Part shown: positions 1 to 64,000 of the stretch, in pieces
Layout: the number at the start of each line of letters is the position of its first letter
How positions within the stretch are numbered: the stretch's first letter is position 1
Origin: Selenomonas sp. F0473
GTDB taxonomy: Bacteria > Bacillota > Negativicutes > Selenomonadales > Selenomonadaceae
Length of the DNA stretch: 64,000 nucleotides
Reading direction: 5' to 3'
Assembly (NCBI RefSeq): GCF_000315545.1
Contig: NZ_JH992902.1
Span: 965,280-1,029,279, forward strand
Made by a program: the position numbers and the translations under genes
Notes under the pieces: model-generated
What the model was told of the DNA's origin: nothing
Seen by the model: the letters and a program-made list of their open reading frames with translations, nothing else
The model's database searches: none

Positions 1-867
1 CAGAATAACGGTGGGAATCGCCGACTCGACGCCCGTCCGGATCACATAGGAATGCGGCGTTGCCGTCGCGATGACCCATCCCGTGATCGGATTTTGGTCA
101 TAACTCACATAGTAGTCGTTCCCGTCGAGCAGCGTAACCTCCGTTGTTCCCGACTTACCGGCCAGCGCGTCTTTAACAAAGGAAAATTCATTTTCGTCTC
201 TGCGGTCTTCTTCTTTCTCAACCGTCCGATCGGAGTGGGCGAGAAGTTTTCCCTGGCGATCGATGATAAGCACGCTTGTGTGTTCGTCCGCCGCCGCCTT
301 TACGAAGTCCGCGAGCACGCCGAGATCATAGTCGCGCTGCACCATGCCGACGACCTGCTTCTGTTCGTTGAACACAGGCACGGCAATAACGGAGATGAAC
401 CGTCCCGTCGCCTTGCTGACGACGATGTCGGAGATGCTCTCCTTGCCCGCCATCGCATCTTTAAAATAGGCGCGCGTCGCCGTATTCACGGGCTCCTTAT
501 GATCGCTGCGCAGGAGCTGTTGTCCGTTCGTATCCGTGATATGCGTCGGATTGGCGTCCTTGAAAATATCGTTCGTCCGCGTCAGCGACGCGTCCATGTC
601 CGCCGCGTTTGCCGCCGGGTCCGCCAGATACCGAAGGGTCGCCGCATTGTTTGCGAGTGCCTTGATCCCGTTGCGGTTCTCCTCGAACAGCCCCGTAATA
701 TTCGAATCGATTACCTTGACGCGCTGCTGGCTGACGAGTTCAAGCTGCGCGATGCCCCGCTCCACCGTGCTGTAAAAATTGACGCCGATGCTGATGAGCA
801 GCGGCACCGCACTGATGAGCACAAGAATAACAACCATCTTGGTCTTGACGCTTGCATTTTGAAACAT
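1..867 (-). CDS. methyl-accepting chemotaxis protein, dCache sensor part (3' end beyond window)
   Basis: Reading frame on the minus strand, open from an ATG at 867 to the window edge (289 residues seen). It starts with a short cytoplasmic stretch and a transmembrane segment at about residues 11-32. A long periplasmic domain follows with the two-lobed pattern of dCache_1 receptors, including FISVIAVPVFNEQKQVVG and a membrane-distal SVLIIDRQGKLLAHS segment. The HAMP and methylation/signalling parts would lie outside the window. A second in-frame ATG lies at 888, but the ribosome site GGGGGAGGAG falls between the two, which fixes the start at 867. In the family, such proteins sense small ligands and signal to CheA/CheW; the ligand cannot be told from the sequence. 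The flagellar genes at the other end of the window agree with a motile cell. Confidence 0.85.
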   Translation of the reverse strand, partial: MFQNASVKTKMVVILVLISAVPLLISIGVNFYSTVERGIAQLELVSQQRVKVIDSNITGLFEENRNGIKALANNAATLRYLADPAANAADMDASLTRTNDIFKDANPTHITDTNGQQLLRSDHKEPVNTATRAYFKDAMAGKESISDIVVSKATGRFISVIAVPVFNEQKQVVGMVQRDYDLGVLADFVKAAADEHTSVLIIDRQGKLLAHSDRTVEKEEDRRDENEFSFVKDALAGKSGTTEVTLLDGNDYYVSYDQNPITGWVIATATPHSYVIRTGVESAIPTVIL

Positions 868-919
868 CTCCGAATACTCCTCCCCCATTAAACCCCATCT
901 TAGAAGATATTACATACTT

Positions 920-948
920 ATTATACATATTTTCTCATCTGATGTCAC
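920..948 (-). promoter_or_regulatory. sigma70-type promoter of the chemoreceptor gene
   Basis: On the minus strand GTGACA (943-948) and TATAAT (920-925) are separated by 17 bases, and a TG precedes the -10 box. It lies about 50 bases upstream of the chemoreceptor start. No flagellar sigma28 motif was recognised. Confidence 0.6.
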
Positions 949-1103
949 GATTTTTATTATATAGGTCTTATTTCCCATTGCAGAATTATTAAATTTTTCC
1001 ATCATGACGTCTTTTATATTTTTATGATACGTTCTTCGATAAAGCGTAGAAGTCTTTATAGAAATGAATAAAAAATAATTCCTATCGTCGGATTCGTCAG
1101 ACA

Positions 1104-1141
1104 TAAAATGAGGAGCCGAGATCTCTCGGCTCCTCATTTAT
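1104..1141 (-). terminator. terminator after the flavodoxin-fold oxidoreductase gene
   Basis: Sixteen-base inverted repeat (1106-1121 with 1124-1139) centred on a GAGCCGAGA stem and followed by a short A/T-rich tract on either strand. It lies just downstream of the minus-strand gene ending at 1164. The rest of the gap from 949 to 1103 is A/T-rich and shows no credible gene. Confidence 0.7.
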
Positions 1142-1163
1142 TTTAAAATATTTTCCGTCTTGT

Positions 1164-1718
1164 TCAGAGCGACGCGATGCGTTTCGCAAGTTTCTCCGCG
1201 TGTACCGCGCTGCGCGCTTTCATATCGGCAAGCGCGGCGGCGTCGGAACGCGTCGCATAGGACACGTCTCCGGTGTAGACGCGTCCCGCGTACTCCATCC
1301 CGCAGAGCGTGCAGGTGGCAATGACGGGAGCGAGCAAATCGTCAATCCCATAGCCCATGCCGTCCTTCCGATATGCGTCCTCAGGCGCTCCGGTCGTCAG
1401 CGATACGACGAGCTTCTTGCCCTTCAGCTTATCGCCCGTCCGCCCGTGCGACCAGCCGTGCACAAAGGTCTGCTCCATCCATCGCTCAAGCAGAGACGGC
1501 AGCGAGTACCAGAACACGGGGAACTGGAGCACGATGACGTCTGCCTTTTCGAGTTTTGCCTGCTCGGCCTGAACATCGATTTTATAGTCCGGATACAGTT
1601 TGTCGAGATAGTCGAACTCTGCCGACGGGAGCAGCTTTGCCAGCTCCTCCATGATGGTTTTGTTCGCCACGGAGTCGTTCAAATCGGTATGGCCGGAGAC
1701 CACGAGCACATTTTTCAT
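1164..1718 (-). CDS. NAD(P)H-dependent oxidoreductase, flavodoxin-fold (Flavodoxin_2/MdaB-KefF family)
   Basis: A 184-residue soluble protein of family-typical length. It begins with MKNVLVVSGHTD, matching the FMN phosphate-binding start of NAD(P)H:quinone or azo reductases. It continues with ADVIVLQFPVFWYSLPSLLERWMEQ, the family's FMN-ring loop and dimer helix, and LVVSLTTGAPEDAY. Members reduce quinones or other electrophiles using FMN and NAD(P)H. The start has GGGAGGAATATCCG just upstream. It is a single-gene unit with its own likely promoter and terminator, so the neighbours do not narrow the substrate. Confidence 0.85.
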   Translation of the reverse strand: MKNVLVVSGHTDLNDSVANKTIMEELAKLLPSAEFDYLDKLYPDYKIDVQAEQAKLEKADVIVLQFPVFWYSLPSLLERWMEQTFVHGWSHGRTGDKLKGKKLVVSLTTGAPEDAYRKDGMGYGIDDLLAPVIATCTLCGMEYAGRVYTGDVSYATRSDAAALADMKARSAVHAEKLAKRIASL

Positions 1719-1750
1719 CGGATATTCCTCCCATTCGTTCCGCTGCGGCT

Positions 1751-1759
1751 ATTGTAGCA
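1751..1759 (-). promoter_or_regulatory. extended -10 promoter of the oxidoreductase gene
   Basis: TGCTACAAT on the minus strand, 33 bases before the start codon. The matching -35 region is poor (TAGACG at 17 bases), so this would be an extended -10 promoter. Confidence 0.45.
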
Positions 1760-1900
1760 CGCGAGGGAGAGGGCGTCTATCATAAAGTATGGTTCATGAT
1801 GTATTTATAATTTGTATGCGGCGATGAAGTTCCACACGCGTCATACATCTCGATGTTCCGCGCGCGTTACGCCACGATGTTAGGCGCGCATCACTCGACC

Positions 1901-2089
1901 AAGGGCACGGCACGCCGTGCCCCTACAAGGCGCGCATGATACAAATTTTTTCTCCACGATGAAAACAACGGGCGATGCCCCGCGGAGACGCGTCATATGC
2001 AGCCGTAACACCAACACGCCACAACGGCACCGAGAGAAAAATCAACAACATTATGCCGCCCCCGTAGGGGCACGGCGTGCCGTGCCCTC
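1901..2089. repeat. pair of inverted GGGCACGGC palindromes flanking about 130 bp
   Basis: Two near-identical palindromic words lie in opposite orientation at 1901-1928 and 2063-2089; each reads gtaggggcacggc then its complement. The 134 bases between them hold no convincing gene. They belong to a gap of nearly 600 bp (1719-2302) that is otherwise occupied only by the palindromic element described next and its right-end fragment. A 68-residue frame at 1917-2123 crosses both palindromes and has no ribosome site, so it is not called a gene. Confidence 0.65.
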
Positions 2090-2120
2090 AAACGCATTAT
2101 GGCGGCGTAACGTATCGCCG

Positions 2121-2158
2121 TAATGACAAAGCTAGGCGCGAAAATCCCACATCACCCC
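2121..2158 (+). repeat. right-end fragment of the dispersed palindromic element
   Basis: The words aagctaggcgcgaaaatccc and catcacccctc closely follow the right end of the element copy at 53330-53355 (cgctaggcgccgaaatcccg, then cgtcacacctc). The fragment lies 25 bases to the left of the complete copy at 2179-2304. The same layout recurs at 53175-53206. Confidence 0.6.
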
Positions 2159-2178
2159 TCGTGTTATAGTGCAACGTG

Positions 2179-2304
2179 AGTGACACGCAAGTTTGGATGC
2201 AGCGCAAGGAATAAGAAAAATCCAAGGGAAGGCGTAGTTAAAAGCTACGTCGACCGCAGGATTTTTCGAAATGACACAGCGATGCGCCAAAATCGCGTGT
2301 CACT
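2179..2304 (+). repeat. dispersed palindromic element, copy A (126 bp)
   Basis: Terminal inverted repeat AGTGACACGC (2179-2188) with GCGTGTCACT (2295-2304). A middle stem AAAAATCC with GGATTTTT and an inner stem CGTAG with CTACG follow within the conserved core GGCGTAGT. The element touches the TAG stop of the ABC ATPase gene (2303-2305). Related copies lie at 53227-53350 (same strand) and 57738-57858 (opposite strand). The stems differ in sequence between copies but stay paired, which suggests a selected hairpin in RNA or DNA. It codes for no protein. Confidence 0.85.
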
Positions 2305-3067
2305 AAATGAGCGCCGCCGGCTCATACTCCTCGGGCAGAACGCGGCGCAGGAACCGTCGCGTGCGCTCCTCGCGCGGCGCGGTGAAGATCTCCTTCGCGC
2401 TCCCCTCCTCGACGATCACGCCGTCCGACATAAAGACAACATGCGTCGCGACGTCCTGCGCGAACTTCATCTCGTGCGTTACGACGATCATCGTCGTTCC
2501 TTCCTGCGCGAGCTGCTTCATCACCGCCAGAACCTCGCCGACGAGTTCCGGGTCGAGCGCGGAGGTCGGCTCGTCAAAGAGGATCACGTCCGGCTTTGCC
2601 GCGACCGCGCGCGCGATGCCCACACGCTGCTGCTGTCCGCCCGAGAGCTGCGCGGGATAGTAGTCCGCGCGGTTCTCCATGCCGACCTTGCGCAGCGCCT
2701 CCATCGCGGTCTCGCGCGCCTCGTCCTTCACGATGCCGCGCCCGACCGTCAGCCCGAGCGTCACGTTCTCGAGCGCGGTCTTATTCGCAAAGAGATTGTA
2801 GTTCTGGAAAACGAATCCGGTCTTTTTCCGCACGTTCGCCACCTCTTTGTGCGAGGCGTGGGCGAGCGAGAGATGTGCGCCGTGAAAGTCCATCGCTCCG
2901 GCGTCCGCGCGCTCGAGAAAGTTCAGGCAGCGCAGGAGCGTCGTCTTGCCGGAGCCGCTGGGGCCTAGGATCACGACGACGTCGCCCTTGTCGACGCTGA
3001 GGCTGACGTCCTTCAGCACCTCGGTATTTTCAAAGTGCTTGCGCACATTCTGCACATGCAGCAGCAT
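2303..3067 (-). CDS. polar amino-acid ABC transporter, ATP-binding protein
   Basis: A 254-residue ATPase of the GlnQ/TcyC/TcyN group, with Walker A GPSGSGKT (about residue 34), signature LSGGQQQR and Walker [15 protein letters not shown]. It powers the two permeases encoded immediately upstream; all are in the same orientation with 10-30 base spacing. The operon is headed by a UroD/MtaA-like gene and lies divergent to two sulfur amino-acid PLP enzymes, so cystine, methionine or another sulfur amino acid is a reasonable substrate guess. That is context, not sequence proof. The stop codon lies inside the end of palindromic element copy A. Confidence 0.93.
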
Positions 3068-3079
3068 GTTCTCTCCTCC

Positions 3080-3787
3080 TTAAACCTGACCGCGGAACGC
3101 GCCCACGCGGTGCTCCGCCGCTGCGAACAGCATCTGAACGATCGTGCAGAGCACGAGATAGACGATGAAGACGTCGAGATACGCCTCGATGTAGTTGTAG
3201 CCGTAGGACGCGGCGATCTTGCCGACCGCCGTGATGTCCTTGACCGTCATGAGGAACGCGAGCGACGTCCCCTTGATGAGATTGACCGTGATGTTGCAGA
3301 TGCTCGGCAGCGCGACAACGAGCGCCTGCGGCAGAATGACGTGCAGATAGGTCGCGGGCACCGAGAGCCCGCTCGCAAGGCCCGCCTCGAGCTGCCCCTT
3401 CGGGATGGCGAGCAGCGCCGAGCGGAACGCCTCCGTGAGCAGCGCGATTGTGTTGACCGTAAAGATAAAGACCGCGTACCAAAAGGGATCCACAGCCTCA
3501 AACACGTTGATCTCAAGTCCCGCCTGCCGGACCAGCACATTGAGCAGGCTCGGCAGGAGGCTGTAGAGCAATAGAATCTGTAAAATGAGCGGCGTGCCGC
3601 GCACAAAGGAGACGTAAAGCCGTGCGATCGTCCCTCCGACACGGTGTCCGCGCACGCGCAGCACCGCGAAGTAGAATGCGGCCGGCGATGCGAGGACGAG
3701 CGAGAGCGCGGTCAGTGCGAGCGTGACGCCCGCGCCCTGCCAGACGAGCAGGAACGTCTCGCGCATAAATTCAAAATCAAGCTCCAT
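3080..3787 (-). CDS. polar amino-acid ABC transporter, permease 2
   Basis: A 235-residue inner-membrane permease of the HisM/GlnP type. It carries RGTPLILQILLLYS and the cytoplasmic EAA loop (EAGLASGLSVPATYLHVILP) that docks the ATPase. The start chosen is the ATG at 3787 (MELDFEFM), because GGAGG lies 5-9 bases before it. This start overlaps the end of the preceding permease gene by 11 bases, which implies translational coupling. A longer frame upstream is only read-through of the neighbour's tail. It would form a heterodimer with the permease at 3777-4538. Confidence 0.9.
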   Translation of the reverse strand: MELDFEFMRETFLLVWQGAGVTLALTALSLVLASPAAFYFAVLRVRGHRVGGTIARLYVSFVRGTPLILQILLLYSLLPSLLNVLVRQAGLEINVFEAVDPFWYAVFIFTVNTIALLTEAFRSALLAIPKGQLEAGLASGLSVPATYLHVILPQALVVALPSICNITVNLIKGTSLAFLMTVKDITAVGKIAASYGYNYIEAYLDVFIVYLVLCTIVQMLFAAAEHRVGAFRGQV

Positions 3788-4538
3788 CCGCCGCACCTCC
3801 CCCCGACGCCGCGCCCGCCCGCGCGGGTGTTTCCGTGCGCAGGCTCGCGCCTTTATCAAGACGCCGCTCGACCTGCGCAAAGACCTGTTCGAGCAGAAGC
3901 ACGATCACCCAGTAGACGAGCATACAGGCGAGATAGACCTCGATGCCGTACGCGCCGAAATTCTGCGCGATGATGAGATTCCCCTTGCCGATGAGATCGA
4001 TCAGCCCGATCGTGTAGGCGAGCGATCCCTCCTTCAGCAGGTTGATCGCCGCGTTGCCGAAGTTCGGCAGCGCGACAATCGCCGCCTGCCCCAGCATGAC
4101 GTGGAGGAACGCCTGCACGGGGGACAGCCCCGCGCAGACCGCCGCCTCATACTGTCCGCGCGGCACCGCCTTGTACGCGGCGCGGAACACCTCGGAGATA
4201 TACGCTCCGAAGAGCATCGCAAAGGCAATGACCGCGAAGACCGCGCGGTTCATTCCGTTCATATCAATCCCGAACGCGCCCTGCAGGAGCTTTGGCAGTC
4301 CGTAGAATACGATGAACAGCAGAACGATGGACGGCGTACAGCGCATGACGTACACATAGCCAACGGCGAGCCACCGCACGGGACGCGGCCCGTCGAGATT
4401 TGCCCATGCGAGCAGCCCCCCGAACAGCGCGCCGGCCGCAATGCTGACTGCCGCAACGATCAGCGTCACATCGAGATAGGCGAGGAGATCCGGCAGCACC
4501 CGTCCGATCATGAGGGCATCAAACGCTCTTGTTTCCAC
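3777..4538 (-). CDS. polar amino-acid ABC transporter, permease 1
   Basis: A 253-residue membrane protein with several hydrophobic helices, the MRCTPSIVLLFIVFYGLP entry motif and an EAA loop (YEAAVCAGLSPVQAFLHVML). It starts with GTG at 4538 preceded by AAAGG. The last 30 residues, rich in Ala, Gly and Arg, are hydrophilic and look like a low-complexity tail running into the next gene's ribosome site. It partners the permease at 3080-3787. Presence of two different permease subunits fits histidine/glutamine/cystine-type importers. Confidence 0.9.
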   Translation of the reverse strand: METRAFDALMIGRVLPDLLAYLDVTLIVAAVSIAAGALFGGLLAWANLDGPRPVRWLAVGYVYVMRCTPSIVLLFIVFYGLPKLLQGAFGIDMNGMNRAVFAVIAFAMLFGAYISEVFRAAYKAVPRGQYEAAVCAGLSPVQAFLHVMLGQAAIVALPNFGNAAINLLKEGSLAYTIGLIDLIGKGNLIIAQNFGAYGIEVYLACMLVYWVIVLLLEQVFAQVERRLDKGASLRTETPARAGAASGGGAADGA

Positions 4539-4568
4539 CCTTTACCGCACCTCATTCCTCTCCGCTCG

Positions 4569-5435
4569 TTACTTTAGATAATCCGAAAGGCTCTCGCCGA
4601 AATACTTCTGCTCCAGTTCCGCGATCTTGCCCTCCGCGCGCAGCTCTTCGATCGCCTTGTCGTATTCGTCGGCGAACGCCTGCTCGTTCTTGTTGAAGAT
4701 CGGGTACGTCGGGATGCCCTTGTAGCGGATGTAGGTCAGCTTGTCGCTGAACGCATGATAGGGCGCGTCTTCCTTTTCGATGTTGTTCTTGTAGCTCAGC
4801 TCTACCTCAAAATACCCATCGTAGCGCCCTTCCATGACCCAGCTGTAAGCGTCCGCGTTCTGGAACGACTCGGAAGACGTCAGCTGAATTTGGTTGTCTG
4901 GGTGCTCTTTATTGTATTCCGTAATGACCATATACCGCGCGTCCTGCGGCGCGATCGGCACGAGCTTGCCGCTGAACTTCGCGAACGACGGCAGATCCGT
5001 GATTTCGCCCGCGGTATCCTTGCGGATCGCAAGGCCGATCACGCTGGCGCCGATGTTGTTCTTCGGGAAGACGTATTTCTTCTTGCGCGCGTCCGTGATC
5101 CAGATTCCCTTCGTTCCGACCGTATACTTCCCCGATTCGACGCCGATGAGCAGGTCGTCGTCCGAGGTCGGCACGAATTTGAACTCATACTGCGGCAGCT
5201 TCTTTGCCACTTCCTTCATCACGGCGACCTCGAACCCGTCGGATTCGCCCTGATCGTTCACATAGTCGTACGGCACATAGTAGTTCGTATGCGCTACCGT
5301 AACGACCTTTTTTCCGTCCGCGGACTTCGCCGCACCGCCGTCGGCGCCGTCCCTGCCGCAGCCCGCAATCCCTACGGCAAGCGCCGCGCCGAGGAGCGCC
5401 GTCAATGCCGCGCGCGTTATTTTCTTGACCGTCAT
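4569..5435 (-). CDS. polar amino-acid ABC transporter, substrate-binding lipoprotein
   Basis: 288 residues of the SBP_bac_3 family. A lipoprotein signal peptide ends in the lipobox VGIAGC. Ligand-binding lobes follow: KVVTVAHTNYYVPYDYVND, a hinge near GKYTVGTKGIW and DARKKKYVFPK. The ATG at 5435 is preferred because GAGGGAGGAAATATC precedes it; the frame extends 16 codons further but without a ribosome site. It delivers the ligand to the two permeases downstream. The nearby C-S lyases hint at a sulfur amino acid, but the pocket residues alone do not settle this. Confidence 0.9.
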   Translation of the reverse strand: MTVKKITRAALTALLGAALAVGIAGCGRDGADGGAAKSADGKKVVTVAHTNYYVPYDYVNDQGESDGFEVAVMKEVAKKLPQYEFKFVPTSDDDLLIGVESGKYTVGTKGIWITDARKKKYVFPKNNIGASVIGLAIRKDTAGEITDLPSFAKFSGKLVPIAPQDARYMVITEYNKEHPDNQIQLTSSESFQNADAYSWVMEGRYDGYFEVELSYKNNIEKEDAPYHAFSDKLTYIRYKGIPTYPIFNKNEQAFADEYDKAIEELRAEGKIAELEQKYFGESLSDYLK

Positions 5436-5452
5436 GATATTTCCTCCCTCTC

Positions 5453-6460
5453 TTATGCCTCTGCGGCGGCGGCTCGTACCCAATCGAGGCGTTGCCAGTC
5501 GATATCGTTCGGCACGGTGCAGTCCGCGCCGAGCAGAATGCCCGTGCGCCCCGCTTTTTCCAAAATGCGGCGTGTCTCCGCCTCGACCTCCGCACGGCTG
5601 CCGCTGTACAGGACATCCGAAGGAAGGTTCCCGAAACCGCCGAGCGCCGCGCGGCCGCCGAATACCTTTCGGCCCTCTTCAAGCGGCACCCCTTCGACGC
5701 CGACCGCCCAGTTGATCGTCTTAACGTCATAGTCCGCATACCAGTCGATCTTGTTATGGTGTCCTTCGTAACCGCAAATGTGAAGGATATTGTAGTCGCT
5801 CGCCTCGTTGGCTGCGCGCAGGATCTCCTTCTCACCGGGCGCAAAGACTTCATCATACACGCTGCGGTCGTGCCCGAATCCCCTATGGTTCTGCAGGCTG
5901 AAATAGATGCCCGTGACGCCCGCCTCCTTGACAAGGCGCCGCGCCAGCGTCGCGAGATCGGCCGAGATAACGGCAAACGCCGCCTTGACGGCCTCTTTGT
6001 CTTCGTGGATCAGCCCGAGAAGGAAATCTTCGGCTTCGGTGAGCGCGCCCGGGTACATAAATTTCAGCGTCGTACCCGCGCAGAACAGATTATAGAACGT
6101 AGCGACCTCATCGCCGTGGCGCTTTGTGATCTCCTTGGCGTAGGCGATCTGCCGCTCAAACCACGGATCGTCTTCCGCAAGCGGCCGGACCCGCGCCAGC
6201 TCCGCCGCCGTACGCGCTTTCCGGACGGCGGGACTTCGATAAGCGAAGAAGCCGTCCGTCATAATCTTGACGAAATCCGGGCGGAACCCGTCGATGTAGC
6301 GAAGCTCGCTCTCCAGTACCCGGGCATTCAGTTTTGGCTCCGCAAACGCGTCCGCATGAAGCGCGTCATCCAAAAAATGAAACCAAAATCCGGACGGAAC
6401 GCGCGGCACCGGTTTTTTGTCCATTGCGTTCAGAACCAGTTCCTTCTTAGACTCTGCCAT
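5453..6460 (-). CDS. uroporphyrinogen decarboxylase-like protein (MtaA/CmuA-type methyltransferase fold)
   Basis: 335 residues of the URO-D superfamily. It does not look like heme-pathway HemE: it carries H227-x-C229 (NILHICGYEG) and a later Cys314 (LLGADCTVP). This H-x-C...C arrangement binds Zn and activates thiols in MtaA/MtbA/CmuA methyltransferases. Such enzymes move methyl groups between corrinoid proteins and thiols. It is the first gene of the ABC transporter operon, with TAAGGAGGAATTATC before its ATG and a promoter at 6525-6553. No corrinoid-binding protein gene is adjacent, so its partner is unknown. Role in sulfur/methyl metabolism is inference. Confidence 0.8.
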   Translation of the reverse strand: MAESKKELVLNAMDKKPVPRVPSGFWFHFLDDALHADAFAEPKLNARVLESELRYIDGFRPDFVKIMTDGFFAYRSPAVRKARTAAELARVRPLAEDDPWFERQIAYAKEITKRHGDEVATFYNLFCAGTTLKFMYPGALTEAEDFLLGLIHEDKEAVKAAFAVISADLATLARRLVKEAGVTGIYFSLQNHRGFGHDRSVYDEVFAPGEKEILRAANEASDYNILHICGYEGHHNKIDWYADYDVKTINWAVGVEGVPLEEGRKVFGGRAALGGFGNLPSDVLYSGSRAEVEAETRRILEKAGRTGILLGADCTVPNDIDWQRLDWVRAAAAEA

Positions 6461-6524
6461 GATAATTCCTCCTTAGAAGCAAAACATACTTTTCTTATGT
6501 GTGTTATAAGATTGAATTTCCGTC

Positions 6525-6553
6525 ATCATATACCATATCAACATATATGTCAA
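6525..6553 (-). promoter_or_regulatory. promoter of the UroD-like/ABC operon
   Basis: Minus-strand TTGACA (6548-6553), 17 bases, TATGAT (6525-6530). It lies back to back with the plus-strand promoter at 6567-6595, only 13 bases apart, so one regulator could control both directions. Confidence 0.75.
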
Positions 6554-6566
6554 GTAAACTTTTTCA

Positions 6567-6595
6567 TTGACAGTCATATGAGAGCTCCTTATAAT
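6567..6595 (+). promoter_or_regulatory. consensus sigma70 promoter of the PLP-enzyme pair
   Basis: Perfect TTGACA (6567-6572), 17 bases, TATAAT (6590-6595), 57 bases before the first start codon. A perfect consensus promoter is usually held down by a repressor or an RNA device; the short leader here shows neither SAM nor T-box hallmarks. Confidence 0.85.
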
Positions 6596-6652
6596 AGGAA
6601 TATGATTTAGATATTGTCATTTTAAGTAGTCATTATGGGAAGGATATCATTT

Positions 6653-7807
6653 ATGAAAGATTTCTCGGCCGAGGTGCACGGCTGTCATACCTACGACGCA
6701 ACGGGCGCGATCACGGCGCCGATCTACCTGTCCGCGACGTTCCACCACCCCGCGTTCCGCCGGAGCACGGGCTATGATTACGGGCGTGTGGCAAATCCGA
6801 CGCGGCGCGAGCTCGAGCAGACCGTCGCGCTGCTCGAGGGCGGCGGGCGCGCGTGGGCGCTGTCCTCGGGGATGGCGGCGATCAACCTCGTCTTCGCGCT
6901 CTGCGCCGCGGGCGATCACGTGCTCCTCTCGGAGGACATCTACGGGGGAACGGTGCGCCTCGCAAATGAAATCTACGGGAGATACGGCATCGAATTCGAA
7001 TATGTCGACACGTGCGACACGGCCCTCGTACAGTCGAAAATGCGGAAGGAGACGAAGCTCGTCTTCATCGAGACGCCCTCGAATCCGATGATGTTCGTCA
7101 CCGACATCCGCGCGCTCATTGACGTCGCGCATGCGGGCAATGCCCTCCTCGTCGCCGACAACACCTTCCTCTCGCCGCATTTTCAAAAGCCCCTCGCTCT
7201 CGGCGCGGATATCGTGGTCGAAAGCGGCACGAAATATCTCTGCGGCCACAACGACGTGATCTGCGGATTTATCGCCGTAAAAGACGGCGGCTCCGATCTC
7301 GCGGAGCGCATCGAACTCCTCGTCAAGTCCGAGGGGCCGAACCTCGCCGCGACGGACGCGTGGCTGATGCTCCGCAGCATCAAGACGCTCGGCGTCCGCA
7401 TCGAGCGGCAGGCACAGAATGCGCTCGCGATTGCGCAGTGGCTCGGCACCCTGCCGGAGGTCACGGAGGTATTCTACCCCGGCCTTCCCGATCACCCCGG
7501 ACACGACCTTCAGAAAAGCCAGAGCACGGGCTTCGGCGGCATGATCTCGTTCAAGGTCCGGACGCCCGAGATCGCGCAGAAATGCCTCGCGCACCTGAGG
7601 CTCATTGCCTTCGCAGAGAGCCTCGGCGGCGTCGAGAGCCTCCTCACGTATCCGCTCGTGCAGACGCACGCGGAGATGCCCGCCGAACTCATCCGCCGCA
7701 CGGGACTCGACGACCGCCTCCTGCGCCTCTCCGTCGGCATCGAAAACGTCGCCGATATCGAGGAGGATCTCGCGCAGGCGCTCCGCGCGGCGGCGCGGGA
7801 AGCCTGA
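6653..7807 (+). CDS. transsulfuration-family PLP enzyme (cystathionine gamma-synthase/beta-lyase or methionine gamma-lyase type)
   Basis: 384 residues of the Cys/Met metabolism PLP family. The PLP lysine is K194 in ESGTKYLCGHND; VADNTFLSP and STGFGGMISF are further family blocks, and SLGGVESLLTYP near the end is the usual substrate-loop block. These enzymes make or break C-S bonds in cystathionine, homocysteine or methionine; the exact reaction cannot be set from sequence alone. The start is the ATG at 6653 with GGGAAGGA 8 bases upstream. An ATG 18 bases earlier lies before this ribosome site. It is cotranscribed with the lyase at 7824. Confidence 0.88.
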   Translation: MKDFSAEVHGCHTYDATGAITAPIYLSATFHHPAFRRSTGYDYGRVANPTRRELEQTVALLEGGGRAWALSSGMAAINLVFALCAAGDHVLLSEDIYGGTVRLANEIYGRYGIEFEYVDTCDTALVQSKMRKETKLVFIETPSNPMMFVTDIRALIDVAHAGNALLVADNTFLSPHFQKPLALGADIVVESGTKYLCGHNDVICGFIAVKDGGSDLAERIELLVKSEGPNLAATDAWLMLRSIKTLGVRIERQAQNALAIAQWLGTLPEVTEVFYPGLPDHPGHDLQKSQSTGFGGMISFKVRTPEIAQKCLAHLRLIAFAESLGGVESLLTYPLVQTHAEMPAELIRRTGLDDRLLRLSVGIENVADIEEDLAQALRAAAREA

Positions 7808-7823
7808 GGAAAGGAGTACCATC

Positions 7824-8993
7824 ATGCCGACGAATTTTGACGAAATCATCGACCGCCGCGGCACCGCGAGCATCAAATACGACTTTGCGGCCGAACGCGG
7901 CTATCCGAACGGCCTTCTTCCCTTTTGGGTCGCCGATATGGACTTCCGCGCGCCCGCGCCGGTTCTCGACGCCCTCGCGCGCCGCACAGCCCACGGTATC
8001 TTCGGTTACACACAGGTGAAGGACGATTACTTCGGCGTTCTTCAGAACTGGTTCCGCACGCGCCATAATTGGGATGTCGCCCGCCGCGAGCTCGTCGTTA
8101 CCCCCGGCGTCGTCTTTGCCATCGCGACGGCCGTCCGCGCCTTCACAGAACCCGGCGATGCCGTGCTCATCCAACAGCCCGTCTACTATCCCTTCGCGAA
8201 TATCATTCGGAATAACGAGCGCATACTCGTCGACAACACGCTAAAGCTGGAAAATGATCACTACGAAATCGACTTTGCCGATTTCGAGCAAAAAATTGTC
8301 GCGCACGGCGTCAAGATCTTCATCCTATGCAGCCCGCACAACCCCGTCGGACGCGTTTGGCAGCGCGCGGAGCTCGAACGGCTCGCCGAAATCTGTCTGC
8401 GCCGTAACGTCCTCGTCGTCGCGGACGAGATTCACGAGGAGTTTATCTGCCCGGGGTTCACACATACGCCGTTTGCCTCCCTCTCGCCGGAGATCGCGGA
8501 TCGTACCGTCACCTGCACCTCGCCGAGCAAGACCTTCAACCTCGCGGGACTGCAAATCTCCAACATTTTTATCAAAAATGACGACCTGCGCCGCCGCTTC
8601 CGCGCGGAACTCGCTAAAACGGGCTATGACGAGCCGAATACGCTCGGGCTCTGCGCCGCGCAGGCGGCATATAAATACGGGGCGCTGTGGCTCGACGATC
8701 TCCTCGCCTACATCGAAACAAACTATGTTCGCACATGGGACTACCTCGCGGAGCATCTCCCACAAGTGAAGATCATCCCCCCCGAAGGGACTTACCTGCT
8801 CTGGCTCGACTTCCGCGCGTACGGACTGAGCGATAAAGCCCTCAACGATAAAATCATCCGGGAGGCAAACCTCTGGCTCGACGACGGCCCGATCTTCGGC
8901 ACGGGCGGCAGCGGTTTCCAACGCATCAACATCGCCTGCCCGTGGGAAACGCTGCGGCAAGGCCTGGAGAATCTCATTAAGGCCTTCGCTTGA
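7824..8993 (+). CDS. PatB/MalY-type cystathionine beta-lyase (C-S lyase), aminotransferase class I/II
   Basis: 389 residues with FWVADMDF near the N-terminus, CSPHNPVGR (about 169-177) and SPSKTFNLAG carrying the PLP lysine K236. This set of blocks marks the MalY/PatB branch. Members split cystathionine, cystine or cysteine conjugates to pyruvate, ammonia and a thiol. AAAGGAG precedes the ATG; it follows the preceding PLP gene by 16 bases, so both are one transcript. Together they point to sulfur amino-acid degradation or transsulfuration, consistent with the divergent ABC importer. Confidence 0.9.
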   Translation: MPTNFDEIIDRRGTASIKYDFAAERGYPNGLLPFWVADMDFRAPAPVLDALARRTAHGIFGYTQVKDDYFGVLQNWFRTRHNWDVARRELVVTPGVVFAIATAVRAFTEPGDAVLIQQPVYYPFANIIRNNERILVDNTLKLENDHYEIDFADFEQKIVAHGVKIFILCSPHNPVGRVWQRAELERLAEICLRRNVLVVADEIHEEFICPGFTHTPFASLSPEIADRTVTCTSPSKTFNLAGLQISNIFIKNDDLRRRFRAELAKTGYDEPNTLGLCAAQAAYKYGALWLDDLLAYIETNYVRTWDYLAEHLPQVKIIPPEGTYLLWLDFRAYGLSDKALNDKIIREANLWLDDGPIFGTGGSGFQRINIACPWETLRQGLENLIKAFA

Positions 8994-9097
8994 ATAAGAA
9001 TTCGCCGCCCCCACGTTATTTTGCAGGCAGCAATCCGGCTCGAACGCATGAAAACGCGTAGTTCATATGTCGATAGATGAGATGTCATAATAAATAT

Positions 9098-9121
9098 CCA
9101 CCCGCATAGCGGGTGGTTTTT
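9098..9121 (+). terminator. IS right-end hairpin that can also terminate the PLP-enzyme transcript
   Basis: A 7-base GC-rich stem with a short loop and a TTTTTC tail on the plus strand, 105 bases after the PatB-like stop. It is the IS end structure, but has the form of an intrinsic terminator for the upstream plus-strand genes. Confidence 0.55.
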
Positions 9122-9196
9122 CATTTTCGGGCATAGCCCTAATATTACTAGCGGCGTACAAGTACGCTTTTTATTGGCCTGCCAGCCATGCGTTTG

Positions 9197-9670
9197 TTAC
9201 TTGCTACCCATAAATGGGTCTCTCGGGTCAAATAAACTCAACTGATCAGATTCCCTGTCTCGTTTCAGTTGACCTTCGATGTATTCTGTTATCGCCTTCG
9301 TGTTTTTCCCTACCGTATCCACATAGTAACCTTTACACCAAAACTCCCGGTTCCTATATGCAAATTTCATATTCCCAAACTTCTGGAATATCATTAAGCT
9401 GCTCTTGCCTTTTAGATACCCCATAAACCCCGATACACTCATTTTCGGTGGGATACTTATCAGCATGTGGATATGATCCGGACACACCTCTCCTTCGATT
9501 ATTTCTACACCTTTCCACTGGCATAACGTCTGCAATATCTCTCGTGTTGCCGTCCGCTTCTCTGCATAAAACACTTTCCTCCGATATTTCGGGGCAAATA
9601 CTATGTGGTACTTACAATTCCACCTCGTATGTGCTAAACTATGTCTGTCTGCATTTTGTTGTTTTGACAT
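9197..9670 (-). CDS. tnpA: IS200-family Y1 (HUH) transposase TnpA
   Basis: 157 residues, full length for IS200 TnpA. The HUH metal site is H66-I67-H68 in CPDHIHML and the catalytic tyrosine is Y130 in ITEYIEGQ; KYHIVFAPKYRRKVFY is the family's N-terminal block. It cuts and rejoins single-stranded DNA at the element ends. Frame and catalytic residues are intact, so it may be active. Upstream, inverted words CCCTAGTA (9684-9691) and TACTAGGG (9732-9739) followed by a T7 run on the plus strand resemble the IS200 leader structure. Confidence 0.93.
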   Translation of the reverse strand: MSKQQNADRHSLAHTRWNCKYHIVFAPKYRRKVFYAEKRTATREILQTLCQWKGVEIIEGEVCPDHIHMLISIPPKMSVSGFMGYLKGKSSLMIFQKFGNMKFAYRNREFWCKGYYVDTVGKNTKAITEYIEGQLKRDRESDQLSLFDPRDPFMGSK

Positions 9671-9803
9671 TATGTGACCTCCCTAGTACGGTTGCTCTTG
9701 CTAAGCTGGCAGGCTCGGCTCTAGTCTACCATACTAGGGTCTATTTTTTTCACCGCTTAAGCTCTTTGGAACCACGCGACTATCGCGTGGTTTTCTTTAT
9801 ACA

Positions 9804-9849
9804 AAAAGGAGCGCATATCCGACTTACATTCGGATATGCGCTCCTTTTG
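9804..9849 (-). terminator. polC terminator
   Basis: A 19-base stem, AAAAGGAGCGCATATCCGA, paired with its complement around a 7-base loop and ending in T runs on both strands. It lies 14 bases past the polC stop and directly abuts the IS element. Confidence 0.85.
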
Positions 9850-9862
9850 TTTTTCAAATATA

Positions 9863-12800
9863 TTACGCAAACAATTCGACCTGATTGCTCTCGGTCATGC
9901 CGTCAAGGCAGCCGTGGACGCGGAGGGCGTCGATGCACGGCGCGGGGACGTGGGCGCGCGTGGCGAGGTCCTCGATGGAGATGAAGACGCCGTCTTTGCG
10001 CGCGAGGGCGATTGCCTGCGCCGCCTTCTGTCCCATCCCGGGGATTGCGGTCAGGGGGGGCAGCAGGGATTTCTCATGCAGGATGAAGGTCTCTGCATTG
10101 GAGGTGTAGATGTCGACGGGCTCGCAGGTAAAGCCGCGCAGGTACATCTCCCACGCGAGCTGGAGGACGATGAGGATGTCCTGTTTCTTGTTGTCAAGCT
10201 TGCCGCGGTGCTCGCGCGCCTCGGCGTTCAGGGCGTCAATCGCCTCTTTGATGGCCTCTTTGCCCCTAGCGATGATGTTCGCGTCGAACTCGTCGGCGCG
10301 GATGGAGAAGTAGGCGGCGTAGTACGCGAGCGGGTAATGCACTTTGCAGAACGCGATGCGGTAGCCCATCATGACGTAGGCGGTCGCATGCGCGCGTGGA
10401 AAAAGGTATTTTATCTTTTGGCAGGAATCGACGTACCATTCGGGGATGCCGCCCCCGCGCAGCGTCTCGACGACGTCGGGCGCGATGCCCTTGCCCTTGC
10501 GGACGTTCTCCATCGTCTTAAACGAGAGCAGCGGGTCAATGCCGTTCTGCATGAGATAGTTCATGATGTCGTCGCGCGCGGAGATGGCGTCCTTCAGCGT
10601 GCTCGTGCCCGCCTTGATGAGGTCCTGCGCGTTGCCGAGCCAGACGTTCGTGCCGTGGGAGAATCCGGAGATGCGCACGAGGTCGGCGAAACAATCCGGA
10701 TTCGAATCGTCAATCATCTTTTGCGTAAACGACGTGCGGAACTCGGGGATGCCGTACGTGCCCATATTCGCACCGAGCTCCTCGGGCGTGATGCCGAGCG
10801 CCTCGGTCGATGTGAAGATGGACATGGTGGCGGGGTCGTCGAACGGGATGGTCTCCGGGTCGCGGTGTGTGAGTTCTTCGAGCATCTTGATGACGGTCGG
10901 GTCATCGTGCCCAAGAATGTCAAGCTTGACGAGGCGCTCGCTGATGGAGTGGTAATCAAAATGTGTCGTGAGCGTGTCGGATTCCATGTTGTTCGCGGGG
11001 CGCTGAATCGGCGTGAAATAATGCACGTCCATATCGCGCGGCACGACCATGATGCCGCCCGCATGCTGCCCCGTGGTCGCCTTGACACCCATGCAGCCGC
11101 GCATCATGTGCTCGATATAGGGGCGCCCCTTCTGCTCGCCCATGTCCTCGAAGTAATGCATGGCGTAGCCGTAGGCGTTCTTGTCCTGCAGGCCTGAGAT
11201 GGTACCCGCGCGGAAGACGTTCATCTTGCCGAAAAGCACCTCGGTGTACTTATGCGCGACGGGCTGATAATCGCCCGAAAAATTGAGGTCGATATCGGGA
11301 ACCTTGTCGCCGTCAAAGCCGAGAAAGACCGCGAACGGGATGTTGTGTCCGTCCTTCGTGAGCGGCGTGCCGCAGACGGGGCAGTCCATCGAGGGCAGGT
11401 CAAAGCCGCTGCCGACGGAGCCGTCCGTGATAAATTTATTATATTGACAGTGTTTGCAGCGGTAATGCGGCGGCAGCGGGTTGACCTCCGTGACGCCGAT
11501 CATGGTCGCGACGAAGGACGAGCCGACGGAGCCGCGCGAGCCGACGAGATAGCCGTCGTCGTTGGATTTCTTGACGAGGCGCTGCGCGATGATATAGAGC
11601 GCGGAGAATCCGTGCCGGAGAATGGGTTTGAGTTCAAGTTCGAGGCGGTCGGCGACAATCTGCGGGAGATTTTCTCCGTAGAGCCGCCGCGCCTTCGCGT
11701 ACGACATCTCCTGGATCTCGCGGTCCGCCCCCGGCACCGTCGGCGCGTAGAGCTCGTCCGGGATGGGCAGGAACTCTTCGACTTCGTCGGCGATGCGGCG
11801 CGGGTTCGTGACGACGCACTCGTAGGCGCGCTCCGCGCCGAGATAGTCGAACTCGGCGAGCATCTCGTCCGTCGTCCGCAGATAGAGCGGCGGCTGGCGG
11901 TCGGCGTCGCGGTAGCCGTTCGCCTTTTGCAGCATGGCGCGGTAGACGGCGTCCTCGGGATTGAGGAAATGGACGTCGCAGGTTGCGATCAGGGGCTTGC
12001 CGAGTCTCTCGGCGAGTTCCGAGACCTTGCGGTTGATATTGCGGAGGTCCTCGTCGTCGCGGATCGGGAAGCGGTCGTCGATCTTGAGGAAGTCGTTGTT
12101 GTGGATCGGCTGGATCTCGAGGAAATCGTAGAACGCGGCGATGCGCTCGAGGTCCTCGTCGCTCTCCCCGCGCACAATCGCGCGGATCAGCTCGCCCGCT
12201 TCGCACGCAGACCCCACGATGATGCCCTCGCGGTACGCGGCGAGGATGGCGCGCGGGACGCAGGGGCGCCCGCGTTTTTTCGTGCCGCGGAAAAAGCGGA
12301 TGTGCGAGATGGAGACGAGCTTGTAGAGGTTGTAGAGCCCCGTTTTATTCTTCGCGAGAAAGATGATGTGGTTCGACCGCTGCTGCGCGGGGTCGTCGAC
12401 GAGGTAGCCCTCCATGCCGTAGATGACCTTGATGTCGACGCCCTTTTTCTTGAGCTTGCGCGCGGTGTTCATCGCCTCCGGAAACGCCTGCACCACCCCG
12501 TGATCCGTGATGGCGACCGCCGGCCAGCCCCAGCGCGCCGCCGTCTCAACGAGCGCCTCCGGCGGCACGACGGCGTCGAGCGCGCTCATCTTCGTATGCG
12601 CGTGCAGTTCGACGCGCTTGACCGCGGCGTTATCCTCGCGCTGCGGTACGTTCCGCTTCTCGATGCTGTCGATGAAGAGCACATAGTCGCCGGCAAATTT
12701 ATCATATTCGATCTTGCCTTGCATACGAACGGCGCAGCCCTTTCCGATGGCCTTCAGGATGCGCTCGACCTCGGCGTCGATCTCTTCCTGCGCGGCTTTC

Positions 12801-13642
12801 CCGCGAATGCCGAAAAATTTCTTGCAGGCGATGCCGTTCGTCTTGTCGGCAAATTTGAGCAGGAGAATATATGCGCCGGACTTGAGTTTGTTCGCCTGCG
12901 GCGCAAAGATCTCGCCCTCGAGGACGATATTCTTGACCTCGTCCTCGACGACGCCGAGTTCGCGCGCCTCGCCCTGCACCCGACGGCCGATGATGACATT
13001 CTCGGGGCGCGTCGCTCCCTTCTTCGCGCCCCTTGCCGCGCGCGATGCGGACGGCCGCGCGGCGGATACGTTTTTTTTCGCGGCGACGGCTGCGGGAGGC
13101 GGCGTCCACGCGGGCGCCGGGAACTCCTCCCCCGGCGCACATTCCGTGCACACGATGCGGCAGGCGCAGCCGACGTTCCTGCGGATTGCCTCCTCGAGGC
13201 GATCCGTCACGACACGCTCCCCCAGCAGGGTCGTGCCAAAACGCCCCGGCGCCTCAAGACGAATGACGTTGCCGTCCACGGCATAACGGCACTGGCGCAG
13301 GGTATGAAAGAGGACGGAATCGCCCGCCGCCGCTTGGTTCACTGCACGTTCCCAGATCGGAGCGACGGCACTCTCGAGCGCAACGATGTTCTGCTGGATA
13401 AAGGCGGCCGCAAGCCCGTAGTTCTCCGCAATCCGCGCGGAAATGCGCGCAAGAAATTCCTCTCGGAGGACCGAAGGCGTGCCGACGACAAGCTCCCACT
13501 CGTTTGTCTCTGCAGACACCTCGACGTGACGCAGCGCGCAGGCGCGCAAAAGAGCCCGCTCCTCATCGGAGAGGGATAGGCCGCGGATAAGGCGGAGGAG
13601 CATATCCTCCGCACCGGGGAGAATCCGATAGGTCTTGCTCAT
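9863..13642 (-). CDS. polC: DNA polymerase III alpha subunit, PolC type, without the inserted exonuclease domain
   Basis: 1259 residues. Order: N-terminal domain, a linker at about 170-215 rich in Ala and basic residues, an OB domain (215-335), the PHP domain starting VELHAHTKMSALDAV (347), then the polymerase core. The core has a Cys-type zinc site (CKHCQYNKF and DCPVCGTP) and catalytic PDIDLNFSG. In ordinary PolC a 3'-5' exonuclease of about 180 residues splits the PHP domain after IYGxE...LVDD. Here IYGMEGYLVDD (407-417) runs within eight residues into NHIIFLAKNKTGLYNLYKLV, the second PHP half, so that domain is absent. Its ATG overlaps the upstream stop (ATGA). Confidence 0.95.
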   Translation of the reverse strand: MSKTYRILPGAEDMLLRLIRGLSLSDEERALLRACALRHVEVSAETNEWELVVGTPSVLREEFLARISARIAENYGLAAAFIQQNIVALESAVAPIWERAVNQAAAGDSVLFHTLRQCRYAVDGNVIRLEAPGRFGTTLLGERVVTDRLEEAIRRNVGCACRIVCTECAPGEEFPAPAWTPPPAAVAAKKNVSAARPSASRAARGAKKGATRPENVIIGRRVQGEARELGVVEDEVKNIVLEGEIFAPQANKLKSGAYILLLKFADKTNGIACKKFFGIRGKAAQEEIDAEVERILKAIGKGCAVRMQGKIEYDKFAGDYVLFIDSIEKRNVPQREDNAAVKRVELHAHTKMSALDAVVPPEALVETAARWGWPAVAITDHGVVQAFPEAMNTARKLKKKGVDIKVIYGMEGYLVDDPAQQRSNHIIFLAKNKTGLYNLYKLVSISHIRFFRGTKKRGRPCVPRAILAAYREGIIVGSACEAGELIRAIVRGESDEDLERIAAFYDFLEIQPIHNNDFLKIDDRFPIRDDEDLRNINRKVSELAERLGKPLIATCDVHFLNPEDAVYRAMLQKANGYRDADRQPPLYLRTTDEMLAEFDYLGAERAYECVVTNPRRIADEVEEFLPIPDELYAPTVPGADREIQEMSYAKARRLYGENLPQIVADRLELELKPILRHGFSALYIIAQRLVKKSNDDGYLVGSRGSVGSSFVATMIGVTEVNPLPPHYRCKHCQYNKFITDGSVGSGFDLPSMDCPVCGTPLTKDGHNIPFAVFLGFDGDKVPDIDLNFSGDYQPVAHKYTEVLFGKMNVFRAGTISGLQDKNAYGYAMHYFEDMGEQKGRPYIEHMMRGCMGVKATTGQHAGGIMVVPRDMDVHYFTPIQRPANNMESDTLTTHFDYHSISERLVKLDILGHDDPTVIKMLEELTHRDPETIPFDDPATMSIFTSTEALGITPEELGANMGTYGIPEFRTSFTQKMIDDSNPDCFADLVRISGFSHGTNVWLGNAQDLIKAGTSTLKDAISARDDIMNYLMQNGIDPLLSFKTMENVRKGKGIAPDVVETLRGGGIPEWYVDSCQKIKYLFPRAHATAYVMMGYRIAFCKVHYPLAYYAAYFSIRADEFDANIIARGKEAIKEAIDALNAEAREHRGKLDNKKQDILIVLQLAWEMYLRGFTCEPVDIYTSNAETFILHEKSLLPPLTAIPGMGQKAAQAIALARKDGVFISIEDLATRAHVPAPCIDALRVHGCLDGMTESNQVELFA

Positions 13643-14199
13643 TCTTCGTACAGCCTCTTATACTGCGCCCTGTCCTCGAGGACCGCCCGCACATAGAGCC
13701 GCGTCTCGGGATAGGGAATCGCGTCGATTTCGTCAAACGTATCCGTCCAGCGGTAACGCTCCATCCAGTCCCGCACATTGCCGCGCCCCGCGTTGTAGGC
13801 CGCAAGCGCGAGAATCTCGTTGCCGCGGAACTCCTTCTCGAGCTCCGCGAGATACCATACCCCGTAGCGGATGTTCATCGCCGGGTCGTAGAGGTAATCC
13901 TCGGTAAACTGCTCGCCGAGCCGCCCGGCAATCCACGCGGCGGTCTGCGGCATGAGCTGCATCAAGCCGACCGCGCCGCCGTCCGAGGCGGCATCGCTGC
14001 GGAATTTGCTCTCGTTCTTGATCACCGCGGCAACGAGAAAGGGATCCGTATGCTGCTGGGCGGCGCTCGTTTCAATGTAGCTGCGGTAGTCGTAGGGATA
14101 GATGTAACTGCGCTCGAACCATGCCCAGCCTCCGACGACGGCAAAGGCGACGGCGGCGACAACCGCGAGCCGCAGCAGCAGCCACAGGCGCCGCCACAT
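13639..14199 (-). CDS. SLT-type lytic transglycosylase, membrane-anchored
   Basis: 186 residues. An N-terminal hydrophobic segment (LWLLLRLAVVAAVAFAVVGG) exports or anchors the protein. The domain has the catalytic glutamate in AAVIKNESKF, then GAVGLMQLMPQTA and ALAAYNAGRGNV, the classic soluble-lytic-transglycosylase motifs. It cleaves peptidoglycan to anhydromuropeptides. The ATG at 14199, one base after the coaE stop, is taken as start; a TTG 45 bases upstream is possible but would lie inside coaE. Coexpression with coaE and polC is set by the 4-base overlap downstream. Confidence 0.88.
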   Translation of the reverse strand: MWRRLWLLLRLAVVAAVAFAVVGGWAWFERSYIYPYDYRSYIETSAAQQHTDPFLVAAVIKNESKFRSDAASDGGAVGLMQLMPQTAAWIAGRLGEQFTEDYLYDPAMNIRYGVWYLAELEKEFRGNEILALAAYNAGRGNVRDWMERYRWTDTFDEIDAIPYPETRLYVRAVLEDRAQYKRLYEE

Positions 14200-14200
14200 T

Positions 14201-14806
14201 CTACGCAGGCGGCGCAACACGCTGGCCCCACAGTTCCGCAACAAAACGCATCATATCCTCCCGTGCCCCGCCGTTGTCGATGACGATATCCGCACGCGCA
14301 CACTTTTCCGCGAGCGGCATCTGCGCGGCGATCCGCGCGCGTGCTTCCGCCTCGCTCATCTCCGGATTCCGCGCCATGAGCCGCATGAGCTGCACATCGG
14401 GAGGAACGGCGACGACCCAAGACTCGTCGACGAGCCGGTGCCACCCCGCCTCAAAGAGGAGCGGCGCATCGAGAACGACCGCCGCATGTCCCTCCTCCCT
14501 GAGATCCGCAATCCGATCCATCGCGGTGCGGCGGATCAGCGGATGCACGCGCGCGTTGACCTCGTCCCGCAGCGCGGGATCGGAAAAGACGCGCCGCGCG
14601 ATTCCCGCGCGGTCAAGTGTACCGTCCGCGGCGAGAATCCCCTTTCCAAACTCCCGCACATAGAAATCGTAGACGCCGCCGCCGGGACGGGAGAGCTCGT
14701 GCGCGATGGCATCCGCGTCCACAATTGCCGCGCCCTCTTTGCGCAGAACCTCGCTCACGGTAGATTTGCCGCAGGCAATACCGCCCGTCAGCCCAATCAC
14801 CTTCAT
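14201..14806 (-). CDS. coaE: dephospho-CoA kinase
   Basis: 201 residues, normal length. P-loop GLTGGIACGKSTVSEVL at the N-terminus, DADAIAHELSRPGG (the substrate/lid region) and VVLDAPLLFEAGW are family signatures. It phosphorylates dephospho-CoA, the last step of CoA synthesis. The ATG shares one base with the polA stop (TGATG), so translation is probably coupled to polA. The polA-coaE neighbourhood is common in Firmicutes. Confidence 0.95.
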   Translation of the reverse strand: MKVIGLTGGIACGKSTVSEVLRKEGAAIVDADAIAHELSRPGGGVYDFYVREFGKGILAADGTLDRAGIARRVFSDPALRDEVNARVHPLIRRTAMDRIADLREEGHAAVVLDAPLLFEAGWHRLVDESWVVAVPPDVQLMRLMARNPEMSEAEARARIAAQMPLAEKCARADIVIDNGGAREDMMRFVAELWGQRVAPPA

Positions 14807-17478
14807 CACTTTGCCTCCGCCCAGTTCTTCCCCGTGTGCACATCGACGGCCAGCGGAACGGAAAGCGCCGCCGCGCCGCTCATCGCCTCCTGCAGGAGCG
14901 ATGTCACCTGCGGAATCTCGTCTCCCACAACCTCGAGCACGAGTTCATCGTGCACCTGCAGGAGAATACGGCTCTTTAACTTTGCCGCGCGCAGCGCCTC
15001 ATCCGCGCGAATCATCGCGATTTTGATTAAATCCGCCGCCGTCCCCTGAATCGGCGTATTCATCGCCATGCGCTCGGCGTTCGAACGCTGCATGAAGTTC
15101 CGGCTGTTGATTGCGGGGAGCGCGCGCCGCCGCCCGTAGAGCGTCGTCACATAGCCGTCCCGATGGGCGTCCGCAACGACCTTGTCGAGGAACGCGCGCA
15201 CACCGCGATAGCGCTCAAAATAGCGTTCGATATAGCTCGCCGCCTCCTTGCGCGAGATGCCGAGGTCCTGCGAGAGGCCGTAGTCGCTGAGGCCGTAGAC
15301 GATGCCGAAATTGACCGCCTTCGCGCTGCGGCGCTGCGCGCTCGTCACCTCCGCGAGCGACACGCCGAGCACCTCGGACGCCGTGCGCGCATGGATATCC
15401 TGCCCGTGCAGGAACGCGTCGATGAGCGTCTCGTCGCCCGACATGTGCGCGAGGATGCGCAGCTCTATCTGCGAGTAGTCCGCCGATAGCAGCGCGTCAT
15501 AGCCCTCGCCCGGCTCAAAGAGCGCACGCACGGCGCGCCCCTCCTCCGTGCGCACGGGGATGTTCTGGAGGTTCGGGTCGGAACTTGAGAGCCGCCCCGT
15601 CGCCGTCACCATCTGGTTAAAACTCGTATGCACGCGCCCCGTCTCGGGACGGATGAGCGCGCCGATGCCCTCGAGGTACGTCGAGCGGATCTTGCTCCAC
15701 ATGCGGTAGGCGAGCACCTTGTTCACAACGGGATGTGCAGCGCGCAGCTCTTCGAGCACCTCGGCGTTCGTCGAGTAGCCCGTCTTGGTCTTTTTCATCT
15801 TTGGGGAAGTCAGTCCAAGTCGATCAAAGAGAACTTCGCCGAGCTGCTTGGGCGAGCTGATATTGAACTCTTCGCCTGCCAGCGCATAGATGTCCCGCTC
15901 AATCTCCGCGATACGTTCGCTTGCCGCCGCAAGCTCGCGCGCGAGCGCCGCGCGGTTGACCGCAACGCCCGTCCGCTCCATCGCCGCGAGAACGGGCACG
16001 AGCGGCAGTTCCATCTCGGCATAGAGCCGCGTCAAGTTCGCCTGTGCAAGCGCCGCCCATAGGGGCGCATAGAGCTGCGCCGCAAGAATCACCTCATAGA
16101 AGGCCGTCTGCTCGTTATGCAGCGGCGCGCCGCTGCCGAGATGCGTATACGCCGCATAGACCGTGCGTTCCTCCGCCGTCTGCGGCGCCGCAAGCTCCTC
16201 CACATAGGCAAACGCCGCGCGCTGTATCGACCGCAGCCGCTCCTCTGGACGCAGGAGATAATCTGCGAGCGCGAGGTCAACGACATGCGCGCTGATACCG
16301 ACGCCCGCCTGCGCGTACCGTTTCGCATCCCAAAGGATGACGGGACGCTCCGAGAGCAGCGAAAGCACCGCGGAAAAATGAGGAGATGCCGCATGCAGAA
16401 CGCCGCGCACCTCCCCGTAGGCAAGTGCAAGCGCCGTGAGACGCAGGAACGGCGCCGTCCCTTCGAATACGCCGGCGACGGCAAGGCTCTCTGCGCTGCG
16501 GAGCGCATTCATATCAAGGCCCGCGTCAAGGTCGGCCGCCGAGAGGTCGATTTCATCCGCCTCCGCTGCAAAGAGCGACTGCTCCACGTCCGCCGCTTCT
16601 GCCTGCGGCGCGAGATAGTCCGATAGGCTGCGCCACACCGAGCGCAGCTCGTACTCCCTGCAAAACGCCTCGAGTGCCGCGCGGTCGGGCTGCATGCGAA
16701 AATCCTCCGCCGTATAGCGGAGTTCCGGCACATCGCATTTGATTGTTGCAAGCTCTTTTGAGAGAATCGCTTGGTCGCGGTACTCTATGAGCGAGGCGCT
16801 CAGTTTTTTCCCGCCGGCCTCCGCCGCATGGGAGAGGACCTCTTCAAGCGTGCCGTACGTGAGGAGGAGTTTCGTCGCGGTCTTTGGGCCGATGCCCGGG
16901 ACGCCCGGAATGTTGTCCGAGCTGTCGCCCATGAGCCCCTTCATATCGATGAGGCGTATCGGCGCAAAGCCGTACTCCTCCTCGAACGCCGCCGTATCGT
17001 AGCGGCGCGTGTCGCTGATGCCCTTTTTCGTGAGGAGGACGCTGAGCCCCGCGCGGATGAGCTGGAGCGCGTCGCGGTCGCCCGTCACGACGAGGGTCTC
17101 CGCCCCCGCGGCCGCCGCCTGCGCGGCAAGCGTGCCGATGATGTCGTCCGCCTCGTAGCCCTTCATCTCGACGAAGGGGATGCCGAGGCAGCCCGCGAGC
17201 TTCTTCAGCAGCGGAATCTGCGCAACGAGCTCCTCGGGCGTCTTGTCGCGCGTCCCCTTATAGTCGGGGTAAAGCGCCGTCCGGAACGTCGTGCGGCTCT
17301 TATCGAACGCAATGACAATCTGCGTCGGCGCGTGTTCCCTGAGGAGCCTCACGAGCATCATCGCAAAGCCGTGCACGGCGTTCGTATGGACGCCGCGTGC
17401 GTTCGGCGGGAGCTGCAGCGCGTAGAACGCGCGGAAGAAGAGACTGCTCCCGTCGATGACTGCAAATTTTTCCGTCAC
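14806..17478 (-). CDS. polA: DNA polymerase I
   Basis: 890 residues. N-terminal 5'-3' flap nuclease (FAVIDGSSLFFRAFYAL; MKGYEADDIIGTLA; GDRDALQLI; GLMGDSSDNIPGVPGIGPKTA). The central region replaces the proofreading DxE motif with non-acidic sequence, so the 3'-5' exonuclease is probably inactive. The C-terminal polymerase has DYSQIELRILAHMSGD, RRSAKAVNFGIVYGLS and VHDELVLEV. It fills gaps and removes Okazaki primers. It starts with GTG overlapping the stop of the adenosyltransferase gene (GTGA). Confidence 0.95.
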   Translation of the reverse strand: MTEKFAVIDGSSLFFRAFYALQLPPNARGVHTNAVHGFAMMLVRLLREHAPTQIVIAFDKSRTTFRTALYPDYKGTRDKTPEELVAQIPLLKKLAGCLGIPFVEMKGYEADDIIGTLAAQAAAAGAETLVVTGDRDALQLIRAGLSVLLTKKGISDTRRYDTAAFEEEYGFAPIRLIDMKGLMGDSSDNIPGVPGIGPKTATKLLLTYGTLEEVLSHAAEAGGKKLSASLIEYRDQAILSKELATIKCDVPELRYTAEDFRMQPDRAALEAFCREYELRSVWRSLSDYLAPQAEAADVEQSLFAAEADEIDLSAADLDAGLDMNALRSAESLAVAGVFEGTAPFLRLTALALAYGEVRGVLHAASPHFSAVLSLLSERPVILWDAKRYAQAGVGISAHVVDLALADYLLRPEERLRSIQRAAFAYVEELAAPQTAEERTVYAAYTHLGSGAPLHNEQTAFYEVILAAQLYAPLWAALAQANLTRLYAEMELPLVPVLAAMERTGVAVNRAALARELAAASERIAEIERDIYALAGEEFNISSPKQLGEVLFDRLGLTSPKMKKTKTGYSTNAEVLEELRAAHPVVNKVLAYRMWSKIRSTYLEGIGALIRPETGRVHTSFNQMVTATGRLSSSDPNLQNIPVRTEEGRAVRALFEPGEGYDALLSADYSQIELRILAHMSGDETLIDAFLHGQDIHARTASEVLGVSLAEVTSAQRRSAKAVNFGIVYGLSDYGLSQDLGISRKEAASYIERYFERYRGVRAFLDKVVADAHRDGYVTTLYGRRRALPAINSRNFMQRSNAERMAMNTPIQGTAADLIKIAMIRADEALRAAKLKSRILLQVHDELVLEVVGDEIPQVTSLLQEAMSGAAALSVPLAVDVHTGKNWAEAK

Positions 17479-17984
17479 TTGTCGCGCACATCCTGTTCTT
17501 CGAGACGCATGAGGAGGAAGATATAGTCCGACATACGGTTGAGGAACCGGATGTCGATCTCATGGACATCCTCCTCGCGGCGCAGCGACCACGCGCGCCG
17601 TTCCGCCGTGCGCGCCGTCGTGCGTGCGAAGTCGAGCATCGCGCCGCCCTTCGTCTCGCCCGGGATGAGGAAGACGCGCAGCGGCGGCAGGCTCTTTTCG
17701 ATAGCGTCCTCATCCGCCTCGAGTTCCGCCATCATCTCGGCAGTAATCATCGGTTCTTTCCCGATACTCGCAAAATCCGCCATCAGCATGCCGAGTTTCT
17801 TCTGCAGATTCAGAATCCGCTCCTTGACGCTCTCATTCACAACAAAAGCACGCGCCATGCCGAGCGCGGAAGCGAGGCTGTCCACGCTCCCGTATACCTC
17901 GACGCGGCGGTGATCCTTATCGACGCGCTCGCCCGTGAAGAGGCTCGTCTGTCCCTTATCGCCCGTTTTGGTCGTCACACCCAT
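17475..17984 (-). CDS. PduO-type ATP:cob(I)alamin adenosyltransferase
   Basis: 169 residues. It shows TKTGDKGQTSLFTGERVDKD (ATP-binding N-terminus), VYGSVDSLASALGMAR, FLIPGETKGGAMLDFARTTARTAERRA and RFLNRMSDYIFLLMR, all hallmarks of PduO-type transferases. It makes adenosylcobalamin, the cofactor of the methylmalonyl-CoA mutase encoded at 30924-33003. A GGAGGAGACCGCA ribosome site precedes the ATG. It is the first gene of the polA-coaE-slt-polC string, an unexpected position for a B12 gene. Confidence 0.93.
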   Translation of the reverse strand: MGVTTKTGDKGQTSLFTGERVDKDHRRVEVYGSVDSLASALGMARAFVVNESVKERILNLQKKLGMLMADFASIGKEPMITAEMMAELEADEDAIEKSLPPLRVFLIPGETKGGAMLDFARTTARTAERRAWSLRREEDVHEIDIRFLNRMSDYIFLLMRLEEQDVRDK

Positions 17985-18012
17985 TGCGGTCTCCTCCTTT
18001 ATATATGCATGT

Positions 18013-18040
18013 GCCCGGCCGCGCGGCAGCGCGGTCGGGC
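18013..18040 (-). terminator. GC-rich hairpin after ndk, weak terminator
   Basis: GCCCGGCCGCGC paired across a 4-base loop with its near complement, 20 bases past the ndk stop. The following T-tract is poor, so it may attenuate rather than end transcription into the adenosyltransferase gene. Confidence 0.45.
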
Positions 18041-18059
18041 GATTATTTCCGATGTATTT

Positions 18060-18473
18060 TTAGAAAATCTCCGTCTCGCTGAAGAAGATGTGAATCTCGC
18101 GCGCGGCGCTCTCCGGACTGTCGGAGGCGTGGACGGCGTTCTCGCTCCCGTCCTTCGCAAAGCGCTTGCGGATGGTTCCCTCAGCCGCGTTCGCGGGGTT
18201 CGTCGCGCCGTGCAGCTCGCGCACGCGTGCAATCGCGTTCTCTCCGGCAAGCACCATCGCAACGAGCGGCGCGGAGGTCATGAACGCGGAGAGTTCGCCG
18301 TAAAACGGCTTCGTCAAATGCTCCTCATAATGAATACGCGCGATGCGATCCGTCATCTGCATCATCTTCATCGCGCGGATCGTGAGTCCCGCGTCCTCAT
18401 ACGCCTTCGTGATGTCGCCGATGTGATGCGCCTTGACGGCATCCGGCTTAATGAGAACCAATGTCTGTTCCAT
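18060..18473 (-). CDS. ndk: nucleoside diphosphate kinase
   Basis: 137 residues with TLVLIKPDAVKAH at the start and the phosphohistidine H115 in ENAVHASDSPESA. It transfers the terminal phosphate of ATP to other NDPs, keeping NTP and dNTP pools. Length is family-typical. The ATG overlaps the stop of the carbonic-anhydrase-like gene (TAATG). Confidence 0.96.
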   Translation of the reverse strand: MEQTLVLIKPDAVKAHHIGDITKAYEDAGLTIRAMKMMQMTDRIARIHYEEHLTKPFYGELSAFMTSAPLVAMVLAGENAIARVRELHGATNPANAAEGTIRKRFAKDGSENAVHASDSPESAAREIHIFFSETEIF

Positions 18474-19003
18474 TACTTCAACTCCTCAATCATCTTTTGG
18501 TATTCTGCGGCGAGTTCCGCATAGTTCGCCGCCGCAGCCTGCAGCGCCTCGATTTCGTCGTCGCGCAGCGCGCGGACAATCTGTGCGGGGGAACCGAACA
18601 CGAGCGAGTTCGACGGGATCTTCTTGTGCTGCGGCAGAAAGGTGCCCGCGCCGATGACGACGTTCTCGCCGATCTCGGAGTAACCCATCACGATCGATCC
18701 CATGCCGATGAGCGTATTGCCGCCGATTTTGCTGCAGTGCACGACGGCGTTGTGTCCGATGAGCACGCTGTCTCCAATCTCGACAGGCACATCCCGCATG
18801 ACGTGAATCGTCGCGTTCTCTTGGATGTTCGTGTTGCTGCCGATGGTAATCGGCTGGAAGTCGCCGCGTACGACGGCACCGAACCAAACGCTTGAACCGG
18901 CGCCGATCGTCACATCGCCGATCACCGCCGCCGACGGTGCGATAAATGCCGTGGGATCTATGGTCGGGCTCTTTCCCCGGTAGGGCAGAATGATCTTGTC
19001 CAT
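18473..19003 (-). CDS. gamma-carbonic anhydrase family protein, left-handed beta-helix
   Basis: 176 residues of hexapeptide repeats (IxxxxxV pattern) from about residue 15 to 135, then a C-terminal helix. The metal-ligand histidines are in NATIHVM and GHNAVVHCS, as in Cam/CaiE/YrdA/PaaY proteins. Members are trimeric; some hydrate CO2, many have no proven activity. ATG at 19003 is chosen since GAGGAGGCGCG lies just before it. It leads a transcript with ndk. Confidence 0.88.
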   Translation of the reverse strand: MDKIILPYRGKSPTIDPTAFIAPSAAVIGDVTIGAGSSVWFGAVVRGDFQPITIGSNTNIQENATIHVMRDVPVEIGDSVLIGHNAVVHCSKIGGNTLIGMGSIVMGYSEIGENVVIGAGTFLPQHKKIPSNSLVFGSPAQIVRALRDDEIEALQAAAANYAELAAEYQKMIEELK

Positions 19004-19041
19004 CGATACGCGCCTCCTCAACATGTTCCGCTGTCCACTCT

Positions 19042-19050
19042 ATTATAGCA
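19042..19050 (-). promoter_or_regulatory. extended -10 promoter for the gamma-CA/ndk transcript
   Basis: TGCTATAAT on the minus strand, 39 bases before the start codon; no good -35 match at 17 bases. Confidence 0.6.
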
Positions 19051-19120
19051 TGTCGGGGGCATATTTTCATCATATTTTATTTCTCGTTTCGATGGGGAGT
19101 TGTCCCGTTCGCGTCCTCAA

Positions 19121-20443
19121 TCATTTCATGTTCGGAGATATTTTTCCCGCCTTCATATCGGCGATTCTTCTGTCCAAAACGGCAATATTTTCGGCCGAGT
19201 AAAACGGGTCTCCGGCACGTTCCTTCAAATATTTTTGCAGCGCGCGGATTCTCGCCATGCGCAGCCACGCGCCAATCTCTGTACCGCAGAGGTGCGCGGG
19301 GGCATCCCTGCCCGTAACGCGCAGCATGACGGCGAGGTACTCCGCGCCGTGCGCGAGATAGTCGGGCAGCGCCCCGTGGTCGGCGCGGATGATGACGGCG
19401 AACTGCTCCATCGAAAGCCCCGAGACGCCGATACCGAGCAGGAGGTCTGCGATTTTCCCGATGTGCGTGAGGCGCGGCGCGCGCATATGCTGGCGGATGA
19501 CGAACGACGCCGCCTTCATCCACGCATGGGGGAGCGTCATGCGCCGGTTCCATGCAGCGAGCGCGTCCAGCCCCGCAACCTCATGTCCATAGTGGTGCGA
19601 CAGCATCTCGGCGGGCGTCAGTCCCTTGCCGATGTCGTGGACGAGCGCGGCGAACCGCGTGAGGACATCGTCCGTCTCCGCCGCCACCGCATCTGTCATC
19701 GCCATCGTGTGTTCGAACGCGTCCCCCTCGGGATGGAACTCTGTCGGCTGCGTCTTGCCGGAGAGCGCCGCGAGTTCCGGAAATGTAAGAGAGAGCAGCC
19801 CAGCCGCATGGAGCACGCGAAAGAACACGGACGGCCGCGGCGTCATGAGCGCGCGGCGCAGCTCGCCCATCAGGCGCTCCGTGGGTTCTCTTTGCAGCTC
19901 CGCCGCGCAGGAACGCATGTATCCTATCGTCCGCGGCTCAACCGCATAGCCGAACGCCGCCGCCTGCCGCGCCGCGCGCAGTGCCCGCACGGGGTCCTCG
20001 GTGAAATGCGCCGAGACCGCGCGGATGATGCCGGCGGCGATATCGGCGCGTCCCCCGTAGGGGTCGATCAGCGTGCCCGCGGGAAGCTCCAGCGCCATCG
20101 CGTTCATCGTCGTATCGCGCCGACAGAGGTCCTCCTCAATCGTCACGGCAGGGTCGAACGTGACGTCAAAGCCGCGATAGCCCGTGCCCGTCTTGACCTC
20201 CCTGCGCGCAAAGGAGACCTCCGCGCGCCGCCCGTCGATGCGCACATGATAGACGGGGAAGGACTTGCCAATCTTCTCTGCCCGCGGGAAGAGCGCGCGA
20301 AAGCGCGCCTCCTCCATCCCCGTCATCACATAGTCGACATCGTGCGCCGCGGCGCCGCGGAACCGGTCGCGCACGCATCCGCCCACGCGGAAGACGCGCG
20401 CCCCCGCGCGGCGCACGGTCTCTGCAAAGACCCGTTCCGTCAT
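19121..20443 (-). CDS. cca: CCA-adding tRNA nucleotidyltransferase with HD domain
   Basis: 440 residues. The N-terminal nucleotidyltransferase head has VFRVGGCVRDRF and the catalytic DVDYVMTG, then RRDTTMNAMA and EDPVRALRAARQAA. The C-terminal half has an HD phosphohydrolase block (AFEHTMAMTD; AALVHDIGKG). It builds or repairs the 3' CCA of tRNAs. ATG at 20443 is preceded by GGAGGGG; a longer frame starting at 20500 would run into the tRNA terminator. Both tRNAs upstream already encode CCA, so here the enzyme would mainly repair. Confidence 0.93.
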   Translation of the reverse strand: MTERVFAETVRRAGARVFRVGGCVRDRFRGAAAHDVDYVMTGMEEARFRALFPRAEKIGKSFPVYHVRIDGRRAEVSFARREVKTGTGYRGFDVTFDPAVTIEEDLCRRDTTMNAMALELPAGTLIDPYGGRADIAAGIIRAVSAHFTEDPVRALRAARQAAAFGYAVEPRTIGYMRSCAAELQREPTERLMGELRRALMTPRPSVFFRVLHAAGLLSLTFPELAALSGKTQPTEFHPEGDAFEHTMAMTDAVAAETDDVLTRFAALVHDIGKGLTPAEMLSHHYGHEVAGLDALAAWNRRMTLPHAWMKAASFVIRQHMRAPRLTHIGKIADLLLGIGVSGLSMEQFAVIIRADHGALPDYLAHGAEYLAVMLRVTGRDAPAHLCGTEIGAWLRMARIRALQKYLKERAGDPFYSAENIAVLDRRIADMKAGKISPNMK

Positions 20444-20465
20444 CCGCGCCCCTCCTCTCGCGGGA

Positions 20466-20496
20466 AATAAAAAAAGCATCACCTGCGCGATGCTCT
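20466..20496 (-). terminator. terminator of the tRNA operon
   Basis: Minus-strand GAGCATCGC, loop, GTGATGCTTTTTTTATT: a clear hairpin with a T7 run, right after the tRNA with anticodon CAT and 23 bases before the cca start. Confidence 0.8.
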
Positions 20497-20505
20497 TCAA
20501 CTCTA

Positions 20506-20582
20506 TGGTGGGCCCACTTGGACTTGAACCAAGGACCGACCGGTTATGAGCCGGTTGCTCTAACCAACTGAGCTATAGGCCC
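20506..20582 (-). tRNA. tRNA with anticodon CAT, probably tRNA-Ile2 (else elongator Met)
   Basis: 77 bases folding into a full cloverleaf: acceptor GGGCCTA with TGGGCCC, anticodon loop CTCATAA, T-loop GTTCAAGTC, and encoded CCA. The anticodon arm GGCTCATAACC resembles tRNA-Ile whose C34 is converted to lysidine, rather than initiator Met. Confidence 0.9.
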
Positions 20583-20653
20583 CTATGCAGCGAGGAACAG
20601 CGCGTTCGCCGCTTTTCAAAAAAACCTGCGCGCTGCGCAGGTCCGGTAAGCGA

Positions 20654-20728
20654 TGGAGCGGAAAACGAGGCTCGAACTCGCGACCCCCACCTTGGCAAGG
20701 TGGTGCTCTACCACTGAGCTACTTCCGC
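20654..20728 (-). tRNA. tRNA-Gly (GCC)
   Basis: 75 bases: acceptor GCGGAAG with TTTCCGC, anticodon loop TTGCCAA (GCC), T-loop GTTCGAGCC, encoded CCA. It is first in a two-tRNA transcript with the CAT tRNA. Confidence 0.95.
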
Positions 20729-20765
20729 ATCCTGCGCCGACGACGTCTGTCAGTCAACGGATATT

Positions 20766-20794
20766 ATTCTAACAAGGGAACGAATTTCTGTCAA
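20766..20794 (-). promoter_or_regulatory. strong promoter of the tRNA pair
   Basis: TTGACA (20789-20794), 17 bases, TAGAAT (20766-20771), 38 bases before tRNA-Gly. Confidence 0.8.
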
Positions 20795-20887
20795 GCCGAT
20801 TTTTGCGGCGCATCCGTCCCGACACAAAAAGGAGCGGGCTTTACGGCGCCCTGTCTAAAAAACGATATGGCGGCAAAGTATTTTTTA

Positions 20888-20896
20888 TGATATACT
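20888..20896 (+). promoter_or_regulatory. possible extended -10 promoter of the small membrane protein gene
   Basis: TGATATACT 42 bases before the start codon. No clear -35 box. Confidence 0.4.
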
Positions 20897-20937
20897 GACA
20901 ACGTTTGTACAATCAATAAACAAAGGAACGGACCGCA

Positions 20938-21267
20938 ATGGCAAGAATGTTGAAAAAGCTAAAACAGAAGCACGCCCCACAGACGGATGCCGCATCCGCG
21001 CCGCCGACAGGCAAGGGATATTTGATCCTCGGCATCGTGCTCTTCACACTGACGCTCACGATCGCGGGATGGGAGATGTTCGACGCCGTCAGCCGCGCGA
21101 TGTATATTCTGCTCACGATTTCTCTCGGGCTCACCTATACGAACCGCTATCACGGGCACCGGCTCTCCGAGACGCAGCGCATGCTCGTTACGCGCGGGAG
21201 TTTCGCGACGATCGGGCTTGCCGCCGCGCTCTTCTTGATGGAACTGTATCAAAGATATATCGCATAA
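20938..21267 (+). CDS. small membrane protein of unknown function
   Basis: 109 residues. A basic N-terminal tail (MARMLKKLKQKHAP) precedes three predicted membrane helices (about 28-45, 52-68, 85-103), with a basic/polar loop YTNRYHGHRLSETQR between the last two. AAAGGAAC stands before the ATG. I do not recognise the family. It is the only plus-strand gene between 9 kb and 41.9 kb and shares a bidirectional terminator with the AtpI-like gene. Confidence 0.7.
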   Translation: MARMLKKLKQKHAPQTDAASAPPTGKGYLILGIVLFTLTLTIAGWEMFDAVSRAMYILLTISLGLTYTNRYHGHRLSETQRMLVTRGSFATIGLAAALFLMELYQRYIA

Positions 21268-21367
21268 CGGATGCGGCGCGCAATCGGACGGGCGACAAAT
21301 TCGTCATGCCGCAGGCGCGCCCTCCGGCCTCCCCTACGAGGGCGGCGTCAATCGCATATAAAAACGG

Positions 21368-21400
21368 AGCCGCCGCACAACGAAAATTTGTGCGGCGGCT
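21368..21400. terminator. bidirectional terminator
   Basis: AGCCGCCGCACAA and its complement around a short loop, with TTTTT on the minus-strand side and a mixed T-rich tract on the plus side. It ends both the plus-strand small membrane gene and the minus-strand wec operon. Confidence 0.8.
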
Positions 21401-21411
21401 CTTCTATGCTT

Positions 21412-21657
21412 TTATACGATTTTAAATGCCTTGAGCTGGCGGTAGATGGAGTACCCCGCGGCGGGGAATCCGAGCAGGATGCCGGCGACGGTACAGATGC
21501 GCCCCGTCCCGAGGAAATCGTCGAGCCATTTTCCGATATAGATAAAGATGCCGAGGAAAACGACGAGGTAGACGCCGACGCCCGAGAGCACGCCGAATGC
21601 GCGCAGGGCATCCGTGAGCCCCGACGCGTTTTCTTTTGGCTTCCGCCGTTCCCCCAT
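21412..21657 (-). CDS. AtpI/AtpZ-like small membrane protein
   Basis: 81 residues with two membrane helices separated by a short polar loop (GKWLDDFLGTGR), the layout of AtpZ/AtpI proteins that help ATP synthase assembly or Mg uptake. The glycine-rich second helix (AGILLGFPAAGYSIYRQL) supports this. In many genomes it precedes the atp operon. Here it is the last gene of the wecA/wecB string and a terminator follows, so no atp genes are linked on this side. Confidence 0.72.
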   Translation of the reverse strand: MGERRKPKENASGLTDALRAFGVLSGVGVYLVVFLGIFIYIGKWLDDFLGTGRICTVAGILLGFPAAGYSIYRQLKAFKIV

Positions 21658-21672
21658 CGTGTTCCGCCCCTT

Positions 21673-22845
21673 TCAGTGTTCCGCGCAGGCCTCGCTGCGG
21701 AACGGCTCGGGCGGCGCATGGCGATGTCCCGCATGATAGAGGATCGCCTCAATGATGCGCTCCGCGGCCTTGCCGTCGCCATAAGGATTGACCGCCTCCG
21801 CCATCCGCGTATACGCCGTGGGCTCGGTGAGGAGCCGCATCGTCTCCCGGTAGACACGTTCCTCATCCGTGCCGACGAGATGCACCGTTCCCGCCGCAAC
21901 AGCCTCCGGACGCTCCGTCGTATCGCGCAGAACAAGCACCGGTTTTCCGAGTGCGGGCGCCTCCTCCTGAATACCGCCCGAATCCGTGAGCACGATGTCC
22001 ACGCGCGCCATGAGGTTGGCGAACGGTTCGTATTCGAGCGGATCGACGAGATAGACGCGCGGGAGATGGCCTAGCTCTTCCCGCACGATCTCGCGAACCT
22101 TTGGATTGCGGTGTACGGGAAAAATAACCTCCACATCCGCGAGCTCGTCAACGATACTGTGGATTGCGCGGTAGACATGCCGCATCGGTTCGCCGAGATT
22201 CTCACGGCGATGGGTCGTAACGAGGAGTACGCGGCGGTTTGCAAAATCCACCTTTGAAAGTTCCGCCGGCAGCACATAGTCCGGCCTGACCGTATGATGC
22301 AGCGCGTCGATGACCGTATTGCCCGTGACGAAGATGCGGCGCTCCGGAACCCCCTCCGCGGCAAGGTTGTCATGCGCCGTCTCCGTGGGGGCGAAATGGA
22401 GCGTCGCAATGCCGCCCGTCAGCCGGCGGTTCATCTCCTCCGGGAACGGCGAGTAGATGTCGTGCGTCCGCAGCCCCGCTTCCACGTGCCCGACGGGAAT
22501 CTGGTGATAATATGCGGCGAGCGCTCCCGCAAAGGTCGTCGTCGTATCGCCGTGCACAAGCACGAGATCCGGGCGTTCTTTTTGGAACACCTCGTTGATG
22601 CCGAGCAGCGCGCGCGTCGTAATATCGAAGAGCGTCTGCCCCGCCGCCATAATATTGAGATCATAGTCGGGAACAATCCGGAAGAGGCGCAGGACCTGAT
22701 CGAGCATCTCGCGGTGCTGCGCCGTCACAAGCGTCCGCGTCTCGATCTCATCCGTATGGCGCATCAGCTCCATAACGACGGGCGCCATCTTGATCGCCTC
22801 GGGACGCGTGCCAAAAATCGACATGACTTTGATTTTGCCGATCAT
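21673..22845 (-). CDS. wecB: UDP-N-acetylglucosamine 2-epimerase (non-hydrolysing)
   Basis: 390 residues. SIFGTRPEAIKMAPV, VTAQHREMLDQVL, VHGDTTTTFAGALAAYY, GHVEAGLRT, THRRENLGEP and TDSGGIQEEAPALGKPVLVLRDTTERPE are canonical. It makes UDP-ManNAc for surface polysaccharides. The ATG at 22845 has AGAGAGGAGC in front; an upstream in-frame GTG at 22872 lies ahead of that site. It follows the wecA-type gene by 34 bases. Confidence 0.95.
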   Translation of the reverse strand: MIGKIKVMSIFGTRPEAIKMAPVVMELMRHTDEIETRTLVTAQHREMLDQVLRLFRIVPDYDLNIMAAGQTLFDITTRALLGINEVFQKERPDLVLVHGDTTTTFAGALAAYYHQIPVGHVEAGLRTHDIYSPFPEEMNRRLTGGIATLHFAPTETAHDNLAAEGVPERRIFVTGNTVIDALHHTVRPDYVLPAELSKVDFANRRVLLVTTHRRENLGEPMRHVYRAIHSIVDELADVEVIFPVHRNPKVREIVREELGHLPRVYLVDPLEYEPFANLMARVDIVLTDSGGIQEEAPALGKPVLVLRDTTERPEAVAAGTVHLVGTDEERVYRETMRLLTEPTAYTRMAEAVNPYGDGKAAERIIEAILYHAGHRHAPPEPFRSEACAEH

Positions 22846-22879
22846 GCTGCTCTTGCTCCTCTCTGGATTCACGATAGGA

Positions 22880-23929
22880 TTATTTTTGCTGCGGCATATC
22901 GAGTTGGAGGATGCCCAGCTTGCGCGCGCCGAAGAATACCGCCGCCGCGACGATGAGGATGATCAGCAGCGCCGCCTGCATGCTGACCGCCGTGAGCGCG
23001 AGCGCGCACAGCCCGAAGAGCGCGCTCACAACATACATGAGGAGCACCGCCTGTTTCTGCGTAAACCCGTGTGCGAGCAAACGGTGATGGAGGTGCCCCT
23101 TGTCCGGCTTAAAGATCGGCCGATGATTCCGCGCGCGCCGCACGATGGCGAACGTCGTATCGAGAATCGGCAGCCCCAGCGCGAGAATCGGAACGATGAG
23201 CGCAATCGTCGCCGCGCTCTTCACGGCGCCGATGACGGAGATGCCCGCCAGCATAAAACCGAGGAACATGCTCCCCGTATCGCCCATAAAGATACGCGCG
23301 GGATTGAAATTGTAGTACAGGAAACCGAGCGCCGCGCCCGCAAGCGCCGCCGTGACCATCGCCACAACGGGGATTCCCTCCTCCATTGCAACGAGGGAGA
23401 TCGTGATCGCCGCAATCGAGGAGACCCCTGCGGCGAGGCCGTCGAGACCGTCGATGAGATTCACCGTATTGGTCAGCCCGACCACCCAAAAGATCGTCGC
23501 GGGAATCGCGAGGAATTCGAGATAAATATAGTCGCCGAACGGATCGGTGATCACATCGATGCGCACGTCAAATCCGATGACAAGCACGCAGGCCGCAAAA
23601 ATCTGTCCGAGGAGTTTTACCTTCGCCGGCAGATCGCAGTAATCGTCGACGATTCCGATGACGACGATGATCGTACCGCCGACAATCAGCCCCACAAGGC
23701 TCGTCATGAGCTCCGGCGGGAGATCGGAAACCGTTAACTGTGCCAGAATGGAGACCATAAAGGCCGCGTATATGCCGATACCGCCGATGCGCGGGACGGG
23801 GCGTACGTGCACCTTACGCGCATCGGGCGTATCGAGCGCCCCCGTCCGCCGCGCAAAGGCAATGACGGCGGGCATCAAAAAGAGCGCCACGCCGAGCGCT
23901 ATCAAAAATGCTAGGACATAATCGGGCAT
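22880..23929 (-). CDS. undecaprenyl-phosphate GlcNAc-1-phosphate transferase, WecA/TagO type
   Basis: 349 residues, about ten membrane helices. It carries DTPDARKVHVRPVPRIGG, GIVDDYCDL (the DDxxD Mg site), NTVNLIDGLDGLAAG, FMGDTGSMFLGF and a C-terminal DKGHLHHRLLAHG histidine motif. It starts lipid-linked polysaccharide synthesis by moving a sugar phosphate onto undecaprenyl phosphate. Its own promoter (23974-24002) and AAGGAGAGC ribosome site precede it. Coupled to wecB, it fits LPS O-chain or a related envelope glycan. Confidence 0.93.
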   Translation of the reverse strand: MPDYVLAFLIALGVALFLMPAVIAFARRTGALDTPDARKVHVRPVPRIGGIGIYAAFMVSILAQLTVSDLPPELMTSLVGLIVGGTIIVVIGIVDDYCDLPAKVKLLGQIFAACVLVIGFDVRIDVITDPFGDYIYLEFLAIPATIFWVVGLTNTVNLIDGLDGLAAGVSSIAAITISLVAMEEGIPVVAMVTAALAGAALGFLYYNFNPARIFMGDTGSMFLGFMLAGISVIGAVKSAATIALIVPILALGLPILDTTFAIVRRARNHRPIFKPDKGHLHHRLLAHGFTQKQAVLLMYVVSALFGLCALALTAVSMQAALLIILIVAAAVFFGARKLGILQLDMPQQK

Positions 23930-23973
23930 GTAGTCTTGCTCTCCTTACAAAGAAGTAGGGTATAATTCCATTC

Positions 23974-24002
23974 ATCTTACCGCAGAGCGCGGCCGCTGTC
24001 AA
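23974..24002 (-). promoter_or_regulatory. promoter of the wecA/wecB transcript
   Basis: TTGACA (23997-24002), 17 bases, TAAGAT (23974-23979). The -35 box overlaps the stop region of the preceding YqgF-like gene. Confidence 0.75.
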
Positions 24003-24427
24003 TCTCGGGGGATTCCTCCGCGCGGGATTCTATGACGCCCCTTCAAAAAGCGCCGGGCGAGGATGACCGCGACGAAGTCGTCCACCGGCACGGGAGGCGT
24101 CAGCATGCCGCGCGGTACGAGCCGTCGCCAGCCGCGGGGCGGATGGGTCTGCCGGTAGAGCTCTTTGGCCTCCTCCGTCGTGCGGTATTCGTCGACGAGC
24201 GCCACGGCGTCCGGCCCCGCGGCCGCCTCGATGCGGGCTTTTGCCGCCGCGCTCGTCGTACCGTTTCCCATGATGATCCGCGGTCTATGCGCCCGCATCA
24301 ATGTCAAAACGCATGCTTCGAGGTCTTTCGTCGCAACGATCTCTTGAAAGAGGATCTCCCCCGCGGCCGAGAGAACGGCCACGCCGCATTTATCCCGTCC
24401 GGGGTCAATCGCAAGCACGGCGTTCAC
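23999..24427 (-). CDS. YqgF/RuvC-like RNase H-fold protein
   Basis: 142 residues. AIDPGRDKCGVAVL at the N-terminus is the first acidic strand of the RNase H fold as in YqgF, RuvX and RuvC; RIIMGNGTTS, ALVDEYRTTEEAKELYRQ and VDDFVAVILARRFL follow. YqgF proteins act in 16S rRNA end maturation or transcription, but this one sits with cell-envelope genes and could be a distinct subfamily. It starts with GTG overlapping the DUF3084 stop. Confidence 0.78.
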   Translation of the reverse strand: MNAVLAIDPGRDKCGVAVLSAAGEILFQEIVATKDLEACVLTLMRAHRPRIIMGNGTTSAAAKARIEAAAGPDAVALVDEYRTTEEAKELYRQTHPPRGWRRLVPRGMLTPPVPVDDFVAVILARRFLKGRHRIPRGGIPRD

Positions 24428-25593
24428 TGTGCCGTCTCGTTTTCGATCTTAAAGGTGAGGCGCAGCGGTCCCATCGCATCCGTATCGCCCGCGGCGTATG
24501 CCGAGACGACGACCGGCGCGCTGTGCCCGGCAAGTTCCTGCACCAGTCCGTAGAACTCCGCGCCCTCGATCACACCGACCGTTCCGCGGATCGGATCCGG
24601 TAGAATTCCCTTCGCCGCCGCCTCCTCATTGACGTCATGCAGGAACGTCATCACCGTCTGCTCCGCCGCCGCGCCGAGCATCTCCGGCCCGTAGACGCGC
24701 GCGGTGATCAGCTCGCCGTCCCGGTAGATCGTACTGTTCGGATAGAGTTCGATCGAGGCGCGGATCTCGTCGCCGCGCACGAGATTTCCCGCCGCCACAA
24801 TGCGGACGATCATATCCGTGCGGCTCGACTCGATGGCGCGCACGGCCGCATCGTACTCCGGCTGATAGATCCAGATATCCTGATCCGTACGGTTCTCTCC
24901 AAGCCGCGCCGAAATATTGCGCGTGCCGAGCTGCGCGATCCCCGCCATGCCGCGTTCGATCTCATCGTGACTCAGCCCCGCCGGGATGACGCCGCTCGCG
25001 ATGATCTCGCCCGCCTGATAGGTGATGTTTCCCTCGCGCAGATTCACGATATTCTGCCGCAGCACGTTCGCACGGATGCCCAGATCCTTAATGTCGGCAA
25101 GCAGGTTCTCGTTTTCTCCCATGAGCTTTCCATTGATCGAAATGAGACCTTCCTTTTCCATCATCAGCCGGCGGTTGCCCGCGGACAGGCGGTCGGACTC
25201 GGCGGCGAGCCCCTGCCGCTCCCCTTCGAGCCGCGCGATCTCATCCTCCGACTTCTTCAGCTCGCCGCTCGCTCGTTCCTGATCCGTCTGCGCCTGCGCG
25301 AGTGCCGCCGCCGTACTGTCGAGCGCCGCCTGGGTTTCCGCAATGAGCCTGTTCAGCTGCTCCATGCCAAAGAGCGCCGTCCGCACGTTCTCCGAGACCG
25401 CCGCCATCACGCCGAACGTTACCGTCGTGATGAAAATGCCCGTAAACACCGTCACGACGACGGCGGTATGGCGCGGGCGCAGACCGAAGATGGAGAGACG
25501 GCGCTTGCCGATGCGCGTGCCGAGGCGGTCGCCGATGAAGGCGATCACCCCGCCCACAACGGCGAGCACGAGAATGAGCGTAATACCGTACAT
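24424..25593 (-). CDS. DUF3084-family membrane protein with coiled coil
   Basis: 389 residues. Two N-terminal membrane helices (about 3-22 and 44-66) flank RLGTRIGKRRLSIFGLRPRH. A coiled coil of about 100 residues (80-180) follows, then a mixed alpha/beta domain. This arrangement fits DUF3084, known from cyanobacteria and Negativicutes, with no set function. It lies between an LPS-export permease and a YqgF-like gene, so an envelope role is possible. The upstream lptG-like gene ends 75 bases away. Confidence 0.8.
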   Translation of the reverse strand: MYGITLILVLAVVGGVIAFIGDRLGTRIGKRRLSIFGLRPRHTAVVVTVFTGIFITTVTFGVMAAVSENVRTALFGMEQLNRLIAETQAALDSTAAALAQAQTDQERASGELKKSEDEIARLEGERQGLAAESDRLSAGNRRLMMEKEGLISINGKLMGENENLLADIKDLGIRANVLRQNIVNLREGNITYQAGEIIASGVIPAGLSHDEIERGMAGIAQLGTRNISARLGENRTDQDIWIYQPEYDAAVRAIESSRTDMIVRIVAAGNLVRGDEIRASIELYPNSTIYRDGELITARVYGPEMLGAAAEQTVMTFLHDVNEEAAAKGILPDPIRGTVGVIEGAEFYGLVQELAGHSAPVVVSAYAAGDTDAMGPLRLTFKIENETAQ

Positions 25594-25668
25594 AGAGTCA
25601 CCTTAATTACATCGAATCATCCGGCGCGGCGTCGGCTGCCCCGCCTCATTTACAACAACGCAAAACGC

Positions 25669-26769
25669 TCAGCGCGACGCTCTCTTGAAAAGGACCGCCC
25701 CCGCGACGATGCCGACGATATTCGGAATCCATACCGCCAGCATCGGCGGCAGGACGCCGCCGCGCGCGAACGCGTTGCCCATCGTCATGAGCGCGTAGTA
25801 GAAAAAGATGATGATCACGCTCATCGCGAACCCGGCCGACGAAGAATTGCGCGTCGGCTGCAGGCCGAGCGGCACGCCAATCAGCGTGAAGATGAGGCTC
25901 GCCATCGGCACGGAGATGCGCTGGTAGAGCTCCGCCTCGAGTTTGTTCGTGTTGACATACTGCGTCTGCATGAGGGCGATCTGACGGCGGAGTTCCCGCA
26001 TCGTCATCTCCTCGGGCGCCTTCTGCTCGCGGATGATCTGACGCGGATCCTTTTGTACGGGCAGCACCTGCGTCTCAAACCGCATACGGCGCTCCATGCG
26101 CTCGTCCGTGATATCGTAGACTTCTCCCCGGTGCATGATCCACTCTTTGCCCGTCCACTCCGCATACTCCGCGTTCTCGACATGCGTCACTTTGCCGTCG
26201 TCGCCGAATACCTGCAGGCTGATCCCCGTGAGGCGCTGCTGCTCCGCATCGTAGGCGCGCGCGTAGACAAGCCGGCGAATCTGCCCGTCCGTGATCTCCT
26301 TGATGATGACATGCTCCTGCGATTTCATGCCGGAGTTGCCCTCGATCTCATAGTAAATGACATTACGATAGGCCGTATTTGCGCGCGGCACGACATGCTC
26401 GTTGAAGAGAATCGCGCCCACGCTGACCATAAAACCGAGCAGAACGGCGGGCGCCGCGATGCGTGTAAAATTGATGCCGCACGACTTCATCGCCGTGATC
26501 TCACTCGCCGAAGAGAGTTTCCCAAACGTCAGGAGGCTCGCGAGCAGCATGGACATCGGGAACGTCCACATGACGACCCCCGGCAGACTGAACACAAAGA
26601 TCTTGATGACCGAGGGCAGCGACGCGCCGTAGTCCGTGATGTACTGGGCGATGCGAAAGAGCGTCCCCGAACCGATGAACACCGCCGAAAACGCACAGAT
26701 GGCAAAGAGAAACGAAATAAAGACCTCACGAAAAATGTATTTGTCGAGAATCCGGATTTTCAGACGCAT
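25669..26769 (-). CDS. LptF/LptG-family permease (YjgP/YjgQ), LPS export
   Basis: 366 residues with the typical layout: three membrane helices at the N-terminus, a periplasmic beta-rich domain (about 130-270), three helices at the C-terminus. N-terminal LDKYIFREVFISFLFAI and FPMSMLLASLLTFGKLSSASEITAMKSCGI are family signatures. It works with the LptB ATPase to pull LPS from the inner membrane, direct support for a diderm envelope. Only one of the usual F/G pair is here. Confidence 0.92.
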   Translation of the reverse strand: MRLKIRILDKYIFREVFISFLFAICAFSAVFIGSGTLFRIAQYITDYGASLPSVIKIFVFSLPGVVMWTFPMSMLLASLLTFGKLSSASEITAMKSCGINFTRIAAPAVLLGFMVSVGAILFNEHVVPRANTAYRNVIYYEIEGNSGMKSQEHVIIKEITDGQIRRLVYARAYDAEQQRLTGISLQVFGDDGKVTHVENAEYAEWTGKEWIMHRGEVYDITDERMERRMRFETQVLPVQKDPRQIIREQKAPEEMTMRELRRQIALMQTQYVNTNKLEAELYQRISVPMASLIFTLIGVPLGLQPTRNSSSAGFAMSVIIIFFYYALMTMGNAFARGGVLPPMLAVWIPNIVGIVAGAVLFKRASR

Positions 26770-26819
26770 GCCGGATGTGCCCTCCGATCATTTCCAAAAC
26801 TTTTGGTCATATAGACTTT

Positions 26820-26848
26820 ATTTTATCATTTTCCCACACTGTTGACAA
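26820..26848 (-). promoter_or_regulatory. promoter of the LptG-like/DUF3084/YqgF-like transcript
   Basis: TTGTCA (26843-26848), 17 bases, TAAAAT (26820-26825), 50 bases upstream of the start. The remaining gap to 27100 is A/T-richer, has no ribosome-site-backed frame, and I see nothing else in it. Confidence 0.65.
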
Positions 26849-27100
26849 GGATACAAAAGACAGGTACGCGATCCGTCGCGGGATTGCGATAGAAATATTT
26901 CAGAAGAAGAAACGGAAGCCCCTATATGTTAAGTTAAGAGTATCAATCCCTTCCATGCGTAGGAGTTCCTCTATGATTGGCATCGTCTATCTATTCTCTC
27001 TTAATGCCGAAAAACATCTTCGTTCTTTTTCCGCCTCCCTGCGCCATTTCTTTCAATTTCCTAAATTTCTTCCATTGGATTTATCAATATCTTTCTATAA

Positions 27101-27134
27101 AAAGGACGCCGCACAATTTTGTGCAGCGTCCTTT
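27101..27134 (-). terminator. terminator of the propionate/decarboxylase cluster
   Basis: AAAGGACGCCGCACAA and its near complement, ending in TTTTTAT on the minus strand, 20 bases past the biotin-carrier stop. It shows that no membrane-subunit gene follows in this transcript. Confidence 0.85.
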
Positions 27135-27153
27135 GCAAGGAGCAACCGATAAA

Positions 27154-27546
27154 TTAGCCGACTTCGATCATGGGGTCGCCCGCCTTGACGGACTGACCGG
27201 CGCTGACGTTGATCGACTTGACCGTACCGTCGCTGACTGCGGGGATTTCGTTCTGCATCTTCATCGCCTCGAGAATGAGGAGCGTGTCGCCGGCCTTGAC
27301 CGCCTGACCGACCGAGACCTTCACGTCGATGATCTTGCCCGGCATCGGCGCGGAGATCATGCCTGCGCCGCCTGCGGGAGCCGCTGCCGGCGCGGGGGCG
27401 GCCTTCGGCGCGGGCGCTGCCGCAGGTGCGGGAGCCGCTTTCGGAGCGGGTGCGGCCGCACGCGGTGCCGCAGCTGCGCCGCCGCGTACTTCTTCGACCT
27501 CTACGTCATAGGCGGTGCCGTTGACAGTGATGTTGAACTTTTTCAT
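27154..27546 (-). CDS. biotin carrier (gamma) subunit of methylmalonyl-CoA decarboxylase/acyl-CoA carboxylase
   Basis: 130 residues in three parts: a short N-terminal strand region (FNITVNGTAYDVEVEEV), an Ala/Pro/Lys flexible linker (about 22-60) and a biotinyl domain with EAMKM, biotin on K96. The carrier shuttles CO2 between the carboxyltransferase and a membrane decarboxylase or a biotin carboxylase. TTGGAGGAATCACAC precedes the ATG at 27546. It is last in the mmd cluster before the terminator. Confidence 0.92.
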   Translation of the reverse strand: MKKFNITVNGTAYDVEVEEVRGGAAAAPRAAAPAPKAAPAPAAAPAPKAAPAPAAAPAGGAGMISAPMPGKIIDVKVSVGQAVKAGDTLLILEAMKMQNEIPAVSDGTVKSINVSAGQSVKAGDPMIEVG

Positions 27547-27599
27547 GTGTGATTCCTCCAACGTGTTTATTCCGGAGACCCCGGTTTGAATGGGATTCC

Positions 27600-27737
27600 T
27601 CAGATACTGCTGCGATTTGCAATCGTCCAGATCTCTGCCGGCTTAATGCTGACAGCGACGACCTTGCTGCCCATCGCCGTTTGAACGGCGGCGGTAATAG
27701 CGGCGACAATCTCGGGTGCAACGCTGCTCGTAGCCAT
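27600..27737 (-). CDS. 45-residue epsilon-like small subunit of methylmalonyl-CoA decarboxylase
   Basis: Short frame with AGGAGGGAG well placed before its ATG, 17 bases after the alpha-subunit stop and 53 before the biotin carrier. Residues PEIVAAITAAVQTAMG and a later WTIANRSSI look like the C-terminal segment of OadG/MmdD delta subunits (E(I/V)VAAI...A and W-x-x-A-x-R). In Veillonella the small MmdE occupies the same place in the gene order and helps hold the complex together. Assignment rests on this position and short similarity; there is no membrane helix. Confidence 0.72.
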   Translation of the reverse strand: MATSSVAPEIVAAITAAVQTAMGSKVVAVSIKPAEIWTIANRSSI

Positions 27738-27754
27738 GCTCTCCCTCCTAAGGA

Positions 27755-29284
27755 TTAAAGCGGAATGTTCCCGTGCTTCTTCGTCGGGTTGGCTTCACGC
27801 TTGCTTGCAAGCGCGTTGAGCGCGGTGATGATATACGGGCGCGTCTCGCTCGGTGTGATAACCATATCGACATAGCCGCGCTCCGCCGCTTTGTACGGCG
27901 TTGCAAATTCCTTGATGTACTCTGCCGTGCGCGCATCCTTATCCGGATCTTTGCGGAAGATAATGTTTGCGGCGCCCGCGGGTCCCATAACGGCGATCTC
28001 GGAAGTCGGCCATGCCATGACCTGATCCGCGCCGAGTTCACGGTTGCACATTGCGATGTAGGAACCGCCGTATGCCTTGCGCGTGATGACCGTGACCTTC
28101 GGCACAGTCGCTTCGCTGTATGCGTAGAGCATCTTCGCACCATGGCGGATGATGCCGTTGTACTCCTGGTTGACGCCCGGGAGGAAGCCCGGAACGTCGA
28201 CGAGGTTGACGAGCGGAATGTTGAACGCGTCGCAGAAGCGGATGAAACGCGAGGATTTGCAGGACGCGTCAACGTCGAGGCAGCCTGCCATGACGTTCGG
28301 CTCGTTGGCGATGATGCCGACCGCGCGGCCGTCGAAACGTGCGAAGCAGCAGATGATGTTCTTCGCATAGTGCTCGTGCACTTCGTAGAACTCGCCGTTG
28401 TCGACGATGCTGCGGATGACGTCCTTCATATCGTACGGCGCGTTCGGGTTGTCCGGCACAACGGTGTTGAGCGACTCGTCTTGACGATCCGGATCGTCGC
28501 CCGTATCGACGCGCGGGGTCTCTTCCATATTGTTGCTCGGGAGGAAGGAGAGGAGATAGCGGATCTGCTCGATGCAGTCCTCGTCGTTCTCCGTCGCGAA
28601 ATGCGCAACGCCGGAACGGCTGTTGTGCGTCATCGCGCCGCCGAGTTCCTCGGCCGTGACCTCTTCCGCCGTGACGGACTTGATAACGGCCGGCCCCGTG
28701 ATGAACATCTGGCTCGTATTCTTCACCATGTAGATGAAGTCCGTGAGCGCCGGGCTGTAAACCGCACCGCCCGCGCAGGGTCCCATGATGACGGAGATCT
28801 GCGGGATAACGCCCGAAGCCTTCGTGTTGCGGTAGAAGATGCCGCCGTAGCCGGAGAGTGCGTCGACCGCCTCCTGAATACGCGCGCCGCCGGAATCGTT
28901 GATGCCGACGCACGGTGCGCCCATCTTCATCGCGAGATCCATGACCTTCCAAATTTTGTGCGCATGCTTTTCGCCGAGCGAGCCGCCCTCAACGGTAAAG
29001 TCCTGTGCGAACGCGTAGACGAGACGGCCGTTGACGGTGCCGTAGCCCGTGACGACGCCTTCGCCGGGCAGTTCTTTCTCTTCCTGTCCGAAGTTCGTGC
29101 AGCGATGCTTTACGAACAGGTCGAGCTCGACGAAACTGCTCTCGTCGAAGAGCAGGTTGAGGCGTTCGCGCGCCGTCAGCTTGCCTTTGGCGTGCTGCTT
29201 CTCGATGCTCTTTTCGCCGCCGCCCTGCATGATATGCTCTTTCTTCTTGAGCATCTCATCAATTTTTTCCTGGACTGTGGACAT
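27755..29284 (-). CDS. methylmalonyl-CoA decarboxylase alpha subunit (carboxyltransferase)
   Basis: 509 residues of the acyl-CoA carboxyltransferase family: GKLTARERLNLLFDESSF, AQDFTVEGGSLGEKHA, GINDSGGARIQE (N-terminal crotonase half) and the C-terminal half with VPGFLPGVNQE, TRKAYGGSYIAMC and AVMGPAGAANIIF. It moves CO2 from methylmalonyl-CoA to biotin, giving propionyl-CoA, or works the other way as propionyl-CoA carboxylase beta. The propionate neighbourhood favours the decarboxylase. Two ATGs are adjacent; the second (29284) has the better spacing to GGAGG. Confidence 0.93.
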   Translation of the reverse strand: MSTVQEKIDEMLKKKEHIMQGGGEKSIEKQHAKGKLTARERLNLLFDESSFVELDLFVKHRCTNFGQEEKELPGEGVVTGYGTVNGRLVYAFAQDFTVEGGSLGEKHAHKIWKVMDLAMKMGAPCVGINDSGGARIQEAVDALSGYGGIFYRNTKASGVIPQISVIMGPCAGGAVYSPALTDFIYMVKNTSQMFITGPAVIKSVTAEEVTAEELGGAMTHNSRSGVAHFATENDEDCIEQIRYLLSFLPSNNMEETPRVDTGDDPDRQDESLNTVVPDNPNAPYDMKDVIRSIVDNGEFYEVHEHYAKNIICCFARFDGRAVGIIANEPNVMAGCLDVDASCKSSRFIRFCDAFNIPLVNLVDVPGFLPGVNQEYNGIIRHGAKMLYAYSEATVPKVTVITRKAYGGSYIAMCNRELGADQVMAWPTSEIAVMGPAGAANIIFRKDPDKDARTAEYIKEFATPYKAAERGYVDMVITPSETRPYIITALNALASKREANPTKKHGNIPL

Positions 29285-29409
29285 CATATCCCTCCTGAAG
29301 TTTATATGTGGAATCTACGGCCGGACGACGGGGATGAGTCGCGCCCTGCCGGGGAGTCGCCCAAACGGATGGTAACGGAGCCAAATCTCAGCGCTGAGGA
29401 ACTCAGCGC

Positions 29410-29826
29410 TTAGCGATCCTCATGCTCGCAGATTTCAAGGAGAACGCCCTTGGTCGACTTCGGATGAAGGAACGCGATCTTCGCGCCGCCCGCGCCGATG
29501 CGGGGTTTCTCGTCGATCATGCGGACGCCCTTGGCCATAAGGTCGGCAATCGCGTTCTCAATGTTGTCGACGCGCAGCGCGACATGCTGGATGCCCTCGC
29601 CGCTGCGTTCGATGTACTTCGTGATGGGGCTGTCCGGCGCCGTGCCGATCAGCAGCTCAACTTCGCTGCCGTTGGGGGTCGGATGGAACGTCGTCGTGAC
29701 CTTCTGCTCTGCGACCGTCTCCTGATTCGTGCAGGGGATGCCGATGATATCCGACCAGAACGACTTGCCCTCTTCGAGATCTTTCACGGCGACGCCGATG
29801 TGATCGATTCCCAGAACCTTGAACAT
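29410..29826 (-). CDS. mce: methylmalonyl-CoA epimerase
   Basis: 138 residues, VOC fold in two halves: LGIDHIGVAVKDLEEGKSFW with the first metal histidine, then EGIQHVALRVDNIENAI with the second, and a closing GVLLEICEH with the metal glutamate. It interconverts S- and R-methylmalonyl-CoA between the mutase and the decarboxylase. Located 62 bases after meaB and 125 bases before the decarboxylase. A short hairpin (29384-29412) lies at its stop. Confidence 0.95.
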   Translation of the reverse strand: MFKVLGIDHIGVAVKDLEEGKSFWSDIIGIPCTNQETVAEQKVTTTFHPTPNGSEVELLIGTAPDSPITKYIERSGEGIQHVALRVDNIENAIADLMAKGVRMIDEKPRIGAGGAKIAFLHPKSTKGVLLEICEHEDR

Positions 29827-29888
29827 AGTTAATCCTCCTCATCCAAGGAAGCTTCCATCCGTGCGTCTCCGCTCCGTTTGGAGTTTCC

Positions 29889-30827
29889 TTATGACAACAT
29901 TTCGGCCATGACATCGCCCACTACGGTGTAGGGGTCGGTCTCATGCGCCTTGATCTGTGTCACATATCCATCCAATCGTCCGGTATTGACGATACGGTTT
30001 TCAATGTGACGTCCGACACCCGCATGCAGGATGTCCAGCATCTCGTCGCGTGTGCGGCGTGTGCGCCGCTCGGCGAGGACGCCGTTCCCTTCGATGTGGG
30101 CGCGGTGTTCTTCAAGCGTGTCCACCAGATCCTCAATACCCTCATTGCGGTTGGCAATGACTTTGCGGATCGGCGGCCGCCAGTCTGACATATTATCGTC
30201 GAGATCCAGCATCATATTGATCTCGCGGACGAGTTTATCCGCACCGTCAAGATCGGACTTGTTGATGGCAAAGACGTCGCCGATCTCCAAGATGCCGGCC
30301 TTGATGGCCTGAATGTCGTCGCCCATGCCCGGGATCAGAACGACCATTGTGGTGTCCGCCGCCCGCACGATATCCACCTCGGACTGCCCGACACCGACGG
30401 TCTCGACAAAGATGATGTCTTTGCCGAACGCATCCATGACCTTTACCGCGTCAGCAGTCTTGTGCGACAGGCCTCCAAGGCTGCCGCGCGTTCCCATGCT
30501 GCGGATAAATACGCCCTCGTCGAGCGTCAGGTCGTTCATACGGATGCGGTCGCCCAGTATGGCGCCGCCGGAAAAGGGGCTCGTGGGGTCGACGGCGATG
30601 ATGCCGACGGTTTTTCCGCGTTTGCGGTATGCCTTGGCAATCTTATCCGTCATGGTGCTTTTACCCGCACCGGGGGGTCCCGTAATACCGAGGACATAGG
30701 CGTGTCCCGTATGGGGATAAAGGGCCTTCATGATATCGGTCGCGTTTTCGCGTTCATTCTCAATCGCCGTAATGGCGCGTGAGAGGGCGAGGCGATTTCC
30801 GCGCAATACCTCGGCGGCTATATCCAT
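29889..30827 (-). CDS. meaB: methylmalonyl-CoA mutase-associated GTPase MeaB/ArgK
   Basis: 312 residues. P-loop GITGPPGAGKSTMTDKIA, then VDPTSPFSGGAILGDRIRM, FVETVGVGQSEVDI and NKSDLDGA. The chaperone protects the mutase and gates loading of adenosylcobalamin. It directly follows the small mutase subunit, as expected for its role. A C-terminal dimerisation arm is present. Confidence 0.95.
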   Translation of the reverse strand: MDIAAEVLRGNRLALSRAITAIENERENATDIMKALYPHTGHAYVLGITGPPGAGKSTMTDKIAKAYRKRGKTVGIIAVDPTSPFSGGAILGDRIRMNDLTLDEGVFIRSMGTRGSLGGLSHKTADAVKVMDAFGKDIIFVETVGVGQSEVDIVRAADTTMVVLIPGMGDDIQAIKAGILEIGDVFAINKSDLDGADKLVREINMMLDLDDNMSDWRPPIRKVIANRNEGIEDLVDTLEEHRAHIEGNGVLAERRTRRTRDEMLDILHAGVGRHIENRIVNTGRLDGYVTQIKAHETDPYTVVGDVMAEMLS

Positions 30828-30867
30828 ATGCCCACCTCCTGCGCGCTGTGTCTTCCATCAAAACATG

Positions 30868-30905
30868 TCAGGTGGATGGCAGTGAAGAGTTCCGCTGCCA
30901 TCCAC
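30868..30905. repeat. perfect 13-base intercistronic stem between mutase small subunit and meaB
   Basis: AGGTGGATGGCAG (30868-30880) pairs fully with CTGCCATCCACCT (30893-30905), loop of 12 bases, no T run on either side. It is therefore not a standard terminator; an RNA-processing or stability role for the operon mRNA is possible. Confidence 0.75.
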
Positions 30906-30923
30906 CTTTCTAAAAATGCGTCG

Positions 30924-31319
30924 TTACGCTTTTACATGTGTCTTAATGAAATCAACAATCGCGCTGGTCGGTGTTCCGGGTGTAAAGACTTCGGCGACGC
31001 CCGCCTGTTTGAGCGCGGGAATGTCGCCCTCGGGGATCACGCCGCCGCCGATGATCAAAACATCGTTCATGCCCTTGCTGCGGACGAGATCCACGACCTT
31101 CGGGAAAAGATGCGGATGCGCACCCGAGAGGATGCTCATCGCGATGACGTTGACGTCTTCCTGCAGAGCCGCTTCCGCGATCTCCTCGGGCGTCTGACGA
31201 AGGCCTGTGTAAACGACCTCAAATCCTGCGTCGCGCAGTGCGCGTGCGACGACCTTCGCGCCGCGGTCATGCCCGTCAAGTCCCGGTTTCGCAACGAGTA
31301 CTCTGATTTTCTCTGACAT
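30924..31319 (-). CDS. methylmalonyl-CoA mutase, cobalamin-binding small subunit
   Basis: 131 residues, a stand-alone B12-binding domain: [19 protein letters not shown] with the base-off D-x-H-x-x-G motif (H17 is the lower cobalt ligand), then AMSILSGAH and [10 protein letters not shown]. It pairs with the catalytic subunit just upstream. ATG at 31319 follows AGGAGGAATATAAAA; a longer frame overlapping the large subunit lacks a ribosome site. Confidence 0.95.
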
Positions 31320-31356
31320 TTTTATATTCCTCCTGAACCTTGCATTCACCAATTCA

Positions 31357-33003
31357 TTACAGGTTGACGTGCGCTTCGTACTCGCCGAAGACTTCACGCA
31401 TCACGCCGCAGATCTCGCCGAGGGTCGCGTAGGTCTTGACCGCTGCGAGGATATGGGGCATGAGATTTTCGTTCTCGTCCGCACAGGCTTTCTTCAGATC
31501 GCCGAGGGCGGCCTGAACCGCAGCGTTGTCACGCTTTGCCTTCATGGCCTCAACCTTGGCCTTCTGTTTCTCACCGACGGAAGCGTCAACCTTGAGCAGG
31601 TTCTTCGGAGCTTCCTCTTCCACCTGGAATTTATTGACACCGACGATGACGCGCGCGCCTGACTCGACATCCATCTGCCACTTGTAGGCGCTGTCCTGAA
31701 TTTCCTTCTGGATGTAGCCCTTCTCAATCGCCGTGACGGCGCCGCCGATATCATCAATCTTCTTGATGTATTCCCATGCCTCGGCCTCGATGCGGTTCGT
31801 CATAGCCTCCACATAGTAGGAGCCTGCGAGCGGATCGATAACGTCGGCAAGTCCGCTTTCATACGCAACGATCTGCTGCGTGCGGAGCGCGACCATAACC
31901 GATTCCTCCGTCGGAAGCGCGAGCGCCTCGTCGCGGGAGTTCGTGTGCAGCGACTGCGTGCCGCCCATAACCGCGGCTGCGGTCTGGAGCGCGACACGGA
32001 CGATGTTGTTGTTCGGCTGCTGCGCGGTCAGCATAGAGCCGGCCGTCTGTGTGTGAACGCGGAGCATCATGGACTTGGGTTTCTGCGCATGGAAACGCTC
32101 TTTCATAACCTTTGCCCAGACGCGGCGGGAGGCACGGAATTTCGCAACTTCTTCGAGCACGTTGTTGTGGGCGTTCCAGAAGAAGGAGAGACGTCCCGCA
32201 AAGTCGTCGACGCTGAGCCCCGCCTTGATGGCGGCTTCAACGTAGGCGATGCCGTCCGCAATGGTGAATGCAATTTCCTGCGATGCGGTGGAACCCGCCT
32301 CGCGGATGTGGTAGCCGGAGATGGAAATGGTATTCCAGTTCGGCACGTTCTTGGAGCAATATTCAAAAATGTTCGTGATGAGACGCATGGACGGACGCGG
32401 CGGGAAAATATAGGTGCCGCGCGCCGCATACTCTTTCAGAATATCGTTCTGAATGGTCCCTTTGAGCTTGTCCGCGGAGACGCCCTGTTTCTCTGCAACG
32501 GCAATATACATTGCGAGAAGAACGGACGCCGGCGCGTTGATCGTCATGGATGTTGAAACCTTGCCGAGGTCGATCTGATCGAAGAGGATCTCCATATCGG
32601 CGAGCGAATCAATTGCAACGCCGACCTTACCGACCTCGCCCTCAGCGATGGTATCCGTGGAATCGTAGCCGATCTGCGTCGGGAGGTCAAACGCGCAGGA
32701 AAGGCCCGTTGCGCCGCTCTCGATGAGGTAACGATACCGCTTGTTGGATTCCTCCGCCGTAGAGAAGCCCGCGTACATACGCATGGTCCAGAAACGGCCG
32801 CGGTACATCGTCGGCTGAACGCCGCGGGTATAGGGATAAACGCCGGGGAAGCTAAGATCCTCCGCGTAATCCGTCTCCTTGATGTCAAGCGGAGTGTAAA
32901 GCCCCTGCGCCGGAATGTTCGGGCGCGCGGGGAACTTTGCGGTTGCCTTCTCTACGTTGGCATTGTACTGGTCAAGCTCCGCCTGGATTTTCTCATTGCT
33001 CAT
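31357..33003 (-). CDS. methylmalonyl-CoA mutase, catalytic large subunit
   Basis: 548 residues, a TIM-barrel catalytic chain without the B12 domain. [18 protein letters not shown]-like CoA-channel block ([18 protein letters not shown]), [31 protein letters not shown] and [19 protein letters not shown] are diagnostic. It rearranges succinyl-CoA to methylmalonyl-CoA with adenosylcobalamin. The split into large and small chains occurs in archaea and many Firmicutes. AGGAGGTACAAATCCAA precedes the ATG. Confidence 0.95.
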
Positions 33004-33081
33004 TTGGATTTGTACCTCCTATAATCTTTTCAGTTTTGCGCTTTGTGCGCTAAAGTGCTTTGCCGCACTTTTTATCTGTTT

Positions 33082-34578
33082 TTATTTCTGCATCGACCCC
33101 GTCGCCAAGAAGCGCTGATGGAAGGAAAGCGCCTCGTCAAGCAGGTGCGGTGTCTGTGCGCCCTTGGTTGCTGCGAGCGCACGGTTGTAGTAGTCGAGCA
33201 GGATCGGACGGTAGTCCGGATGCGCGCAGTTGTTGATGATCTCGAGCGCGCGCTCGCGCGGGCATTTGCCGCGGAGATCCGCAACGCCCTGCTCCGTGAT
33301 GACGACGTCGACGTCGTGCGCGCCGTGGTCGATATGCGCGCAGAACGGAACGATCGATGAGATCTTGCCTCCTTTGGCCTCGGACGTCGTGTAGAAGATC
33401 GTGAGGTAGGCGTTGCGCGCAAAATCGCCGCTGCCGCCGATGCCGTTCATCATCTTCGTGCCCGTGACGTGGGTGGAGTTGACGTTGCCGTAGATATCCA
33501 CCTCGATCGCGGTGTTCATCGCGATGACGCCGAGACGGCGGACAACCTCGGGGTTGTTCGAGATCTCCTGCGGGCGGAGCATCATGATCTTCTTGTACTT
33601 GTCGATGTCCTTGTAGAAACGCTGCAAACCTTCCGGAGAGGGTGAGAACGCCGTGCCGGACGCGAACTTCAGCTTGCCGGCATCCGCCAGGTCGAACATG
33701 CCGTCCTGGATGACTTCGGTGTAGACCTCGAGGTCGGTGAAGTCGGAGTTGACGAAACCTGCGATAACGGCGTTCGCCACGTTGCCGACGCCCGACTGGA
33801 GCGGGAGCAGTCCCTTGGGCATGCGCCCTGCGGCGAGTTCCTTCTTGAGGAGTTCGACCGTGAACGCGCCCATCTTGCGCGAAGCGTCGTCGAGCGGCGC
33901 GAGCGCGCGCGTCTTGTCCGTGATGTCGCAGGGGACGATGTACTTGATCTTCTCCAGCGGGCACGGAATGAAGTGCGTGCCGATGCGGTCGCCGGCCTTT
34001 GTGATGGGGATCGGCAGACGGTTCGGCGGATCGAGAGGGATGTAGATGTCGTGCATGCCGACGAGTTCCATCGGCTGACTCGTGTTCACCTCGACGATGA
34101 CCACATCCGCGCTCTGCACATAGGACGGGGTATTGCCGACCGAGGTTGAGGGGATGATGCCCTCCGCAGTGATCGCAACAGCCTCAACGAGCGCGACGTC
34201 AATTTTGCCGAGGAAGCCTTCACGGCTCTGCTGCGCGACCTCCGATAGGTGCATATCGATGTAGTCGACAACACCCGAGTTGATCTGATTGCGCAGCGGC
34301 GTGTTTGTCTGATACGGCAGACGCTGCTTGATGCCGTTCGCCTCAGCGAGCGTGCCGTCCAGTTCCGGACCTGTCGAAGCGCCCGTCCAGATATTCACCT
34401 TGAACGGACTCTTCTTCATGCGCTCCGCGATGGCGAGGGGCACCGCTTTCGGATAGCCGGACGGCGTAAAGCCGCTGGCGCCGATGGTCATGCCGTCTTT
34501 GAAATACTCGGCAGCTACTTCCGCACTCACGATTCTGTCCGCTAGGGACTTAGGTACGCGATCGGAAATATCGATCAT
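33082..34578 (-). CDS. acetyl-CoA hydrolase/transferase family CoA-transferase, probably succinate-dependent propionyl-CoA transferase
   Basis: 498 residues of the Cat1/ScpC class: SGFTPSGYPKAVPLAIAERM, SGVVDYIDMHLSEVAQ, EVNTSQP, LQSGVGNVANAVIAGF and NGIGGSGDFARNAYLTIF. As first gene of the methylmalonyl-CoA cluster it most likely transfers CoA from propionyl-CoA to succinate, closing the cycle and releasing propionate. Acetate use cannot be excluded. ATG at 34578 follows GGGAGGTTTTTCT; the 32-codon longer frame has no such site. Confidence 0.9.
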   Translation of the reverse strand: MIDISDRVPKSLADRIVSAEVAAEYFKDGMTIGASGFTPSGYPKAVPLAIAERMKKSPFKVNIWTGASTGPELDGTLAEANGIKQRLPYQTNTPLRNQINSGVVDYIDMHLSEVAQQSREGFLGKIDVALVEAVAITAEGIIPSTSVGNTPSYVQSADVVIVEVNTSQPMELVGMHDIYIPLDPPNRLPIPITKAGDRIGTHFIPCPLEKIKYIVPCDITDKTRALAPLDDASRKMGAFTVELLKKELAAGRMPKGLLPLQSGVGNVANAVIAGFVNSDFTDLEVYTEVIQDGMFDLADAGKLKFASGTAFSPSPEGLQRFYKDIDKYKKIMMLRPQEISNNPEVVRRLGVIAMNTAIEVDIYGNVNSTHVTGTKMMNGIGGSGDFARNAYLTIFYTTSEAKGGKISSIVPFCAHIDHGAHDVDVVITEQGVADLRGKCPRERALEIINNCAHPDYRPILLDYYNRALAATKGAQTPHLLDEALSFHQRFLATGSMQK

Positions 34579-34769
34579 AGAAAAACCTCCCTCTGCTACA
34601 CCGATCAGTTCTCTTGCCGGTGTGCTCTTCTGATACACCTCCGGCACAGCGTTACGATGCCCATAGCCATTCAAAACACTGAGGTTGACATCTCCGTGGA
34701 GAGGGAATGTAAACGTCCTGAATAGCTACAAGTTATCATAAGAGCATATGCCAATTATATCTGCCTCAT

Positions 34770-34798
34770 AGGATATCACGAAACAAAAACACCGTCAA
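34770..34798 (-). promoter_or_regulatory. candidate promoter of the propionate cluster
   Basis: TTGACG (34793-34798), 17 bases, TATCCT (34770-34775). The -35 box is part of the rex terminator stem. A TATAAT lies 12 bases further down but has no -35 partner. The rest of 34579-34769 is leader sequence with no evident riboswitch. Confidence 0.5.
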
Positions 34799-34812
34799 GA
34801 TTGTATTGACGG
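34781..34812 (-). terminator. rex terminator
   Basis: CCGTCAA with TTGACGG around a 7-base loop, then a T-rich run (TGTTTTTGTTT) on the minus strand, 38 bases past the rex stop. Confidence 0.7.
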
Positions 34813-34850
34813 CATTTTCTGTGATTTGTGAAAAAAAGTGCACGTAAGTT

Positions 34851-35528
34851 TTATTCTCTATTATTCTTCTCTGATAATTCATCATCTTCACACGCACTAT
34901 GTGTGAGAAAATAAGAGAGACTGCTGAGCCCCACGGAGAGGTCTTCGCTGACGAAGGGAACGGTCTCCGGCACCTGCAACTTCACCGGCGCAAAATTCCA
35001 AATGCCGCGGATGCCCGCCGCAATGAGCCGGTCGGCGACGTCCTGCGCCTGCGGCGCGGGCACTGCGATGACGCCGATCTGCACGCCGCGCTCGGCCACG
35101 ATCTCCGAGAGATACGCGATGTCCTCGACGCGCCGCTCGCCGAGCCGCGTGCCGATAACGACGGGATTGACGTCAAAGAGCGCGGCGATACGAAAACCGA
35201 GCCGCGCGATCCCCTGATAGTTTGCAAGCGCTACACCGAGATGGCCCATGCCGACGACGGCGATATTCCAGTGGCGGTCGAGCCCTAAAATGGCGCCGAT
35301 ACTCTCCTGCAGCTCCGCAACGTAATAGCCGACGCCCTTCTTCCCAAACTGTCCAAAGAACGCGAGATCCTTGCGGATCTGTTCCGGGTTGACGGCAATG
35401 CGCCTGCCGAGTTCCTCCGAGGACGCGATCTCAATGCCCTCGTCCGAGAGCAGACACAGGCAGCGGTAGTACCGTGGAAGTCTGTCCACCGTCGCCTTAG
35501 AAATAGAACTGCTTTCCTGCATACTCAT
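34851..35528 (-). CDS. rex: redox-sensing transcriptional repressor Rex
   Basis: 225 residues. Winged helix with RLPRYYRCLCLLSDEGIE and VNPEQIRKDLAFFGQFGKKGVGY, then a Rossmann NAD(H) domain (NIAVVGMGHLGVALANY; ALFDVNP). Rex lifts repression of fermentation and respiration genes when NADH rises. It sits directly upstream of the propionate cluster, whose succinate-reducing pathway is an NADH sink; direct control is a guess. ATG at 35528 overlaps the stop of the O-antigen-ligase-like gene; an in-frame ATG at 35522 is an alternative. Confidence 0.95.
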   Translation of the reverse strand: MSMQESSSISKATVDRLPRYYRCLCLLSDEGIEIASSEELGRRIAVNPEQIRKDLAFFGQFGKKGVGYYVAELQESIGAILGLDRHWNIAVVGMGHLGVALANYQGIARLGFRIAALFDVNPVVIGTRLGERRVEDIAYLSEIVAERGVQIGVIAVPAPQAQDVADRLIAAGIRGIWNFAPVKLQVPETVPFVSEDLSVGLSSLSYFLTHSACEDDELSEKNNRE

Positions 35529-36871
35529 CCTTCCTTCCGCTCCCCCGCGATTGCGTGCACGGCCGCCGTCATTGCGGCGAGCATCCAAAGCAGCATGGAG
35601 GACGGAATATTAAACAGCAAATGATCCGTGATCCCGTTGAGGGCGACCGAACACAGAGCAAGTCCCAACCCGAGCGAAGCGCCCTCGATGAATTTGTCCC
35701 TGCGCCACGCGGAGAGGCCCTCCCGCACATCCGCGAGCGTTTTCCACGCCTGCTCATGCACGGCGAGCACGATGTCCCACGGCGGTGTGCGGCGCGGCAC
35801 GCGGAACGCCAGCACAAGCGATCCGAAAAAGAACCACAAAAATGCAAGTGCTCCCGGAATGCCGATCTCGGCCGCGTAGTTCAGGTACATGTTGTGCGCG
35901 TGTACGATCTGTACGGGCGCGCCCTGCAAGTAGAAGTCATAGTCGGGATAGACCATGAAATACATGCCCCAGCCGATGCCGAGGAAGGGATGGTCGAGAA
36001 TCATCGCAACGGTGCTCTCCCAGAACGCGAGCCGCATCTCGGACGAGGTATCAATGCGCGTAAAGACCGAAAGCAGGCGGTCCGTCAATACGGGATCAAA
36101 GAAGAGCACCGCCGCACCGACAAGAAGAAGCCCCGCCAAAATACGACGGTCGCGCAGCACACCGTAGCCCGCGAGCACGAGGGCAATAACGAGACAGGCC
36201 CCGCGCGCATAGGTCATTCCGAGGCAGGCCGCCGCGGCGGCGAGAACGACGGCCGCGAGAACACGCCATACGCCCCGCAGCCCCGTCATAAGCCCCACGG
36301 CCATACAGACGGCGATATCGAGATATCCCGCGAGAATGTTCGGATTTTCCCATGTGGAAAAAACCCGTTTCGACAGTTCGGGGAACGATTCGCCGTCCAC
36401 CCATTTCATCGCCGAAATGTCGATGCCGAAAATGAACTGATAGAAACCGTAAAGGATCACGATGACCGCCGCCCCCGCCATTGCGAGCACGGTGTGCTGA
36501 ACCATGCGCGTCTCGCGCAGGGTCTGTCCGGCAAGCAGATAGGTCAGCGCATAAATCGGCACGAGGTGGTAAAAATTGTAGAAACTGAACGAGATGTCGG
36601 GCGCCGCGACGACGGATGCCAGGCCGATGACAACAAAGAGAAGCGCCGGCGCATCATACGGCAGTCGTCGTAAGTGAAAATCCCGATCGATGCGCAGACG
36701 CAAAAAGAGCGCCGCACATCCGACAAGGAGCACAGCCGTGGCGGCGAGCGGCACCAAGGGAATCAGGAACGCCTCCGCGAGCACGGCGCAGTACATGACG
36801 CGCTCCATACGCCCGCCCCAACGTCTCTGCCGCAAGAGGCGCCGCCGCGCCTTGAAATACTCCTCTGCCAA
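35525..36871 (-). CDS. O-antigen ligase/polymerase-like membrane protein
   Basis: 448 residues, about eleven hydrophobic segments. The Wzy_C-type region has FWESTVAMILDHPFLGIGWGMY and the histidine/asparagine motif VHAHNMYLNYAAEIGIPG expected of WaaL-like ligases. It would join or polymerise lipid-linked glycans in the outer leaflet of the inner membrane, matching wecA/wecB and LptG-like genes. Start is the TTG at 36871: GGAGG lies 7 bases upstream, inside the folC stop region, while the next ATG (36808) has no ribosome site. Confidence 0.85.
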   Translation of the reverse strand: MAEEYFKARRRLLRQRRWGGRMERVMYCAVLAEAFLIPLVPLAATAVLLVGCAALFLRLRIDRDFHLRRLPYDAPALLFVVIGLASVVAAPDISFSFYNFYHLVPIYALTYLLAGQTLRETRMVQHTVLAMAGAAVIVILYGFYQFIFGIDISAMKWVDGESFPELSKRVFSTWENPNILAGYLDIAVCMAVGLMTGLRGVWRVLAAVVLAAAAACLGMTYARGACLVIALVLAGYGVLRDRRILAGLLLVGAAVLFFDPVLTDRLLSVFTRIDTSSEMRLAFWESTVAMILDHPFLGIGWGMYFMVYPDYDFYLQGAPVQIVHAHNMYLNYAAEIGIPGALAFLWFFFGSLVLAFRVPRRTPPWDIVLAVHEQAWKTLADVREGLSAWRRDKFIEGASLGLGLALCSVALNGITDHLLFNIPSSMLLWMLAAMTAAVHAIAGERKEG

Positions 36872-36875
36872 CGCC

Positions 36876-38177
36876 TCACCTCCCCGATGCGCGCAGCAGT
36901 CTGCGCACACTGCCGACGAGATAGAGCGATCCGCAGACGACAAGCAGGCGCCCGTCGCGCGCGCGCCGCTCCGCCTCGACGAGCGCAGCCCTCATATCGC
37001 CGCAGGCAACCGTCTCGAGCCCCATCGCGGCGGCGACGGCCGCGACGACATCCGCCCCCGCCGCACGGTCGGAGTTCGGACGCGCGGTGACGACCGCATC
37101 CCCGGGACGCAGGAGCAGCGAAAGCATGGTATCGATGTCCTTGTCCCTGAGAATTCCGAGCAAAAAAACGCGTCGCTCCTCCGGAAAATACGCGTCGAGC
37201 CCCGCCCGCAGCGCCGCCATGCCCGCAGGGTTATGCGCGCCGTCTACGACGGCGGTACCCGCCGCCCACGAGAGGAGTTCAAACCGCGCGGGATGCCGCA
37301 CCGTCCTCAGCGCCGTTCGAACGGCCGCCTCCGTGACGCGCGCATCCTCGCGCTCCAGAAGCTGCGCCGCCATGATGACGAGCGCGGCGTTCTCGGCCTG
37401 ATACGTTCCCGCAAGCGCAAGATCGAACGGCGCAGGTTCCCGGCAAACGACGGAATGGAACGCAACGCTCTGCCCGCCCCCGGCGGGAAAGATCATCTCG
37501 CCCGAGAAATCCTCGCCGTAGACGAAAACATCCGCGTTCATTTCCTCCGCACGCGCGAGGATAATCTCGAGCGGTTCGCCCGATGCGGCCGTGATGAGCG
37601 GCACACCCTCTTTGATGATGCCCGCCTTATGTTCCGCGATGCCCGCGAGCGTCCCGCCGCAGCGGTCGGCGTGGTCCATCGCGACGTTCGTGATGATCGT
37701 GAGGACGGGGTCAATGACATTCGTCGAGTCGAGCAGGCCGCCGAGCCCCGTTTCAATGACGGCAACCTCCACTTTTTCCTCGGCAAAATAGAGGAACGCG
37801 AGCGCCGTGAGCTCCTCGAACTGCGTCGGGTGTTCGTGCCCGTCCGCGACCATCGCGTCCGCCGCACGACGCACGCGCGTTAAGAGCGCGGCAAAACGCT
37901 CCTCGGAGATATCCTCCCCGCCGACGCTCACGCGCTCCGTATAGGCGACGAGATGCGGCGAGAGATAGCGCCCGCAGCGAATCCCCGCGGCACGGTAGAC
38001 GGCGTCCAGCATCTGCGTGACAGAGCCCTTGCCGTTCGTGCCCGCAACGTGTATCGTCTGATAGGCGCGCTCGGGATTGCCGAGGCGCGCGCAGAGGTTC
38101 TCCATGCGGGAGAGCCCCAAACGGATGCCGAATGTATTCAGTTCGTCCAGATATGCGAGTGACTGTTGATAGTCCAT
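36876..38177 (-). CDS. folC: bifunctional folylpolyglutamate synthase/dihydrofolate synthase
   Basis: 433 residues, Mur-ligase fold: HVAGTNGKGSVTQMLDAVYR, GRYLSPHLVAYTERV, ETGLGGLLDSTNV, TNVAMDHADRCGGT, KAGIIKEGVP and VDGAHNPAGM. It adds glutamate to folates. It follows valS by 9 bases (GAGG then ATG at 38177), a common valS-folC pair. The C-terminal stop region contains the ribosome site of the next gene. Confidence 0.95.
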   Translation of the reverse strand: MDYQQSLAYLDELNTFGIRLGLSRMENLCARLGNPERAYQTIHVAGTNGKGSVTQMLDAVYRAAGIRCGRYLSPHLVAYTERVSVGGEDISEERFAALLTRVRRAADAMVADGHEHPTQFEELTALAFLYFAEEKVEVAVIETGLGGLLDSTNVIDPVLTIITNVAMDHADRCGGTLAGIAEHKAGIIKEGVPLITAASGEPLEIILARAEEMNADVFVYGEDFSGEMIFPAGGGQSVAFHSVVCREPAPFDLALAGTYQAENAALVIMAAQLLEREDARVTEAAVRTALRTVRHPARFELLSWAAGTAVVDGAHNPAGMAALRAGLDAYFPEERRVFLLGILRDKDIDTMLSLLLRPGDAVVTARPNSDRAAGADVVAAVAAAMGLETVACGDMRAALVEAERRARDGRLLVVCGSLYLVGSVRRLLRASGR

Positions 38178-38186
38178 CAATATGCC

Positions 38187-40850
38187 TCAGAGTTTCGCAA
38201 GGTCCGCGAGGCGGGTCTTGATGAGCGCGATTTTTTCCTCATAGCCCGCGAGTTTTTCGCGCTCCGCCGCGACGACCTGCGCGGGTGCCTTGGAGGTAAA
38301 GCCCTCGTTCCCGAGTTTCCCCGACAGGCGCGCAATCTCCTTTTCGAGATTTGCGTGTTCCTTTTCAAGGCGCGCGCGCTCCTTCGGGACGTCAATGAGC
38401 CCCGCGAGCGGCAGATAGACTGCAGCGCCCGCGAGCGCGCCCGTCACGGCGTTCTCCGGGTCGGGCGCATCCGCCGCGAGGAAGGTCACGGACGAGGCGG
38501 AGGCAAGCGCAAAGAAATAATCCTCATGCGCCGCAAAGACATCTTGCAGCGTGCCGTCACCGACCCTCAGGATGAGCTCGCTCTTCCTGCCCGGCGGCGT
38601 GCCGAGCTCCGCGCGCAGATTGCGCACGGTCTTGACGACTTCCATGACGGCGGTCATATCGCGCTCTGCGGCATCATCGATGTCGCCTGCGTGTCCCTCC
38701 GGCCACGGCGCGACCATGATACTCTCGCCCGCATGCGGGAGTTTTTGCCAAATCTCCTCCGTGAGGAACGGCATGAAGGGATGCAGGAGCCGCAGCGTGC
38801 GCTCAAGCACCGTACGCAGCACATAGAGCGCCGTATTCTTTGCACGCGCATTTTCCTTATCGTAAAGCCGCGCCTTCGTCAGCTCGATGTACCAGTCGCA
38901 GAACTCGCTCCAGAGGAACTCATAAATCATGCGTCCCGCTTCGCCGAGCTCGTACTTCTCGAGGTTCGCCGTCACGTCGCGCTCCGTCCCCGCACAGCGC
39001 GAGAGAATCCAGCGGTCGGCGAGCGTATAGTCCTCCGCCGTCGGGACGAAAGAGGCATCCGCCCCTTCGAAGTTCATCAGCATGTAGCGCGAGGCGTTCC
39101 ATATCTTATTGGCGAAATTGCGCGCCGCCTCCACGCGCTCCCAGTAAAAGCGCATGTCGTTGCCCGGCGTGTTGCCCGTGATAAGCATGAACCGGAGCGT
39201 GTCCGCGCCGTATTTCTCGATGACTTCGACGGGGTCGATGCCGTTGCCGAGCGACTTCGACATCTTGCGCCCCTCGCTGTCGCGCACGAGCCCGTGGATG
39301 AAGACGTCGCGGAACGGCACATCGCCGGCGAACCGCAGCCCCATCATCACCATGCGCGCGACCCAAAAGAAGATGATGTCGTAGCCCGTCACGAGTGCCG
39401 CCGTCGGGTAGAAATGACGCAGGTCTTTCGTATCGTCCGGCCAGCCCATCGTCTCGAACGGCCAAAGCCCCGAGCTGAACCACGTGTCAAGGACATCCTC
39501 GTCCTGCCGGATATGCGTTGATCCGCAGTGCGCGCACGCCGTCAAATCCGTGCGCGAGACGCTCGTCTCGCCGCAGTCGCCGCAGTGCCACGCGGGGATG
39601 CGGTGTCCCCACCAAAGCTGGCGCGAGATGCACCAGTCGCGAATATTTTCCAGCCAGTTTTCGTAAATCTTCGTAAAGCGCTCGGGCACAAATCGGATGC
39701 GCCCGTCCCGCACCGCCGCAATCGCGGGCTGCGCGAGCGCCTCCATGCGGACGAACCACTGTTTTGAGACGAGCGGCTCAATCGTCGTACTGCAGCGCGA
39801 GCAATGTCCCACCGCGTGCTCGTGTGCCTCAGTCGAGACGAGCGCGCCGATCTCCTCAAGCTCCTTGACAAGCGCTTTGCGGCAGGCATAGCGATCCATG
39901 CCCTCGTAATGTCCTGCCTCCGCCGTCAACTTCCCTTCCGTATCGATGACGACGATCTGCGCAAGATTGTGCCGCAGCCCCATCTCAAAGTCGTTCGGAT
40001 CGTGCGCGGGCGTCACCTTCACCGCGCCCGTCCCGAACGCGGGGTCAACGTAGGCGTCGGCAAAGAGCGGGATACGCCGCCCCACGACGGGCAGGATGAG
40101 CGTTTTGCCGACGAGATGCTTGTAGCGCGCATCATCCGGATGCACCGCGACGCCCGTATCGCCGAACATCGTCTCGGGACGCGTCGTCGCAATCTCGACG
40201 TAATCGTCCGTGCCCTCAATAGCATATCGCAGGTGCCAGAGGTGCCCCGCCTCCGTCTCGTGGTTCACCTCAATGTCCGAGATTGCCGTCCTGCACGACG
40301 GGCACCAGTTCGTAATGCGCGTCCCCTGATAGATGAGTCCCTGCTCATAGAGGCTGACGAACGCCTCGCGCACCGCGCGTGAACAGCCCTCGTCCATCGT
40401 AAAGCGCGCGCGCGCCCAGTCGCAGGACGAGCCGAGCATACGCAGCTGGTACATGATGCGGTCGCCGTACTGCTCCTTCCACGCCCACACACGCGCGAGG
40501 AATTTCTCGCGCCCGAGGTCGAACCGCGTCGTCCCCTCCGCACGCAGCGATTCCTCCACCTTTGCCTGCGTCGCGATGCCCGCATGGTCGCAGCCCGGCA
40601 CCCAGACGACGTTCTTGCCGCGCATGCGCTGATAGCGCACGAGAATATCCTGCAGCGTATTGTCAAGCGCATGCCCCATGTGGAGCTGCCCCGTCACGTT
40701 CGGCGGGGGAATGACCACGCTGTACGGCGCGCGGCTCTCGTCCGCCTCTTGGTGGAAAAACCCATTTTCCTCCCAATACGCGTACCATTTCCGCTCAAAC
40801 GAAGCGGGGTCGTAGTTCTTCGGAATATTGGCGCCCTGCGTTTCCGACAT
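38187..40850 (-). CDS. valS: valyl-tRNA synthetase
   Basis: 887 residues. Class I HIGH motif PPPNVTGQLHMGHALD, editing domain (ATTRPETMFGDTGVAVHPDD), KMSKS loop GRKMSKSLGNGIDP, anticodon-binding region and a C-terminal coiled-coil arm (ERARLEKEHANLEKEIARL) that contacts tRNA in ValRS. Domain set and length are complete. A hairpin with a T run ends about 25 bases before its ATG, see the leader feature. Confidence 0.97.
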   Translation of the reverse strand: MSETQGANIPKNYDPASFERKWYAYWEENGFFHQEADESRAPYSVVIPPPNVTGQLHMGHALDNTLQDILVRYQRMRGKNVVWVPGCDHAGIATQAKVEESLRAEGTTRFDLGREKFLARVWAWKEQYGDRIMYQLRMLGSSCDWARARFTMDEGCSRAVREAFVSLYEQGLIYQGTRITNWCPSCRTAISDIEVNHETEAGHLWHLRYAIEGTDDYVEIATTRPETMFGDTGVAVHPDDARYKHLVGKTLILPVVGRRIPLFADAYVDPAFGTGAVKVTPAHDPNDFEMGLRHNLAQIVVIDTEGKLTAEAGHYEGMDRYACRKALVKELEEIGALVSTEAHEHAVGHCSRCSTTIEPLVSKQWFVRMEALAQPAIAAVRDGRIRFVPERFTKIYENWLENIRDWCISRQLWWGHRIPAWHCGDCGETSVSRTDLTACAHCGSTHIRQDEDVLDTWFSSGLWPFETMGWPDDTKDLRHFYPTAALVTGYDIIFFWVARMVMMGLRFAGDVPFRDVFIHGLVRDSEGRKMSKSLGNGIDPVEVIEKYGADTLRFMLITGNTPGNDMRFYWERVEAARNFANKIWNASRYMLMNFEGADASFVPTAEDYTLADRWILSRCAGTERDVTANLEKYELGEAGRMIYEFLWSEFCDWYIELTKARLYDKENARAKNTALYVLRTVLERTLRLLHPFMPFLTEEIWQKLPHAGESIMVAPWPEGHAGDIDDAAERDMTAVMEVVKTVRNLRAELGTPPGRKSELILRVGDGTLQDVFAAHEDYFFALASASSVTFLAADAPDPENAVTGALAGAAVYLPLAGLIDVPKERARLEKEHANLEKEIARLSGKLGNEGFTSKAPAQVVAAEREKLAGYEEKIALIKTRLADLAKL

Positions 40851-40873
40851 CTATTTCGTTCCTCCCGAAAAAG

Positions 40874-40907
40874 ACGCCCCCGTCCCGAGGGGACGAGGGC
40901 GTCCGCA
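40874..40907 (-). promoter_or_regulatory. terminator-like hairpin in the valS leader (possible attenuator)
   Basis: Minus-strand GGACGCCCTCGTCCC, loop, GGGACGGGGGCGTC, then TTTTT, directly before the ribosome site GGGAGGAAC of valS. Since a promoter lies upstream at 40942-40970, this hairpin is inside the valS transcript. No T-box motif (GGGTGGTACCGCG type) is visible. It could also be the terminator of the preceding gene. Confidence 0.55.
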
Positions 40908-40941
40908 CATCGTCGTTTATTTTGGTATGAAATACTACGTA

Positions 40942-40970
40942 AGAGTAGCACAAAACCGTATTTTTTGCAA
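40942..40970 (-). promoter_or_regulatory. candidate valS promoter
   Basis: TTGCAA (40965-40970), 17 bases, TACTCT (40942-40947). Confidence 0.5.
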
Positions 40971-40973
40971 GGA

Positions 40974-41444
40974 TTACGCCGTTATGAGCGCGGCGCGTAT
41001 CTTGACGACCGCCTTGCGAATCTCCTGCGGCTCCGCCGCCGCGACCGTCGGCCGATGAATCTCTCCGGGCGCAAATATCGTCACCGTCCCCGGCACGGCG
41101 TCGATGAACTCCGCGTCGGGCGTCCCGCGGTAAAAGACCAAATCGCGCTCGGGGATGCGCGCCGCGACCTCCCCCGCCGTACCCGCGGGCGCATAATGCA
41201 GCCGCTCCGACCCGCGCGCAAGGTACTGCACATCGTAGTATTCCTCGTGCGCCTCGGCGCGCTGATCGCCGTAGCGCCGCGTCACCGCGTCGAACACATC
41301 GGCATACATATCATCGCCCGCAATCTCCACGCGCCCCGCCGGCATATTCGCGATATCGCGCAGATGCAGCACCTGCAGCGCCTTTTGCATCGGCGCGGGC
41401 AGCGTCTTATCCTTCATCATCTCTTTGAGTTGTCCCGTCTGCAT
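40974..41444 (-). CDS. YhcH/YjgK/YiaL family protein (DUF386)
   Basis: 156 residues. Cupin-like family with RVEIAGDDMYADV, AEAHEEYYDVQYLARGSERLHYAP and the C-terminal TIFAPGEIHRPTVA, holding conserved His and Glu residues for a metal. Members are linked to sialic acid or other sugar-acid catabolism (anomerase-like). Start ATG at 41444 follows AAAGGGG. No sugar genes are adjacent, so substrate is unknown. Confidence 0.85.
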   Translation of the reverse strand: MQTGQLKEMMKDKTLPAPMQKALQVLHLRDIANMPAGRVEIAGDDMYADVFDAVTRRYGDQRAEAHEEYYDVQYLARGSERLHYAPAGTAGEVAARIPERDLVFYRGTPDAEFIDAVPGTVTIFAPGEIHRPTVAAAEPQEIRKAVVKIRAALITA

Positions 41445-41517
41445 ATCTTGATACCCCTTTATGATTATGATAGAAAAGTCTGCCACTCCCGACAGATCTC
41501 GCCTTCTTTTTCCTCAT

Positions 41518-41546
41518 ATTGTAGCGAATTGCGCGTATTCGCGCAA
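41518..41546 (-). promoter_or_regulatory. promoter of the YhcH-family gene
   Basis: TTGCGC (41541-41546), 17 bases, TACAAT (41518-41523). Confidence 0.6.
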
Positions 41547-41614
41547 GATAAAATCATCCGTCGTAAATTTTATATTTTTGTATATTCCTATTGTCTGTTC
41601 CGGCCGCATTCGTC

Positions 41615-41643
41615 TTGACAAACGCGCATCCCTATAATAGAAT
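41615..41643 (+). promoter_or_regulatory. promoter of the cobalamin-riboswitch operon
   Basis: TTGACA (41615-41620), 17 bases, TAGAAT (41638-41643), placing the RNA start just before the riboswitch. Confidence 0.8.
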
Positions 41644-41671
41644 AAGCGCGCATTATGAAATTATAAATCCA

Positions 41672-41835
41672 TATTGGAGCAGGTGTCCTTTGGACTTAAT
41701 AGGGAATCCGGTGCGATGCCGGAGCGGTCCCGCCACCGTAAGGAAGAGCAATGCTGCATGATGTCACTGGGGAGATGTTCTCCTTGGGAAGGCGCAGCCG
41801 CGTGATGATTCCGAGCCGGGAGAACTGCCTGTTTA
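41672..41835 (+). ncRNA. cobalamin (B12) riboswitch
   Basis: AGGTGTCC at the 5' side, AATAGGGAATCCGGTG, CCGGAGCGGTCCCGCCACCGTAA in two parts, then a CACTGGGG-type segment, TTGGGAAGGCGCAGCC and the B12 box GAGCCGGGAGAACTGCC, in the order of the Rfam cobalamin aptamer. It controls the exported small protein, TonB receptor and BtuF/C/D genes downstream. This is the best evidence that the operon imports a cobamide. Confidence 0.93.
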
Positions 41836-41871
41836 ACGCCCGCCGCCGGACCCACGAGCGATGGGGAGGAG

Positions 41872-41934
41872 AGCCGCGCTTCGATCATTGAATGATTCGA
41901 CGGCTTTTTCCTGCGGGAAGAACGCCGTTTTTTT
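41872..41934 (+). terminator. riboswitch expression platform with two overlapping hairpins
   Basis: AGCCG (41872-41876) pairs with CGGCT (41901-41905) followed by T4; alternatively ACGGC (41900-41904) pairs with GCCGT (41924-41928) followed by T6. The two share the middle strand, so only one can form. This fits a transcription switch between aptamer and first gene. Between 41445 and 41965 there is no other gene. Confidence 0.65.
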
Positions 41935-41965
41935 GTGGAAAATTTTACGGAGAGGAGGTGCGAAG

Positions 41966-42370
41966 ATGCGTTTCTACAGGATATTGCTTGTGATTCTGCT
42001 GCTTGTTCTGTATCCCGCCGGCAGAGGACATGCGGCGGAGGTCTCGGACGATCCGATGATGCTCGAATGGACGACGACGAAGGTGTGGATCTCGGGCGGA
42101 GAGCTGTGTGCGTCCGGTATTTTTGAGAACCGCCGCGACGATGTAACGGTCACCGGTCTGAACAACTTCACCATGCAGATCACGTTCACGCGCGACGACG
42201 GCACGACGCATCAATTCGTCGGTACGCCGAAACGTCTTCCCATGTGCAAGGTGCCCGCGGGCGAGATGAAACGGCTGACATTCAACTTCGGCTCGTTCGA
42301 CGACCGCTGGAAAACATGGGTAACAGAGCAGAATTACGAGTTCTCATACATCAATGGAGCAAAATGGTAG
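41966..42370 (+). CDS. small exported protein of unknown function, first gene of the B12 operon
   Basis: 134 residues. Signal peptide with hydrophobic core (ILLVILLLVLYPAG) and likely cleavage after HAA; mature part of about 110 residues is rich in beta-type sequence, with TTTKVWISGGELCASGIFEN, NNFTMQITFTRDDG and RLPMCKVPAGEMKRLTF. Two cysteines could form a disulfide. GAGGAGGTGCGAAG precedes the ATG. I do not recognise a family. Position between a B12 riboswitch and a TonB receptor suggests a periplasmic or surface helper of cobamide uptake. Confidence 0.75.
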   Translation: MRFYRILLVILLLVLYPAGRGHAAEVSDDPMMLEWTTTKVWISGGELCASGIFENRRDDVTVTGLNNFTMQITFTRDDGTTHQFVGTPKRLPMCKVPAGEMKRLTFNFGSFDDRWKTWVTEQNYEFSYINGAKW

Positions 42371-42409
42371 GGAAATATGTGTATGAAGTCGAATGGGGGA
42401 ATATCTAAA

Positions 42410-44866
42410 ATGAAGAAGAAACAGCTGTCCGCGCTCGTCGCTATAGCACTCATATCCATTGGCGGAGGGCACGACGCCGTCTACGCGGCGCATGACGAGA
42501 ATCTCAACGAGTATACGCTGGATGATGTCGTCGTCAGCGCCGAGCGCACGAAGGATCAGTTCGGCGACACGATCACCGAGCAGTCCTACTATCGCACGGG
42601 CGGCGATGTCAAGGTCATCACACGCGAGGAGATAGAAAAACGTCATTATCTTGATCTGACCGAGGCGATCAAGCGCATCCCGGGCATCACGTTCCAGAAT
42701 CCCGGCTACCGCGGCGGCGAGTACGGTTACGAGTTCTACAACAACGGCATTTCGATCAACGGGGATACGCGTGTGATTATTCTCATCGACGGACGGCGTG
42801 TGGACAATCTCACAAGTACGCGTGTCGGAGATACCAGTACCTCCGGCACCAAGTCGACAGGTGTCAATCTCGATCAGATGCTCGGTATCGAGAGCGTGGA
42901 TAAGATCGAGGTCATCAAAGGCCCGGGCGCATCCGTTTATGGTCCTGATGCGACGGGCGGTGTCATCAACATCATCACGCGCAAAGGCGGCGAAAAGCAA
43001 CGCGGAACGCTTGACCTTTCCACTGGCGCGTGGCATAAACATAACTATGCGCTCACGCTCTCGGGCAATGCATTCTCTCCGCATGACCTGCGCTACTTCT
43101 TTACTGCGAGCCGTAATATGAGCGGCGATACGAAATTTGTAGACGGCGAATCAGGCATCACGGGCACGCTCGGCGGATCAGAGTTCAAAGAGGACGCACT
43201 GAATATCCGTCTCGACAAAAAGCTCGGTGATAAACAGAACCTCAAACTCTGGTATAACTTCAAGCAGGGCAAGGATGGCTATCCCATCGCAACTCCTGCA
43301 CAAAAATATTGGAACGAGTCTGATTGGAACCGAATCATTTTTAACGCTGCCGTTGGTCAACTTGATGCAAACAATGCCATCAAGGGCGCGATCGACCCAA
43401 ATGATCACATTTGGAAGCCGGAGCGGACGCTCGCGGGAGCAACGCGGAATCCCGGCTACCGCAATCTCTTTGCGCTCGATGGGCAAGTGTACCGCTCTTT
43501 CAGCAGATTTAAGAACAACGATTGGGAGCTGACATGGACGTTCCATAAGGAGAATGGTATGGAGAGCTTTGTGCGGCTCTACGATCAGAACCATCGTTAC
43601 GCCAACAGAGACTATTATCGGTGGCGTTTGGGAAATAAGAGCGCCACCGATTTGGCAAACGAATATCATGCAGCATTCCCGCACGGCGCAACGAACGAGC
43701 AGCTGCAAGAGTGGATTCGAGAAAACCTCGCCCCCTTCCCGGGCGGGGATCAAAACAGAGTCAAAGAATGGCTTGCAAAAACAGGCGGTACGGCAAAAGA
43801 ACCGACAAGCTGGCAGGAGGAACGGAACCGCGGGGTGCAAGTTCAATATGCGAAGGCACTTGGCAAAAATGACGTAATCGCAAGTCTCACCTATGATCGC
43901 GCCAAAAACTTCTCCAAGAGTCTCCGCAACAACGGTACGGTTCGGCAATCGCACACAACGCGCAGCTCGATTCTCGGCTATGTGCAGGATAAGATTCATG
44001 TCTCAGATAAGTTTGACATTACGCCTGCCCTGCGCTACTCCTACTATTCTTCTTATGAATCAACAACGACAGGCGACGCTGTACAAGGCAAAGGAAAGTC
44101 GCATCTCATCACGCCCGCACTCAATCTCCAGTATACATTCGACTACTCCACCAGCCTTTATTTTGGTTGGACAAAGATTTACCGTCCGCTGCGCCAAGGT
44201 GATTATACGGAGGTCAACGGCGTCTTCAACACGCCTCTTGAAGATGAACGCGGGAATGTATGGACAATCGGTGTTCAAAAAGAATTCTCCGAGCGGACAT
44301 CAGCGGCAGTTCACTATGATTGGACGCGCATGAGCAATGCCGTCGCAACACTTCCCATCTGGGACGGAACAGAATTCAGCAGTACGGCGGTCAACGCGCG
44401 TGAGGATAAAAAATCCTTTAACCTAACCTTTGACCACAAGTTTAATAAACATGTAACGATGAGTGCCTCCTACTCCCATATGTTGGACAAATGGTCAGCA
44501 AAATCCGGCTGGATACTCGATCCGAACTGGGGATATCAAGGAGGACATGATATCAATACGCAGATCAACCGTCTGCGCCCGGCAAATCACTATGCTTTAA
44601 ATCTGTCCTATGAAAAAGGCAGACTTTATACGGGGCTGCTTGCCAACTGGTATACAGGGGCGAGCCGCAATGCCTTTACAAGCAGCCGGTTCCTCATCCT
44701 CGACTGGAATCTCAACTACGAAGTCACAAAGGATTTGACGGCGTATATGGTCATCAACAATCTGACAAACCAAGGCTACGAGACGTCGTTCAATTCATGG
44801 ACGGGCATCGGCGGCGCGGCAATGCCGGGACGCAGTTGGATGATCGGCGCGCGCTACAATTTCTAA
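42410..44866 (+). CDS. TonB-dependent outer-membrane receptor, probably for cobamides (BtuB-like)
   Basis: 818 residues. Signal peptide, a TonB-box-like NEYTLDDVVVSAER, plug domain (GGDVKVITREEIEKR; IKRIPGITF; ILIDGRRV; IEVIKGPGASVYGPDATGGVINIITR) and a beta barrel ending in an aromatic residue (ARYNF). The riboswitch upstream and BtuF/C/D-like genes downstream indicate cobamide or cobinamide as ligand. ATG at 42410 is chosen for GGGGGAA 8 bases before it. The barrel section (about 43200-44800) is visibly less GC-rich than neighbours. Confidence 0.9.
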   Translation: MKKKQLSALVAIALISIGGGHDAVYAAHDENLNEYTLDDVVVSAERTKDQFGDTITEQSYYRTGGDVKVITREEIEKRHYLDLTEAIKRIPGITFQNPGYRGGEYGYEFYNNGISINGDTRVIILIDGRRVDNLTSTRVGDTSTSGTKSTGVNLDQMLGIESVDKIEVIKGPGASVYGPDATGGVINIITRKGGEKQRGTLDLSTGAWHKHNYALTLSGNAFSPHDLRYFFTASRNMSGDTKFVDGESGITGTLGGSEFKEDALNIRLDKKLGDKQNLKLWYNFKQGKDGYPIATPAQKYWNESDWNRIIFNAAVGQLDANNAIKGAIDPNDHIWKPERTLAGATRNPGYRNLFALDGQVYRSFSRFKNNDWELTWTFHKENGMESFVRLYDQNHRYANRDYYRWRLGNKSATDLANEYHAAFPHGATNEQLQEWIRENLAPFPGGDQNRVKEWLAKTGGTAKEPTSWQEERNRGVQVQYAKALGKNDVIASLTYDRAKNFSKSLRNNGTVRQSHTTRSSILGYVQDKIHVSDKFDITPALRYSYYSSYESTTTGDAVQGKGKSHLITPALNLQYTFDYSTSLYFGWTKIYRPLRQGDYTEVNGVFNTPLEDERGNVWTIGVQKEFSERTSAAVHYDWTRMSNAVATLPIWDGTEFSSTAVNAREDKKSFNLTFDHKFNKHVTMSASYSHMLDKWSAKSGWILDPNWGYQGGHDINTQINRLRPANHYALNLSYEKGRLYTGLLANWYTGASRNAFTSSRFLILDWNLNYEVTKDLTAYMVINNLTNQGYETSFNSWTGIGGAAMPGRSWMIGARYNF

Positions 44867-44897
44867 CGCGTCGGGATGCATCGCGCCGCGCCTAGGG

Positions 44898-44931
44898 GCG
44901 TAAAGTTCTCCTCATACGAGAAACTTTACGC
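44898..44931 (+). terminator. intercistronic hairpin between receptor and binding-protein genes
   Basis: GCGTAAAGTTCTC paired with GAGAAACTTTACGC across an 8-base loop, followed by TCTTTTC. It may lower expression of the transporter genes relative to the receptor. Confidence 0.65.
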
Positions 44932-44953
44932 TCTTTTCATACAGAGGTATGAA

Positions 44954-45964
44954 ATGAAAAAAATCTTTTTTGCACTGCTTGTACCGGCACTCCTCACTGC
45001 CTGCATGCCGATCGTCCGCGTCGGCGAAGATGCGGTACAGGCCGTTGGCGGGGCTGCGCCCTCCGACCGCTATCCCGTGACGATCGAGAACGTCAACGCG
45101 AACGGCGAACCGGAGACAGAGGTCTACGATGCGCCGCCGCAGCGCATCGTCGCGGTCTGGCAGAACTCGATTGAAACGCCGCTTGCACTCGGTGCAGGCG
45201 ACCGCATCATCGCGGGGATGGGCATCCCCGACCGGAAATATCTAAAACCAGAATATCGGGATCTGTACGACCGTATCCCCTATACGAGTTTGGAAAATCT
45301 CGACGTCGAAACCATCCTCATGATGGAGCCCGATCTCATCATCGGCTGGGCGTCAACCTTCTCGCCGAAGGTACTGCGCGGCACGGATTTTTGGCATGCA
45401 CGCGGCATCCACACCTACATCGCATCCTCCTCTTCCGGCGCACGCATACAAAAAACCGTTGACGACGAGTGTCAAGACATTCTAAATCTCGGCGCCGTGC
45501 TCGACCGAAGGGAGGAGGCGGACGCCATCGTCAAGGAGATGCGCCGCGAAATCGCGTTCGTAACGGAACAAACGCAGCATGCGGAGCGGCGGCCGCGCGC
45601 CCTCGTCATCGAGCTGATGGGACGGGATATCCGATCCTACGGAGAAAACTCTCTCGCCGGCGATATTCTGCATCGTCTGAACGCGGAGAATCTTGGTGCC
45701 GACGGTCTGAATCTCAGCATCGAGCAGCTCATCGAGATGGATCCCGACGCGATTTTCCTCGTTGTCGTGGAGTCGGACTACGACCGCGCGGAGGAGATCA
45801 AAGCGCAGCTTTACGATAATCCCGCGCTGCAGGGGCTCTCCTGCGTACGTGACCGGCGCATTGACGCGCTGCCGCTCTATGCCGTCTACAGCGCGGGAAC
45901 GCGGACGTATGACGGCATTCGGATCATTGCGCAGGGACTTTACCCCCACCTCTATAAGGAGTAA
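44954..45964 (+). CDS. ABC transporter substrate-binding lipoprotein, BtuF-like
   Basis: 336 residues. Lipoprotein signal with lipobox LLTAC, then two Peripla_BP_2 lobes: PPQRIVAVWQNSIETPLALGAGDRIIAG, LDVETILMMEPDLIIGW, ENSLAGDILHRLNAENLG and IEMDPDAIFLVVV. It would take the cobamide from the receptor to BtuCD-like proteins. The ATG lies directly behind AGGTATGAA. It is a clear paralogue of the lipoprotein at 47912-48937. Confidence 0.9.
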   Translation: MKKIFFALLVPALLTACMPIVRVGEDAVQAVGGAAPSDRYPVTIENVNANGEPETEVYDAPPQRIVAVWQNSIETPLALGAGDRIIAGMGIPDRKYLKPEYRDLYDRIPYTSLENLDVETILMMEPDLIIGWASTFSPKVLRGTDFWHARGIHTYIASSSSGARIQKTVDDECQDILNLGAVLDRREEADAIVKEMRREIAFVTEQTQHAERRPRALVIELMGRDIRSYGENSLAGDILHRLNAENLGADGLNLSIEQLIEMDPDAIFLVVVESDYDRAEEIKAQLYDNPALQGLSCVRDRRIDALPLYAVYSAGTRTYDGIRIIAQGLYPHLYKE

Positions 45965-45969
45965 TCTAT

Positions 45970-47025
45970 ATGCATCTCTTTTTCCGCAAAACAGGCTATG
46001 TCTTTCTCTGCCTCGTCCTCGCCGCGCTCCTCGCAGCCGCGCTCTTTTGGGCGCTCAGCATCGGCACAGTAAAGCTGCCCCCTGATGTTATCTGGGGGGC
46101 GGTCGGCGCACAGCTGACGAGCGGTACGCCGATTGACATTCCGGGCAAGGGGGCGGTGCATGACATCGTTTGGCTGCTGCGCCTGCCGCGGCTCCTCCTC
46201 GCCGCCGTCATCGGCGCGGGACTTGCCGTCTGCGGGGTCATCATGCAGGCCATCGTAAAGAATCCGCTCGCTGACCCCTACATTCTCGGCATCTCCTCGG
46301 GCGCGTCGCTTGGCGCGACGGCCGCCGTCCTGCTGGGCGTCGGCACTCTGTTCGGGGAGAACGCGGTCGGTGTCTCGGCATTCGTCGGCGCGTTCGCCGT
46401 CTCGCTCGGCGTGCTCTTTATCGCCAATCTCGGCGGGCGCGCAAACGCGGTGAAACTCCTGCTCGGCGGTATGGCGCTGAGCGCCGTATGCAGCGCTTTT
46501 TCCAGTTTCATCGTCTATTTTGCGAACAACAAGGAAGGCATTCAGACGATTGCCTATTGGATGATGGGGAGTCTCGCGGGGGCAAGCTGGGATTCGCTGC
46601 CGATTATCGCGGGGATTGTCGTTCTCGCCGTGCTCTTCTTTTGGACGCAGAGCCGTATCCTCAACCTCATGCTGCTCGGCGACGAATCCGCCATCACGCT
46701 CGGCACGGACCTCCACAGCTACCGGCAGGCGTATCTGCTCGTCAGCGCGCTCATCGTCGGCTTTGCCGTCTACGCCGCCGGCATGATTGGGTTCGTGGGG
46801 CTCGTCGTCCCCCACGTGGTGCGCATGCTCATCGGCACCGACCACAAGAAGCTCATCCCCGTCACGGCGCTCGTCGGCGCCATCTTCCTCGTTATCGCGG
46901 ACGGGCTGTGCCGCATCATCATCCCGCGCACGGAGCTGCCCATCGGCATCCTCATCTCGATGATCGGCGCGCCCTGCTTTATCTATCTCATGGTGAAACG
47001 TACTTACGGATTTGGAGGCAACTGA
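45970..47025 (+). CDS. FecCD/BtuC-type ABC permease
   Basis: 351 residues, about ten membrane helices. RLPRLLLAAVIGAGLAVCGVIMQAIVKNPLADP, YILGISSGASLGA and GFVGLVVPHVVRMLIG are the family's core and ATPase-contact motifs. It starts five bases after the binding-protein stop (AAGGAG at its end provides the ribosome site). Works as a homodimer with the ATPase at 47027. Confidence 0.94.
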   Translation: MHLFFRKTGYVFLCLVLAALLAAALFWALSIGTVKLPPDVIWGAVGAQLTSGTPIDIPGKGAVHDIVWLLRLPRLLLAAVIGAGLAVCGVIMQAIVKNPLADPYILGISSGASLGATAAVLLGVGTLFGENAVGVSAFVGAFAVSLGVLFIANLGGRANAVKLLLGGMALSAVCSAFSSFIVYFANNKEGIQTIAYWMMGSLAGASWDSLPIIAGIVVLAVLFFWTQSRILNLMLLGDESAITLGTDLHSYRQAYLLVSALIVGFAVYAAGMIGFVGLVVPHVVRMLIGTDHKKLIPVTALVGAIFLVIADGLCRIIIPRTELPIGILISMIGAPCFIYLMVKRTYGFGGN

Positions 47026-47026
47026 T

Positions 47027-47809
47027 ATGGAAATACTCGCAGAGGCCGTGAAACTCTTCATCGGCAGGCAGGAGATTCTCAAAGGGGTGGATTTCCGCCT
47101 GCACGATAAGGAATTCCTCGGCATCATCGGCCCGAACGGCAGCGGCAAGAGCATGTTCCTCAAATGCATTTACCGCGTGCAGCATCCGGACGAGGGGGCA
47201 ATCAGTTTTGACGGGCGCCCGCTGGACGATTTTTCCTATCAGGAGTCGGCGCGGCGCCTCTCCGTCGTCGCCCAGCACAATTTCTACAGTTTCGACTTCC
47301 CCGTGCTCGACGTCGTGCTCATGGGGCGCTCCCCGCATAAGAAACTCCTTGAGCGCGACAATATCCGCGACTACGAAATCGCCCGTAAAGCCCTCGGCGT
47401 GGTCGGCATGGCGGAGTTCGAGGAGCGCAGTTTCTCGAGTCTCTCGGGCGGCGAGCAGCAGCGCGTGATTCTCGCGCGGGCGCTCGCACAGCAGACGGAA
47501 TGCATGGTGCTCGACGAGCCGACGAATCACCTGGACATCAAATATCAGCTCCAGATTATGGACATCGTGAAGGGACTCGGCCTCACCGTCGCCGCCGCGA
47601 TCCACGACCTCAACATCGCGGCGCTCTACTGCGACCGACTCATCGCCATCAAAAAGGGCAAAGTCGTCGGCCTCGGCACGCCGCGCGCGCTGCTCACCGA
47701 AAAATTCATCTACGATCTGTACGAAGTGAAGTCCACCGTCAGTATCCATCCCGATACGGGGCGAATGAATATCGTCTATCTGCCGCAGTATGATGGAAAA
47801 AATCAATAA
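47027..47809 (+). CDS. BtuD/FecE-type ABC ATPase
   Basis: 260 residues. Walker A GPNGSGKS, signature SSLSGGEQQRV, Walker B MVLDEPTNHLDIK and the switch histidine in AAIHDLN. ATG at 47027 lies one base after the permease stop with TTGGAGGCAAC in front; a TTG-started frame 15 bases longer lacks a site. Last gene of the riboswitch operon. Confidence 0.94.
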   Translation: MEILAEAVKLFIGRQEILKGVDFRLHDKEFLGIIGPNGSGKSMFLKCIYRVQHPDEGAISFDGRPLDDFSYQESARRLSVVAQHNFYSFDFPVLDVVLMGRSPHKKLLERDNIRDYEIARKALGVVGMAEFEERSFSSLSGGEQQRVILARALAQQTECMVLDEPTNHLDIKYQLQIMDIVKGLGLTVAAAIHDLNIAALYCDRLIAIKKGKVVGLGTPRALLTEKFIYDLYEVKSTVSIHPDTGRMNIVYLPQYDGKNQ

Positions 47810-47851
47810 AATGCGCCGTCCGCACAAAACGCGGTGACAACCGCGGCATAA

Positions 47852-47908
47852 AAAGGAGAGGTTGCCGTACGAACTTTTCGTTCAGTAACCCCTCTTCTTT
47901 TTCTATAT
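47852..47908. terminator. bidirectional terminator between convergent B12 and second receptor loci
   Basis: GGAGAGGTTGCCGTACGAA pairs imperfectly with its near complement ending AACCCCTCT; the T-rich tract CTTCTTTTTCT follows on plus and TTTTTAT on minus. Confidence 0.75.
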
Positions 47909-47911
47909 GCT

Positions 47912-48937
47912 TTATTTTCTTGTCGGTTCCGTCCCTTTGGCGCCATACAGTCCCGTGCGCAGTTCTCTGATCGAATCCGCAACGCGCGCCCCGGGACAGC
48001 GCAGCAGATAAAACGGCACGCAGTAGATCCGTCCGGTGCGCACGGCCTGCAGGTCGCGCAGGGCCGGATGCCGGCAGAGACGATCCCGCGGCGAAGTATC
48101 CTCCGGCGCGCTGCTCTGTACAAAGATGACGTCCGGATCCATCATGAGGAGCTGCTCATAGCTGATAAACTCCTCCTCGCCGACCCGTTCTTCCTCTTTG
48201 CCGAGCACCTCTGCGCCGAGCCGTCCTAAGAGATCGCCGGACAATGTGCGCGGCGTATAGATGCGCAGGTCGCGGGCAACCGAGGCGATGACGAGCACGC
48301 GCGGCGGCGTATCCGCCGCTCCATGCGGCACATGCAGTTCGCGTTCGATCTGCCGCTCGAGTACGGCCGCCTCATCCGTACGGCCAATGATGCGCCCGAG
48401 ATCGCGGATGTAACGCAGCTCGTCGTCAAGCGTGTGCTCCGCTTTGAACTCGGCGCCGTTCATCGAAGTCATATATACGTTCGTACCGCGGGCTCCCCAA
48501 AACTCGCTGCGTCCGATGCCGCTGCCGCGCCCGGAAAAATCCCACAGCCAGCCGACGATGAGGTCCGGCTCCATCATCAGGAGCGTCTCCACGTCCATCG
48601 CGCGCGGCGCCCGTATGGGAATCGCCTCATAGGCGGGAACAATCTCGGGATGTAAAAACGATGTGGAAAACAGCCCGCCGGCCGCAATGATCCGATCCCC
48701 TCCGCCGAGCGCGAGCAGCGTCTCGATCGAGTTTTGCCACAGCGCAACGATACGCTCCGGCGGCCGCTCATAGTAGTAGGTATGCGGTCGGAAGTCGGAG
48801 TCGTAGTTCTCTATGGCAATACCGCGAGAGGGAGCGGACGACCCTTCCGGCGCGGGCTGCCGTCCTGCCTGTGCCGCGTTCCATAGGCATGCGCCCAGCA
48901 ACAGAACGATCGGGAGAGATCGGCCTTTTTTTCTCAT
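47912..48937 (-). CDS. ABC transporter substrate-binding lipoprotein, paralogue of the BtuF-like protein
   Basis: 341 residues. Lipobox LLLGAC; Peripla_BP_2 lobes with PPERIVALWQNSIETLLALGGGDRIIAA, MDVETLLMMEPDLIVGW and LLMMDPDVIFVQS, almost word for word as in the protein at 44954-45964. It follows a TonB receptor gene on the same strand with 84 bases between. There is no permease or ATPase in this unit, so it may share the BtuC/D-like pair next door or use one elsewhere. Ligand: cobamide, iron chelate or heme. Confidence 0.88.
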   Translation of the reverse strand: MRKKGRSLPIVLLLGACLWNAAQAGRQPAPEGSSAPSRGIAIENYDSDFRPHTYYYERPPERIVALWQNSIETLLALGGGDRIIAAGGLFSTSFLHPEIVPAYEAIPIRAPRAMDVETLLMMEPDLIVGWLWDFSGRGSGIGRSEFWGARGTNVYMTSMNGAEFKAEHTLDDELRYIRDLGRIIGRTDEAAVLERQIERELHVPHGAADTPPRVLVIASVARDLRIYTPRTLSGDLLGRLGAEVLGKEEERVGEEEFISYEQLLMMDPDVIFVQSSAPEDTSPRDRLCRHPALRDLQAVRTGRIYCVPFYLLRCPGARVADSIRELRTGLYGAKGTEPTRK

Positions 48938-49021
48938 AGCATACCTCCGGCAATGGGAAAAGCCGTCCCCCGCGCCGGCCGTCGTATGATGCCGGAGGGA
49001 CGCGGCTCTCCCCGATATTTT

Positions 49022-51214
49022 TTAGAGCGCCATGCTTGCCGAGAGCGAGATCGTACGTGGGCGGCCGAGATAGATGCTGCCTGAACCGGGAGTGCTGTAC
49101 CAATACTTTCGATCGAACACATTGCTGCACATAAGGGAGAGCAGGAGATCCTCGCTGCCGAGCTTCGTTTTGTAGTTCAGTCCGAGGTCGAACGTGGCGA
49201 TCGCAGGCACCTGCAGGGGATTTGCGCCGTACCGGATGTGTGCCGCCTGCTGGTAATCGAGCCGACCGATCACGGAGAGGCGGTCCGTCGGCTTATAGAC
49301 CATGACCATCGCACTGCTCCACTTCGGCAAACCGAGAACGCTCCGGCCGCTCGTCTGCCGTGCGTCGATGCAGTTCAACGAGAAGATCATATCCCATTTC
49401 GAAGACAGGCTGCCGGCGGCCGAATACTCCAGCCCCTGATAGCGTTGTTCCTTGTCGATGCGCAGATACTTTTTGCTGTTTTCGTATACGTCGTTCGTTC
49501 CCTGCTGCTTGATGCGGTAGAGGCTGAGCGTCTGCAGAACGCCGCCGTTCATATACTTGACGCCGATCTCGTTTTGGCGCGTCTTGGCCGGCGGGATTGT
49601 TTCGCCCTGATTGGCATAGCCCGCGCCGACGACCGCGCCCTCCGAGAAACTCTCGCTGTGATGCGCGTAGGCCGTCAGCTGCGGAGTGAAGCGATAGGCG
49701 ACGGCGTAGGTGGGACAGGTCGCCTTTGCGTCGATCTCGCCCGCGGTGCTGCCGGAGTAGTTCCGCGCCCGCACACCGCGGTGTCCGTGCAGTCCGAGCA
49801 CAAAACTCAGCTTGTCGCCGGGCGCGGTCAACTCGTCCACGATATGCCAGCCCGTCATAATCGTCGTGTACTGGGTCTTAAGCGGTTTTCTCGGCAGGGA
49901 TGCGGGCAGCGCCGTATCGTTCGACCGATAGATATTGCCGGGCGCGGCGATATATCGTTCGGCAGGATCGGAACCGTAGTTGCCGATCGTGTTCCGATGG
50001 AACCACAGGCGGTCGAGACTCAGGACATAGTCGTTCTTCCACGCGCCGAGTCGGAACGCGCCTTTGACGCCGACGCCCAAATACTTCGTCGCGTGTGCGA
50101 CCGGCCACTGCGAATAGCCGCTCCCATATCCCGTGGCGATGACGGGACCGTAGTTCCCCGCCGTATCGAGCAGGGCCCTGCTGTAGCCCTGGATCCAGCT
50201 CGTGTAGTTCTCCTTGTGGTAGCCGGCATTCAGGAACAGTTTGGTCGTATCGCTCGCGGCATACTCATAGTTGAACACCGCCATTTGGTTGCTGTACTCA
50301 TCCTCCGACCATGCGGGGGAGAGGTTTATCGATCCGCGCGGCGCGCGCGGAAGCGCTCGAATGGAGGCCGGAACGTTGAGGCTGTTGCCGTTGCCGCGCT
50401 CGCGCGTATAGTCATAGCCGAGCAGGAGATTCATAGTGCTGCGGCCGCTCCTGTTGTCGATGTTGACGAAGAGGTCGCGTTTCCACATACGGGCGTTCTG
50501 CACCGCAAGGGTCCCCTGTCCCTGCATCGCGTTGATACGGAAGCCCCACGCCTTATTTTTCCCCATGCGTTCGCCGATATCGATCTCTTGGGAGAAATAA
50601 CTTCTGCCGTGGAACCCGATCTTAAAATCGCGGTTGGGCGTCTCTCCCGCGCGTTTGGACACCATGTCGATCACGCCGCCCGCGTTCTCCTGCCAGCCGG
50701 AGGTCGTTCCGCGCACGCCGATGGCGGGCCCCGAGATCACGGTCACCTTGCCGACGAAGTTCGCCGACATATCCTTTTGATGCGCGATGCCCGGCACGCC
50801 GTTGATGTACCACGCGTTGCCGTTGGAGCGGATGCCGCGGATCCACACGGCGCTGTCGGTCGCGCCCCGCCCCGCACGCACCGCGGGGTCGAGCGAAAGG
50901 ACGTCCAGGATGTTGCGGTTCGGCGCGGCAAACCGCGTGATCGCCGCCGCGTCAAAGGTCATCGCTTGAAACGGGGTCTCGAGCGCGTCTTTTTGCCCTA
51001 AGAACCCGATCCCGCCCGCACTGTGCAGCATGCCGTCCGCAATCTCATCCCGCACGCGGTCGCCGGAGATGACGAGATCGGGAAGCGCATACTCATCCAT
51101 TGCATCCGTATGATGTTCCGTCTGCTCTGCGGCTGCCGCAAGGGGCTGATGTCCGCCGGTAAAAAGACCGATCAGCACCGCAGCCGTCAGCATATTTTTC
51201 ATCCGCTGTTTCAA
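49022..51214 (-). CDS. TonB-dependent outer-membrane receptor (siderophore-receptor-like)
   Basis: 730 residues. Signal peptide (LTAAVLIGLFTGGHQPLAA), TonB-box-like DEYALPDLVISGD, plug with ILDVLSLDPAVRAGRGATDS, VWIRGIRSNGNAWYINGVPG and GVIDMVSKRAGETP, then a barrel ending SASMAL. The plug pattern resembles siderophore receptors of the FhuA/FecA side more than BtuB. Start set at the TTG (51214) with GAGGAG eight bases before; GTG at 51223 or ATG at 51202 are alternatives. Paired with the lipoprotein downstream. Confidence 0.87.
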   Translation of the reverse strand: MKQRMKNMLTAAVLIGLFTGGHQPLAAAAEQTEHHTDAMDEYALPDLVISGDRVRDEIADGMLHSAGGIGFLGQKDALETPFQAMTFDAAAITRFAAPNRNILDVLSLDPAVRAGRGATDSAVWIRGIRSNGNAWYINGVPGIAHQKDMSANFVGKVTVISGPAIGVRGTTSGWQENAGGVIDMVSKRAGETPNRDFKIGFHGRSYFSQEIDIGERMGKNKAWGFRINAMQGQGTLAVQNARMWKRDLFVNIDNRSGRSTMNLLLGYDYTRERGNGNSLNVPASIRALPRAPRGSINLSPAWSEDEYSNQMAVFNYEYAASDTTKLFLNAGYHKENYTSWIQGYSRALLDTAGNYGPVIATGYGSGYSQWPVAHATKYLGVGVKGAFRLGAWKNDYVLSLDRLWFHRNTIGNYGSDPAERYIAAPGNIYRSNDTALPASLPRKPLKTQYTTIMTGWHIVDELTAPGDKLSFVLGLHGHRGVRARNYSGSTAGEIDAKATCPTYAVAYRFTPQLTAYAHHSESFSEGAVVGAGYANQGETIPPAKTRQNEIGVKYMNGGVLQTLSLYRIKQQGTNDVYENSKKYLRIDKEQRYQGLEYSAAGSLSSKWDMIFSLNCIDARQTSGRSVLGLPKWSSAMVMVYKPTDRLSVIGRLDYQQAAHIRYGANPLQVPAIATFDLGLNYKTKLGSEDLLLSLMCSNVFDRKYWYSTPGSGSIYLGRPRTISLSASMAL

Positions 51215-51327
51215 TCCACACACTCCTCACACAAAGATATTTTCCCGCCATTGCTCAATATCTCCGTATGATCTCGCGGCATCTATGCTGTGCCGATCTT
51301 TGTCATGCGGTACAGTTCTCTTATGTT

Positions 51328-51356
51328 ATCTTAAACGATTCTCTCTGTGCGGTCAA
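51328..51356 (-). promoter_or_regulatory. promoter of the second receptor/binding-protein pair
   Basis: TTGACC (51351-51356), 17 bases, TAAGAT (51328-51333), leaving a leader of about 105 bases. No cobalamin aptamer and no clear Fur box were seen in the leader. Confidence 0.65.
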
Positions 51357-51447
51357 GAAAGACACAATCTATATTACATTTCTCCGCATGATAAAACCGC
51401 TGTGCGGGATAATTTCCATACGGCGGTTCCGTCGTCGTATACAGACG

Positions 51448-53115
51448 TTAGAACAGCCCGGTAATGACGCCGTCCTCGCCGATGTCCATATCCATCGCGG
51501 CGGGATGTTTCGGCAGGCCGGGCATGGTGAGGACGCTCCCCGTGAGCGCGACGACGAAGCCTGCGCCGCACGACGCGCGCAGTTCGCGCACGGTGATGCG
51601 GAATCCCGTCGGGCGTCCGAGCAGGGTCGGATCGTCGGAGAAGGAATACTGCGTCTTTGCCATGCAGACGGGCGTCTCCGTCATGCCGAGCCGTTCCATC
51701 TCCGCAAGCTGTTTTCTTGCCGCGGGCGTAAAGTCCACGCCGTCCGCGCCGTAGATTTCTTTTGCAATCGTTTCAATTTTCTCCGCAATCGGGCATGCCG
51801 CATCGTAGATTGTGTGAAAGTTTGCAGGCTGCGCGAGCGCACGCTCCACGGCGTCCGCGAGGGCAAGACCGCCCGCCCCGCCCTTTGCCCAGACCTCGGA
51901 GCGGACGGCGGGCGCGCCGAGCGACGCGCAGAGTTCTTCGAGCAGCGCAAGTTCCGCTTCGGTGTCCGTCGGGAATACGTTGACCGCGACGACGGCAGGC
52001 AGACCGAACTTGCCGATGTTCTCGATGTGCTTTGCGAGATTTGCCGCACCGCGCCGAAGAGCGTCGAGGTTTTCCTCCCCGAGGCTGTCTTTCGGAACGC
52101 CGCCGTTCATCTTGAGCGCGCGCACCGTCGCGACGATGACGGCCGCATCGGGCCTCAGCCTCGCCATCCGGCATTTGATGTCAAAGAATTTCTCCGCGCC
52201 GAGATCCGCGCCGAAGCCCGCCTCTGTCACAGTATAGTCGGCACATTTCAGCGCGTACTTCGTCGCCGTGACGCTGCTGCATCCGTGCGCGATGTTCGCG
52301 AAGGGTCCGCCGTGAATGAGCGCGGGCGTCCCCTCAAGGGTCTGCACGAGGTTCGGCCGGACGGCGTCCTTGAAGAGCAGCGCGAGGGCGCCCGTCGCGC
52401 CGAGTTCCTCCGCGTATACGGGGCGTCCGCCGCGCGTATATCCGATGAGGATGCGCCCGAGCCTTCGTTTCATATCCGAGAGGCCCTCCGCAAGGCAGAG
52501 GATCGCCATCATCTCGGAGGCGACCGTGATGTCGAAGCCCGACTCGCGCGGCACGCCGTGCGCCGTTCCGCCAAGTCCGATCGTGATGTGCCGCAGGGCG
52601 CGGTCGTTGACGTCGAGAACGCGCTTCCACACGATGCGGCGCACGTCGAGGTCGAGCGCATTGCCCTGCTGGATGTGGTTGTCGATGAGCGCCGCAAGCA
52701 GATTGTGCGCTGTCGTGACGGCGTGGAAATCGCCCGTAAAGTGGAGGTTGATGTCCTCCATCGGCACGACCTGGGCGTAGCCGCCGCCCGCGGCGCCGCC
52801 CTTCATGCCGAAGCACGGACCGAGCGAGGGTTCGCGCAGTGCGACGATGGCTCTTTTCCCTTGCCTATGCAGGGCGTCGGCAAGTCCGACGCTCGTCGTC
52901 GTCTTGCCCTCCCCCGCGGGGGTCGGGTTGATCGCGGTCACGAGGATGAGTTTCCCGTCGGCATTGTTTTTTACGGATTCAAGGGCTTCGCGGCTGATCT
53001 TCGCCTTGTATTTTCCGTACGGTTCGATGTGCTCCGCATTGATGCCGATGCTTTCGGCAATCTCCGCGATGGGACACATTTTCGCTGCGCGCGCGATTTC
53101 GACGTCGGTTTTCAT
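51448..53115 (-). CDS. fhs: formate-tetrahydrofolate ligase
   Basis: 555 residues, normal length. P-loop [54 protein letters not shown] and [19 protein letters not shown]-type blocks ([15 protein letters not shown]) are diagnostic. It joins formate to tetrahydrofolate using ATP. AAGGAGAGCACCGAC precedes the ATG at 53115. Paired with folD, it supplies C1 units. Copy B of the palindromic element and its right-end fragment separate it from folD. Confidence 0.96.
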
Positions 53116-53174
53116 GTCGGTGCTCTCCTTTGCCAAATTGGACCGATTGTGTGTGAGGGGTGATAAGTTTTGCC

Positions 53175-53206
53175 GCAACCTATGCGTCAAAATCCCGCGT
53201 CATACC
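53175..53206 (+). repeat. right-end fragment of the palindromic element next to copy B
   Basis: ATGCGTCAAAATCCCGCGTC and ATACCTTC resemble the right end of copy B (GCGCCGAAATCCCGCGTC, ACACCTC). It sits about 25 bases left of copy B, as the 2121-2158 fragment does for copy A. Confidence 0.6.
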
Positions 53207-53226
53207 TTCCTCCATAGAAACCCTAA

Positions 53227-53350
53227 GTGACGCGGAAGTTTGGATGCACAGCTAGGCATGAGTCAAATGCGAGCGACGGCGTAGTAAAAGGCTACTCCTA
53301 GCGAAGCATTTGACGAAATAACGACGCTAGGCGCCGAAATCCCGCGTCAC
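53227..53350 (+). repeat. dispersed palindromic element, copy B (124 bp), overlapping the folD 3' end
   Basis: Terminal GTGACGCGG (53227-53235) with CCGCGTCAC (53342-53350); middle stem TCAAATGC with GCATTTGA; inner GTAG with CTAC in the core GGCGTAGT. Compared with copy A the middle stem is entirely different (AAAAATCC/GGATTTTT there) yet fully paired. Its right 24 bases are the last seven codons and TAG stop of folD. Confidence 0.85.
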
Positions 53351-54193
53351 ACCTCGGGCAGCCTCGACCACATTCTGCATCAGCATCGCCACTGTGAGCA
53401 ATCCGACGCCTCCCGGCACGGGCGTAATTGCGCCCGCGACTTCGGCGACGGCTTCAAAATCCACATCGCCGACGAGTTTCTTCGGCGCGATGCGGTTGAT
53501 GCCGACGTCGATCACCGTTGCGCCCGGCTTTACCATATCGGCCGTCACAAATCCCGGCCGCCCGACCGCCGCGACGAGAATGTCCGCTTCGCGCGCGACG
53601 GCGGCGAGATCTTTCGTCCGCGAGTGGCAGGTCGTAACGGTCGCATGACGCTCGAGCAGAAGGTGCCCCATCGGCTTGCCGACGATATTGCTGCGTCCGA
53701 TGATGACCGCGTGCTTCCCTTCGATGGGAATGCCCGCCAGTTCCAGCATCCGGATGCAGCCCGCGGGCGTACAGGGACGCAGCCCCGGCGCGCCGAGCAC
53801 GAGCCGCCCGACGCTGATCGGGTGAAATCCGTCCACATCCTTGCGCGGGTCAAGGCGCTCCAAAATCTCCTCTTCATATGCGCTCAGCCCTTCCGGCAGA
53901 GGCAGCTGAATTAGAATGCCGTGCACGGACGCATCGGCATTGAGTGCGTCGATGCGTGCAGTCAGCTCTTCCTTCCCCGCGTCTGCGGGCAGCGCGATGT
54001 GATCGGAGATGATGCCGAGCTCTGCGCATACCTTTTGCTTGTTGCGGACGTAGACCTCGGATGCGGGATCGGCGCCGACGATAACGACGGCGAGGCGCGG
54101 ATGGATTCCCTCCGCTTTCAGCGCCATAACCTTCCGTCCCGCGTCTTCCTTAATTTTCGCGGCAAATTCCTTGCCCGACAGAATGCGTGCCAT
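53327..54193 (-). CDS. folD: methylenetetrahydrofolate dehydrogenase/cyclohydrolase
   Basis: 288 residues. VGADPASEVYVRNKQKVC with the catalytic lysine, GILIQLPLPEGL, DPRKDVDGFHPI, GRSNIVGKPMGHLLL and VIDVGINRI are family signatures. It interconverts methylene-, methenyl- and formyl-tetrahydrofolate with NADP. ATG at 54193 follows GAGGAGAG. Its last residues, VTRDFGA, are encoded wholly inside palindromic element copy B. Confidence 0.96.
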   Translation of the reverse strand: MARILSGKEFAAKIKEDAGRKVMALKAEGIHPRLAVVIVGADPASEVYVRNKQKVCAELGIISDHIALPADAGKEELTARIDALNADASVHGILIQLPLPEGLSAYEEEILERLDPRKDVDGFHPISVGRLVLGAPGLRPCTPAGCIRMLELAGIPIEGKHAVIIGRSNIVGKPMGHLLLERHATVTTCHSRTKDLAAVAREADILVAAVGRPGFVTADMVKPGATVIDVGINRIAPKKLVGDVDFEAVAEVAGAITPVPGGVGLLTVAMLMQNVVEAARGVTRDFGA

Positions 54194-54216
54194 ATACTCT
54201 CCTCTGTTCTCAGTTC

Positions 54217-55077
54217 TCATATATAATAACTCATCCATGCAAAGACGCAGACCGCAATTGAGACGATCCCGTTCCGCATGAAATACACCTGGGTGACGCG
54301 GGAAAAATCCGTCGGGCTTGCGATGCGGTGCTGATAGACGAGCGTCGCCGCCGCGATCGCAACGCCGACGAAATACGGCCAGCGCAGGCCGCACATAATG
54401 CCGACGGCGACGAATCCCGCAATCGAGAGCGCATGCCCCGCGCGCGCGATGCGGAACGCTCCGCGCGCCCCGTAGGACACCGCGAGGGAATGCAGCCCGT
54501 GCCTCTTATCAAATTCCTCGTCCTGCGCGCCGTACATCGCGTCGAAGGCGCCGATCCAAAGGGCGACGGCGACGCAGAGCACAACCGTCGGCGCGGCGAT
54601 CTCCCCCGTGACCGCCACCCACCCGCCCGCGGGGGCCATCGCAATCGCGATGCCGAGAAAGAGATGCACCCAGCCCGTCACGCGCTTGAGGAACGGATAA
54701 ATGAGGAAGGGAAACGCCGCGATCGGCAGCAGGTAGATGCAGACGGGATGCAGCTGCAATACGGAAAATACAAGCACAAGGAGGCACACGCCTATAAAGA
54801 CGAGCGCCTCCCTTTTGCTCACGCGCCCCTGTACCATCGCGCGGTACGCGAGACGGGGCTGCCGTTTATCATATTTGAGATCGGCGAGATTGTCGAGGGC
54901 GAGCGCCGCCGACCGTGCCGCCGTGATGGCGAGTACGATCCAGCCGAGATCGCCCGGACGCGGATGCCCGTGCGCGCCGAGCAGCGCCGCCATAAGCGCG
55001 AACGGCAGCGAGAACACCGTATGATGAAACGCAGTGTTGTTCGCGTGCGCCCGAATCCGTTCGATCAATCGGTTCAA
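54217..55077 (-). CDS. UbiA-family polyprenyltransferase (likely menaquinone pathway, MqnP-like)
   Basis: 286 residues, about eight membrane helices. The two Asp-rich motifs are DNLADLKYD (about 62-70) and DAMYGAQDEEFDKRHGLHSL; the latter form is typical of the UbiA-like enzyme of the futalosine menaquinone route. It attaches the polyprenyl chain to an aromatic acid. Start is the TTG overlapping the UbiD stop (TTGA), with AAGGAG eleven bases before. Neighbouring ubiD and polyprenyl synthase genes agree. Confidence 0.85.
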   Translation of the reverse strand: MNRLIERIRAHANNTAFHHTVFSLPFALMAALLGAHGHPRPGDLGWIVLAITAARSAALALDNLADLKYDKRQPRLAYRAMVQGRVSKREALVFIGVCLLVLVFSVLQLHPVCIYLLPIAAFPFLIYPFLKRVTGWVHLFLGIAIAMAPAGGWVAVTGEIAAPTVVLCVAVALWIGAFDAMYGAQDEEFDKRHGLHSLAVSYGARGAFRIARAGHALSIAGFVAVGIMCGLRWPYFVGVAIAAATLVYQHRIASPTDFSRVTQVYFMRNGIVSIAVCVFAWMSYYI

Positions 55078-56534
55078 TCGAGTCCAAGCTCCTTCCAACG
55101 CGCCGTGACGCGTTCTTTGATCTCCTCGCTCATCGCGATCTCGTCCGGCCATTCGCGCGCGTGCCCTTCGGACGGCCACGTCTTGGTCGCGTCGATGCCG
55201 AGCTTTGACCCCCACTGCGCCATCGGCGAGGAGTGGTCGAGCACGTCGAGCGGCCCCTGCACGATCTCGAGGTCGTATTTCGCGTCGATGTTGTTAAAGA
55301 CGCGCCACCAGACTTCCTTCATATCCTGCACGTTGACGTGCGCGTCGACGACGATGATCATCTTGACGTTCATCATCTGCCCCATGCCCCAAAGCGCATG
55401 CATGACCTTGCGCGCGTGCATCGGAAACTGCTTCTTGATGGAGACGACGATACAGTCGTGGAACACGCCCTCGAGCGGCATATTGATATCGACCACTTCA
55501 GGCAGCATCTGTTTCAGCAGCGGCAGGAAAATCCGCTCCGTCGCCTTGGCGATGAAGCAATCCTCCATCGGCGGCTTGCCGACGACCGTCGCGGCATAGA
55601 TGGGATCCCTGCGGTGCGTGATCGCCGTGATGTGAAAGACCGGGTAATCGTCCGCGAGCGAGTAGTAGCCCGTGTGGTCGCCGAACGGCCCCTCGCGCCG
55701 CCGCTCGTCCGTGTCCACATAGCCCTCGAGGATAATCTCCGCCGTCGCGGGCACCTCGAGATCGACCGTCACGCACTTGACGAGTTCGACCGATTTGTGC
55801 CGCAGGAAACCCGCGAACACCATTTCGTCGATGTCGCGCGGCAGCGGCGCCGTCGCGGCGTAGGTGAGCACGGGGTCGGTGCCGATGGCGACCGCCGCCT
55901 CGATGCGCGTGCCGCCGCGTGCCTTCATATCGCGGAAGTTCTCCGCGCCGTTCTTATGGATGTGCCAGTGCATCCCCGTCGTGCGGCTGTCATATTTTTG
56001 CAGGCGGTACATGCCGACGTTGCGTTTGCCCGTCGCGGGGTTCTTCGTAAAGACGAGCGGCAGCGTGACGAATGGCCCGCCGTCGTCCGGCCAGCATTTG
56101 AGGATGGGGATGCCGTCGAGGCTCGGGTTCTCGGTCTCGACGACCTCCTGGCAGGGCGCGTTCTTCACATATTTCGGGAAGTTGATGGCCTTGCGCGCCA
56201 TCGGGATGAGCGTCATGAGGTTCATCTTGTTCCGGAGGGAGATGTGCGGGATTTTGAGCAGCTCCGTCAGCTCGTCCGCCACATCGTCGAGTTTTTCCAC
56301 GCCGAATGCGAGCGCCATGCGCTCATAACTGCCGAACGCGTTCATGAGCACGGGCATCGTCGAGCCCTTGACGTTCTCAAAGAGGAGGGCCACGTTCTTC
56401 TCCCCCTCCCGCTTCGAGATGCGGTCCGTGATCTCCGTGATCTCCAGTTCCGGATCGACCTCTGCGGTGATGCGTCTAAGGAGACCGCGCTGCTCAAGCA
56501 CGTCGATGAACTCGCGCAGATCTTGATACGCCAA
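55074..56534 (-). CDS. UbiD-family decarboxylase (likely menaquinone pathway, MqnL-like)
   Basis: 486 residues. N-terminal DLREFIDVLEQRGLLRRI, prenyl-FMN/Mn site region with RREGPFGDHTGYYSLADDYPVFHI, then VVSIKKQFPMHARKVMHALWGMGQ. UbiD enzymes decarboxylate aromatic acids with prenylated FMN made by UbiX. Overlap with the UbiA-like gene indicates a shared pathway, probably the late futalosine steps. A ubiX-type partner is not in the window. Confidence 0.9.
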   Translation of the reverse strand: MAYQDLREFIDVLEQRGLLRRITAEVDPELEITEITDRISKREGEKNVALLFENVKGSTMPVLMNAFGSYERMALAFGVEKLDDVADELTELLKIPHISLRNKMNLMTLIPMARKAINFPKYVKNAPCQEVVETENPSLDGIPILKCWPDDGGPFVTLPLVFTKNPATGKRNVGMYRLQKYDSRTTGMHWHIHKNGAENFRDMKARGGTRIEAAVAIGTDPVLTYAATAPLPRDIDEMVFAGFLRHKSVELVKCVTVDLEVPATAEIILEGYVDTDERRREGPFGDHTGYYSLADDYPVFHITAITHRRDPIYAATVVGKPPMEDCFIAKATERIFLPLLKQMLPEVVDINMPLEGVFHDCIVVSIKKQFPMHARKVMHALWGMGQMMNVKMIIVVDAHVNVQDMKEVWWRVFNNIDAKYDLEIVQGPLDVLDHSSPMAQWGSKLGIDATKTWPSEGHAREWPDEIAMSEEIKERVTARWKELGLD

Positions 56535-56552
56535 GGAAATCCCTCCTAGATA

Positions 56553-57491
56553 TTATTTGTGCAGGACAAACCGCACGATCAGATACCCCACGCCGTAGAG
56601 TGCAATCATCGGCACGGCGATCATCGACTGTGTGAACACATCCGGCGTCGGAGAGATCACGGCGGCGACGACGAACGCGAGAAAGATGACAATGCGGGCA
56701 TATTTTTTGAGCACCGCCGAGGAGATGAAGCCGAGCTTGCCGAGAATCGTAATGATGAGCGGCAGCTCGAAGACAAAGCCGAACGGCAGGACAAACATGA
56801 TGACAAATTCAAAGTAACGATTGACCGAAAAGAGCGCCTCCAGTTCCGCGTTCCCAAATCCTTTGAAGAATAGAATCGCCGCCGGAAAGACGAGAAAGAA
56901 CGAAAATGCCAGCCCGAGAAAGAAGAGGACGACCGATACCGGCACGACAATCCCAAGAACGAGACGCTCTGCACGCGTGAGCGCGGGGAGGAAGAAGCGC
57001 CACACATGGTAAAAGATCACGGGAAGCGCGAGAAGAAAGCCCACGACGACGGCGATCTTGATATAGGTAAAGAACGCCTCCGCGGGCTGCATGTAGTAAA
57101 GTTTTCCGACCGGACGGGTCAGATAGTGCATGATGTCTTCGATGAAGTAATAGCCGACGCCGCTCCCTGCGGCGACGGCAACGAGACATTTGATCAGCCG
57201 CGACCGCAGCTCCGTCAGATGCGCGATGAGCGACATGCTCCCCTCGTCGTCGTCCTCCTCCGATGAGGGCGCCCCTGCGAGCGGCGGTTCCTCTCCGCCC
57301 GTCGGGTCGGGTTCCGCGAGGGGAGGCGCCTCGGCCGGCTGCTCTGCGGCGCGAACATTCGAAGAGGGGTTCTTCTGTGCCGCAGCGGAGGCCGGCATCT
57401 CTGCAGGAGCGGCCGCGCGCACAGCGCCGCGCTCCTCCGCAGCCGCAGGGAAATCCGCCGCGATTTCCGGCGTTTTCGATTCCTCAGCCAT
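56553..57491 (-). CDS. tatC: Sec-independent translocase TatC with long N-terminal extension
   Basis: 312 residues. Six membrane helices with family motifs MSLIAHLTELRSRLI, FFTYIKIAVVVGFLLALP, YHVWRFFLPALTRAERL and a C-terminal ISPTPDVFTQ. Usual TatC has about 240 residues; here about 85 Ala/Pro/Glu-rich, acidic, probably disordered residues come first. A possible internal ATG at 57236 with GAGGGGAGC in front would give normal length. The outer start is five bases from the TatA stop. Confidence 0.93.
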   Translation of the reverse strand: MAEESKTPEIAADFPAAAEERGAVRAAAPAEMPASAAAQKNPSSNVRAAEQPAEAPPLAEPDPTGGEEPPLAGAPSSEEDDDEGSMSLIAHLTELRSRLIKCLVAVAAGSGVGYYFIEDIMHYLTRPVGKLYYMQPAEAFFTYIKIAVVVGFLLALPVIFYHVWRFFLPALTRAERLVLGIVVPVSVVLFFLGLAFSFFLVFPAAILFFKGFGNAELEALFSVNRYFEFVIMFVLPFGFVFELPLIITILGKLGFISSAVLKKYARIVIFLAFVVAAVISPTPDVFTQSMIAVPMIALYGVGYLIVRFVLHK

Positions 57492-57495
57492 AGAA

Positions 57496-57714
57496 CTAGC
57501 TCTTCGTTTCCGTCTTTCCGTCCTCGGAGAGCCGTTTCGCTTGCTCCGTGACGTTGATCTCCGTCCGTGGTGCCTCCGGTTCGTTGTTCGCCGATTTGAA
57601 CTCTTTGATGCTCTTGCCGAGTGCTTTGCCGATGTCCGGCAGGCGCCCGGGACCGAAGATCACAAGCCCGATGATGAGGATGAGGACTAATTCCGGAACT
57701 CCCAGTCCAAACAT
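57496..57714 (-). CDS. TatA/E-type translocase subunit
   Basis: 72 residues. N-terminal membrane helix (GVPELVLILIIGLVIFGPGRLPDIG) with FGPG hinge, an amphipathic helix (GKALGKSIKEFKSA) and a charged tail. It forms the Tat pore with TatC encoded next. GGGAGGGTAGCAAT precedes the ATG. Its paralogue is 212 bases upstream, beyond copy C of the palindromic element. Confidence 0.93.
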   Translation of the reverse strand: MFGLGVPELVLILIIGLVIFGPGRLPDIGKALGKSIKEFKSANNEPEAPRTEINVTEQAKRLSEDGKTETKS

Positions 57715-57737
57715 ATTGCTACCCTCCCAAAATTGTG

Positions 57738-57858
57738 AAGTGAGATTTTTGCGCCCAGCGTCGTCGTTTCAAAAAAATCCTGCGGTCGACGCAGGCATTC
57801 GACTACGCCTTTCCTTGTATTTTTCTTATTCCCGGCCAGGCATCAAAACGTTCACTTC
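57738..57858 (-). repeat. dispersed palindromic element, copy C (121 bp), inside the tat operon
   Basis: Opposite orientation to copies A and B. Terminal GAAGTGA with TCACTTC; core GGCGTAGT; shares GGAATAAGAAAAAT and GTCGACCGCAGGATTTTT with copy A and ACGACGCT with copy B. On the minus strand it contains CCTGCG, a 5-base loop, CGCAGG then ATTTTTTT, an intrinsic-terminator form pointing with the operon. It splits the two tatA genes. Confidence 0.8.
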
Positions 57859-57926
57859 GCCGCGGTATCGCTCGTGCGGTACAATCTCGACGCATGACTG
57901 CCGCTTTGCTAGGCTTTCTCTATAAC

Positions 57927-58265
57927 TTATTCCCTCTTTTGCTCGCCTCCGGCCGGAGGCTCTGCCTGCGCCGCCCGATGTGCCGCGACGGCTGCGGCCG
58001 CGCTCTCCGCCGTCGCGGGGGCGGGCGGCTGCGTCGTCTCCTGTGCGGACGGTGCCGGCGGTTGCTGCGCGCTGGGCTGCGCCTGCGGCGGCGCGGGCGG
58101 CGGATTGGGCGCGTTGATCGCCTGCGTCAGCGCGTTCGACGCCCTGCGGAACTCGCGCAGCCCTTTTCCCAGCGTCCGCCCCATCTCGGGCAGTTTTCCC
58201 GGGCCGAACACGATCAGTCCCACGACGAGGATCAGAATCAGTTCGGGGACGCCTATACCAAACAT
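57927..58265 (-). CDS. second TatA/B-type translocase subunit with Pro/Ala-rich tail
   Basis: 112 residues. The first 45 (MFGIGVPELILILVVG, FGPGKLPEMGRTLGKGLREF) mirror the other TatA. The rest is a Pro/Ala/Gln-rich low-complexity tail. The FGPG hinge fits TatA/TatE; the longer tail could make it a TatB-like partner. Located 14 bases after the polyprenyl synthase gene. Confidence 0.9.
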   Translation of the reverse strand: MFGIGVPELILILVVGLIVFGPGKLPEMGRTLGKGLREFRRASNALTQAINAPNPPPAPPQAQPSAQQPPAPSAQETTQPPAPATAESAAAAVAAHRAAQAEPPAGGEQKRE

Positions 58266-58279
58266 TTACGACACCTTCT

Positions 58280-59257
58280 TCAGAACTCCCTGCGGCCAAT
58301 AAAATCCGCCGCCGTTAGACACGTCTCCCGTATCCGCTCGTCGAGCGATGCGGGCAGCGCCGCCTTGGCGCGTTCGAGATACGCGTTCGCCCGGGTCTGC
58401 GCGTAGTCCACGCCGTCGGTGCCGCGCACGAGCACGAGCGCGCGCGCGACTTCCTCCTCCGTCATCTGCGGATTTGTAATCAGCGCCGTCAGCTCGTCAC
58501 GCTCCGGCTCTCCGAGCACTGCCAGCGCGCGGATCACGGGCAGGGTCACATACCCCTGCGCGAGATCGCGCCCCGCCGGTTTTCCAATACGCTCCGACGT
58601 CTGCTCCATATCCAGCAGATCATCCGTGATCTGGAACGCCATCCCGATCGCATGTCCGTACCGCGCAAAACGCGCCGTATCCTCGGTACTCATGCCTCCG
58701 ACAGACGCTCCGATCTCGCAGCAAATCTCGAGAAAATCCGCCGTCTTCTTACGGATGTGTTCATAGTACGCATCCTCGCCCGCCGGCACCTGATAGACCG
58801 CATGATCCTGCAGGATTTCACCCTCGCTCAGCGTGCAGACAAGATCGGCAAGACGCATATAGATCTGTGAAGGATACCCCGTCTCCGCAACGAGCCTGAA
58901 TGCGCGGGCAAAGATATAGTCGCCGCTCAAGATGGCGACCTGATTGCCCCACTTTGCATTGGTGGTCTCCACGCCGCGCCGGGTGTCCGCATCGTCGATC
59001 ACATCGTCGTGTACGAGAGATGCCGTATGAATCAGTTCCAACGCCGCGGCGATCGGCATCGCGCGCGCGCGGTCAAACGATGCGCCGCTGCGCGCCGCCA
59101 ACAGAAAGAGTGCGGGCCGCAGGCGCTTTCCTCCGGACGAGACGAGGTGCGCGCCGATACCGTTCACAAGCGCCGACTCCGAAACGAGCGCCTCTTCGAG
59201 CGCCGACTCCAGTACCGCGAGATCCTCCCGTATGACATCAAACATGTCGTTCTTCAA
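58280..59257 (-). CDS. polyprenyl diphosphate synthase (trans-type)
   Basis: 325 residues. GGKRLRPALFLLAAR, first Asp-rich motif LVHDDVIDDADTRRG, KWGNQVAILSGDYIFARAF and second motif QITDDLLDMEQ. It makes the long isoprenoid tail, here probably of menaquinone. The TTG at 59257 is taken as start because AGGTGAT stands six bases before; ATG at 59245 has no good site. First gene of the eight-gene operon. Confidence 0.92.
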   Translation of the reverse strand: MKNDMFDVIREDLAVLESALEEALVSESALVNGIGAHLVSSGGKRLRPALFLLAARSGASFDRARAMPIAAALELIHTASLVHDDVIDDADTRRGVETTNAKWGNQVAILSGDYIFARAFRLVAETGYPSQIYMRLADLVCTLSEGEILQDHAVYQVPAGEDAYYEHIRKKTADFLEICCEIGASVGGMSTEDTARFARYGHAIGMAFQITDDLLDMEQTSERIGKPAGRDLAQGYVTLPVIRALAVLGEPERDELTALITNPQMTEEEVARALVLVRGTDGVDYAQTRANAYLERAKAALPASLDERIRETCLTAADFIGRREF

Positions 59258-59351
59258 GGTCTTATCACCTACATTAACGCGATCCGCAGGAGCGGAGCGG
59301 CGCCTCTTTTCCATCCATATCTATGATGCCCGCGAGCATAAACCTCATCAC

Positions 59352-59380
59352 ATTCTATCATATCGCGCTAATACCGTCAA
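59352..59380 (-). promoter_or_regulatory. promoter of the polyprenyl/Tat/menaquinone/folate operon
   Basis: TTGACG (59375-59380), 17 bases, TAGAAT (59352-59357), immediately after the stop of the upstream gene. Confidence 0.75.
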
Positions 59381-59382
59381 AA

Positions 59383-60876
59383 TTATTTCTTCTGCAGAAT
59401 CAGCGCGCTCCCGACGGCGCGTTCCGAACCGTCGGAGGGGGAGTTGAGCACCGCGCCGCCCGCATAAAGTTCAGACGATCCGCCGCCGTCGAGGTTGACG
59501 GCATTCTGTACGCCGAACTGCACGAGCAGCTGCGCAAACTCCGTAAGGGTCAGACCGTGACTATGCGACTGACGCCCGTCCACAACCGCAAAGAGAATTT
59601 TCCCCGCTTTCGTTACGCCGACCGCGCTGCGCGGCGCGCGTCCATAACGGATGTCTCCCGGGAACTGCTCCTCGCCCGCGGTGACATGCGCGCTGCCGTC
59701 CGCGACAAGGCGCGGCCCCGCGCCGAGCACCTGTACCGCGCGGTCAAACGCGCCGCCGAGATGCTCCGCGAGGACTGCCGGATCTCCGACACGTACGCCC
59801 GCGGATGCAAAACCGTCCATCGACGATCCGTGTACCGAGACGACATAGCCGTCCGACGGAATCGCGGAATCATTCGTGTTGATCTCCGTCACGCGTCCGT
59901 TCCGCACGACATACTCCAGCCCGTAGGGGTTCGTCCCCGTCGTCCTGCCGTACGCGCGGTTATAGACGATGAGATTGTTCTCGCCGCGCTCCGTATTGAC
60001 CCCCGAGACGGGCAGCGTCGTTTGATCGAGTTTTACCGTTCCGTTATACGACGCCACACCGAAAATAAAGGAGCCGTCCGGCATCACGCCGAACGCGCTG
60101 CGGTCAAAATACGTTGTGCCGACAACAAGCCCGTCAATTTTCGTCACGCCGATCAGCTCGCCGTTGAGAGCAAAATAGGAGGCGTTGATCGCTGCGGCGG
60201 CATTCGTCGCCCGGGCGATCCCGCTGACCGTCTGCCGTCCGGGGATATAGCCGCGCGCAAGGGCCGGGCGCACGCTGAATCGGTTGGGATCCGCCTCGAC
60301 GAAGTACGCCGTCACGCGCCCGTCCGCGTCCTCATAAACGTAGGTCTTTTGGACAAGTCCGGGCGCAAGCTGTTTTTCACGCAGGAGGGGCAGCTCGGAG
60401 ACGCCGGGCTTCGCGGATCCGTTATCCCCCCCGGGCTTTACGGGTGTGGGCGCAGGCAGCGGCGCAGGCTTAGACGCGGGCTTTTCCGCGCCCGTCGGCG
60501 CAATATCGAGGAACACGCGGAACGGGTTGGTCAGGTTGCCGATCCGGTACGTCATCCCCTTCGCCATCATAACGGTGACGTAAAAGTGCCCGTTGCGTTT
60601 CTCATAGGAAACGGACTGTATCCGCTTCGTCCGTATAGCGGCGCGTTTGAGTTTCGACGCGTCCACATCGGCGAAGTCGAGCGTCAGCTCACGTCCGTCC
60701 TCGGAAGCGTTCACATGATAGATCGGCATTTCCGTGAGATCGAAGACAATGCGGTCGCGCTCCGCCCCGGAGGAGGTGCGCAGCCCCGTCATGCCCGCCG
60801 CGGCATAAACATAAGAAGTCGCCGCGAACATAAGCGCCGCGGCGAACACAAATATTTTCTTCAAGAACACATGCAT
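59383..60876 (-). CDS. exported AMIN-domain/phosphodiester glycosidase (NAGPA) protein
   Basis: 497 residues. Signal peptide (IFVFAAALMFAATSYVYAA), then an AMIN domain (about 25-125; DRIVFDLTEMPIYHV, NPFRVFLDIAP), a Pro-rich linker and a C-terminal NAGPA domain with AINASYFALNGE, VSVHGSSMDGF and AVNLDGGGSSELYAGG. AMIN binds cell wall; NAGPA domains split sugar phosphodiesters. A role in envelope glycan processing is inferred. TTGGAG precedes the ATG at 60876. Confidence 0.88.
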   Translation of the reverse strand: MHVFLKKIFVFAAALMFAATSYVYAAAGMTGLRTSSGAERDRIVFDLTEMPIYHVNASEDGRELTLDFADVDASKLKRAAIRTKRIQSVSYEKRNGHFYVTVMMAKGMTYRIGNLTNPFRVFLDIAPTGAEKPASKPAPLPAPTPVKPGGDNGSAKPGVSELPLLREKQLAPGLVQKTYVYEDADGRVTAYFVEADPNRFSVRPALARGYIPGRQTVSGIARATNAAAAINASYFALNGELIGVTKIDGLVVGTTYFDRSAFGVMPDGSFIFGVASYNGTVKLDQTTLPVSGVNTERGENNLIVYNRAYGRTTGTNPYGLEYVVRNGRVTEINTNDSAIPSDGYVVSVHGSSMDGFASAGVRVGDPAVLAEHLGGAFDRAVQVLGAGPRLVADGSAHVTAGEEQFPGDIRYGRAPRSAVGVTKAGKILFAVVDGRQSHSHGLTLTEFAQLLVQFGVQNAVNLDGGGSSELYAGGAVLNSPSDGSERAVGSALILQKK

Positions 60877-60906
60877 AACATACTCCAAACTACGCGGCAA
60901 AATCCA

Positions 60907-60940
60907 AAAAGAAAGAGAGCTGCCCGCAAACAGCTCCCTT
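60907..60940 (-). terminator. terminator after the flagellar flgJ-like gene
   Basis: Minus-strand GGGAGCTG, 8-base loop, CAGCTCTC, then TTTCTTTTT. Confidence 0.75.
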
Positions 60941-60975
60941 TGTCAAACCGCCCTTTCAAGGACGTTTTCTCTCTC

Positions 60976-61437
60976 TTATTTCTTCACAACGGTCGGCGAA
61001 AGCTGCTTGTACATCATATCCGCCAACCCGATGCCGCCGCTCTTCGCCGCGACATTCATAAGTTCGGTGTCCCGCATATCCTCAAAAATCTTCATTGCAT
61101 TGGACTTCTTGCCGAACAGATCGTTCTCGGGCACCGTCGCCCGCATCTGCTTATACATCATGCTGAGGAACATCGCTTCAAATCCCTCGCAGGCCTCGCG
61201 CAGCTTCTTCGCCTGTGCGTCCGCATCCGTCACCGGGCGCTTTGGCGCACCACCGGTCGACGCCGACTGCGGTACCGCGTCATGCGGCTCGGTTCTCTCT
61301 GCGGCGGCCGCTTTTTGCCGGAGTTCATCCAGCGTCGCCTGAAAGGATTTTTCCTCGGCGCTCGTGCGCGCCGCGTCGTAGGAGGAATTTGCCGGCATCC
61401 CCATGAGGGACGCCCCGTCGAGCGGCTGTATCGTCAT
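60976..61437 (-). CDS. flagellar rod-binding protein, FlgJ N-terminal type
   Basis: 153 residues. KLREACEGFEAMFLSMMYKQMRATVP and a closing GGIGLADMMYKQLSP form the Rod-binding domain of FlgJ. The peptidoglycan-hydrolase half of enterobacterial FlgJ is missing, as often in Firmicutes and others. It helps rod assembly in the periplasm. Follows flgI by 11 bases and ends the transcript. Confidence 0.92.
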   Translation of the reverse strand: MTIQPLDGASLMGMPANSSYDAARTSAEEKSFQATLDELRQKAAAAERTEPHDAVPQSASTGGAPKRPVTDADAQAKKLREACEGFEAMFLSMMYKQMRATVPENDLFGKKSNAMKIFEDMRDTELMNVAAKSGGIGLADMMYKQLSPTVVKK

Positions 61438-61448
61438 GCCGTGCCTCC

Positions 61449-62561
61449 TTAGATGATCTCAAGCTCTGCGTGCAGCGCGCCCGCCGCCTTCATCGCCTGC
61501 AAAATGGAAATCGTATCGCGCGGCGTCGCGCCTACCGAATTGAGCGCCCCCACGATATCGCTGACGTTCGTCGTCGCCGGCAGAACAATCGTGCTGCCCT
61601 TCGATTCCGAAACCTGCACATCCGGGTCCTCCGTCACAACCGTATTGCCGTAACTAAAGGGCCCCGGCTGTGAGACATCGGGATTCGCCTGGATGCGGAT
61701 CGTAATGCCGCCCTGCGTGATGGCGACCGCATCCACGGAAACATCGCCGCCCATGACGATGGTCCCCGTACGCTCGTTGATAACGACGCGCGCATTGTTA
61801 TCGGGACGAATCGGCAGATCCTCGAGCGAGGCGACAAAGCCCACGACATTCCCGCGGTAGTATGTGGGAATCGCCACGTCGACCCGTCCGGGGTTCGAAG
61901 CCTGCGCGATATTTCCATACTGCGCGTTGATCGCTCCCGCGATCCGCGACGCCGTCGTAAAATCCGCACGCGCGAGGGAGATCGAGATATGTCCGTCGCT
62001 GCCGATGTCCTCCTCGACGGTACGCTCGACAATGCCCGCATTCACAGCAATACCGACCGTCGGGAATGCCGCCTGCACGCTGCTGCCGCCACGCCCGGCC
62101 GTAAAGCCGCCCGTCGAGACGGCGCCCTGCGCAACGACATAGACTTCGCCGTTTCCGGCCTTCAGCGGGGTCTGCAGGAGCGTCCCGCCGCGGAGGCTCT
62201 TCGCATCGCCGATGGACGAAACCGTCACATCGAGCGCGTCGCCTTCGCGGACGAAGGGCGGCAGGGTCGCGGTCACCATGACCGCGGCGACATTTTTGAG
62301 CTTGAGCACGCTCTTATCGACGTTGACCCCATAGTTCACAAGCATATTCGCAATGGATTGAAGCGTTTCTCCCGAGCTGGAGCCGTCTCCCGTGCCGTTG
62401 AGACCGACGACGAGACCGTAGCCCATGAGCTGGTTGGAGCGGACGCCCTGAACCTTAGAGATGTCCTTGATGCGCGTGACGGCGGATTCCGCCGAGACAA
62501 CATTTGGCAGTGCGCCTGTCATAAGGGCGAGGAGGAGCAGCAGCGCTGCAAGTTTCTTCAT
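61449..62561 (-). CDS. flgI: flagellar P-ring protein FlgI
   Basis: 370 residues. Signal peptide (LAALLLLLALMTGALPNVVSA), RIKDISKVQGVRSNQLMGYGLVVGLNGTGD, NVAAVMVTATLPPFVREGD and the C-terminal GATPRDTISILQAMKAAGALHAELEII. It forms the bushing ring in the peptidoglycan layer, found only in diderm flagella. Sixteen bases after flgH. Confidence 0.97.
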   Translation of the reverse strand: MKKLAALLLLLALMTGALPNVVSAESAVTRIKDISKVQGVRSNQLMGYGLVVGLNGTGDGSSSGETLQSIANMLVNYGVNVDKSVLKLKNVAAVMVTATLPPFVREGDALDVTVSSIGDAKSLRGGTLLQTPLKAGNGEVYVVAQGAVSTGGFTAGRGGSSVQAAFPTVGIAVNAGIVERTVEEDIGSDGHISISLARADFTTASRIAGAINAQYGNIAQASNPGRVDVAIPTYYRGNVVGFVASLEDLPIRPDNNARVVINERTGTIVMGGDVSVDAVAITQGGITIRIQANPDVSQPGPFSYGNTVVTEDPDVQVSESKGSTIVLPATTNVSDIVGALNSVGATPRDTISILQAMKAAGALHAELEII

Positions 62562-62577
62562 AAGACAACGCCCCTTT

Positions 62578-63180
62578 TTAGAACAAGATATTGAATATCT
62601 GCGTCAGAATCCCCTGCCGCTGTTTCGCGTTGAGGGGGCCTTTGCCGTCGAACCGTACGGTCGCATCCGCCACGCGCGTCGAGAGCACGGTATTCGAGGC
62701 AGAAATATCCTCCGGGCGGCACATGCCGCGGAACGTGATCTTGTGTTCGTTGCGGTTCTGCCAAATGGACTGCGTGCCCTCGAGGATAAAATTCCCCGCC
62801 GGCGTGATCTCTGAGATCGTCACCGTCACATTGCCGATCGTACGATTTGTCGCGGAAGCGGAGCCCTTCGCATTGAACTTATCGGAACCGCTCGCCGAGG
62901 CGGCCTTGAGGAAATCAAAGATACCGACGCCCGCGCCGATCGAGACCGACCCGCTCTTCTCGTTTGCCGACGAGCGCGTGGCCGACGTCGTCGTCGTTTC
63001 ACTGATGATGATCGTTACGATGTCTCCCACATTCATCGCGCGGTGGTCGGCAAACGCGCTGCGCGTGGAATAGCCGCTCGGGTTCTTCCACAGGGATTCC
63101 GCCGAGACCGCGGGCGCGCAGCTTGCCGCCGCGCATGCGGCGACGAGTATCCCTGCAAGCCATTTCCTTCTACTCATCAT
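62578..63180 (-). CDS. flgH: flagellar L-ring protein FlgH
   Basis: 200 residues. Signal sequence with cysteine(s) suited to lipid attachment (LVAAC/AASC), NVGDIVTIIISETTTTSA, SDKFNAKGSASATNRTIGNVTV and QNRNEHKITFRGMCRPEDIS plus GPLNAKQRQGILTQI. It forms the outer-membrane ring, another diderm marker. Two adjacent ATGs follow GGGAGGAAC; the first is used. Confidence 0.96.
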   Translation of the reverse strand: MMSRRKWLAGILVAACAAASCAPAVSAESLWKNPSGYSTRSAFADHRAMNVGDIVTIIISETTTTSATRSSANEKSGSVSIGAGVGIFDFLKAASASGSDKFNAKGSASATNRTIGNVTVTISEITPAGNFILEGTQSIWQNRNEHKITFRGMCRPEDISASNTVLSTRVADATVRFDGKGPLNAKQRQGILTQIFNILF

Positions 63181-63214
63181 ATGTTCCTCCCGGAATCCCG
63201 TATCCATGATATCG

Positions 63215-63979
63215 TCAGCCGGAGATCCGCACCGTCTGTGCGTCGATCACCTTGCCGCGCATCATCTTACCCGACCGCGCGTTGCGCACGCGGATCGTAT
63301 AGCCGATGCGCCCGCCCTCCATTGCGACCCCCTCGGCGCGGATGGCGATGCCGTTCGCATCCAAAATGAGCGTGACCGGATTCCCGGCGCGGATCACCAG
63401 CGGCATCGCAAGCATCTGCGGCGTGATTACCGTATCCTTGCGGATGTAGCGTCCCGCGACGCGCCCCTCGAGTTTTGCGAAATCCGTCAGCGTCACGGGC
63501 GGCGCGGTGTCCACCGCACGTTCCTCAATGCGCGCATTTGCCGGCGTAATCGCGGTTTCCGTTCGAATATCAGTCATGGCGACAAGTACGCGATCATAGA
63601 CGGTAAGTTGGTAATAAAACGTCGCACGCTGGCGAAACACGCCGTCGACATAGACGGAAATCAGGGCGGGAAAGTCCCGGCCGTAGGGAAGTTCGCGCGG
63701 AAACGTCACCTCTGCCGTGATCTCGCCGGCAGGCAGCCGCATCGTGTTGGTCGTCCGCCGCAAATGCAGCTCGTGGCGACGCGTTTCCCCCCGCTCCGCA
63801 AGCGTCTCCTCAATTTTTCGCGATGCGAGCTGCGCGATCTGCGCGGCAGAGAGCACATTCGGAAACTGCTCTCCCGCCCAACCATAGGCGGCGCCGGAAG
63901 CATGGGGTGCAGGCAAAAAAGCGAATAAGCCACTCCATAGGCATAGAATGGCTGTAAAAATTCTACTGGAAAAAATCAA
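63215..63979 (-). CDS. flgA: flagellar basal-body P-ring formation chaperone FlgA
   Basis: 254 residues. Signal peptide, then a SAF-type C-terminal half with AMTDIRTETAITPANARIEER, GRYIRKDTVITPQML and VIRAGNPVTLILDANGIAIRAEGVAMEGGRIGYTI in parts; these mark FlgA. It chaperones FlgI. The TTG at 63979 has no ribosome site and the frame stays open to the window edge at 64000, so the true start may lie beyond it. Confidence 0.9.
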   Translation of the reverse strand: MIFSSRIFTAILCLWSGLFAFLPAPHASGAAYGWAGEQFPNVLSAAQIAQLASRKIEETLAERGETRRHELHLRRTTNTMRLPAGEITAEVTFPRELPYGRDFPALISVYVDGVFRQRATFYYQLTVYDRVLVAMTDIRTETAITPANARIEERAVDTAPPVTLTDFAKLEGRVAGRYIRKDTVITPQMLAMPLVIRAGNPVTLILDANGIAIRAEGVAMEGGRIGYTIRVRNARSGKMMRGKVIDAQTVRISG

Positions 63980-64000
63980 CGTTTGAGGGTATTTGCGATC

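Follow-up and report, generated by a model that had tools for sequence, protein, structure and literature searches.

An exonuclease-less PolC in Selenomonas sp. F0473 and the wide, recurrent loss of the exonuclease domain from PolC

What corrects replication errors in a bacterium whose PolC seems to have lost its proofreading exonuclease, and is the PHP domain of PolC a real proofreader, a relic or a structural metal site? We examined these questions starting from a 64,000-nucleotide stretch of the genome of the oral bacterium Selenomonas sp. F0473 (contig NZ_JH992902.1, positions 965,280 to 1,029,279; hereafter the window). An earlier reading of the letters alone, without database searches (the sequence-only reading), had proposed that its PolC lacks the exonuclease, that the PolA encoded nearby seems to lack one as well, and that proofreading must come from a separate DnaQ protein or from the PHP domain itself. 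The features discussed below are collected in Table 1.

Table 1. Features of the polC-polA region, in window coordinates.
Feature	Positions	Strand	Remarks
polC, DNA polymerase III alpha of the PolC type, lacking the exonuclease domain	9863..13642	minus	1259 aa; open reading frame, Pfam, PolC profiles, structure alignment
PolC C-terminal QVELF	9869..9883	minus	read from the sequence; resembles a sliding-clamp binding motif
PHP C-terminal half, residues 425 to about 600	11843..12370	minus	ligands H425, C480, D556, H558; far end estimated, Pfam match ends at 504
PolC junction, residues 412-424	12371..12409	minus	site of the DEDDh exonuclease (about 200 aa) in exo-bearing PolCs; largely a turn joining two predicted strands
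PHP N-terminal half, residues 345-411	12410..12610	minus	ligands H347, H349, D356, H381, E411
Lytic transglycosylase (SLT) gene	13639..14244	minus	4-base overlap with polC
coaE-like gene, between polA and polC	14201..14809	minus	4-base overlap with polA; name presumed
polA, DNA polymerase I	14806..17478	minus	890 aa; keeps the 5'-3' nuclease and polymerase domains but has lost 3'-5' exonuclease residues

The polC gene is a single unbroken frame, and its product, which has the length of 1259 residues given by the sequence-only reading, scores above the cut-offs of both PolC profiles (NF001688, 1406.7 bits; TIGR01405, 1288.9 bits). Pfam recognized the PHP (residues 345-504), pol3 alpha, fingers and HhH domains, with no match to RNase_T at E ≤ 1, and the DEDDh exonuclease inserted in the PHP domain of a canonical PolC is indeed missing. 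The two PHP halves are nearly contiguous, as had been proposed: 13 residues separate ligands E411 and H425, an interval that spans 207-237 residues in 118 PolCs with an intact DEDDh set and 12-39 residues in 161 exo-less PolCs. All nine metal ligands of the PHP site (pattern HHDHEH[C/H]DH) are present, and the HAHT at its start is preserved at residues 347-350. AlphaFold, run on residues 214-640 with 15 rows (mean pLDDT 86.2), predicts a PHP fold that closes across the junction: one strand spans 405-415, the chain turns at the junction, and 424-430 forms the following strand. The structures nearest to the model are PolC and DnaE. The protein ends in QVELF, which resembles a sliding-clamp binding motif.

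PolCs of this kind have been described before. Timinskas et al. reported in 2013 an exo-less variant that accounted for 6% of PolC sequences and 16% of PolC+DnaE1 systems and was reported only from Clostridia and Negativicutes, besides one extra Thermotogae copy (PMC3919608). The window PolC shares with that variant the OB, PHP, Pol3 and HhH domains, the missing Exo insertion and a DnaE1-like partner in the genome, with no essential difference (PMC3919608). It is thus an authentic exo-less PolC and one more member of an already published type, and the form is not new in kind. The DnaE partner, a 1144-aa open frame with the PHP ligands HHDHEHCDH intact, was assigned to group 1 from this intact site and not from a tree. 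The sequence-only reading was silent on the published exo-less type (PMC3919608), as it was on the commonness of inactive Pol I proofreading (PMC12926913).

The canonical enzymes of Enterococcus (9QPC) and Geobacillus (3F2B) have the DEDDh domain inserted after the third and before the fourth PHP strand, the location described for E. faecium PolC (PMC12592400), whereas the window PolC has none. Its residues 226-1259 align with 3F2B, and since the exonuclease was deleted from the 3F2B construct for crystallization (PMC12592400), the window PolC is a natural counterpart of that engineered protein; in these alignments PHP ligand 8 is D in the window PolC and N in both 3F2B and 9QPC. A Staphylococcus PolC truncated to remove the N-terminal and exonuclease domains is reported to be a fast polymerase in vitro, which implies that the exonuclease domain is dispensable for synthesis (PMC3656037).

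The exo-less architecture extends well beyond this strain. Nine named congeners share it at 82-92% PolC identity, the nearest being Selenomonas artemidis (92%), a species filed as Centipeda artemidis in the Negativicutes. G083, a genome of the same genus, shares its PolC score and frame with the S. artemidis record L036, and on this basis we take the class surveyed to be the Negativicutes. Across 252 genomes of this class the PolC query matched in every one (weakly, at the level of DnaE, in G070), and no frame longer than 1350 aa occurred among the matches listed, the lowest-scoring families lying outside the list. RNase_T (PF00929) matched in 238 of the same genomes, and none of the matches listed, which reach down to 87 bits, lay inside PolC or in a frame longer than 1003 aa. 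Since the exo-bearing PolCs of a phylum-wide draw score 118-166 bits with this model, except for a contig-cut fragment in G437 (86 bits) and a dead domain in G513 (no match), an active PolC exonuclease in the class would have been listed; a dead one can escape PF00929, as in G513, a limit that applies to the class families outside the PolC list. The exo-less form looks class-wide in the Negativicutes. For the class of G419, which we take to be the Bacilli, 151 genomes were searched; the PolC frames among the matches listed measure 1427-1541 aa, with at least one genome (G581) below the list.

The phylum-wide draw, spread evenly over 149 genomes of which five belong to the Negativicutes (the Selenomonas sp. 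F0473 genome among them), comprised by our own reading of the matches 48 exo-bearing and 65 exo-less genomes and 36 without PolC, the states of G437, G455, G463 and G527 being called from contig-cut pieces. Exo-less forms thus make up 65/113 PolCs, far above the 6% (16% of PolC+DnaE1 systems) of 2013 (PMC3919608). A 2025 study of a PolC-directed drug accepted as 'PolC-defining' only those sequences that carry RNase_T within PHP (PMC11963600), a filter that omits exo-less PolCs such as these 65. On a quick tree of 128 PolCs, from which the exo region was excluded, the exo state changes 12 times, with 9 changes forced by well-supported branches; a 159-row tree gave 14 changes, rising to 20 independent losses when regain is disallowed. 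Collapsing weak branches also gave 20 losses, a recount that we distrust, and we rely on the 9 forced changes; both trees are quick ones with SH-aLRT support and no bootstrap. Loss of the PolC exonuclease is wide and recurrent.

Some PolCs retain the domain in a dead state. Four sequences from two lineages carry an insert about the size of the exonuclease domain in which the DEDDh set is not intact, and all four have intact PHP ligands: L367 (genome G513), with an insert of 198 residues, and L301, L317 and L386 (G300, G362 and G379), with 327-347 residues. The L367 insert is 30-35% identical to those of three relatives at a core identity of 70-71%, whereas 275 pairs of active domains at the same core distance have a median identity of 54% and never fall below 37%. 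In G486, a congener of G513 (genus g163) whose PolC core is 92% identical to L367, a 39-residue stump occupies the site, and its ends resemble those of the dead insert, with VHDQE close to the beginning and EQLPSH at the end. We infer an order of events in which the exonuclease domain would have died first and been excised later. RNase_T had no match at E ≤ 0.1 in G513 or G486 (genomes 96-97% complete, in about 150-160 contigs each), and these two enzymes, differing by 8% in the core, make the role of PHP directly testable. Two pairs of the long dead inserts were compared and share 57-62% identity, which argues that these inserts are kept and are not merely decaying; RNase_T proteins outside PolC are present in G300, G362, G379 and G323. 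According to a 2026 survey, most Clostridia have three active proofreaders, and inactivation in Pol III alpha hits PHP, not DnaQ (PMC12926913). The dead-exo PolCs are a new observation and exceptions to the latter statement (PMC12926913). Together with the breadth of exonuclease loss, these intermediates are what our analysis adds to the published type, and they turn the old question of PHP in PolC into a bench-testable one.

To compare the PHP metal sites we assembled 283 distinct PolCs, picked for spread and not at random: 118 with DEDDh and 165 without it (161 with the domain absent, 4 with it dead). The HHDHEHCDH set is intact in 164/165 DEDDh-less and 84/118 DEDDh-bearing PolCs. Among the exo-less ones this amounts to 160/161, the exception (L096) being cut by a contig end, and none of the intact sequences lacks both the DEDDh and the PHP site. 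Of the 34 altered sites, all in DEDDh-bearing PolCs, 31 have N in place of D at ligand 8 (26 are among the 40 PolCs retrieved for the class of G419, and the other five are L372, L373 and L377-L379, whose genomes also lie in that class), and L383, L384 and L390 are grossly altered. The raw association between the exonuclease and PHP (Fisher p 1e-13 with the truncated row as changed, 6e-15 without it) is dominated by the class of G419; when N at ligand 8 is counted as intact, altered sites number 3/118 versus 0/164 (p 0.07). Independent pairs gave no significant association (12 pairs, about one of them informative). Six PHP changes were inferred, four losses and two regains: five fell on exo-bearing branches, one on a branch along which the exo state itself switches, and none on exo-less branches. 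By branch-length share, P is 0.024 for all six and 0.08 for the four losses alone. Mutual exclusion of the two sites, overwhelming as raw counts, is therefore reduced to a trend after correction for kinship.

As for a separate DnaQ, the search suggested by the sequence-only reading turned up two stand-alone RNase_T proteins in the 2.07-Mb, single-contig genome of Selenomonas sp. F0473. One (L001) is KapD-like and was set aside as a proofreader, its best model being KapD, at 78.9 bits against a cut-off of 169. The other, the DnaQ-like L002 (genome positions 1998805-1999341), has all five DEDDh residues, which are invariant in 18 aligned rows while other positions vary, and its scores fall well short of the dnaQ cut-offs (TIGR01406, 16.6 versus 222.7 bits; TIGR00573, 27.1 versus 71.5). 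It is present in 14/14 genomes of the genus, in every case with the tail YEEQSLF (two carry one extra D), and a relative at 53% identity (L158) ends in EQTSLF. EEQSLF and EQTSLF resemble the sliding-clamp motif; the L158 tail fits its consensus, whereas the first tail position of L002 is E, not Q. L002-type matches, some of them weak, occur in at least 53/252 class genomes and 20/86 genera, a lower bound with a loose first search step, and we rejected L002 as a class-wide substitute for the exonuclease. The multi-genome RNase_T searches caught only one of the two proteins of our own genome, so that absences and counts from them are soft. In the phylum draw RNase_T went unmatched in 17/65 exo-less genomes, and in another 11 it matched only in frames longer than 800 aa. 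A rerun on four single-contig exo-less genomes (G414, G418, G483 and G509) gave no RNase_T match over the cut-off, with three weak matches (E 0.02-0.18) in G418 and G509. Several families of the class also have another kind of DEDDh protein, marked by the motif [IL]DFETA (L318-L320, L322-L324, L329-L333); some of these proteins have tails such as EQMSFF, seen in L324, L329 and L330. The motif is absent from both RNase_T proteins found in the Selenomonas sp. F0473 genome.

Intact ligands, combined with the four single-contig exo-less genomes just described, make the PHP site the best candidate proofreader. Judging from sequence comparison, the PHP sites of PolC and DnaE1 are probably the main proofreader at the fork: error correction would most likely fall to these zinc-dependent nuclease sites, with nine ligands each, and the inserted DEDDh domain would have been lost from PolC, probably once it was no longer needed. 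PHP proofreading has been reported for M. tuberculosis DnaE1, and the nine conserved metal-ligand positions of that exonuclease are common to the window PolC (PMC5636811). The window protein differs in being built on a PolC scaffold, not that of DnaE, and its PHP activity is a prediction; a literature search on proofreading by exo-less PolC found nothing further of that kind in titles, abstracts and passages. PHP conservation could also be structural, since the site is intact in 84 of the DEDDh-bearing PolCs too. The tailed DEDDh protein L002 could proofread instead of PHP, acting in trans and tethered to the sliding clamp by its C-terminal tail. Its invariant catalytic residues, the tail kept throughout the genus while other positions vary, and the fit of the L158 tail point this way; its patchy occurrence in the class, its scores far below the dnaQ cut-offs, a tail that starts with E and a clamp binding that is only putative make this reading an unlikely one, although such a clamp-tethered protein may assist in this genus. 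Both sources named by the sequence-only reading, a separate DnaQ and the PHP domain, are therefore real candidates, and replacement of the exonuclease by a DnaQ-like protein throughout the class is not supported.

DnaE1 might alternatively replicate the genome with its own PHP proofreading, leaving PolC as an accessory polymerase that needs none, an idea that the 2013 authors raised for PolC+DnaE1 bacteria (PMC3919608). The open DnaE frame with its intact PHP ligands and the 36/149 phylum genomes without PolC agree with it; but PolC was matched throughout the class (weakly in G070), and near-universal retention of the PHP ligands in exo-less PolCs is surprising for a polymerase no longer constrained by fidelity, and we regard this division of labour as slightly more doubtful still than proofreading by L002. 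That an assembly error, a frameshift or misannotation hides an exonuclease, the outcome by which the sequence-only reading would have fallen, has a negligible chance of being true: we found no point in its favour, and the intact frame in a single-contig genome and the same architecture in the congeners and in the class rows listed argue against it. Returning to the PHP site as proofreader, we offer for the anaerobic Bacillota at large a more tentative proposal, to which we give a little under even credence: the PolC exonuclease would have been repeatedly switched off and then cut out since PHP works as a proofreader, exo-less lineages, including genomes without detectable RNase_T, would be natural PHP-only PolC replicases, and a clamp-tethered DEDDh protein would also have been recruited in some genera.

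The genes upstream of polC include a presumed coaE-like gene and polA. Alignment with E. coli K-12 PolA upheld the claim that the window PolA lacks the acidic residues of its 3'-5' exonuclease, with one exception: D355 and E357 lie opposite a gap, T replaces Y497 and E replaces D501, such that D424 alone of the DEDDy set (D355 E357 D424 Y497 D501) is matched by the same residue. PF01612 had no match in this protein at E ≤ 1, and the polymerase residues D705 and D882 (E. coli K-12 numbering) are retained. As about half of PolA1 proteins carry substitutions in the proofreading motif, according to the 2026 survey (PMC12926913), the loss of the exonuclease from the window PolA is ordinary.

Both DNA polymerase genes, polA and polC, belong to one conserved gene cluster, since among 44 relative loci polC has a polA neighbour in 30, a coaE neighbour in 31 and a lytic transglycosylase (SLT) neighbour in 31, in each case on its own strand. 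At three of the four gene borders within the cluster, consecutive genes overlap by 4 bases. The first gene, which we take to be cobalamin adenosyltransferase-like, is less regularly associated, such a gene lying on the polC strand in 10/44 loci.

Features of the polC region (window positions)
Feature	Position	Strand	Remarks
Five-gene cluster	9863-17984	minus	cobalamin adenosyltransferase-like gene, polA, coaE-like gene, SLT gene, polC, head to tail
IS200/IS605-type transposase gene (presumed)	9197-9670	minus	immediately downstream of polC

The gene following polC, presumably an IS200/IS605-type transposase judging by its sequence, was absent from all 44 relative loci whose flanks were complete, pointing to an insertion that is recent or confined to this strain. 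Its C-terminus carries QLSLF, which resembles a sliding-clamp binding motif. Another clamp-motif-like tail, EQMSFF, ends three stand-alone DEDDh-like proteins with the motif [IL]DFETAN (L324, L329 and L330, from three genomes of family f30).

Three PolCs of about 1650-1700 residues, as read from open frames (L301, L317 and L386), possess an enlarged exonuclease domain that is dead yet conserved between species, and perhaps serves as a structural or binding module. Three other PolCs (L383, L384 and L390) retain the DEDDh residues while their PHP metal site is wrecked, the mirror image of the exonuclease-less form.
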